The translations under genes were made by a program, and so were the position numbers. DNA of 26,925 bases from a virus, in IMG/VR virus record IMGVR_UViG_3300036719_003459, positions 1 through 26,925 of that record; one strand, 5' to 3'. Positions 1 to 26,925 of the stretch are shown here, piece after piece (position 1 is the stretch's first letter; each line of letters starts with the position of its first letter). Under the pieces are notes generated by a model. It saw only the letters and a list, made by a program, of their open reading frames with translations. It had not been told where the DNA came from and searched no databases.

Positions 1-93
1 AGCCAATGTGATTCTCGCAAAATGCTTAGATGACGCTTCTAAATCGCGGTACTCCATTACATCAACGGGAACGGAAATTGTCTTTTTGCTCAT
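1..93 (-). CDS. Hypothetical protein, N-terminal part only
   Basis: An ATG at 93 opens a frame that stays open for 31 codons to the window edge, beginning MSKKTISVPVDVMEYRDLEA. The start is preceded by an A/T-rich leader (TTTTTAAAA) of the kind Bacteroidota use in place of a Shine-Dalgarno site, and by a promoter candidate about 50 bases upstream. The rest of the gene lies outside the window, so no family can be assigned. It is the only gene in this part of the window with a clear untranslated leader, so it probably begins a new transcription unit. Confidence 0.65.
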   Translation of the reverse strand, partial: MSKKTISVPVDVMEYRDLEASSKHFARITLA

Positions 94-143
94 TTTTAAA
101 AATTTAAGTGTGATGCCTTGCGGCGTTGTTGTTAATTGTACTG

Positions 144-175
144 TAAAGGTACGTTGAGATTTAGAAACAACCAAA
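144..175 (-). promoter_or_regulatory. Candidate Bacteroidota-type promoter for the gene at 1-93
   Basis: Read on the minus strand there is TTTG (172-175), a 20-base spacer and TACCTTTA (144-151), one mismatch from the Bacteroidota TAnnTTTG -7 element. A short GCC-GCAA-GGC hairpin (115-124) lies in the leader that would follow. This is the largest non-coding gap in this part of the window (94-197), which supports a regulatory role. Seen: the two boxes and spacing. Inferred: that it is active. Confidence 0.45.
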
Positions 176-197
176 CTCATTAACAATCATTAACAAA

Positions 198-404
198 TTA
201 ATCTCTCAACAGTTGCTTACCAGTAAAGGAACGTTCTTGAATCGGATTTGACTGCTTCATCTGCCATTGCAAAAATTCCTCACTTGTGATTGTCATTTCA
301 ACCAACCCGTTTGAAGGTTGGAGTGAATATGATTGTGGATAGCCTAATTCATTTATACTTTTCATTTCAGTTGGGTGAACCCAAACTTTGACTTGCCTGT
401 TCAT
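198..404 (-). CDS. Small hypothetical protein (68 aa)
   Basis: Starts MNRQVKVWVHPTEMKSINEL. The frame is open further upstream, but that part would lie wholly inside the neighbouring gene, so the ATG at 404 is chosen; it overlaps the end of the upstream gene by 38 bases. The protein reads as a mixed alpha/beta domain with no cysteine pair, membrane segment or motif I recognise. It is the last gene before the gap at 94-197, so it may end the long transcript that comes from higher coordinates. Confidence 0.6.
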   Translation of the reverse strand: MNRQVKVWVHPTEMKSINELGYPQSYSLQPSNGLVEMTITSEEFLQWQMKQSNPIQERSFTGKQLLRD

Positions 405-561
405 TTTGTTTTTCCTTAATTTGGTTATGAAGTTTTTGACGATAATTTTCAAGTTCTTCCAGAAAATTACTCGTTTCAATGTAAGTGAAATCTGCCAACC
501 CATACTCACTCAGGAGTTGTTCCAAGGTCAGATTCTTCAAGTCTTTTTCTAAATTCAGCAT
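367..561 (-). CDS. Small acidic helical hypothetical protein
   Basis: From the ATG at 561 the product is 64 residues, starting MLNLEKDLKNLTLEQLLSEY. It is strongly amphipathic (LEELENYRQKLHNQIKEKQ), which suggests a helical hairpin or short coiled coil. An in-frame ATG at 603 would add 14 residues but would lengthen the overlap with the HNH-like gene from 56 to 98 bases; the A-rich stretch GAAAAAGACA just before 561 favours the shorter form. No family recognised. Confidence 0.6.
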   Translation of the reverse strand: MLNLEKDLKNLTLEQLLSEYGLADFTYIETSNFLEELENYRQKLHNQIKEKQNEQASQSLGSPN

Positions 562-1168
562 TGTCTTTTTCGTTTTTGGCGTGACGATATTCTGCCCGAA
601 CATAAGCCCAAGTTGGGTTGTCGCCGTGATCTCTGTTTTGCAGGCTCATATTTGGGCCGGTTTTATTGTAATATAAATAAGCGTGATTGAAACATACCAA
701 TTCCATGTTTTCCAATATGCAATTGTCTTTATTTCCATCTTTCCACATCAACATCAACGGAACTTTATAATCAGTTATTCGTCTTTCATTGAACCCGCAA
801 ATATGACATTCTTCAACCATCAAACCTTCTTCAATCAACATTTGTTGAAGTTTTTCTTTACTATGAGTATGCTTCCGCCCATTAATAACTTCCAATGCAG
901 TTGCTTTTGGAGCAGTAGAAGTGAAGACGTGGTTTCCTTTTTTATGAAGGTCAAATAAAGATTTTCCAGTTTCTTTATCAATGTATCTACTCGCATACTT
1001 GCGCCAAGTTTCTGGCCTAATCTTTAAATATTTAAAGGCTTGACGATTGTTTTCGGTAATCGACATAACATAGCGAACCTCTTCTTCCGTAAGGTTGTAA
1101 GATTTTCGAGTCCACACGCCTTTGTGTGGGTCTAATTTTTTATCATTATAATCAAGTTCTCTATCCAA
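506..1168 (-). CDS. HNH-like zinc-finger DNA-binding protein (possibly inactive nuclease)
   Basis: 220 residues. The N-terminal third (about 24-60) reads as a helix-turn-helix (NNRQAFKYLKIRPETWRKYA). From about 118 to 165 comes an HNH-type treble clef: first zinc knuckle ECHICGF, then DGNKDNCILENMELVC, ending CFNHAYLYY. In active HNH nucleases a histidine precedes the D-G-x-x-x-N part; here that position reads LMLMWKDG, without histidine, so catalysis is doubtful. Proteins of this layout occur in large T4-like and jumbo phages. The start is a TTG at 1168 that overlaps the TAG stop of the upstream gene; there is no in-frame ATG before residue 34. It could be a regulator or recombination protein instead of a nuclease. 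Confidence 0.75.
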   Translation of the reverse strand: MDRELDYNDKKLDPHKGVWTRKSYNLTEEEVRYVMSITENNRQAFKYLKIRPETWRKYASRYIDKETGKSLFDLHKKGNHVFTSTAPKATALEVINGRKHTHSKEKLQQMLIEEGLMVEECHICGFNERRITDYKVPLMLMWKDGNKDNCILENMELVCFNHAYLYYNKTGPNMSLQNRDHGDNPTWAYVRAEYRHAKNEKDNAEFRKRLEESDLGTTPE

Positions 1169-1478
1169 GTTTAGCCTCCAAGCAATGAATAAACCAAGTA
1201 AGTGAAGAATAAAATAAACCAGTCCAAACCCATGAAATGGTTCCTATTTCTAAAAATTGCCCAACGTCAAACAAAAAGAATGCGACAAACCAACCTACCC
1301 AAACACCTGTGCAAAGGAAACAACCAAATAAATGCCCAATCCAACGTAACCCGATAAAATTCCTGTATTCCAAATCTCTCAACCATTTAAATAATGGAAA
1401 TGTCGATTCGCTTATTATTTGGGTAATATTGTAAGTAATGAATACGGAAAAAATAAGTTTGAATATTATAAAATTCAT
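1161..1478 (-). CDS. DUF1360-like integral membrane protein
   Basis: 105 residues, mostly hydrophobic, with about three membrane segments (roughly 2-20, 45-70 and 78-98). The stretch LFGCFLCTGVWVGWF carries the C-x-x-C followed by aromatic residues typical of DUF1360, a family of small membrane proteins in phages and bacteria with no known function. The ATG at 1478 overlaps the upstream stop (ATGA) and its own TAG stop overlaps the TTG start of the HNH-like gene, so it is embedded in the operon. The family assignment rests on the cysteine motif and topology only. Confidence 0.65.
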   Translation of the reverse strand: MNFIIFKLIFSVFITYNITQIISESTFPLFKWLRDLEYRNFIGLRWIGHLFGCFLCTGVWVGWFVAFFLFDVGQFLEIGTISWVWTGLFYSSLTWFIHCLEAKLG

Positions 1479-1729
1479 TTTCTCGATTTGATTAATTTAA
1501 AAGGTACATTGTTTTCTGCTAACCTTTGGTTCAACTTCATCAATTGTTCTAAGGGCGCAGAAGTTAGTAAAAATTGACCTTGCAGTTGTGCAAATTCAAT
1601 CGCGGCTTTACTTTTAGCCTCACTCCATTTCATGACAGTCATTAAACCATTTTTGATCGGTTCAGTATCTTGTCCGGTTTCGAACTTTAACAAAAGATTA
1701 TATTTTTCGTCTTTGCAACAATCAACCAT
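1475..1729 (-). CDS. Small hypothetical protein (84 aa)
   Basis: Starts MVDCCKDEKYNLLLKF at the ATG at 1729, with GGGA about ten bases upstream as a possible weak ribosome site. The second half is helical and leucine-rich (LEQLMKLNQRLAENNVPFKLI). It overlaps the small gene upstream by 43 bases, so the true start could be the internal methionine at residue 30. No known family recognised. It is coupled to the DUF1360-like gene by an ATGA junction. Confidence 0.65.
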   Translation of the reverse strand: MVDCCKDEKYNLLLKFETGQDTEPIKNGLMTVMKWSEAKSKAAIEFAQLQGQFLLTSAPLEQLMKLNQRLAENNVPFKLIKSRK

Positions 1730-1848
1730 TGATTTATCCCATCTAATGTTTTGTCTACCGATTCAGTTATGACTGAATAAATATTTAGTTTTCCAACCCT
1801 GATATAGCCAATGAAATGACCGTTTGAAGGTTTAATGATAATATTCAC
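1687..1848 (-). CDS. Very small hypothetical protein with GTG start (53 aa)
   Basis: The GTG at 1848 overlaps the TGA of the upstream gene (GTGA), the same kind of junction seen throughout the window. The product begins NIIIKPSNGHFIGYIRVGKL after the start residue and ends KTKNIIFC. It looks like a small beta-rich domain followed by a helix. It fills what would otherwise be a 115-base gap. The 43-base overlap with the next gene and the non-ATG start keep confidence moderate. Confidence 0.5.
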   Translation of the reverse strand: MNIIIKPSNGHFIGYIRVGKLNIYSVITESVDKTLDGINQWLIVAKTKNIIFC

Positions 1849-2270
1849 TTATGAAGTCTCCTTTTTCCTGCTTCTTTAACTAACATCTTTCCGATATCAT
1901 AAACCTTACTGAAATGAGCCAATTCAGGTTCTTTTTCCTTTTTCGGCTCAGGTTCCTCTACCGGAGGTTCTTCTTCTGGACTTGGTTCTGAGTTAGAACT
2001 TCCTTTTTTCTCTTTTTCTTCTTCCGGTTTTTGAGTCATAAAGGCTTGTAATTGTTCCAACGTATAAGTTTGATTACCAACTTTTATTTGAGTTATATCT
2101 CTGTAATCAAACCTATGATCTTTACCATAAACATCGTAACCAATACCGTCGAGGTTGTCACTCAAATCACCTTTATCTGCAACATCGTACCAAACACTTC
2201 CAACACAAACCTTTAAAGGTTTTCTTTGGTCCAAATATTGTTGTAAAAACCTGTTATCAAAATAATACAT
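1845..2270 (-). CDS. Hypothetical protein with acidic proline-rich linker (141 aa)
   Basis: Residues 1-75 form a compact domain (LKVCVGSVWYDVADKGDL, later TQIKVGNQTYTLEQLQAF). Residues about 78-118 are a low-complexity linker of Glu, Pro, Lys and Ser (EEEPPVEEPEPKKEKEPE). A short basic tail follows (MLVKEAGKRRLHK). This domain-linker-tail layout suits an adaptor that tethers two partners, but I recognise no family. The ATG at 2270 lies 14 bases inside the preceding lysine-rich gene. Confidence 0.7.
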   Translation of the reverse strand: MYYFDNRFLQQYLDQRKPLKVCVGSVWYDVADKGDLSDNLDGIGYDVYGKDHRFDYRDITQIKVGNQTYTLEQLQAFMTQKPEEEKEKKGSSNSEPSPEEEPPVEEPEPKKEKEPELAHFSKVYDIGKMLVKEAGKRRLHK

Positions 2271-2412
2271 CTAAATCATTTCCTTTACGTTTTTTCTTTT
2301 TAAAATCTTTGTCCTTTTCAAGTTCAGGATTCCAATCTTTTTTCTTTTTTTTGATTTTTTCTTTTTCAGGAAGTTCTTCAAATTCTTCCCAATCATTCAA
2401 ATTAACTTTCAT
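2257..2412 (-). CDS. Very lysine-rich small protein (51 aa)
   Basis: The ATG at 2412 overlaps the TGA of the upstream gene (ATGA). The product begins MKVNLNDWEEFEELPEKEK and then becomes extremely basic (KIKKKKKDWNPELEKDKDF, KKKKRKG), ending NDLDVLF. More than a third of the residues are Lys or Arg, with an acidic patch near the N-terminus. Such a protein could bind nucleic acid or act as a charged scaffold; this is inference. It overlaps the next gene by 14 bases. Confidence 0.65.
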   Translation of the reverse strand: MKVNLNDWEEFEELPEKEKIKKKKKDWNPELEKDKDFKKKKRKGNDLDVLF

Positions 2413-2708
2413 TTTCTGAACTCTACGTTTTGAAGTCCTGCAAATAATTTTTCTAACGTATAATTTTTCCCCGTACTGGTAAAAAATTTAGTTGCCTCTA
2501 AAATATCCATTCTATCCTTTTGCATTAATGTTTCCATTATTGCCCAACCTTGGTGTTTGGTGAAAATGGCTTTATTGTAAAAATCATGATCTTTTGGATA
2601 TGTTCGCAAATAATCAATTCTCCCAAGTTGGTTAGTTTCAACTATTAAATCCTCGTCTTTAATTCCCGGCCATTGAGCATAAAAGATTGTTGGTTGTAAT
2701 TTACTCAT
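2409..2708 (-). CDS. Hypothetical protein (99 aa)
   Basis: Begins MSKLQPTIFYAQWPGIKDED and ends with a helix, GKNYTLEKLFAGLQNVEFRK. The phrase YTLE(K/Q)L also occurs in the 141-residue protein two genes downstream, which may point to a shared short motif, but the rest does not align by eye. No transmembrane segment, metal motif or nucleotide-binding loop is visible. The start lies 8 bases inside the preceding 51-residue gene. Confidence 0.65.
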   Translation of the reverse strand: MSKLQPTIFYAQWPGIKDEDLIVETNQLGRIDYLRTYPKDHDFYNKAIFTKHQGWAIMETLMQKDRMDILEATKFFTSTGKNYTLEKLFAGLQNVEFRK

Positions 2709-2856
2709 CGGAACCTTGATTTTTATTTCTTGAATTCGGGTAAAAGGTTCGATGTAATAATTCTTTATAAATCATTCGGCGTAAATAAGTTTTCTCATTT
2801 TGTTGATTCAACATATTTTTCAATTCTTCTGTTGTATATTCATGTAGTGGTTTCAT
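2701..2856 (-). CDS. Small hypothetical protein (51 aa)
   Basis: An ATG at 2856 opens 51 codons beginning MKPLHEYTTEELKNMLNQQN and continuing EKTYLRRMIYKELLHRTF: two amphipathic helices, the second basic. It overlaps the gene upstream by 17 bases and the one downstream by 8, so the three are probably translationally coupled. Function unknown. Confidence 0.6.
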   Translation of the reverse strand: MKPLHEYTTEELKNMLNQQNEKTYLRRMIYKELLHRTFYPNSRNKNQGSDE

Positions 2857-3016
2857 TCGTCACTGTTTTAATTGCTTCTTTAAATCTTTCTAAAAACCAA
2901 TTCGCTTCAAGTTCACTTTCTTGTGCTTGTAATAAAAAGGATTGTTTTCCTATTGTTATTTTCGGATGCCAACCTTTTAATGATTTTTGAAGTGAATATT
3001 TAATTTCAGGTTTCAT
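2840..3016 (-). CDS. Small hypothetical protein (58 aa)
   Basis: The ATG at 3016 overlaps the stop of the GT2 gene (ATGA). The product begins MKPEIKYSLQKSLKGWHPK and has a beta-rich first half and helical second half (AQESELEANWFLERFKEAIK). The even-length fit between its neighbours and the lack of internal stops support it as a real gene. No family recognised. Confidence 0.6.
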   Translation of the reverse strand: MKPEIKYSLQKSLKGWHPKITIGKQSFLLQAQESELEANWFLERFKEAIKTVTNETTT

Positions 3017-4293
3017 TTCAAAGTTATGGGTTCATTTTTACAAACAATCAATTCTTTTTCATACGTTTGAAGTGAACGTATTGTTATTTTTAAATTTCCG
3101 AGTTCAAATTCCCCAAGTTCGTTTGCTTGGGTTATGATATCACTCAAATGTTGAATATTTATAAAGTCAGTTTGATTGAACCTTTGACCGTCAATTTCAA
3201 CAATTACGTCGGTTTCACACGCACCATACTCCATCTTTGTTTTCAAATCAAACTTCGTATTATGTTGTTCACGTTTAACATAAGTATCAATAATTTCTTG
3301 TTCCAATTCGACATAAACCAATCTGTCGCACCAAGGTTCTAATGCTGAAATAAAATCATAACCACAATTTCGAAGAATAAAGCCGATATTTCGTCTATGT
3401 TTAGGCATTATAGGATGATGCCATTCGTCATGTTTCGGAAATGATTGCCATTTCCTGATGAAATTTAACATTGAATTTCTGTTGTTAAATTCCCATTCTT
3501 CTGAACTTTTGCCCGGAGTTGTTAAATATGGATTAAACCTTGAACCTCTACACGTCATGTGATAACAATATCCTTCACGAGTTTGAACAAATTCAGTTCC
3601 GTTTAATAAAAATCTATTCCACAGATCATCGTCTTCTTTGGATTGTGGTGTAAACAAGTAATCGTGACCGTTTATTTCTAAAAATTCATCTTTACAAACT
3701 GTCCACGGAGCAAAAATTCCAGATGTGGTTCCTTTCAACGGAACATTAAATTTCATAGGTTGATTTGGATTGAAATTACAAGTATATTCCCAGTTATCTA
3801 ATCTTGACCAAACATCTAACTGAGCAAATAAACCGTCCTCATCAAAACTTTCAGGTTCAATTCCAAAATTACCAACTATCTTTTCCTTCCCACCCGGGTG
3901 AAGTGGCGGCTCTATTCGTGTAAGCGACACTATACGGTTTTTTATCAAATTCTCCCCATCATACATCAACTTTTCAATTTCATCCAATGCTCCCGGACAA
4001 AGATACATATCACAATGCCAAACCATTACCAAATCAGTTTCAACAATGTCTTCGACAATTTTATTGTAAAGAATTGTAAGACCTAACCGTTCTGGTCCTG
4101 AATTGACAATATATTTAAAATAGGGGTCTTTTTTGGAAAGTTCCTCATACCATTCTAATGTTCCATCAGTACAAGCATCAACTGCCGAGCAAATCCAAAC
4201 TTCGTGGTTTCCTTGATTCTTCCTAATTGAATCGTAACTCCACTTAAAATATTTTAAGTTATTTCTGTTGGGGACAATAAGTGAAATTTTCAT
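3013..4293 (-). CDS. Glycosyltransferase, GT2-like (GT-A fold)
   Basis: 426 residues. The N-terminus MKISLIVPNRNNLKYFKWSY is the first strand of a GT-A fold, and ICSAVDACTDGTLEWYEE matches the usual S-x-D-x-x-x-D-x-T region that binds the nucleotide. VMVWHCDMYLCPGALDEIEK (about 89-108) occupies the place of the metal-binding D-x-D loop. The fold continues to about residue 275; the C-terminal 150 residues (SALEPWCDRLVYVELEQEII onward) form an extra domain I do not recognise. The protein should transfer a sugar from a nucleotide-sugar; donor and acceptor are unknown. ATGA junctions link it to both neighbours. Confidence 0.8.
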   Translation of the reverse strand: MKISLIVPNRNNLKYFKWSYDSIRKNQGNHEVWICSAVDACTDGTLEWYEELSKKDPYFKYIVNSGPERLGLTILYNKIVEDIVETDLVMVWHCDMYLCPGALDEIEKLMYDGENLIKNRIVSLTRIEPPLHPGGKEKIVGNFGIEPESFDEDGLFAQLDVWSRLDNWEYTCNFNPNQPMKFNVPLKGTTSGIFAPWTVCKDEFLEINGHDYLFTPQSKEDDDLWNRFLLNGTEFVQTREGYCYHMTCRGSRFNPYLTTPGKSSEEWEFNNRNSMLNFIRKWQSFPKHDEWHHPIMPKHRRNIGFILRNCGYDFISALEPWCDRLVYVELEQEIIDTYVKREQHNTKFDLKTKMEYGACETDVIVEIDGQRFNQTDFINIQHLSDIITQANELGEFELGNLKITIRSLQTYEKELIVCKNEPITLK

Positions 4294-4493
4294 TTAACTT
4301 TTTCTTTTGCAAGTTGATATAATTCTTCTGGAACTTCGGTGTTAACGATCATATCATATTCGTCTTTGAAGGGATACAATCCTACTTCTTCCATTAACAT
4401 TTGAATGACTCTTTCGTTGGGAGTTTCCCATTTCCAATCACCATAATACATTGATTTTGCAAATAATTTGCAGATTACTTCGCATTTGTTCAT
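4290..4493 (-). CDS. Small hypothetical protein (67 aa)
   Basis: Starts MNKCEVICKLFAKSMYYGDW at the ATG at 4493, which overlaps the stop of the frame ending at 4490. The rest is acidic and helical (ERVIQMLMEEVGLYPF, PEELYQLAKEKVK). No known family recognised. It ends in an ATGA junction with the GT2 gene. Confidence 0.65.
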   Translation of the reverse strand: MNKCEVICKLFAKSMYYGDWKWETPNERVIQMLMEEVGLYPFKDEYDMIVNTEVPEELYQLAKEKVK

Positions 4494-4615
4494 ATTAAAC
4501 TTTCGTATTTATCTATAATTTTAGAATCAACATTCAAAATTTCTCGGCCTTGCATGGTTGGAAATAAAACTTTTATTTGTGTCACAATTTCCTCCCATCT
4601 TTTTATAATCACCAT
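4490..4615 (-). CDS. Short ORF, or displaced C-terminus of the upstream gene
   Basis: An ATG at 4615 opens 41 codons beginning MVIIKRWEEIVTQIKVLFP and ending SKIIDKYESLI. It ends in an ATGA junction with the next gene, as real genes here do. It overlaps the end of the upstream gene by 89 bases in another frame. The text reads more like protein than the upstream gene's own tail, so it may be that gene's true C-terminus after a one-base slip in the A-run near 4605. Either reading makes these codons coding. Confidence 0.5.
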   Translation of the reverse strand: MVIIKRWEEIVTQIKVLFPTMQGREILNVDSKIIDKYESLI

Positions 4616-4898
4616 CAATTTGCGATTTCAGATTTTTGAAACTATTGAAAAACTTTTCTATATCGAAATAACCACAATTATGGTATTTTCTGACAATCAT
4701 TGGTAAAAAAATTGCTGCAAAATTTTCATGATTGACCGTTTTATCGTCATTAACAAATGAAACTAAACGATTCGCGCCTATTTCCAATAAACATGATAAT
4801 TCAAATTGTTGTTCAATATCAAGTCCTTCGATCAATCCAGTAGATTTCCATTTTTTATAATATTTGATTGCGTCTATTAAAATGATTTCTCGCTTCAT
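4527..4898 (-). CDS. Hypothetical protein, C-terminus possibly frameshifted
   Basis: 123 residues from the ATG at 4898 (starting MKREIILIDAIKYYKKWKS); a TTG two codons upstream is less likely. The body is helical (GLDIEQQFELSCLLEIGANR, YFDIEKFFNSFKNLKSQ). After residue about 100 the sequence becomes unlike the rest (GGNCDTNKSFISNHARPRN). Removing one A from the AAAAA run would continue the protein into the frame ending at 4490, giving a smoother helical tail and the usual ATGA contact with the next gene. No family recognised. Confidence 0.6.
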   Translation of the reverse strand: MKREIILIDAIKYYKKWKSTGLIEGLDIEQQFELSCLLEIGANRLVSFVNDDKTVNHENFAAIFLPMIVRKYHNCGYFDIEKFFNSFKNLKSQIDGDYKKMGGNCDTNKSFISNHARPRNFEC

Positions 4899-4900
4899 TT

Positions 4901-5125
4901 TCAAATTTGTTTAATTATTGGTAAGTTGCCTGAAAACCCTTCAATTGAATAAATGCTTTCAGTTTCATATTTTTCAATTAGAACCATTTGCAATATCCCA
5001 TCTTTTCGTATTAACCCAAACGTATAATAATCACCTAAATTTATGAACTTCCCACTATGATAGCAAACCATTTGCAAATCATTGTATTTTTTAGAAGTCA
5101 TACGTTGCCATTTAATTTCTTGCAT
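4901..5125 (-). CDS. Small hypothetical protein (74 aa)
   Basis: The ATG at 5125 gives MQEIKWQRMTSKKYNDLQMV, continuing through a beta-rich middle (GKFINLGDYYTFGLIRK, LQMVLIEKYETESIYSI). The frame is open for another 123 bases upstream, but that part is the translated tRNA-like element, so it is rejected as coding. The start codon lies two bases after the 3' end of that element, so the RNA and this gene must share a transcript or be separated by processing. Function unknown. Confidence 0.6.
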   Translation of the reverse strand: MQEIKWQRMTSKKYNDLQMVCYHSGKFINLGDYYTFGLIRKDGILQMVLIEKYETESIYSIEGFSGNLPIIKQI

Positions 5126-5127
5126 AG

Positions 5128-5228
5128 TTGGATGTATAGGATTCGAACCTATATGGAAAATCTCAGGCATATTTGATATATTACAATTTTCCTCACCGCG
5201 AGCGTCTAACCAATTCCGCCAACATCCA
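5128..5228 (-). tRNA. Aberrant class II tRNA-like element (isotype unresolved)
   Basis: The ends fold as a tRNA. There is a perfect 7-bp acceptor stem (TGGATGT with ACATCCA, discriminator A) and a perfect T-arm (ATAGG, loop TTCGAAT, CCTAT). The D-arm GCGGAATTGGTTAGACGC is of the type common in tRNA-Leu. Between the D-arm and T-arm lie 49 bases instead of the usual 32-40 for class II. The best anticodon arm I can draw is GCGGT-GAGGAAA-ATTGT, with three G-U pairs, anticodon GGA (Ser) and A instead of the nearly invariant U33. A stronger 7-bp pairing, GGAAAAT with ATTTTCC, competes with it. CCA is not encoded. It may be a decayed or interrupted tRNA, or a tRNA-shaped RNA with another role. Confidence 0.55.
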
Positions 5229-5247
5229 ATTTTAATTTCAGTACCCA

Positions 5248-5264
5248 AACCGTCATTTACGGTT
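5248..5264 (-). terminator. Hairpin between hsp20 and the tRNA-like element
   Basis: AACCGT, a five-base loop and ACGGTT form a perfect 6-bp stem-loop 6 bases after the Hsp20 stop codon. Only TTTGGG follows on the transcribed strand, so there is no proper U-tract. It could be a weak terminator, an RNA processing site freeing the tRNA-like element, or a stabiliser of the hsp20 mRNA 3' end. Confidence 0.4.
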
Positions 5265-5270
5265 ATTTAA

Positions 5271-5843
5271 TTATTTGAATTGTTCTTTAAAATTTTCTAC
5301 AATTTTGTCTTGAATTTCTGAATCTAACTCGACAGTTCCAAATTTTGAACTGGCGGCGGCAAGACGTTCTCCCATTGCAATTTTCTTCCAATTTGAGGCA
5401 GTGTCCAAGATCGGAACTTCCTCAGGTTTGGCCTCTTTCGCAAAAGGAATGTAGATTGTCAAAATTCCATTCTCAAACACGGATTGAATTCCTGTATGGT
5501 CAAATTTTGATGTAATTTGCCAAGTAAAATCAAAATCTCGTTTGATAATGTTCCTTTTAACATAAGTTCGCTTAGATTCATCTTCCCGGTTTGAACGGTT
5601 GTATTTGATTCTAAGTTTATCCGATGTTTTAGTTACTTGAATATCCTCGCGTTTGGCATCCAAAATTGGAATTTCAAAAACTAAAAATTCATCGTTGAAC
5701 CAACTGTCTAATGGATAAGGAACCTTTGTTAAATCGCCGAAAGGTTCAAATACTGATTTCCCTCTGGCTAACTCGTTACGGAATAAAAGGTTCAATTCCT
5801 GAAAAAATGGGTCATTTGCGATCCCTGCTCTGTATTGTGTCAT
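5271..5843 (-). CDS. Small heat shock protein, Hsp20 / alpha-crystallin family
   Basis: 190 residues. The alpha-crystallin domain covers about residues 45-145. Its first strands are WFNDEFLVFEIPILDAKRED, and the last conserved part, VFENGILTIYIPF, matches the family's A-x-x-x-N-G-V-L-x-x-x-x-P signature. An I-x-I/V-like anchor (VPIL) follows. It has a short N-terminal arm and an unusually long C-terminal extension of about 45 residues. Hsp20 proteins are ATP-independent holdases; phage versions are known in cyanophages and other T4-like phages, where a role in virion assembly or host stress is presumed. It has the strongest ribosome site in the window and a hairpin after its stop, so it may be highly expressed. 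Confidence 0.9.
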   Translation of the reverse strand: MTQYRAGIANDPFFQELNLLFRNELARGKSVFEPFGDLTKVPYPLDSWFNDEFLVFEIPILDAKREDIQVTKTSDKLRIKYNRSNREDESKRTYVKRNIIKRDFDFTWQITSKFDHTGIQSVFENGILTIYIPFAKEAKPEEVPILDTASNWKKIAMGERLAAASSKFGTVELDSEIQDKIVENFKEQFK

Positions 5844-5848
5844 TTGTT

Positions 5849-5855
5849 ACCTCCT
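5849..5855 (-). promoter_or_regulatory. Strong Shine-Dalgarno site of hsp20
   Basis: AGGAGGT lies 5-6 bases before the hsp20 ATG at 5843. It is a full anti-16S match, whereas nearly all other starts in the window rely on stop-start coupling or an A-rich leader. Bacteroidota genes rarely use such sites, so it stands out and suggests high or independent translation of this gene. Confidence 0.65.
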
Positions 5856-5899
5856 AAGATGGTTTATGAAATGACGGCTTGGGGTACTGAATATTTTTT

Positions 5900-6118
5900 T
5901 TATCGAATAACTGTTTCTTCAAATATTTCAAACAGTGAACGTTCAGGACAACTAATTATAAACTGAGCATTTTCAAACCAACTCGTCCTTCCCAAAAGTT
6001 TCAAATAAATCGTTTTTGTTTCAGAAGGCAAACCTTTTGCTGCCCCAACAATATCAAAAACGGTGTAACTGTAATTTTTTCCTTTCAACTTGAAAGTATT
6101 ACCAATTTCAATGTTCAT
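5900..6118 (-). CDS. Small beta-rich hypothetical protein (72 aa)
   Basis: Starts MNIEIGNTFKLKGKNYSYTV at the ATG at 6118, 11 bases inside the preceding glycosyltransferase gene. Alternating hydrophobic residues (SYTVFDIVGAAK, TIYLKLLGR) suggest a small beta-barrel of SH3-like type, a shape also suggested for the proteins at 15811 and 23953. The 56 bases between its stop and the hsp20 start hold no gene. Function unknown. Confidence 0.65.
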   Translation of the reverse strand: MNIEIGNTFKLKGKNYSYTVFDIVGAAKGLPSETKTIYLKLLGRTSWFENAQFIISCPERSLFEIFEETVIR

Positions 6119-7070
6119 CTTTTAACTCCTTTGTTAATTTAGTTATAAATATCTTTTCTGAATAAATTTCGTTGTAAGCCTTGAACGCATATTCACTTAC
6201 ATGATCGTAAAAAAGTTTATTTTCTTTTAAATGCTTTGCAACTCGCAATGCTTCCTGCATATTTCCTTTCGGAATTGTTAATTCGGGGAACAACAAACGT
6301 TGCGCATCGCAGCCTTCTGGGCTTTTATCATCATTTCTTCCCCAACCCAAACAAGGAATTTTTAACCTTGCACACGCTAATGAAAAACTTCCGGCAGCAA
6401 AAGTAGGCATTAGATTGATACCATATTTACGTTTATTCAATTCCAAGAACCATTGTTGCCAAGTCATGTAAGGTAAATGGTGTAAATCGACAATTCCATC
6501 TTCATTTTCTAACTTTCGACCCATTGACGGGGCAAATACTTGTTCGCCTAAAAATTGGGCTACAATAAACGAATCCATTCCTCCGTACCAACTACACATA
6601 TTTCCCGAAATAAGTGAACCTGAACGATTCTCGTGCGGAATAGCAGGGATTGAATCTTCAATTAACAAACTTGGAAGCGTATAAACTTTTTTATCCGGAA
6701 AAATACCTTTGAAATAAATAACATCTTGCTCGTTATGACAATAAATGAAATCTACTTCATTTAAAAACCCTAAGAATTGAAGTTGAGTTTCAATTGGGAA
6801 ATCTTGATATAGATTTGCTGGCCCTTCCTGCATCCAGCACCATTTTTCACAAATGTTTCTGTTTTCCCAGAAAAAATTAATTGCTTTCATGGGTTCTTTT
6901 TTAGGAACAATTATGAAACCAAATTCAAACCAAGAATCAATTTCTTTGCTTTGGTTAAAATTGAAATGTTCTGCATCTAACCCGACAATCCAGTTAGCAT
7001 CAGTTCTGCCACCTTGATTTCTGGCTAATTTTCCAGTAAATTGATTTTCAGTAAAAAATGCTATATACAT
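6108..7070 (-). CDS. Glycosyltransferase, GT-B fold
   Basis: 320 residues. The C-terminal half shows features of GT-B donor-binding domains. SGNMCSWYGGMDSFIVAQFL (about 150-170) resembles the start of the second Rossmann domain. INLMPTFAAGSFSLACARLK, followed by IPCLGWG, matches the loop where such enzymes grip the nucleotide-sugar and judge the chain position. The N-terminal half ends with IYCHNEQDVIYFKGIFPDKK, the usual linker strand. The donor sugar and acceptor are unknown. It is coupled to small genes on both sides. At 320 residues it is a little shorter than the typical 350-400 of the GT4 group. Confidence 0.7.
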   Translation of the reverse strand: MYIAFFTENQFTGKLARNQGGRTDANWIVGLDAEHFNFNQSKEIDSWFEFGFIIVPKKEPMKAINFFWENRNICEKWCWMQEGPANLYQDFPIETQLQFLGFLNEVDFIYCHNEQDVIYFKGIFPDKKVYTLPSLLIEDSIPAIPHENRSGSLISGNMCSWYGGMDSFIVAQFLGEQVFAPSMGRKLENEDGIVDLHHLPYMTWQQWFLELNKRKYGINLMPTFAAGSFSLACARLKIPCLGWGRNDDKSPEGCDAQRLLFPELTIPKGNMQEALRVAKHLKENKLFYDHVSEYAFKAYNEIYSEKIFITKLTKELKDEH

Positions 7071-7240
7071 GAAATTCCTGTTTCTAATGCTTCTCTAATT
7101 TGTTTTGCAGTATAACCTCGGATTGTGAGTTCATCCAAAAGTTCATATACTGAAACATAATCTAAATAATTTAGATTTTTTTGTTCAAACCATCTACCAT
7201 AATGCAATTTATTTCCATTGTTTGATTCTTTATTTTTCAT
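7061..7240 (-). CDS. Small hypothetical protein (59 aa)
   Basis: The ATG at 7240 overlaps the preceding stop (ATGA) and the frame ends in TAG at 7061, 10 bases inside the next gene. The product begins MKNKESNNGNKLHYGRWFEQ and has a helical, possibly helix-turn-helix-like centre (YELLDELTIRGYTAKQIREA). It is a plausible small DNA- or RNA-binding protein, but that rests only on the look of this segment. The TAG stop here indicates TAG is not recoded in this phage. Confidence 0.6.
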   Translation of the reverse strand: MKNKESNNGNKLHYGRWFEQKNLNYLDYVSVYELLDELTIRGYTAKQIREALETGISCI

Positions 7241-7614
7241 ATTATTTCAATTTTATCGTAAATACTACATTTAAAAATATTCGTAGGTTCGTTTGTGCAT
7301 AAATACGGAAAAGTACCAACTTCAAAATCTTTCAATTGAAATTCAAGCCCATTATCGTACTCATCATCACTAAAATTGATGTTTAAAATTTCAAATTCGT
7401 GTGCTTCTATTTTCATAGTTTCCAAATGAAGTTTTTGCCATTTTTGCGTATTATAGTTAAACTGATAACTGCCCATATTAGGTTCAGTCTGAAACGTTGT
7501 ATATTCAATATTTCGGTTTTTCGCCGTTGTTCGGTCTACCCAACTGAATTTATATAATCTTAGTTTCTTATTAATAAGATACGAGGTCAAAATTTCATGT
7601 ATAGACGTAATCAT
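7237..7614 (-). CDS. Hypothetical protein (125 aa)
   Basis: The start chosen is the ATG at 7614 (MITSIHEILTSYLINKKLRL), which follows the stop of the small membrane gene at 7616. An ATG at 7674 would add 20 residues but lies wholly inside that gene. The protein is beta-rich and acidic towards the end (NINFSDDEYDNGLEFQLKDF) with no motif I recognise. It ends in an ATGA junction. Confidence 0.65.
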   Translation of the reverse strand: MITSIHEILTSYLINKKLRLYKFSWVDRTTAKNRNIEYTTFQTEPNMGSYQFNYNTQKWQKLHLETMKIEAHEFEILNINFSDDEYDNGLEFQLKDFEVGTFPYLCTNEPTNIFKCSIYDKIEII

Positions 7615-7615
7615 A

Positions 7616-7771
7616 TCATCGTCTTTTGAAGTTAAATAATTCCTTCCAGTTATATGCAATAAAAGTTGAACCAACTCCTAATACAAAACTTTTGAAGTCA
7701 ATTCCGCCCATAATAAGGTCAAATCCAAAGGCTAAACCAAAAATAATCAAAAATGCTGGTTCTATTTTCAT
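7616..7771 (-). CDS. Small membrane protein (51 aa)
   Basis: Starts MKIEPAFLIIFGLAFGFDLI at the ATG at 7771, which overlaps the preceding stop (ATGA). It holds one clear membrane segment (about 5-22) and a second weaker one (GIDFKSFVLGVGSTFIAYNW), then a basic end (KRR). Its size and topology resemble small phage holin-like or inner-membrane proteins, but nothing specific identifies it as a holin. Confidence 0.6.
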   Translation of the reverse strand: MKIEPAFLIIFGLAFGFDLIMGGIDFKSFVLGVGSTFIAYNWKELFNFKRR

Positions 7772-8025
7772 TTTAAAAATTCTTTTATTGTTTTAATTAA
7801 AGGTTCTCTTTCTCTAAAATCTTGACATAACTTCATTTCTTTATTTAACCAAATAACCAATATGTATCTTCCTTCATGTTCATCGTTTTCATAATAATCA
7901 TCTAAATAAAAATGTAAGCCTTCTTTCCAACCAAATTGATAAAAAATGGATGAATCAACGGTATATCGCTCTCCTTTCAAATAATCAAATTGCGCAAGTT
8001 CTTTAAGTTGTTCTAATAAAGACAT
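7768..8025 (-). CDS. Hypothetical protein (85 aa)
   Basis: Begins MSLLEQLKELAQFDYLKGER, then an aromatic and acidic middle (EGLHFYLDDYYENDEHEGRY) and a helical end (LIKTIKEFLK). The ATG at 8025 lies 13 bases inside the preceding deacetylase-like gene. No family recognised. ATGA-coupled to the small membrane gene downstream. Confidence 0.65.
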   Translation of the reverse strand: MSLLEQLKELAQFDYLKGERYTVDSSIFYQFGWKEGLHFYLDDYYENDEHEGRYILVIWLNKEMKLCQDFREREPLIKTIKEFLK

Positions 8026-8702
8026 TCTTTTAAAAATTTAGGTTCCACCGTATAATTTTCAAATAAATAAGTTAAACTCGTCCGCAATTGCGCATAATTT
8101 TGTTCATTCCAGACATTATGATTGTGTTTACCTGCAATATGACTTTGAAACATAATCATATCGTGATTATGAATGGAAATATTTTCTTGGTGAATTCCGT
8201 CGTGGCCAAAGAATGTTTTACATTGCCATTCCAAATTGTTATTATGCTGATAATGAAGTGCTACATATTTGAATTTGCTTTGTAATTCATATTTTGATTC
8301 TGGCGAACATAACCATCCCGGATTACGATGTCCCATTTCAGATAAATCAAATCCGCATTCAGCCCATTCATTCTCCATTAACGAAATTCTTTCTTGTATT
8401 TGTTTTGAATCTCGCAATTCAGCCCACTCGCACTCTCCATAAAGTTTAGGGTCAGAAGTCATGTGGAAGTGGCCGTGGGTGCAAATTTCTGTGAACGAAA
8501 GACTTGCAAGTTCTTGAATCCAACTTTTATCTTTACTAATGGGATATTCGCGGTGGTAACAAGAAGGAACGAAAATATTGAATTTACAGCCAAATTCTTC
8601 ATTCAAACTTCTAAACCATTTTTCCGCAGGTTCTCCAAGTAATCGGTAGCCTTTTTTGGGATTTATGTCATCTACTGCTATATTTAATTTAAACTGGCTC
8701 AT
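8013..8702 (-). CDS. Polysaccharide deacetylase-like protein (NodB-homology type)
   Basis: 229 residues from the ATG at 8702 (MSQFKLNIAVDDINPKKGYR); the frame is open further upstream but that part overlaps the neighbouring gene and reads poorly. AVDDINP fits the first motif (T-F-D-D) that holds the catalytic aspartate and a metal ligand. EICTHGHFHMTSDP fits the H-x-x-x-H metal motif. GHRNPGWLCSPES fits the R-x-P motif, and FQSHIAGKHNH near the end the final histidine motif. Such enzymes remove acetyl groups from sugars using a divalent metal. The family also contains proteins of other function, so the substrate is open; it sits among glycosyltransferases, which fits glycan editing. Confidence 0.7.
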   Translation of the reverse strand: MSQFKLNIAVDDINPKKGYRLLGEPAEKWFRSLNEEFGCKFNIFVPSCYHREYPISKDKSWIQELASLSFTEICTHGHFHMTSDPKLYGECEWAELRDSKQIQERISLMENEWAECGFDLSEMGHRNPGWLCSPESKYELQSKFKYVALHYQHNNNLEWQCKTFFGHDGIHQENISIHNHDMIMFQSHIAGKHNHNVWNEQNYAQLRTSLTYLFENYTVEPKFLKECLY

Positions 8703-8994
8703 GTCTAAAACTTTCCTTACTATGAATATAACAATGAAAAACGGTTTTAATCCAAGGACAAACATTTATGTCATTGGCAAACCAAATGCCTTCTTGACCG
8801 TGAGAGAATATAATGCAATTATCATGCTCCTCACGAATATGTTTCCAAGATTTGTCACTCTCAATATTTAACAACCACTTTTCAAACAAATCTGCCCATT
8901 CTTTGTAATTAGGACTTATAAACATAGTGTCATCATCTGGGCAATCGTTTGAAAAATAAATCGCCTCAAACAGTTTTTCTTGATATTTGGTCAT
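8689..8994 (-). CDS. Hypothetical protein (101 aa)
   Basis: Starts MTKYQEKLFEAIYFSNDCPD at the ATG at 8994 and overlaps the deacetylase-like gene by 14 bases. It is rich in Trp, Asp and Glu (YKEWADLFEKWLLNIESDKSW), with a beta-rich second half (DNCIIFSHGQEGIWFAN). No metal or nucleotide motif is visible. Function unknown. Confidence 0.65.
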   Translation of the reverse strand: MTKYQEKLFEAIYFSNDCPDDDTMFISPNYKEWADLFEKWLLNIESDKSWKHIREEHDNCIIFSHGQEGIWFANDINVCPWIKTVFHCYIHSKESFRHEPV

Positions 8995-9003
8995 AAATTT
9001 AAT

Positions 9004-9285
9004 TTATCGTGCAAATAATATGATAGCAGGTTGAACGTTGTTATGTTTATCAATTACTTCTTGGATTTCATCCGATAAATCATCAGCATCTTCATTAATA
9101 TACCAAATTAATTCATTATCATTCATAGCAAATCGATCGTTAGAATCCAAAACGACTGAATTATCTTTACTGATAAAATCATGAACTCCGGTTCTGCCAT
9201 ATTGATCATATGCATATAAAACAGCGGCTTCTGGGTCGCATTTTTGAAGTTCTGAAATTAAATCTTTAACTTTAATGGTTTGCAT
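9004..9285 (-). CDS. Conserved phage-type hypothetical protein (93 aa)
   Basis: The opening MQTIKVKDLISELQKCDPEA has the pattern (T-V-K-D-L-I-x-x-L-x-x-x-D-P-x-A-x-V) that starts many small phage and prophage proteins of unknown role. The remainder is acidic (INEDADDLSDEIQEVIDKHN). The ATG at 9285 lies inside the preceding gene by 14 bases. Confidence 0.65.
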   Translation of the reverse strand: MQTIKVKDLISELQKCDPEAAVLYAYDQYGRTGVHDFISKDNSVVLDSNDRFAMNDNELIWYINEDADDLSDEIQEVIDKHNNVQPAIILFAR

Positions 9286-9691
9286 TTATTTCTTTAATTT
9301 TTTGTTCTCTTAAATTTTGCAATTTTTTAATTTGATGGTCAATTTCAATTATATCAGAATGTAGAAATACATATCGAAATTCAAACTCATTGAAATTATA
9401 CCAATCATCATGTTGAACAACGATCGTTAATTCTGAATCTTTTTTGTTGTACCGATTAAACTCGCAAAAGTGAACTAAGTTTTTTGTCGGTGTAATTTGA
9501 AACCCTCGACTGCATAGCCAATCAGCATCTTCCAACCTAAATGTCACGGCTCTGAACTGTCTATCAAATAATGACTTATACGATTGTTCAAATGCGCTGT
9601 TAAAGGTATAATCTTGGGGTTCAAGGGTTCGGGTTTTGAAATCTTTGATTGTAATTGTTTTCCAAGGTAAATCTTGCGGATTTATAAGCAT
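9272..9691 (-). CDS. Hypothetical protein (139 aa)
   Basis: Begins MLINPQDLPWKTITIKDFKT and ends with a basic helix (IDHQIKKLQNLREQKIKEIN) that looks like a short coiled coil. The centre is beta-rich and aromatic (LVHFCEFNRYNKKDSELTIV). No family recognised. It follows the gene upstream with a four-base gap. Confidence 0.65.
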   Translation of the reverse strand: MLINPQDLPWKTITIKDFKTRTLEPQDYTFNSAFEQSYKSLFDRQFRAVTFRLEDADWLCSRGFQITPTKNLVHFCEFNRYNKKDSELTIVVQHDDWYNFNEFEFRYVFLHSDIIEIDHQIKKLQNLREQKIKEINANH

Positions 9692-9695
9692 AATT

Positions 9696-9923
9696 TCAAT
9701 TATTGTTATTTTTAATTTGTTCTAACTTTGATGCAAATAAGGCTACTTCCCAACCAATTTCTTCAACAAATTCACCTACTACTTTACAATAACCTAACCC
9801 ATTGTTTTGACAATACATTTCTGCTTCTTGCCAATTTAAGGCTTCAATGTTCGGGCCTTGCCAAACTTTTAATTCACCGTCATTTGGATCAATAGCACGA
9901 ATTTCAGTTGTAAATTTCTTCAT
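9696..9923 (-). CDS. Conserved small phage protein (75 aa)
   Basis: The text MKKFTTEIRAIDPNDGELKV with NWQEAEMYCQNNGLGYCKVV resembles a small protein I have seen in many tailed phages, in which a beta-hairpin is followed by a helix and the Y-C-Q-x-N-G-L-G-Y phrase. Its function is not known. The start at 9923 and the previous gene's stop share bases (TAATG). Confidence 0.65.
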   Translation of the reverse strand: MKKFTTEIRAIDPNDGELKVWQGPNIEALNWQEAEMYCQNNGLGYCKVVGEFVEEIGWEVALFASKLEQIKNNNN

Positions 9924-10198
9924 TAAACATAACCTTCGTTTTCTTTCATAAATTCTTTTCGGGTTATTGCAATTATGGGTAAATTATCCAAATATGACAA
10001 ATCAGGATCGGCTTCCAATTTAGTCTTCCAACATTGTTCTACTTCATTGAATTCAAAGTCAACGCCCCACTCTCCAGCAGGTCGCCAATAATAATATCCC
10101 GAATCCGAAGCAAAATAATTGTGCTGCCTTCGTTCCAACCTCATTGCGGTTCCGGTCGGGGAACCTATACGAACGTATTTGGGCGGTTTATTTTTCAT
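9923..10198 (-). CDS. Hypothetical protein (91 aa)
   Basis: Begins MKNKPPKYVRIGSPTGTAMR, with an aromatic centre (DSGYYYWRPAGEWGVDFEFN) and a closing helix. It is three bases downstream of the small membrane gene at 10202. No motif recognised. Confidence 0.6.
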   Translation of the reverse strand: MKNKPPKYVRIGSPTGTAMRLERRQHNYFASDSGYYYWRPAGEWGVDFEFNEVEQCWKTKLEADPDLSYLDNLPIIAITRKEFMKENEGYV

Positions 10199-10201
10199 CT
10201 G

Positions 10202-10363
10202 CTATTTAAAATGACTTTTTATCCAGTTTAAAATGTTATTGTAATTTAAAATAGTCAGCATCAAAATAAACCACACTACACTCCAAATTTCATATTGAAA
10301 TGAACCTTCAAATGCAAACAATACTCCTAAAAAATAAAATAGTATAGCAATAATGTTTTTCAT
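10202..10363 (-). CDS. Small membrane protein (53 aa)
   Basis: The ATG at 10363 overlaps the stop of the glycosyltransferase (ATGA) and the frame ends in TAG. Two hydrophobic segments are visible, IIAILFYFLGVLFAF and WSVVWFILMLTILNY, followed by a basic end (WIKSHFK). It is one of at least six membrane proteins of 45-75 residues in the window. Function unknown. Confidence 0.6.
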   Translation of the reverse strand: MKNIIAILFYFLGVLFAFEGSFQYEIWSVVWFILMLTILNYNNILNWIKSHFK

Positions 10364-11382
10364 AGTGACTTCGATTTTACCTGTTTAAACAATGTTTCAA
10401 GATTATGTTTCGATTTTTCTTCTAATTCAACCCACCAGTTTCCTTTTTTTTCAGCATTACAAATTCCAGTTGGATTATCTTCATTTAAGATAAACTTTCG
10501 TTTTTGTGGGTGTCTACGGTTATGAACCCGTAAAATGTTTTTGAAATTGAACTGAACAAAGTCATCTCCCATAATCCGTTTGGCGATTCTTAAAATTGAT
10601 TCATCTTCGCCGTGATGGATTAATGAATGGGGCAAAGTTACTCCCGATTTTAAAAGTTCACTTGTAAAAACCAAACAACTTCCATCGGCCTTGGGTTCAG
10701 TCAATGCTTGGACTTGAATTTTATCGGGACTGATATTATTTATTTCATTCATTTGTTCTAAGGACATATAAGATTTTTCAGAGGCAGGATTGTTAAAAAT
10801 CCAATTTTCATCATCTTGATATGGAATTGATTCAAATAAAGGATGCGTTATCACGTCCCAACTTTTGTCCCAATTCTTTCTTCCGGCAAAGTTAGCAACA
10901 TATTTGGGATATTGGCCGGAAACTTGTTCATGTAAAGTTTCCAAAGCAAATAACGTTTGTTTGGGCCATAGAGAATCCACCTCGTTCCAACAAATAAAGT
11001 CATGTGTATTGGTATATTTCCAACATATATCTCTGCGAGAGTGTGCAATATTATAAAAAGGAACATCATCAAAAATATATGAAATCTTCACATCCAATTC
11101 AGATGGTAGTTTACCCCATATCTTTCCAAATTGTTCTTTAAATAAAATAAAACCATAGTATTCGTTTATAAATACTCTGCCATTTCCATGCTGTTCATAA
11201 AATTTATACCAATCTATTTTTTCAAATTTTTGCTGAAAATTAAAACATAAATCTATTGTAATATTTTGTTTATTAGTTATTGGTTCAGTCATCTGAATCA
11301 GAGATTGAATATGTTCATTGAACATTCCAATTTCATAAAATTGAATTAACGACGAAAATACATATTTATTATTTAATTGCAT
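10360..11382 (-). CDS. Glycosyltransferase-like protein (GT-A type) next to a homing cassette
   Basis: 340 residues. DFICWNEVDSLWPKQTLFAL (about 130-150) has the look of a GT-A metal loop followed by the conserved proline and helix. SLIHHGEDESILRIAKRI resembles the E-D catalytic region of GT2 enzymes. The first 45 residues align with the orphan fragment at 12351-12470 (17 of 38 identical, no gap), so this gene probably received a replacement 5' end when the homing cassette entered. By eye the first 280 bases are more AT-rich than the rest. Its start overlaps the endonuclease gene by 14 bases. Substrate unknown. Confidence 0.65.
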   Translation of the reverse strand: MQLNNKYVFSSLIQFYEIGMFNEHIQSLIQMTEPITNKQNITIDLCFNFQQKFEKIDWYKFYEQHGNGRVFINEYYGFILFKEQFGKIWGKLPSELDVKISYIFDDVPFYNIAHSRRDICWKYTNTHDFICWNEVDSLWPKQTLFALETLHEQVSGQYPKYVANFAGRKNWDKSWDVITHPLFESIPYQDDENWIFNNPASEKSYMSLEQMNEINNISPDKIQVQALTEPKADGSCLVFTSELLKSGVTLPHSLIHHGEDESILRIAKRIMGDDFVQFNFKNILRVHNRRHPQKRKFILNEDNPTGICNAEKKGNWWVELEEKSKHNLETLFKQVKSKSL

Positions 11383-12166
11383 ATTTTTTTATTATTCTAT
11401 ATGTATGACTTAAATCATAATTTAACAACTGGGATATTTCTTTTGGTGTTTTTCCGCTATTGTATAATTCTAAACATTGAATTTTTATATTTTGAGATTT
11501 TTCATGAGAATTGTTATGATTAATATCAATTCGATCCCATTTTCGTTCGAGTAATGGGAGTTTCAGTGCAGTTAAATTAGTCTTAAGAGTTTTTAATTCT
11601 GAATTAACACCCAATCGCAAAAAACTCATATCTCCCCATATATGTATGGTACTTCTATTTGAAATATATTTTTTAAAAAATTCAAGAATATGTACCCAAT
11701 TTTTATGTATTGCTATTGATAAAAATACTCTTTTATCGGACTTAGGTGTCTTGACAATTGATCCGTCCCCGTCTATATAACCTGCAATAAGTGATAATAT
11801 TTGGTTCTTATTAAAATTGCTCTCATAGTCATTTATATCGGGCGGATTATACGTTTTATTCGGTTTAATGTGAAATTTATTTACTATTTGTTTAACTACA
11901 ATCTTGTCGCAAAAACGAATGCGACAACTGGTATTATTACTTGTCTTGGTTTTAACTTCTCTATGATCGATTTCATTTTTAAAATTTACAAATTTTTTAA
12001 ATTTAAACAAATGATCATAATCTTTATTATTTATTTCTAATGACATTTGTTGGGAATTTTGCGAAAACCAACCATCCGCTAACAGAAATCCGACCCAATA
12101 AAATGATTCGTTATCGTTTTCCAATAGTTTAGTCAAATCATAATTTGTTTCTTTTTCTTGTTTCAT
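11369..12166 (-). CDS. LAGLIDADG homing endonuclease
   Basis: 265 residues. Two LAGLIDADG helices are visible: FYWVGFLLADGW (about 22-33) and LIAGYIDGDGSI (about 127-138). The acidic residue at the end of each would bind the catalytic metal, so it should act as a monomer that cuts a long asymmetric site. A C-terminal helix-turn-helix (KTPKEISQLLNYDLSHTYRI) adds DNA contact. It is free-standing: it has its own start and lies between an orphan 5' fragment and a complete target-like gene. Its start lies 29 bases inside the RHH gene upstream, in the +1 frame, so its translation is probably coupled to that gene. Confidence 0.88.
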   Translation of the reverse strand: MKQEKETNYDLTKLLENDNESFYWVGFLLADGWFSQNSQQMSLEINNKDYDHLFKFKKFVNFKNEIDHREVKTKTSNNTSCRIRFCDKIVVKQIVNKFHIKPNKTYNPPDINDYESNFNKNQILSLIAGYIDGDGSIVKTPKSDKRVFLSIAIHKNWVHILEFFKKYISNRSTIHIWGDMSFLRLGVNSELKTLKTNLTALKLPLLERKWDRIDINHNNSHEKSQNIKIQCLELYNSGKTPKEISQLLNYDLSHTYRIIKKYAIK

Positions 12167-12317
12167 TTTTTTGAATTTCCTTTATAGTTTTTATAAGAAG
12201 ATTGCTAACAAATTGATTAACTTTTAGAGAATTCTGTTTACAATATTCTTTAACAATCGAATGACATTCAACTGACACTCTAAAACTTTTCAATTCATCG
12301 ATTTCTTCTTGTTTCAT
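12138..12317 (-). CDS. Ribbon-helix-helix (Arc/MetJ-type) protein, cassette 1
   Basis: 59 residues from the ATG at 12317. A beta strand (LKSFRVSVE) is followed by two helices (HSIVKEYCKQN and VNQFVSNLLIKTIKEIQ), the RHH plan, in which the strand of a dimer reads DNA. It aligns with the protein at 24840-25007: shared MKQ start, YCK-x-N-x-LK core, then FV-x-x-x-LI-x-T. Both sit directly before, and overlap by 29 bases, a homing endonuclease. It probably represses its own promoter and so limits endonuclease dose; an antitoxin-like role is an alternative. Its leader (12318-12342) is nearly identical to that of the second copy. Confidence 0.75.
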   Translation of the reverse strand: MKQEEIDELKSFRVSVECHSIVKEYCKQNSLKVNQFVSNLLIKTIKEIQKNETRKRNKL

Positions 12318-12342
12318 ATACTATAAGTATCCAAAATTTTAC
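12318..12342 (-). promoter_or_regulatory. Conserved leader/operator of homing cassette 1
   Basis: On the minus strand the bases before the ATG read GTAAAATTTTGG then ATACTTATAGTAT. The same block, with one substitution and a shorter 3' end, precedes the RHH gene of cassette 2. It contains a perfect inverted repeat, ATACT-ATA-AGTAT (12318-12330), touching the start codon. Conservation beyond that of the genes, and position, suggest a promoter with an RHH operator. No TAnnTTTG box is present. Confidence 0.55.
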
Positions 12343-12350
12343 AAAAAAAG

Positions 12351-12470
12351 TTACAAATTATTTTCAATTCCTTCCAACATTTGTTGGCAAGAACGTAAAT
12401 GCTTATCCAACATTTCAATTTCGTAAAACTGAACTTGGGTTCCGATGAGGTAAGTGTTTTTTAATTTCAT
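12351..12470 (-). pseudogene. Orphaned 5' fragment of a glycosyltransferase gene
   Basis: An ATG at 12470 opens 39 codons (MKLKNTYLIGTQVQFYEIEM, then LDKHLRSCQQMLEGIENNL) and stops just before the homing cassette leader. It aligns without gaps to residues 1-38 of the glycosyltransferase-like protein at 10360-11382: shared M-x-L-x-N-x-Y, QFYEI, H, QM and N positions, 17 of 38 identical. It looks like the original gene start, cut off by insertion of the RHH-LAGLIDADG cassette, while the cassette brought a diverged replacement start. It may still be translated. Confidence 0.7.
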
Positions 12471-12472
12471 TT

Positions 12473-12733
12473 TTAAATCATTTTACAGCCAGAATAGGCT
12501 TCATAATTGTAAAGATTGGGGGCATAATGAAGATATTCTTCATGAACTGCATAATTAATCACTTCTCCGTTTGACAAACGTTCTGATTTCCATTCCCATT
12601 GGCCGTATTCATTACGTTGCGGCACTGTCAAAACTTTGGTTTTTATACAGCAACCATATTCATATTCGTAATGAATATCGCCAATTTTTATGCCTTGAAC
12701 CTCGACATCACCCTTTGTAAAAATTCTATTCAT
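12473..12733 (-). CDS. Hypothetical protein (86 aa)
   Basis: Begins MNRIFTKGDVEVQGIKIGDI and is rich in Tyr and Trp, with YGCCIKTKVLTVPQRNEYGQ in the centre and HYAPNLYNYEAYSGCKMI at the end. It reads as a small beta-sheet domain of phage type; no family recognised. It starts 8 bases inside the exported protein upstream and ends two bases before the orphan fragment. Confidence 0.65.
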   Translation of the reverse strand: MNRIFTKGDVEVQGIKIGDIHYEYEYGCCIKTKVLTVPQRNEYGQWEWKSERLSNGEVINYAVHEEYLHYAPNLYNYEAYSGCKMI

Positions 12734-13037
12734 TTTTCAGTATTTTTATCGTTTGAATTATTTCACCAGTAAATATCTTTTTTCTAACTAAGAAAACTTG
12801 TCCGGGCCGAACCTCAAAGTGAAATTCAGTATCATGGTAAATCCATTGCCATGAATAAATGTCATCACTACTGGGGTTTATTTGCTTAACTTTAACCCGT
12901 TTAATTCCATAAGGCGGTATATTGATATAATTGTCGTTTAACAATATTTCACCTGCTTCCGAATTAACTTTAAAGGTTTGGGCATTTGAGTTTAACCAAA
13001 GACAAATAAATACAAAACTAAACAGTTTCCTCATCAT
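12726..13037 (-). CDS. Exported periplasmic hypothetical protein
   Basis: 103 residues. The N-terminus MMRKLFSFVFICLWLNSNAQ is a typical signal peptide: basic start, hydrophobic core and a cleavage site after N-A-Q or S-N-A, the form common in Bacteroidota. There is no lipobox cysteine at the site. The mature part is beta-rich (GIKRVKVKQINPSS, YHDTEFHFEVRPGQVFLVRK). A phage protein sent to the periplasm may act in lysis, superinfection exclusion or envelope change; none is shown by the sequence. Confidence 0.7.
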   Translation of the reverse strand: MMRKLFSFVFICLWLNSNAQTFKVNSEAGEILLNDNYINIPPYGIKRVKVKQINPSSDDIYSWQWIYHDTEFHFEVRPGQVFLVRKKIFTGEIIQTIKILKNE

Positions 13038-13317
13038 TAAAATGTTTTAATTGATAAACCATCATCATTGCATTACAAGCAAGAGCAATTAAATGACCGT
13101 TTTCCTGACCATCATCATCAAAGGTTCCTTCTTGAATTTCCATAAAATGCCGTATCAAGGCTTGATTCAATTCCTCAACATCAATCTTTTTTTTCCAGTT
13201 GAACCTTGGATATTTGTCTCCCTTATTTTGGGACATTCGTTCGGCCATTGATTTAACAAATGACCAATCCAACTCGTAGAAAAGTTTATCTTTGTTCTCT
13301 TTTATTCCAGAATTCAT
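13018..13317 (-). CDS. dATP/dGTP diphosphohydrolase-like protein (DUF5664 type)
   Basis: 99 residues. The order KYPRFNWKKKIDVEELNQAL, RHFMEIQEGTFDDDGQENGH then LIALACNAMMMVYQL fits the all-alpha NTP pyrophosphohydrolases of the DUF5664 type. They carry a conserved N-W, an R-H, an E-x-G-x-x-D-D metal site and an H-L-x-x-x-x-x-N helix. Such phage enzymes hydrolyse dATP or dGTP to the monophosphate and tune nucleotide pools; a relative, MazZ, helps phage S-2L use 2-aminoadenine. No other gene for modified adenine is visible here, so only a pool-cleaning role is suggested. Assigned from pattern, not search. Confidence 0.6.
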   Translation of the reverse strand: MNSGIKENKDKLFYELDWSFVKSMAERMSQNKGDKYPRFNWKKKIDVEELNQALIRHFMEIQEGTFDDDGQENGHLIALACNAMMMVYQLKHFNDEETV

Positions 13318-13432
13318 TCAAAACCATTATTGTGAACGTTAAAAATCCGGCATATATAAAAGAATTTATATGCGTATAGAGTCCTAAAATGGACAATCCG
13401 GCACTTACAAAAGTTAACTGAAAGGATTTCAT
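13286..13432 (-). CDS. Small membrane protein (48 aa)
   Basis: The ATG at 13432 shares bases with the upstream stop (TAATG), which favours it over an upstream in-frame ATG inside the neighbouring gene. The product, MKSFQLTFVSAGLSILGLYT onward, has one or two hydrophobic segments and a charged end (NEFWNKREQR). It overlaps the next gene by 32 bases. Function unknown. Confidence 0.55.
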   Translation of the reverse strand: MKSFQLTFVSAGLSILGLYTHINSFIYAGFLTFTIMVLNEFWNKREQR

Positions 13433-13635
13433 TATTTCAATTTTATAAACAATAACGCAAAACCAAATATAGGCCAACCTAATACAAGCAACACCGAAAA
13501 AATAATCAAAACTGGAACAATAAAAATCATTTGTTCTGAATGATAATATTTCGCGGTAAGATATTTAAAATCTTGATAAGCAATAAAGCCGAAAATAACT
13601 ACTCCGAATAGATAAATTAGTAAAATAGTACCCAT
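13432..13635 (-). CDS. Small membrane protein (67 aa)
   Basis: Two strong hydrophobic segments, GTILLIYLFGVVIFGFIA and IFIVPVLIIFSVLLVLGW, are separated by a polar loop of about 15 residues, and the protein ends FALLFIKLK. A two-segment hairpin of this size is compatible with a holin-like role but not proof of it. It begins two bases after the macrodomain-like gene. Confidence 0.6.
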   Translation of the reverse strand: MGTILLIYLFGVVIFGFIAYQDFKYLTAKYYHSEQMIFIVPVLIIFSVLLVLGWPIFGFALLFIKLK

Positions 13636-13637
13636 TT

Positions 13638-14045
13638 TTAAAAATTATTTAATATGTCCCAAAATTCAACAGGGAGATGAATGTTTTTATTTGATATTGC
13701 AATATGAAATAATGGTGCGATTTCTTCTGACGAATAACCACTTAAACCACAACCAATTTTGGTTACTAAGAATATTTTATCAGGATTTTGTTTTGCATAT
13801 TCAACAAAGATTTTAACATAAGGTTCGATTTCATTTATTGAAAGAACCTTCAAATTTCTATCCTTAGTCGGAATTGCATAACATTCGCCTGTTGGGCCAA
13901 ATCCAACGCCGTATTCTGCTCCAAATTGATTTTTAGCATTTAAGGCTGCACCTAATCCGTGCTTTCCTGCTAAGTTCGAACCAAATACGAAAATCTCGTT
14001 TGGTTTGAGTTCAGTTATATTTGGATGAGTTATTCTATTAATCAT
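13638..14045 (-). CDS. Macrodomain-like phage protein (A1S_2505-type)
   Basis: 135 residues. IFVFGSNLAGKHGLGAALNA (about 18-37) is a glycine-rich nucleotide-binding loop of the type seen in macrodomains. GVGFGPTGECYAIPTKD follows, then KIFLVTKIGCGLSGYSSEEI, which has the I-G-C-G-x-x-G-y loop that usually cradles the distal ribose. This arrangement is that of a phage family annotated as A1S_2505-like non-structural proteins. It could bind or hydrolyse ADP-ribose or a related NAD-derived molecule, which would fit a counter-defence role, but activity is unproven. Confidence 0.7.
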   Translation of the reverse strand: MINRITHPNITELKPNEIFVFGSNLAGKHGLGAALNAKNQFGAEYGVGFGPTGECYAIPTKDRNLKVLSINEIEPYVKIFVEYAKQNPDKIFLVTKIGCGLSGYSSEEIAPLFHIAISNKNIHLPVEFWDILNNF

Positions 14046-14672
14046 TTATCTGTTGAGTTTACAAATCAATCCTTCTGAACCTTTGGTTAATACCCGCTCA
14101 GGAAACCCGCCGAAGGAATATTTGATTGGATGGCCAATTTCTTGAATTTTGACCAATCTACCGTTATAAATCAATTGTTCAATTGCGACAAATACCCGTT
14201 CGTTTAACCCATAATCGTCAAAAATAAAATAAACATCTCCATTACCCAAATTCATTGAACAGGCACGAGCAACGTCATCTAAGACGTTTTGGGTATCGTG
14301 TCCAGCATCTACGACAAATACATTCAAAGGTTTAGTATTTGGATTATCATCAAATGTATAACTTTTATATAAAACCATAGCAATGTACTCAATATTGGTT
14401 CTATCTGAATTCAAAACTTGGGCTTCGTGAAAATGTCCCGGAAAGTTTATCGTGTAAACCTTTGAAAACAAATAACTCAAAACTCTCGTTGTTTGACCTT
14501 TATGAGTTCCAAATTCAAGTGCATTCCATGTATGAGAACCTTCCAAGTTTTTGAAAAACTCCCATACATCGGTTTTAAACTTGAAAGAGGTAGTTGAAAA
14601 GTTTTGAAACTTATCCTCTCCTACTTCTTCTAAAATTTCTTCTATTGACTTAAAATAGACCGTTTCTTTCAT
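14046..14672 (-). CDS. Class I SAM-dependent methyltransferase-like protein
   Basis: 208 residues. ALEFGTHKGQTTRVLSYLF (about 51-69) matches motif I (E-x-G-x-x-x-G) that binds S-adenosylmethionine. NVFVVDAGHDTQNVLDDVAR and DVYFIFDDYGL match the D-x-x-H and D-D-Y strands of the Methyltransf_24 / cephalosporin hydroxylase-like group. The group often modifies sugars or small molecules. A similar core occurs in the gene at 25063. Target unknown; the sugar genes around it suggest a glycan. Confidence 0.65.
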   Translation of the reverse strand: MKETVYFKSIEEILEEVGEDKFQNFSTTSFKFKTDVWEFFKNLEGSHTWNALEFGTHKGQTTRVLSYLFSKVYTINFPGHFHEAQVLNSDRTNIEYIAMVLYKSYTFDDNPNTKPLNVFVVDAGHDTQNVLDDVARACSMNLGNGDVYFIFDDYGLNERVFVAIEQLIYNGRLVKIQEIGHPIKYSFGGFPERVLTKGSEGLICKLNR

Positions 14673-14845
14673 GTTAGAATAACCAAATTAAAATGTAATA
14701 GAATTCCAACCATTGCGCAAAATGTTGACAATGTACTTGTAATGGTACAAATAAATGCTCCGAATAAAGTTTCTTCATTAGATTTAAAGATTTTATACGA
14801 ATTTACAAGTCCGATAAATGGAATTAACGATATGAAAATGTTCAT
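14669..14845 (-). CDS. Small membrane protein (58 aa)
   Basis: ATGA junctions at both ends place it exactly between the protease and the methyltransferase-like gene. The product MNIFISLIPFIGLVNSYKIF continues, after a short polar loop, with a second hydrophobic stretch (FGAFICTITSTLSTFCAMVG) and a third (ILLHFNLVIL). Function unknown. Confidence 0.6.
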   Translation of the reverse strand: MNIFISLIPFIGLVNSYKIFKSNEETLFGAFICTITSTLSTFCAMVGILLHFNLVILT

Positions 14846-15810
14846 AATCCTAACTTTTGTTTGACAAGTGAATAATTGTAACTAAAAGGGTATTTAGAAT
14901 TTACTGGTAGACCTAATGCTTCGCCTAAACGCAAAATTGTCGGTTTCTTAACTGCATAAAGTTCTTTACTTGTTTTAAAAAGAACCTTTGCAGCAGTTTC
15001 CCAATCAACTGTCGATGGAGTGGGAGGAACAGGAACCGAACCATTATCAAACTTAACTTCTTCAATGCACCAAAAATCATCAGCCTCGTTTGAATTTAAA
15101 GCAAATGAATAAGGCATCCAGAACAAACCTTCCTCCCCCCAACTTGTACCCCAACTATTTTGAATTAAAAAGCATTTTTTTGAGTCAGAAAAACCAATAA
15201 TTGTAACCGCGTGTCCTCCCAATAGTCGATCTCCACGTTTTGGTAGAGGCATTATTCCAGTAGTCGACTCCCAACTTCCGTAAAAACTTTGATAAACGTT
15301 GAAACCAAAACTTACAGCAGCGCCACTCAAAAGCGTTTGTTTTATTTTAGGTTCATTCTGATCAACACTTGCATATTTGACGGCGACATTTTTTAAACCA
15401 TCTTCATATACATTGGGAGTTGGTTCTTTGGTCAAGGCAGAAAGCGTATCCTGATATGGCCATAAACTTTCATTGGCCAAGCCCCACTTATTCAATGCTT
15501 TGAATCCGTCCCTAATATAGGCACCCGAATCTTCCCCTTCCCAACCTTGAAGTTTTCTTGCATTATAATATTCAAATAGACGCGACGGTTCGAATTTAAA
15601 ATCGTTTGTCACTTGCGCAACCTCGTAACGAAAACAAGCGCAAGCACTATTGGAAACACACGAGCCAATATTTCCTTGGTCGTATATGGGAATCTTTCTA
15701 TCCAACTCAAATTCACTTGGAAGTGAAACGGGTGCAGATAAATGTCTTACTGATTTTAAATCACGCTCGTCTTTTGGCTGACGCTGCCAATTAAGAATTC
15801 TGGTTTGCAA
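14842..15810 (-). CDS. Papain-family (C1) cysteine protease with C-terminal domain
   Basis: 322 residues. YDQGNIGSCVSNSACACF carries the oxyanion-hole Gln45 and nucleophile Cys51. LLGGHAVTIIGF has the catalytic His200, and IQNSWGTSWGEEGLFWMPY the Asn218 with the papain N-S-W-G-x-x-W-G motif. There is no signal peptide and only a short stretch before the catalytic domain. A proline-rich linker (VPVPPTPST, about 260) leads to a 60-residue C-terminal domain (TILRLGEALGLPVNSKYPFS) that may bind a partner. The start is a TTG that directly abuts the preceding TAA; no ATG is available upstream of the catalytic part. It could process virion proteins or attack a host protein. Confidence 0.88.
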   Translation of the reverse strand: MQTRILNWQRQPKDERDLKSVRHLSAPVSLPSEFELDRKIPIYDQGNIGSCVSNSACACFRYEVAQVTNDFKFEPSRLFEYYNARKLQGWEGEDSGAYIRDGFKALNKWGLANESLWPYQDTLSALTKEPTPNVYEDGLKNVAVKYASVDQNEPKIKQTLLSGAAVSFGFNVYQSFYGSWESTTGIMPLPKRGDRLLGGHAVTIIGFSDSKKCFLIQNSWGTSWGEEGLFWMPYSFALNSNEADDFWCIEEVKFDNGSVPVPPTPSTVDWETAAKVLFKTSKELYAVKKPTILRLGEALGLPVNSKYPFSYNYSLVKQKLGL

Positions 15811-16095
15811 TTATATTTCCTCATAATTTTGTAATTTTAAATCTGCCAATAAATGAAGTCGAAATACAACTCCTCTATCATCTTTTACCAAATAACCTAA
15901 GACTTCTTGGGTTTTATATTTTGAACCATAAAAATGGTCATTTTCATATACATCGTCGTAACTTCCATTACCATAATAAATACGGTGGTAAAAGGTTGGA
16001 AGCCCGACAATTTCCAACCGTTCAGTTCCATTCCACAAAACTATATCCCCAATTCTAAATTCTTCAACGTTTTTTAATGCTTCAAATACAGTCAT
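15811..16095 (-). CDS. Hypothetical protein (94 aa), small beta-barrel type
   Basis: MTVFEALKNVEEFRIGDIVL is followed by beta strands (ERLEIVGLPTFYHRIYYGN) and GYLVKDDRGVVFRLHLLADL. The F-R-I-G-D-I-V-x-W-N-G phrase is typical of small SH3-like or YopX-like phage domains. It is followed without a gap by the protease start. Function unknown. Confidence 0.6.
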   Translation of the reverse strand: MTVFEALKNVEEFRIGDIVLWNGTERLEIVGLPTFYHRIYYGNGSYDDVYENDHFYGSKYKTQEVLGYLVKDDRGVVFRLHLLADLKLQNYEEI

Positions 16096-16323
16096 CTAAA
16101 ACTCTCCCTTCCAAATTTTAATAATTAATGCAGTTATTCCTAAAAATAATGCAGTAGCAAAAAGAATACCCGCAACCATCATGTTAATAACCAGATAATT
16201 TTCAAGAAATGTAACTGTTTCAGGTTGAAAATTTTCAGGATAATGAATTCTACCAAAATAAACTACGGCCAAGTTCAACAAAAATATAACTACCAAAAAT
16301 ATAATTAACCATTTTCCTTTCAT
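16096..16323 (-). CDS. Small membrane protein (75 aa), first gene after a promoter
   Basis: Two hydrophobic segments: WLIIFLVVIFLLNLAVVYFG (about 5-24) and MMVAGILFATALFLGITALI (about 48-67), with a polar loop of about 23 residues between them. The -7 box of a consensus promoter ends one base before the ATG, so the transcript may start at or just after the start codon; translation would then be leaderless, or the promoter may serve the genes behind. Function unknown. Confidence 0.65.
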   Translation of the reverse strand: MKGKWLIIFLVVIFLLNLAVVYFGRIHYPENFQPETVTFLENYLVINMMVAGILFATALFLGITALIIKIWKGEF

Positions 16324-16324
16324 A

Positions 16325-16355
16325 CAAATATAAGTATTTTCTTAGAACTTTCAAA
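16325..16355 (-). promoter_or_regulatory. Consensus Bacteroidota promoter abutting a start codon
   Basis: On the minus strand: TTTG (16352-16355), a 19-base spacer and TATATTTG (16325-16332), a full match to the TTTG / TAnnTTTG consensus. It lies in one of the few non-coding gaps (16324-16377). The ATACTTATA word within it also occurs 7-9 bases before both RHH genes. The box ends one base before the ATG, which is unusually close. Confidence 0.6.
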
Positions 16356-16377
16356 TATTTAGTTTGTTAATTTAAAG

Positions 16378-16914
16378 TTAACGTTTTGAAAGGTTAGACT
16401 TAATTAAACTAAATCCTTCCTCATTATTATCAACTCTAAAACATTTATCAATCTTATAACCAGAAGGCAAATGTTTACTTCCAATTAATTTCCAAATCCT
16501 TAATTTAGTTTTATCAATACCTTCACCACTTCTACTTGTTGCAAATACGGTAACTGCGTCAGGTTTGTTTTTGGAAATGAACCTTTGATTAATTTTGGTT
16601 ATGGTTTTGAAAATTGGTAAGGTATAAGATAAATTTGTTTTCTTTGCTTGTGTTTCAAACCCATCTACACTAAATGCGGTATTAAAGACTAATTTAAGTT
16701 TAGGTTGAATTATTTCAGAAAATCTAAAATATTCTCCTATTTCTTCATCAGTAAATGATTCAAATCGAATGTAAACTTCTGAACCATCAGTTGTTTTAAA
16801 TTTAAATTCGTGATCGTTTATTTGTTCATACTCGAATTCATCAATATTGTCATAATCCAGAATTTCATTTAAAAAATCTTTGGTTAAACCTTCATATATT
16901 TCTTTGATTTTCAT
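16378..16914 (-). CDS. Hypothetical protein (178 aa)
   Basis: Starts MKIKEIYEGLTKDFLNEILD within the end of the upstream gene. After an acidic N-terminal half (DEFEYEQINDHEFKFKTTDG) comes VFNTAFSVDGFETQAKKTN and LPIFKTITKINQRFISKNKP, which I recall as a recurrent type in large phages (F-x-V-x-G-x-x-x-T followed by a helix), without assigned function. It ends in a basic tail. It is the last gene before the gap holding the 16325 promoter. Confidence 0.6.
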   Translation of the reverse strand: MKIKEIYEGLTKDFLNEILDYDNIDEFEYEQINDHEFKFKTTDGSEVYIRFESFTDEEIGEYFRFSEIIQPKLKLVFNTAFSVDGFETQAKKTNLSYTLPIFKTITKINQRFISKNKPDAVTVFATSRSGEGIDKTKLRIWKLIGSKHLPSGYKIDKCFRVDNNEEGFSLIKSNLSKR

Positions 16915-17662
16915 ATAAATATCTAAAAGTTTTTAGCATCCAATAATTTACTTGCTCACTGCCTCCGGGAACTGCATTAAAATGATAAACTCCGGGAATT
17001 TCCGTAAATAACATTCTATCATCTAAAACGTTCTTTCTTCCCAAATCTTGCATATTGAATTGGTATGGAAGTAATTTAACTTTCCAATCATTATGTCGAA
17101 CCAACATATTAATTAAGGGTTGATCAGTTCCGACCCCGTACTTCTTTTGCATTGATTGAACCTTTGATTGGTTCTTCCAATAAAAATCCAAAATAGTTTC
17201 ATGTATGAACCTGAAACTTTTATTCGTTATCATGAATCCAGTATTGAAATAATTCCAGATATGTTTTTGTTCGACATTTGGAGTCCCAAAAAACTCATAT
17301 TCATAATTTTCAACACTTCGACATAACCAATCATAATCACCGTCATTATGGACAGCACAAAATTCATGTTTTGTTAATTCAAAAAAGTTTGGACATTGAG
17401 GATGAATAATCGTATCGGCATCAACCATTAAAATCTGGTCATATTCAATTCCTTCATTTTCTAACAATTGGAAAACATAATGACGTTGAATGATTGGAGT
17501 CATTTCTTCAAGCGGAACGACTGGTTCTTCCAAAACCATGACTTGGGAATTATTGTTTTTGGCCCAACGTTTCCAACTTTCAATAGATAACCCATACATA
17601 TCATCCCTGTTAGGACGATTCGGGTTTTTAATGTTGATTATAAGGATTATGTTTTTATTCAT
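16892..17662 (-). CDS. Glycosyltransferase, GT8-like (GT-A fold)
   Basis: 256 residues from the ATG at 17662 (MNKNIILIINIKNPNR), matching the start of the related gene at 20513 (MNKNLIYITSI); an ATG three codons upstream is possible. DQILMVDADTIIHPQCPNFF (about 75-95) holds the D-x-D that binds metal and nucleotide-sugar. NYFNTGFMITNKS and VGTDQPLINMLV are the acceptor-side and D-Q motifs found in GT8-like enzymes. Substrate unknown. It overlaps its upstream neighbour's stop by a few bases and the next gene by 23. Confidence 0.75.
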   Translation of the reverse strand: MNKNIILIINIKNPNRPNRDDMYGLSIESWKRWAKNNNSQVMVLEEPVVPLEEMTPIIQRHYVFQLLENEGIEYDQILMVDADTIIHPQCPNFFELTKHEFCAVHNDGDYDWLCRSVENYEYEFFGTPNVEQKHIWNYFNTGFMITNKSFRFIHETILDFYWKNQSKVQSMQKKYGVGTDQPLINMLVRHNDWKVKLLPYQFNMQDLGRKNVLDDRMLFTEIPGVYHFNAVPGGSEQVNYWMLKTFRYLYENQRNI

Positions 17663-17941
17663 AACATTCATCTATTTTATTCATCCTATCAACCCAGTCT
17701 TTTTGAGCAACTTTAAACGCATCGTTTAATTCTTTCTTTAATATTGACCGGCCTATCGAAAACATTATTTGCCACGCAAATCCTTGTTTATAAGTTTTAT
17801 TTGGTATTTTAGTAATGCAATATCGACAAAATAGTGTTACAGCATAATATGTCTCATCTTTCCATTTACTTCTCTTGGTTTAACTTGAACTTCGAAGTAA
17901 GAGGCAAATAATACGGCAAAAATTAAAAATAATCGTTTCAT
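17655..17941 (-). pseudogene. Exported or membrane-anchored small protein, frameshifted
   Basis: The ATG at 17941 directly follows the upstream TAA and encodes a signal-like start (MKRLFLIFAVLFASYFEVQV) that stops after 34 codons. From about 17867 the -1 frame carries clear protein text, WKDETYYAVTLFCRYCITKI through GFAWQIMFSIGRSILKKELN to NKIDECYE, ending in a stop that overlaps the next start. That frame has no usable start of its own. Adding one A to the AAA run at 17865-17867 joins both parts into about 94 residues. It is either a recent mutation, a sequencing error or programmed slippage. Confidence 0.6.
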
Positions 17942-19039
17942 TTAAATTTGTTTAATTAATTCGTTTGCAATTTCAACACTCGTCCCAATCTTTCCACTGA
18001 AAATGCTGTAAAGTTGGTCTGAATGTTTGGTTATGTAACTTGGCCGGGCATCATCATGTTCTCTGTCCGGTAAAACGGTTCTTACTGTAAACATTGAACC
18101 TTGATAATGAACGTTACCTATTTTTTTATTTAAACCTTTATTTGATTCAGGTAAAACTGGTTCACCTTCAAATTTAAAATATTCATTTAACCCATTCAAA
18201 ATAAACGGAAAACGACTTAAAGAACTTTTAACAAGTCCAATATTCAAAATTTTCAAATAACCATTAGGAACTTGAAATATTTTTCCAACTTGACGTTCAT
18301 GTATGGCTTCGCTTACATGGCCGACAACATGAAAATATGGATTACTTCCGTATGGATCAATACAGCAAAATTCACCGTCAACTACAACGATACCTTTATT
18401 TTTATATTCTCGACCGATTGAAACCAGCGCCTTTTCACAAAGTTCAAACTGATAATCGATATGTTGATCAGAAGGTAAAAGTTCATTTATATTTGCGTAA
18501 GTTGAATTTATTACTAAATCGAACCTTTGCAAATCTTTACGCTCAAATTTTTGTGCGTAATTAACTTTGATATTTGTCTTTCGCAATCTTTCGACTATAT
18601 CCAAATACAATTTTCCTACATCAAAACTATTTTCTTCGACTTTTAAAACAGTTTCAATATTTTCTTCCCACAAAGGTAATGTATATTTAGGGACAATTTC
18701 AAATTTTAAGTCGTTATTAACTAAAAATTTACAATATTCGTCAGAATTAACCTTAGATCGAGTCGAAATTGCGTAAAAACGCTCATAACCCGAATTCACA
18801 ACAGCATTTGGGTAAAATTCTTCAAACGCTCTAACCCCACTAAGCACCTGTTCAACTGTTTCCTTTGAACGAGGATAATGATAACCCCTATGCAGCCGGT
18901 ACTGATTAATTCCGCTGGCTGCTGATAATATGGAGGTATTTTTTTCAAAAATTTCAACTTGCGCCTTTGGAAATTTTTCTTTTAATTTTAAAGCAGAAGT
19001 ACAACCAAATATTCCTGCACCAACTATTGCTATTTTCAA
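17942..19039 (-). CDS. FAD-dependent oxidoreductase (DAO superfamily)
   Basis: 365 residues. KIAIVGAGIFGCTSALKL is the dinucleotide-binding G-x-G-x-x-G, with the ribose-binding acidic residue in VEIFEKN about 30 residues on. YRLHRGYHYPRSKET follows, in the region that contacts substrate in D-amino-acid-oxidase-like proteins. QLYSIFSGKIGTSVEIANEL at the end is the second FAD-binding stretch. It starts with TTG at 19039, with AAGGG nine bases upstream as a ribosome site. Its place between an epimerase and glycosyltransferases suggests it oxidises a sugar or sugar-linked amine, but its substrate is not evident. Confidence 0.75.
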   Translation of the reverse strand: MKIAIVGAGIFGCTSALKLKEKFPKAQVEIFEKNTSILSAASGINQYRLHRGYHYPRSKETVEQVLSGVRAFEEFYPNAVVNSGYERFYAISTRSKVNSDEYCKFLVNNDLKFEIVPKYTLPLWEENIETVLKVEENSFDVGKLYLDIVERLRKTNIKVNYAQKFERKDLQRFDLVINSTYANINELLPSDQHIDYQFELCEKALVSIGREYKNKGIVVVDGEFCCIDPYGSNPYFHVVGHVSEAIHERQVGKIFQVPNGYLKILNIGLVKSSLSRFPFILNGLNEYFKFEGEPVLPESNKGLNKKIGNVHYQGSMFTVRTVLPDREHDDARPSYITKHSDQLYSIFSGKIGTSVEIANELIKQI

Positions 19040-19054
19040 TAACGTACCCTTTTA

Positions 19055-19447
19055 CTAAAATTTGTGTCTAAATTGAACCGAAATATTAACGTTATCCAAA
19101 AAAACGTCAATGTTTAAACATAATTTTCGCTTAAACATAACTTCGAAGTTGATCGGAGTATTGTATCCCTTCTCCTTATGAACGTAATGAAATGGCGGTA
19201 ATCCGGTATAAAACCGAAAGTTCTTATATTTAAAAACTCTAAATGACATTTTTGCGTATAAGCGATCATCCCCATTAAAATTGGTCAAATATTCTAACCT
19301 CAAAAATGCCAAATCAATATCTTGCTCCCATTGAACAAATGCAAAATTCCCATCATTGTGACTTAGACTTATACCCGTATAAACATCATTTAGTTCTTGT
19401 GAAAATAAGGTTAAGGGTAAAAACAATAATGGGAATAAGAGTTTCAT
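19055..19447 (-). CDS. Exported beta-rich protein, possible outer-membrane barrel
   Basis: 130 residues. MKLLFPLLFLPLTLFSQELN is a Bacteroidota-style signal peptide with cleavage after F-S-Q. The mature part alternates polar and hydrophobic residues in strands (NFAFVQWEQDIDLAFLRLEY, RLYAKMSFRVFKYKNFRFYT) and ends VNISVQFRHKF, with a final Phe as needed for outer-membrane insertion. A phage protein of this type could block re-infection by changing the host surface. ATGA-coupled to the epimerase gene. Confidence 0.6.
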   Translation of the reverse strand: MKLLFPLLFLPLTLFSQELNDVYTGISLSHNDGNFAFVQWEQDIDLAFLRLEYLTNFNGDDRLYAKMSFRVFKYKNFRFYTGLPPFHYVHKEKGYNTPINFEVMFKRKLCLNIDVFLDNVNISVQFRHKF

Positions 19448-20265
19448 GACATAAATTCCTGTTTAATCCAGTTTAAAACGTTTCCGGTTGGAGAATAACC
19501 AATTTTTTGAATTTTTGAAATATCCGCCAATGTTTCACTTCTACCTACAAATCCTTCCTCAAAAACAATTGGATGATTAAATGCTTGTGCGATTTCAAGT
19601 ATTGAATAATTAACTTGACTTCCTACTTCATAAATATCAAATTTATTTTGTTCTAACATTAAAATATTCGCGTTTACAATATCGTTAACAAAAGTGAAAT
19701 CTCTTTTTTGATTCCCGTCTCCGAAAATAATCAAAGGTTCATTGTTGTCTTTTCTATCCTTGAACTTTTGCAAAACAGTTGCGTATCCGCCAGAAGCCAT
19801 TCTTTCTCCATAAACGTTGAAATATCTTAATATTTGAATATCCATTCCATATAAATGTGCATACATTTCACAAAGTTCTTCCCCGATTAATTTTGAATGT
19901 GCGTATGGATTCGTAGGGTCAAATACTGAACTTGAACTTGAGTATATGAACTTTTTAACTCCTTGCTTTCTACACGCTTCCAAAAGGTTCAACGTCGAAA
20001 CGATATTGTTGTAATAATAATGTTGAGGGCGATCATAACTTTGAGGTATCCTTGCTACCGCCGCTACATGAAAGACTGCATCGACGCCCTTCAAATCAAT
20101 TTCAGAGGTATTGCACAAATCAATATGCAAACCAGTTACTTTTGAGTTTCTATATTTACCAGTCGAACCATTATCGATACCAATAACTTCGTGTCCTAAT
20201 TCAAGTAGACGTTCAGTTAAGTGACTTCCAATAAATCCTCTCCATCCCGTGATTAATACTTTCAA
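19444..20265 (-). CDS. NAD-dependent sugar epimerase/dehydratase (extended SDR)
   Basis: 273 residues. MKVLITGWRGFIGSHLTERL has the G-x-x-G-x-x-G NAD loop and IGIDNGSTGK the following strand. FIYSSSSSVFDPTNPYAHSK gives the catalytic Ser and the Y-x-x-x-K pair. LRYFNVYGERM and FGDGNQKRDFTFVNDIV are classic UDP-glucose 4-epimerase / dTDP-sugar dehydratase motifs. It is about 40 residues shorter than most epimerases. The start is a TTG that abuts the previous TAA. It likely makes a nucleotide-sugar for the nearby transferases. Product sugar unknown. Confidence 0.85.
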   Translation of the reverse strand: MKVLITGWRGFIGSHLTERLLELGHEVIGIDNGSTGKYRNSKVTGLHIDLCNTSEIDLKGVDAVFHVAAVARIPQSYDRPQHYYYNNIVSTLNLLEACRKQGVKKFIYSSSSSVFDPTNPYAHSKLIGEELCEMYAHLYGMDIQILRYFNVYGERMASGGYATVLQKFKDRKDNNEPLIIFGDGNQKRDFTFVNDIVNANILMLEQNKFDIYEVGSQVNYSILEIAQAFNHPIVFEEGFVGRSETLADISKIQKIGYSPTGNVLNWIKQEFMS

Positions 20266-20508
20266 TTATTGATCTCCCCAAGTTTGTTTAAATTCAAAAT
20301 TACCTAAATAAATGTTCCTAACATCATCTAAAAATTCTTCCAGAGAAACTGGCAAATCCCAATTTAACATCAACCGGTAACCCGAGTCTGTCCACCAATC
20401 TATTGATTTGTTATTTAAAATTAAATAGCCTTGGTAGTCATCAGGAAGTTGGTCGATTTTATTTCGGATGCTGGGAATATCTGTGTAATAAATTGCTATT
20501 GAGTACAT
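20266..20508 (-). CDS. Hypothetical protein (80 aa)
   Basis: Begins MYSIAIYYTDIPSIRNKIDQ and contains WWTDSGYRLMLNWDLPVSLE and a helical end. It sits between two sugar genes, with four bases to the upstream gene and none to the epimerase. No family recognised. Confidence 0.65.
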   Translation of the reverse strand: MYSIAIYYTDIPSIRNKIDQLPDDYQGYLILNNKSIDWWTDSGYRLMLNWDLPVSLEEFLDDVRNIYLGNFEFKQTWGDQ

Positions 20509-20512
20509 TATT

Positions 20513-21262
20513 TTATTGATATTTTTCTTTAATTAAATCCCACGTCTGTTTCATCACATTTATCCTATCTTCAATCGGAAATCCTGTAAAGTGCCAAACA
20601 TAGGCATATTTGATAAAATAAGGAGTTGAGTCAAGTTTTAATTGCCAATTCCCGGTGAACATATTTTTACGATGGATTGATAAAAGGTTCCATTCAGGAT
20701 GCAACATTTCAATTTCTACATTATTTTTTTGTAAAAAGAAATTTAACAATGTTTGCTCTTTACCACCACCTTCAATTTCATGTATTTCATCTTGTTTTTC
20801 TAAATAAAAGTCTAACAAAGATTCAAATATATGAAGGTTTTCGTAACCACAAAAAAGAACTCCGGCATTTAAATATTTCATTAAATCCAATTTTACATCC
20901 GGAAAGAACTTTTGTCTCTGTTTAACTGAATCTAATAACCATTTCAAATCACATAAATCATTTACACCGTAAAACTTCCCATATTCAACTTGGTCAAATA
21001 TATTTGGTGCATCCCAACGAACCATCGTATCTGAATCAATGACTCCGATTTTTTGGTAATCTTGACCAACTAAATACACTTTTTCTTTATTCCATATAGG
21101 AAATCGTAGCCTTGGGTCGTTTTCAGTACAAATGTATAAATCAATATTATAACGTTTGCAATAATGTTCCCAAGTTTTGATACAATACTGGGCATATTCA
21201 GAATCTTTGAACTTTGAAGTTTCTGAATCGATGCTGGTGATGTAGATTAGATTTTTATTCAT
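20513..21262 (-). CDS. Glycosyltransferase, GT8-like (GT-A fold)
   Basis: 249 residues. QKIGVIDSDTMVRWDAPNIF (about 70-90) carries the D-x-D. YLNAGVLFCGYENLHIF has the N-A-G-x-L motif and GGGKEQTLLNFFLQKN the E-Q region. HFTGFPIEDR near the end supplies the H-x-x-G nucleotide-binding motif of GT8-like enzymes. It shares its first residues and overall plan with the gene at 16892. Donor and acceptor unknown. It abuts the large transferase upstream (21263). Confidence 0.75.
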   Translation of the reverse strand: MNKNLIYITSIDSETSKFKDSEYAQYCIKTWEHYCKRYNIDLYICTENDPRLRFPIWNKEKVYLVGQDYQKIGVIDSDTMVRWDAPNIFDQVEYGKFYGVNDLCDLKWLLDSVKQRQKFFPDVKLDLMKYLNAGVLFCGYENLHIFESLLDFYLEKQDEIHEIEGGGKEQTLLNFFLQKNNVEIEMLHPEWNLLSIHRKNMFTGNWQLKLDSTPYFIKYAYVWHFTGFPIEDRINVMKQTWDLIKEKYQ

Positions 21263-22411
21263 TTATGAAAAAGTTGGATTATCTTGCCAATCTGAACCTG
21301 CACCAGAACCACCAAATTCTCCTCCACCAAATTGACTTTCGTTGATTATTTCCCCAGTTGACATGATTGGTTCTGACATAAAAACATCAATATTTTCACG
21401 GTGTAGCATATAATGACTGAAATAATCAGTTACATTTATATTATTGGTTACAAAAAATCCACGGTCGTCTCTTTTAATATCTTCTGAAAGAGGAGTAAAT
21501 TCTTTTATCCGCTTATAATATTCACGTTTTTGAATATCTCCATGCCAAATATGAAATAGATTTCCTTTAACGTATGAAATCAATGGTTTATTTCTATTTG
21601 GATATTTTAATATTCGTAAATTTTCTCCCTCTGCTAAATAACTCCAAGATTTAATATCCTCTAAATCTCCAAAACTCTTTGAAATGCATGAACACGGAAT
21701 CTGACCAACAAAGGCATGAGCCATAATATGATCTGCGCCGCCAATCAATGCTTTGTCATATAATCCACCAATTTCTTTAAGATATTCAGTCCTTGCGCCC
21801 CAAGCAAATCCAACGTGACCATGAACATCATAATCATCTGACATTGCGTTTTTTGGACATAATCGAACATTTGAACCGAATGATCTCCAAATATTATACA
21901 TCCGAGCAACTACCGACGGCTGATCATTAATAAAATGTTTCCCTATGTTTTGATCTCTGGAAATGTCAGCCTCATCCCGATTTAAATGAAAGCAATATTC
22001 AAAAGGCTGAACGACATTATAATTTTCTAGTTCTTTACACGCATCAATTAACCAACGCTTGTTATCAAAAATTACATCAGTATCTAACCAAAATACATAT
22101 TTGTATTTTCCTTCTTCAATAATTTGTTTGATTATTTTATTTAACAGTGTTTCTTTATGCCACAAATGTTGGGGAACTATAATACTTTCCTTACAACCAT
22201 TTTTTGAAAAATGATTCGGAATTTCCGGAACGTCTCCTTCCAGAACACCTTCCAAAATAAAATAATTCAAATGTTTAATACTTTCAAACCATTTATCAAA
22301 TGCCTTCTTTCGGTATTCGTTTCGTTGCGGGTTGAAATAACAAGCAATAATGATTGCATCTTTGTGGTTGTGGTAACCACTTGTAAATAAATTTTTAAAA
22401 AAGTTTACCAT
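21263..22411 (-). CDS. Large glycosyltransferase-like protein with Gly-rich tail
   Basis: 382 residues. AIIIACYFNPQRNEYRKKAF opens the fold. YVFWLDTDVIFDNKRWLIDA (about 105-125) holds the D-x-D loop. GHVGFAWGARTEYLKEIGGL and YDKALIGGADHIMAHAFVG (about 195-230) match the G-G-x-D/E-D acceptor region of GT2-like enzymes. GNLFHIWHGD is the nucleotide-binding histidine stretch. The last 30 residues are a disordered Gly-rich tail (SQFGGGEFGGSGAGSDW) of a kind also seen at the ends of other phage-encoded proteins of this group. Substrate unknown. Confidence 0.72.
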   Translation of the reverse strand: MVNFFKNLFTSGYHNHKDAIIIACYFNPQRNEYRKKAFDKWFESIKHLNYFILEGVLEGDVPEIPNHFSKNGCKESIIVPQHLWHKETLLNKIIKQIIEEGKYKYVFWLDTDVIFDNKRWLIDACKELENYNVVQPFEYCFHLNRDEADISRDQNIGKHFINDQPSVVARMYNIWRSFGSNVRLCPKNAMSDDYDVHGHVGFAWGARTEYLKEIGGLYDKALIGGADHIMAHAFVGQIPCSCISKSFGDLEDIKSWSYLAEGENLRILKYPNRNKPLISYVKGNLFHIWHGDIQKREYYKRIKEFTPLSEDIKRDDRGFFVTNNINVTDYFSHYMLHRENIDVFMSEPIMSTGEIINESQFGGGEFGGSGAGSDWQDNPTFS

Positions 22412-22635
22412 TTTACGAAGTAATTTATTTCATTATATCTTCCACCAGTTTCAACTTTTAACCCATCTTCTTTAAGACGGTCAACCGTTTCATTACTTAA
22501 ATCATCAAATACGCAATAGAATTGTCCTTCTTGCGCAGTTTTTTTAAGTTTGTCTTGGACAATGGCCAATTCTACTGTTTGGTATTTTTTACTGACCGTT
22601 TCAGCAAGTTGTCGCAATTCTTCTGCAAAGTTCAT
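22405..22635 (-). CDS. Small phage-type hypothetical protein (76 aa)
   Basis: MNFAEELRQLAETVSKKYQT is a helix, followed by AIVQDKLKKTAQEGQFYCVF and ETVDRLKEDGLKVETGG and a closing strand (NEINYFVKW). The pattern, helix, A-x-x-G with a strand, then L-x-x-x-G-y-x-V, recurs in small proteins of unknown role in large phages. It overlaps the next gene by 7 bases. Confidence 0.65.
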   Translation of the reverse strand: MNFAEELRQLAETVSKKYQTVELAIVQDKLKKTAQEGQFYCVFDDLSNETVDRLKEDGLKVETGGRYNEINYFVKW

Positions 22636-22671
22636 ATTTTTAATTTGTTATAAACAAGTGAACAATATTTA

Positions 22672-22684
22672 ATTTGATTCAAAT
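22672..22684. repeat. Short perfect inverted repeat after a stop codon
   Basis: ATTTGA-T-TCAAAT is a 13-base perfect inverted repeat touching the stop codon of the gene at 22684, in a 48-base gap. It has no U-tract, so it is a poor terminator; it could be an operator half-site pair or chance in AT-rich DNA. Nothing else is seen in the gap 22636-22683. Confidence 0.3.
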
Positions 22685-22884
22685 CAATCATTACATTTTT
22701 CGTCGATCCAGTTTTGTGCTTCTTCATAAGTTTTAAATGATAGTGGGGAATCCCAGTCAATTACAAGTTTAAAATCATTTGTTTTAATTAACCCAAATAA
22801 ATAAGTTTTGCGCTTATAAATCCAATATTCATAAACATCCCACCATACTTCGGTAGGTTCAATTTTAAAATCTTCTTTTTTCAT
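22684..22884 (-). CDS. Small hypothetical protein (66 aa)
   Basis: MKKEDFKIEPTEVWWDVYEY is followed by WIYKRKTYLFGLIKTNDFKL and an acidic helix (FKTYEEAQNWIDEKCND). The aromatic, beta-then-helix plan is common among unknown phage proteins. It overlaps the gene upstream (22881) by four bases (ATGA). Confidence 0.65.
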   Translation of the reverse strand: MKKEDFKIEPTEVWWDVYEYWIYKRKTYLFGLIKTNDFKLVIDWDSPLSFKTYEEAQNWIDEKCND

Positions 22885-23081
22885 TTTATATTTCTAAATA
22901 ATAAAAGTTCAGATAGTTTTTCCGGAAGGCCAGAAGCGTTTATATAATATCGATCTGAATGTGACCATTTATCATATGTAAATTTTGTCGCATTTTCTTT
23001 TAGAATTGGTAGCATCCAATCGAGTTCTTGTTTTGTGATATCACTTGATGAAAAACCAAACGATTTCTTTTTCTTATTCAT
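22881..23081 (-). CDS. Small basic hypothetical protein (66 aa)
   Basis: MNKKKKSFGFSSSDITKQEL then DWMLPILKENATKFTYDKW and SGLPEKLSELLLFRNIK. The N-terminus is strongly basic. ATGA junctions join it to both neighbours. No family recognised. Confidence 0.65.
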   Translation of the reverse strand: MNKKKKSFGFSSSDITKQELDWMLPILKENATKFTYDKWSHSDRYYINASGLPEKLSELLLFRNIK

Positions 23082-23965
23082 TTTACAAAATTTTCGTGAT
23101 TTTTAATTGCTTCTGGGTGAGGTACATCAATGAATTGCGCCCATCGTGCTTTGTCTTGTCGGGAAGGGCGAATTATGATTTTATTTTGAACATCTAAACC
23201 CGATTCAAAAACATAATTTTGAGTGTTCATTTTTATGTTTTGTAGACCGTTCTCAAAGTCTTGCCAATACTGCTCGTCTTTCCTCCAAATAAGTTCATAT
23301 CGAAGTTCTTTGTATTTACCAGGTCTCCACCAACAATAATGTCGCACAAAAAAAGAATCTATTTTTTTAAGTTCTTTATAATCTTGTGTCAAATACCCCG
23401 AACCCATTTTTCTTCGATAATTATACCAATTATCAAATTTATAAACAAATCTACGATATTTTGGTGAATTTATATTGCAATTTTCGGTATAATATTGGGT
23501 TTCTAAAAAATCAATATATTTGACTGATAATCCTTCCCCAATATTCAACTTTGAAACTTCTTCTTGGATTAGTTGTTTATCAGTTTCAAGTAAAAATGAA
23601 TCGCTTTCAAAACAATAAATTTCATCTTCGATTTCAGGTTCAAAACAACTAATTGATTGGATGTAACATTCGGTTGCAGTTAAATTTGGATGATAAATTT
23701 GAGGAATTACACTAACTAAATTTGGATATTTTTCTTCCAAACTTTTAGTCAATTCCCAATCAAACCCGACAATACCTTTACCTTTATAAGTCCATTTACG
23801 ATTAAATTCTAATTCATCGTTAAATCCTTTATTTTCAGGACCAAGTGGCATTTTTCCTTCCGAAATGAAAATTTGATCAGGATTTAAGGTTTCAATTATA
23901 TTTGGAATCAAAAACTCCAGCAAATGAAATTCTGCAAAAGATGTTATAACTGCTATTCTTGCCAT
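23078..23965 (-). CDS. Glycosyltransferase-like protein
   Basis: 295 residues. MARIAVITSFAEFHLLEFLI opens like a GT-A fold. DEIYCFESDSFLLETDKQLI (about 113-133) has E-S-D-S in the place of the D-x-D loop. FVRHYCWWRPGKYKELRYEL later in the protein is an aromatic, basic stretch that could bind a nucleotide diphosphate. The call is less certain than for the other transferases, since the metal loop is non-standard. It overlaps both neighbours by a few bases and heads the run of sugar genes down to 16892. Confidence 0.5.
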   Translation of the reverse strand: MARIAVITSFAEFHLLEFLIPNIIETLNPDQIFISEGKMPLGPENKGFNDELEFNRKWTYKGKGIVGFDWELTKSLEEKYPNLVSVIPQIYHPNLTATECYIQSISCFEPEIEDEIYCFESDSFLLETDKQLIQEEVSKLNIGEGLSVKYIDFLETQYYTENCNINSPKYRRFVYKFDNWYNYRRKMGSGYLTQDYKELKKIDSFFVRHYCWWRPGKYKELRYELIWRKDEQYWQDFENGLQNIKMNTQNYVFESGLDVQNKIIIRPSRQDKARWAQFIDVPHPEAIKNHENFVK

Positions 23966-24150
23966 TCTTTTATATATTTTTTTGCAGTATCAAAACTCAA
24001 AATATAATGCTGCTTTAACTTTTTAAATTCTGAAACGGGCCAATTCAAATCATTACATCTTTGTAATTTGATTCGTTTCTTAATGTCATCAATATAGACA
24101 ACAAATAATTTCTCGTTTTGAACCGAAGTTACAATTGTTCCTACTTTCAT
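23953..24150 (-). CDS. Small beta-rich hypothetical protein (65 aa)
   Basis: The ATG at 24150 (MKVGTIVTSVQNEKLFVVYI) lies two bases after the endonuclease stop; an in-frame ATG at 24162 lies inside that gene and is less likely. The strands up to IKLQRCNDLNWPVSEF suggest a small barrel and the end is a helix (DTAKKYIKEWQE). This gene seems intact although the homing cassette lies directly upstream. Function unknown. Confidence 0.65.
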   Translation of the reverse strand: MKVGTIVTSVQNEKLFVVYIDDIKKRIKLQRCNDLNWPVSEFKKLKQHYILSFDTAKKYIKEWQE

Positions 24151-24151
24151 A

Positions 24152-24868
24152 TTATTTATCAATTAATTCTAATCTTCCGAGTAATATCCAGTTTCTAACT
24201 GACCATTGAGATATTTGAAAATAATCCCGAACTTCTTTTCTGGTTTGAAAAATTTGATTCGTTTCAGTATGGAAAAATGCCTTTTTATTCCATTCTTTAC
24301 GAGTTTTTATAATCGTTTTTCTCGTTTCTTCCGAATGCTGTTTTCCATAAAACGCATGATTCTCTCCCACAATCAACCCGGAAAACGTTTTACTCATATT
24401 TTGTTTATATTCAATCGTGTAAGTTTTCCCAATATTAAATTCAGAAATCTTACGCTTTCCTTCGGATGGATATGGTTTTAAAAATGTCCAATGTTTTTCC
24501 CCAGTCATCAATCCAGTTAACGTTTGACTTATTTGCTGTTTAATTTCCGATGACTGAATATTTCCGTTTTCACCACCTGTTCTACAATTATAACATTCGT
24601 CCAATTCGATTAATTCCAAAGTAACAACTTCTTTTTCATGGTCACTCGCCGCTTTTCTTGTTGGGTAATCAGTAATAATTTCTTTGGAAAAGTTTTCCTT
24701 ACCATATTTTTTAATTGCATCTTTCAATAAAGTCCCGGAACCCATATAACCATCATCTAAATTATCAGTAGAATGGATTCCATAATAATATTTACCGTTA
24801 ATCAAATTGGTAATTTTGTAAAAGTAATTGTGCAATCTTTCATTCTGTTCTTGTTTTGGTTGGTTCAT
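24152..24868 (-). CDS. GIY-YIG homing endonuclease (Seg-like)
   Basis: 238 residues. NYFYKITNLINGKYYYGIHS is the GIY-YIG strand pair, here with Y-Y-Y-G-I. DDGYMGSGTLLKDAIKKYGK (about 37-57) and NFSKEIITDY complete the catalytic domain as in the T4 Seg and I-TevI families; the catalytic Glu is probably in HEKEVVTLELIE. NUMOD-type DNA-binding repeats follow (GKRKISEFNIGKTYT, FYGKQHSEETRKTI) and a C-terminal helix-turn-helix-like end (FQTRKEVRDYFQISQWSVRN). Its start lies 29 bases inside an RHH gene in the +1 frame, exactly as for the LAGLIDADG gene at 11369. Confidence 0.88.
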   Translation of the reverse strand: MNQPKQEQNERLHNYFYKITNLINGKYYYGIHSTDNLDDGYMGSGTLLKDAIKKYGKENFSKEIITDYPTRKAASDHEKEVVTLELIELDECYNCRTGGENGNIQSSEIKQQISQTLTGLMTGEKHWTFLKPYPSEGKRKISEFNIGKTYTIEYKQNMSKTFSGLIVGENHAFYGKQHSEETRKTIIKTRKEWNKKAFFHTETNQIFQTRKEVRDYFQISQWSVRNWILLGRLELIDK

Positions 24869-25007
24869 TCAGATTCCTCATGGTATTAATTAAAGACTTT
24901 TCAACAAAGAAACTAATCTTCAAACCGTTTTCTTTACAATAACGAACTACAACGTCATGTATAATAGAATCGATTTGTAATGTTTTAAATTTCTTGTCTT
25001 GTTTCAT
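24840..25007 (-). CDS. Ribbon-helix-helix (Arc/MetJ-type) protein, cassette 2
   Basis: 55 residues from the ATG at 25007. Strand KKFKTLQIDS, helix HDVVVRYCKENG, then LKISFFVEKSLINTMRNLN. It is clearly related to the RHH protein at 12138: shared MKQ, H, YCK-x-N-x-LK, FV and LI-x-T positions, though the two share under half their residues. It overlaps the GIY-YIG gene by 29 bases. Likely an autorepressor that controls the endonuclease through the leader at 25008-25031; this is inference. Confidence 0.75.
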   Translation of the reverse strand: MKQDKKFKTLQIDSIIHDVVVRYCKENGLKISFFVEKSLINTMRNLNEPTKTRTE

Positions 25008-25031
25008 ACCTATAAGTATCCTAAATTTTAC
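25008..25031 (-). promoter_or_regulatory. Conserved leader/operator of homing cassette 2
   Basis: On the minus strand GTAAAATTTAGG and ATACTTATAGGT run into the ATG, then AAACAAGA. The same block precedes cassette 1 with one substitution and a small length change next to the ATG. Outside it the two upstream regions do not match. The start codon context here forms a looser inverted repeat (ATAC...GTAT, 25006-25019). Confidence 0.55.
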
Positions 25032-25037
25032 TATTAA

Positions 25038-25054
25038 CTACTAATTCATAGTAG
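25038..25054 (-). terminator. Small hairpin between the methyltransferase-like gene and cassette 2
   Basis: CTACT, a seven-base loop and AGTAG form a 5-bp stem just after the stop of the gene at 25063. The run behind it is AT-rich (TTAATAGT) but is not a U-tract. It may be a weak terminator or part of the cassette's control region. Nothing else is seen in 25032-25062. Confidence 0.3.
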
Positions 25055-25062
25055 ATTTAATG

Positions 25063-25893
25063 TTAAAGTTTTATTAATGCGCCGACACCGCCCCAGTTTT
25101 CATTTCCATTAACAAATTCAAAAACTTCATATAGTTGACTATCAATCATACAAATGTTTGGGTTATCTGACATTCTAACCTTAGTCAAATCCCTCCAAAA
25201 TTCGCCGACATAGACATTTCTTTCATGATGTCTGTCGCTGATGACCGTATCGTGAAAGCAAATCAGGCCGCCTTTATTGACAAATGGACTGTAATCCAAG
25301 AAGTCTTGTTTTACGCCTTCATAACTGTGATCTCCGTCAATGAAGAGTAAATCAATTCTATCTTTGTCGTCCTTTGACCTATTCAGAATTTTAAACCCAA
25401 TTAATTTTAAAAATTCAATTTGAGTTTTTTCTGAATGACTATCACCTCTAATAAAATGACAATTTTCAAACCGTTCATTAAACCACAAATCTCTCTTATC
25501 CATTTCCTCTTCCGAAATTCCACCATGCAGACCACCATCCGACATATCGATTGAAATACAAGTATCTGACCAGCCCCACTGATACCAATGTTCTTTATCC
25601 CTTCCAAATACTTCGTTCAACTTGTTCCAAATATAGAACGTTCCACCATATTTGGTTCCTATTTCAAGGACGTTAATAGGACGACCATCTTTCAAACCGG
25701 TATTTTGGATTAAAAAGTTGGTCAAATCAGTGATTTCTGACCTAACTTGTGGCATATAGAGTTTATACGCATCATCAATTATTTTTTGAAATTCATCTAT
25801 CATATCTGTGTATTTTTGTATTTTTTCAGTTGTATGCGTCGAAACTTGGTTCAACGCTTCTTTAAATAGGCTGTTTTTCATCAAATAATTCAT
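25063..25893 (-). CDS. Methyltransferase-like / CmcI-like protein
   Basis: 276 residues. NVLEIGTKYGGTFYIWNKLN (about 77-96) is the SAM-binding E-x-G-x-x-x-G motif. ISIDMSDGG gives the ribose-binding strand end. IDLLFIDGDHSYEGVKQDFL and LICFHDTVISDRHHERNV are the I-D-G-D-H and F-H-D motifs of the cephalosporin hydroxylase / Methyltransf_24 group, where they bind a divalent metal. Proteins of this group often methylate sugars. The ATG at 25893 lies 32 bases inside the HD gene; an in-frame ATG at 25881 is an alternative. Target unknown. Confidence 0.72.
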   Translation of the reverse strand: MNYLMKNSLFKEALNQVSTHTTEKIQKYTDMIDEFQKIIDDAYKLYMPQVRSEITDLTNFLIQNTGLKDGRPINVLEIGTKYGGTFYIWNKLNEVFGRDKEHWYQWGWSDTCISIDMSDGGLHGGISEEEMDKRDLWFNERFENCHFIRGDSHSEKTQIEFLKLIGFKILNRSKDDKDRIDLLFIDGDHSYEGVKQDFLDYSPFVNKGGLICFHDTVISDRHHERNVYVGEFWRDLTKVRMSDNPNICMIDSQLYEVFEFVNGNENWGGVGALIKL

Positions 25894-26422
25894 TTAAATG
25901 GGCGACCATTCTTTTTACCACACCACCATGATCATTAATATCTAACTTTGCAATGAACTCATGATGTTCATTTTTATACATCTCGAACAACTTTGGATTA
26001 TTTTCCAAAGATGCTTCAACATTTGCAATTCGATCACATAATTTCAATAAAATTGCATCAAACCGTGTTGCGATCTTTGGATATGTCTTTTCTTTACGTT
26101 CTACTCTGTTGGTTCCCGGTTCATCAGTAACCAAAAATACTAAAAGAGCAATATTCCAACCAAATGACTTCCAAATTCCTTCAAAAGTACAAGTAGTATC
26201 TTCCAAAATATCGTGAAGATAGGCGGCAGTTTGAATATCATCATTTAAATGAAACCGACTCGCAACTTCGTTTACATGATGAAGATGCTCTAAATACGAC
26301 ACATCACCATACATCTGTCCGTGGTGGTATTTGGCGGCGAAGTCTATCGCTCTTAACATAGATTCAACTTTTTCTATGATTTCAGGGCTGGTTCTGTTTC
26401 TAATTCTTTCGTATATATTCAT
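25862..26422 (-). CDS. HD hydrolase, MESH1/SpoT-like (putative alarmone hydrolase)
   Basis: 186 residues. AIDFAAKYHHGQMYGDVSYL then EHLHHVNEVA (about 25-54) supplies the H-x-G-Q-x-x-x-x-x-Y-x-x-H start. AAYLHDILEDTTCTFEGIW (66-84) has the H-D and E-D pairs. FGWNIALLVFLVTDEPGTNR and LLKLCDRIANV (about 125-135) complete the order of the (p)ppGpp hydrolase domain of RelA/SpoT and MESH1, including the D-x-x-x-N that binds Mn. No synthetase domain follows, and the length is that of a stand-alone hydrolase. It may remove (p)ppGpp or a related nucleotide during infection. A consensus promoter lies 16 bases before the ATG. Confidence 0.75.
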   Translation of the reverse strand: MNIYERIRNRTSPEIIEKVESMLRAIDFAAKYHHGQMYGDVSYLEHLHHVNEVASRFHLNDDIQTAAYLHDILEDTTCTFEGIWKSFGWNIALLVFLVTDEPGTNRVERKEKTYPKIATRFDAILLKLCDRIANVEASLENNPKLFEMYKNEHHEFIAKLDINDHGGVVKRMVAHLNELFDEKQPI

Positions 26423-26437
26423 ATAATTATTTTACCA

Positions 26438-26468
26438 CAAAGATATGGTAAGTTTTTCAATTAACCAA
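26438..26468 (-). promoter_or_regulatory. Consensus Bacteroidota promoter upstream of the HD gene
   Basis: On the minus strand: TTG (26466-26468), a 20-base spacer and TATCTTTG (26438-26445), an exact TAnnTTTG box. The start codon of the HD gene is 16 bases downstream, leaving a short leader. It lies in a 71-base non-coding gap (26423-26493), the clearest break between transcription units in this end of the window. Confidence 0.6.
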
Positions 26469-26493
26469 GAGCGTTAACAAATCATTATGAATA

Positions 26494-26925
26494 TTACTTC
26501 CAAAAGTCATATAATCCTTCCGTTAATTCAATATTCTCGAAGTTTTTAACTGGTCTGTTTGGTTGAATCTTGGCCCACGCCCACATTTCAGTAAGCATTT
26601 GTTTTAAATTGGTTTTAGGTTCAAACCCAAGAATTTGCTTGGCTCGATCATGGTTTGAATAAGCATTTTTAACTTCATGACGCTCTTGAAGATATACAAC
26701 ATTTTTAGGCGTTTTAGTTATTTCAAATAACATATCAACAACTTCATTCAATGTATGAAATTCATCACCACCGACATTAAAGATCGGGTATTCGTAATCA
26801 TTTTCAGCAACTTTTAAAAACGACTCACAATAATCCGTGACCCAACTAAATGCACGAATTTGCTCACCATCCCCATAAATTGTCACTGGTAAATTATTTT
26901 TAATCTGGTTCATCCACCGACCAAT
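26494..26925 (-). CDS. NAD-dependent epimerase/dehydratase, C-terminal part
   Basis: The frame is open to the window edge, so the N-terminal half is missing; 143 residues are present. IYGDGEQIRAFSWVTDYCES matches the substrate-binding part of extended SDR sugar epimerases (G-D-G-x-Q-x-R-x-F-x-x-V-x-D). FNVGGDEFHTLNEVVDMLFE is the next conserved block (N-x-G), and ILGFEPKTNLKQMLTEMWAW the C-terminal helix. Together with the second SDR gene at 19444 it indicates nucleotide-sugar synthesis by the phage. The final stretch (ENIELTEGLYDFWK) is not typical of the family. Confidence 0.82.
   Translation of the reverse strand: MGRWMNQIKNNLPVTIYGDGEQIRAFSWVTDYCESFLKVAENDYEYPIFNVGGDEFHTLNEVVDMLFEITKTPKNVVYLQERHEVKNAYSNHDRAKQILGFEPKTNLKQMLTEMWAWAKIQPNRPVKNFENIELTEGLYDFWK

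Follow-up and report, generated by a model that had tools for sequence, protein, structure and literature searches.

The window, the whole 26,925-nucleotide stretch of viral DNA analysed here, carries two cassettes in which the gene for a small, predicted ribbon-helix-helix (RHH) protein leads and overlaps a homing-type endonuclease gene, and nine further cassettes were found in viral contigs with RHH profiles or the leader sequence, giving 11 in total and four kinds of nuclease on one RHH type. We consider it likely, with a probability of roughly 70%, that the RHH protein is an autorepressor providing a "socket" for interchangeable free-standing homing nucleases. The window, an IMG/VR virus record, belongs to a T4-like phage; PolB and clamp loader genes are present on contigs that share its cassettes, the best named relative of this PolB being that of Microcystis phage Mel-JY01 (40%). 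The genes of the two cassettes in the window are located as follows.

24840-25007, minus strand: RHH2, predicted 55-residue ribbon-helix-helix (Arc-like) protein of cassette 2
24152-24868, minus strand: cassette 2 nuclease, GIY-YIG homing-type with NUMOD3, 238 residues
24840-24868, minus strand: overlap of RHH2 and the nuclease gene, 29 bases, nuclease in the +1 frame
12138-12317, minus strand: RHH1, predicted 59-residue ribbon-helix-helix protein of cassette 1
11369-12166, minus strand: LAGLIDADG endonuclease of cassette 1, sharing 29 bases with RHH1, +1 frame

This arrangement agrees with the first-pass annotation of the sequence, which had described a 29-base overlap (+1 frame) between RHH2 and a GIY-YIG gene, and cassette 1 as an RHH and LAGLIDADG pair of the same plan, overlap and frame. 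The start codon ATG of the cassette 2 nuclease lies inside the RHH2 codons AAT-GAA (Asn-Glu). The proposed homology of RHH1 and RHH2 was also borne out (35% identity over 48 residues with a pairwise E-value of 8e-10; 35-37% across comparisons). The assignment of the cassette proteins to the RHH (Arc-like) class is supported by the matches of their relatives and by the predicted structure, the sequence matches of RHH1 and RHH2 themselves being weak: neither has a Pfam match above the cut-off, and the PHROG Arc-like repressor family is reached at an E-value of 0.013. The RHH protein of C7 matches the same kind of PHROG family at 1.5e-7, and that of C11 reaches Pfam RHH_10 at the cut-off (27 bits). 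The RHH model (pLDDT, 85) contains helices at residues 16-28 and 33-55, with the strand unassigned in the monomer, and resembles Arc, CopG, ParG, and RHH antitoxin domains; the leading Foldseek matches are mostly RHH proteins, all with E-values above 0.1, and solved structures are matched weakly at the sequence level (best E-value, 0.009). With 50-64 residues, the cassette proteins agree in size and predicted fold with the strand-helix-helix RHH (Arc/MetJ) proteins (~45 residues).

The nuclease families assigned in the first pass hold in Pfam and PHROG. The cassette 1 nuclease matches LAGLIDADG_3 (29.6 bits; cut-off, 22.5) and that of cassette 2 matches NUMOD3 (39.4 bits; cut-off, 20.4), with the generic Pfam GIY-YIG model staying under its cut-off for the latter (17.3 versus 22.6 bits); a PHROG search with the window nucleases matched the homing endonuclease family phrog_314 at 1e-42.

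A first search with the leader gave 22 stretches, five of them followed by an RHH gene, and a profile of the two RHH proteins found five loci in viral contigs; in both searches these all belonged to this virus. Relatives found through PolB, examined with the RHH profile, yielded C3 (same phage) and C4 (a relative). A revised leader pattern gave 27 stretches, with an RHH gene behind eight and none behind the other 19. C5, in another phage, was reached via the leader without a protein query, having escaped the first protein scan, and its RHH protein was then recognised (HMM E-value, 1e-20). A five-RHH profile detected 47 loci, corresponding to 24 distinct RHH sequences when identical copies on other contigs were left out, and added C6, C7, and C8, and a nine-RHH profile matched 23 of 29 records and added C9, C10, and C11 in phage G006, the carrier of C6. 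The 19 loci of the last viral scan each lay on a contig already known. Against 50,697 phage records, RHH1 and RHH2 gave weak matches only (E-values, 1-7), the RHH proteins of C6 and C7 reached 0.3 and 0.1 at best, and a nuclease-free RHH protein (L194) gave nothing at 0.1. Six loci around four of the weak phage matches and two Lak LAGLIDADG matches contained no RHH gene above the threshold of the nine-sequence profile (best E-value, 0.013, in L044). The first scan of genome contigs revealed no RHH cassette. Two candidates were rejected as chance matches, namely L266 (RHH profile E-value, 0.004) and, from the second scan of genome contigs, L171, which lies within an 822-residue ORF. The cassettes are as follows.

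C1: LAGLIDADG; overlap 29 bases; +1 frame
C2: GIY-YIG; overlap 29 bases; +1 frame
C3: GIY-YIG; overlap 20 bases; +1 frame; same phage as the window
C4: GIY-YIG; overlap 20 bases; +1 frame
C5: LAGLIDADG; overlap 44 bases; +1 frame
C6: HNH with NUMOD3; overlap 26 bases; +1 frame; phage G006
C7: GIY-YIG; overlap 44 bases; +1 frame
C8: endonuclease VII-like; overlap 17 bases; +1 frame; contig L185
C9: HNH; overlap 29 bases; start codon TTG; +1 frame; phage G006
C10: GIY-YIG; overlap 29 bases; start codon GTG; +1 frame; phage G006, RHH gene truncated at the contig edge
C11: unclassified 286-residue ORF; overlap 40 bases; +2 frame; phage G006

In the RHH-profile census that had been proposed for this sequence, the overlapping downstream ORFs of at least 150 residues behind the RHH relatives from the five- and nine-sequence profiles are all endonucleases with one unclassified exception. 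PHROG endonuclease families match the downstream genes of C1-C10 (10 of 11), comprising five GIY-YIG, two LAGLIDADG, two HNH, and one endonuclease VII-like enzyme. Catalytic Pfam models exceed their cut-offs only in C1, C7, and C9; most of the cassette nucleases carry homing modules (NUMOD3, NUMOD1, I-TevI DNA-binding, or LAGLIDADG). The nucleases were first described as being of unrelated kinds, and the families do differ, but the bodies are not wholly unrelated: short stretches are common to GIY-YIG and HNH enzymes (59 residues between C2 and C9, 2e-7; 70 residues between C4 and C6, 5e-6; 65 and 47 residues between C9 and C10, 6e-5 and 4e-4), and these stretches of 47-70 residues are presumably NUMOD-type DNA-binding tails. 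The ORF of C11 has no match in Pfam, PHROG, PADLOC, or NCBIfam, and no telling nuclease name occurs among its phage relatives; by its motifs, it may resemble a VSR/EDxHD nuclease.

An overlap of exactly 29 bases, which had been regarded as characteristic, is not a fixed property (17, 20, 20, 26, 29 in four cassettes, 40, 44, and 44 bases). The frame and the start position are kept instead: the downstream gene is in the +1 frame in 10 of the 11 cassettes, a count over related cassettes and hence not over independent events, and in most its start codon is placed close to where the RHH core ends. The ten are those with an endonuclease match, and their overlaps span 17-44 bases.

Ahead of the RHH genes, the following elements were found in the window.

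25010-25031, minus strand: cassette 2 leader GTAAAATTTAGGATACTTATAG, proposed operator/promoter
25006-25019, minus strand: cassette 2 dyad ATAC-N6-GTAT, extending into the RHH2 start codon
12321-12342, minus strand: cassette 1 leader GTAAAATTTTGGATACTTATAG
12318-12330, minus strand: cassette 1 dyad ATAC-N5-GTAT

The leader, first noticed as part of the module, is common to both cassettes and absent elsewhere in the window: GTAAAATTTNGGATACTTATAG occurs exactly twice, once ahead of each RHH gene, and no match with three or fewer mismatches turned up in 100 dinucleotide shuffles. The 22-bp leaders of C1 and C2 are one base apart, though the RHH proteins are only 35-37% identical. The element ATACTTAT is located 4-5 nt ahead of the RHH ATG in C1-C6 and C9, that is, in seven of the ten cassettes with a visible leader (that of C10 is off the contig), these being related cassettes and not independent events; it is absent from the leaders of C7, C8, and C11. 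The dyad ATAC-N5/6-GTAT surrounds ATACTTAT in C1-C5, its second half being GAAT in C6 and C9. The C8 locus (L185, upstream of 2998), which lacks ATACTTAT, has by eye a GTAG-type tandem repeat of ~11 nt ahead of the RHH gene, which is perhaps an operator that has diverged. A near-copy of the leader with three mismatches, followed by an 18-codon ORF, is present at L135:2936-2955 (G001 2936-2954) and is perhaps a decayed cassette.

Similar half-sites accompany RHH genes in other phages. In the regions 120 nt upstream of 11 nuclease-free RHH relatives (15 nuclease-free sequences minus four near-duplicates), CATAC/GTATG occurs 23 times versus 1.6 expected (500 shuffles; maximum, 6), the motif having been picked by eye from the very sequences then tested. 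GTATGA-N17-TCATAC is found in six of the 11 and TCATAC-N5-TCATAC in three, half-sites that resemble the cassette dyad ATAC...GTAT. In the 12 nuclease-free loci inspected, the RHH gene lies beside and opposite a large gene, which in L195 encodes a tail sheath (PHROG, 4e-60) and in the others is so named from look-alike N-termini. The half-sites adjoin this divergent gene and may serve its regulation instead. Nine nuclease-free RHH genes facing it (L184, L188, L189, L194, L205, L207, L211, L213, and L215) have one or the other half-site arrangement, and these RHH proteins are perhaps a separate tail-gene regulator. Taken together, the dyad, the CATAC half-sites, and the Shine-Dalgarno-like sequences described below suggest that ATAC-type half-sites are the binding sites through which the RHH protein represses its own transcript, and that translation of the nuclease begins at the embedded start.

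Alternatively, ATACTTAT would be part of a promoter, either of these phages or of the cassettes, with the RHH protein acting otherwise, for example in nuclease targeting or elsewhere in the genome, which we regard as unlikely and as partly compatible with an operator, since one stretch can be both. As a -10 box, ATACTTAT would give a nearly leaderless transcript, and a Shine-Dalgarno sequence of their own is missing from most RHH genes; moreover, a GIY-YIG gene without an RHH gene in phage G006 (L268:12318-12350) has GATACTTAT upstream and could be either a cassette minus its regulator or a sign that the motif is a promoter. Against this alternative, ATACTTAT is rare ahead of other genes in 278 kb of these phages (overlapping pieces included), whose early promoters appear by eye to be Bacteroidetes-like, and the CATAC half-sites also go with the RHH genes of other phages. 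Within the window, ATACTTAT also precedes a 75-residue ORF (16096-16323), where it is part of a Bacteroidetes-like promoter; the variant GATATTTAT precedes the ORF at 16914. A role of ATACTTAT as a general late promoter was not supported. The intergenic regions of L135 look like Bacteroidetes promoters (consensus, TTTG...TAnCTTTG), a hint of a Bacteroidetes host.

The view that the regulator is the constant part, tied to nucleases, stands for the cassettes but not for the wider RHH family, in which 15 of the 24 distinct sequences have no overlapping ORF (two of the 15, L210 and L215, stop at a contig edge); eight belong to cassettes, and one, L187, has the reverse order, with an HNH_3 gene (798-1402) directly ahead of the RHH gene and a 66-residue ORF behind it (overlap, 4). 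Conversely, an RHH gene accompanies four of the eight nuclease-like ORFs found in phage G006 and two of the three found in the window, these ORFs having been sought by similarity to the cassette nucleases and two others, so that more may exist. An HNH-type ORF at 506-1168 of the window has no RHH gene, and by profile search neither does its 47% relative in phage G006 (L269 14093-14677). As a control, the C2 nuclease matched 533 loci, the best 80 of which comprised two of this virus and 78 others; the nine-sequence profile found no RHH gene upstream in any of these 78, two of which have less than 300 nt of upstream sequence, in a scan that was incomplete in that it missed C3, C4, and C10.

The cassettes could also be considered toxin-antitoxin-like modules, in which the overlapping nuclease would be a toxin kept neutral by binding of the RHH protein, its antitoxin. 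Type II toxin-antitoxin loci typically have the antitoxin-type gene first, a small overlap, and an inverted repeat at the operator; the cassettes share this layout and the structural likeness to RHH antitoxins, and C5, C3, and C1 give weak PHROG matches to HicB-like antitoxins (E-values, 0.002, 0.043, and 0.073). This is nevertheless improbable: most of the nucleases bear homing modules, a single RHH family would need to neutralise four nuclease kinds, and none of the ten cassette proteins (of 22) compared with PADLOC and NCBIfam matched a toxin-antitoxin model. Judged by length alone, the RHH tail past approximately residue 45 has only ~5-20 residues, which would be short for the toxin-binding tail of an antitoxin.

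Evidence for exchange of the nuclease body comes from comparisons between cassettes and from the sequences at the nuclease start.

24875-24879, minus strand: Shine-Dalgarno-like GAGGA in the RHH2 frame, 6 nt ahead of the ATG of the nuclease
12178-12182, minus strand: Shine-Dalgarno-like AAGGA in the RHH1 frame
24741-24814, minus strand: 74-bp tract identical in C2 and C3 inside otherwise diverged nuclease genes

C9 (HNH) and C4 (GIY-YIG) agree in the leader (40/45), the RHH DNA (108/139), and the RHH protein (76%), with no blastp match between their nucleases at an E-value of 1e-3. The C9 nuclease resembles that of C6 (38%, 4e-32), yet the RHH proteins of C9 and C6 are only 48% alike; likewise, the RHH protein of C5 (LAGLIDADG) is closer to that of C6 (HNH; 65%) than to that of C1 (LAGLIDADG; 55%). 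In these sequence comparisons, the RHH and nuclease genealogies disagree, and the proposal of a reusable control module that captures different nucleases is strengthened accordingly. The 74-bp tract points to exchange or gene conversion between cassettes of one phage, and since GIY-YIG enzymes, in which gene conversion is visible, make up five of the ten nucleases, the case for swapping is mainly that of C1/C5 versus C6 and of C9 versus C3/C4.

A Shine-Dalgarno-like sequence is embedded in the RHH codons just ahead of the nuclease start in 10 of the 11 cassettes (C7 has none), which are not independent, compared with 2.98 of 11 expected from synonymous codon resampling with the proteins kept; C11 is uninformative here because its resampling always yields such a sequence. 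In all seven cassettes with an I/M-R-N/S motif at this position, the Arg codon is AGG, which accounts for 12-17% of Arg codons. These phages seem to use such sequences, as they precede long ORFs above the shuffled expectation (6/16 in the window, 11/45 in G006, and 11/40 in G004, versus 1.6, 4.5, and 2.9).

There may instead be no functional link, recombination between similar leaders or RHH genes spreading whatever is attached to them. Such gene conversion is visible in the 74-bp tract, and the T4 homing nucleases treated in PMC2988022 overlap upstream genes as well, by 20-24 bp. We hold this explanation to be of low probability, on the grounds that the C1 and C2 leaders are near-identical while the RHH proteins differ by ~65%, that Shine-Dalgarno-like sequences occur in the RHH codons beyond the synonymous expectation, and that RHH gene and nuclease are paired at different sites in different phages. 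Programmed +1 frameshifting, which would fuse the RHH protein to the nuclease as an extra DNA-binding domain and would fit the constant frame in 10 of 11 cassettes, is highly improbable, considering that by eye the overlaps show no common slippery site, that ATG, GTG, and TTG starts follow Shine-Dalgarno-like sequences at ordinary spacing, that the frame of C11 differs, and that in L187 the nuclease gene lies ahead of the RHH gene.

The surroundings of cassette 1 allow a putative homing event to be read from its flanks.

12351-12470, minus strand: 39-codon ORF, apparent 5' end of the native target gene, abutting the cassette 1 leader on its upstream side
10360-11382, minus strand: full-length diverged copy of the target gene, directly behind cassette 1

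In phage G006 (L220), the target gene is uninterrupted and carries no cassette, providing an empty site for C1. The first 37 codons of the remnant are 70% identical to this ortholog, whereas the diverged copy is 46-49% identical to two orthologs both in the first 37 and in the next 243 residues. A natural reading of these sequences is that cassette 1 swapped its target for a diverged, perhaps cleavage-resistant copy, and 10360-12470 is possibly a homing cassette carrying its own replacement allele; alternatively, the site holds two old tandem copies of the target gene. C5 lies directly ahead of the same target gene in another phage. For C2, a search for an empty site with one flanking gene only, in four records, gave one weak partial match.

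In the autorepressor mechanism that we favour, a common expression module would precede the free-standing homing endonuclease gene of each cassette. This module consists of a short leader with the ATAC...GTAT dyad at the start codon and the RHH gene (protein of 50-64 residues), the last codons of which contain the ribosome-binding site and start codon for the gene behind it. By binding to the leader, the RHH protein most likely represses the transcript from which both it and the nuclease are made, and translation of the nuclease would then rely on coupling or on internal initiation. As operator, Shine-Dalgarno sequence, and start codon all come with the module, recombination just past the embedded start codon could exchange the nuclease body with the control retained. 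More tentatively, and with a lower probability, the cassettes could form a new kind of mobile unit in which the RHH repressor gene, its last codons serving as a ready translation start, is constant and at least four nuclease kinds have been plugged in. As several cassettes of one phage have near-identical operators, their RHH proteins may in this reading cross-repress and keep a set of homing nucleases in one regulon, released only upon entry into an RHH-free partner genome.

In nuclease kinds, T4-like phage setting, and start codons buried in an upstream gene, the cassettes resemble the free-standing seg and mob homing genes of T4, which in the account of PMC2988022 overlap upstream ORFs (segC by 20 bp, mobA by 23 bp, and mobC by 24 bp); there the overlapped gene is the upstream ORF of the phage, whereas here it is a regulator-type gene recurring with the nuclease at different sites. 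I-TevI, as treated in the same review, represses itself by binding over its own promoter via its own DNA-binding domain. By analogy, expression of the cassette nucleases is proposed to be limited by a repressor at the promoter, but the candidate repressor is a separate RHH protein and the nuclease is exchangeable. As far as PMC10448857 presents them, the nucleases of ICP1 and its satellites (CapR and T5orf172) have modular DNA-binding parts that also occur in a transcriptional repressor; in CapR a zinc-finger domain is shared within proteins, unlike the separate gene leading each nuclease here. RHH domains in Dnd systems are the subject of PMC10853773. Arc, CopG, omega, and protein 56B are comparable with the cassette proteins in RHH size and predicted fold, but the cassette RHH gene also contains the start site of a homing nuclease. 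Searches of full-text literature, comprising a minority of subscription papers and no bioRxiv preprints, yielded no description of an RHH regulator encoded separately ahead of nucleases of different folds. Within these sources, overlapping homing genes and the self-repression of I-TevI are known, and a separate RHH regulator ahead of several nuclease kinds appears new.

How carriers are protected from selfish nucleases has been worked out in detail in few cases, and the repressor treated in the T4 review (PMC2988022) is the nuclease itself. If the proposed mechanism is true, a portable repressor that outlasts nuclease exchange would explain how new nucleases are safely adopted, and the cassettes would allow a direct test of whether the homing genes of one genome form a shared regulon.
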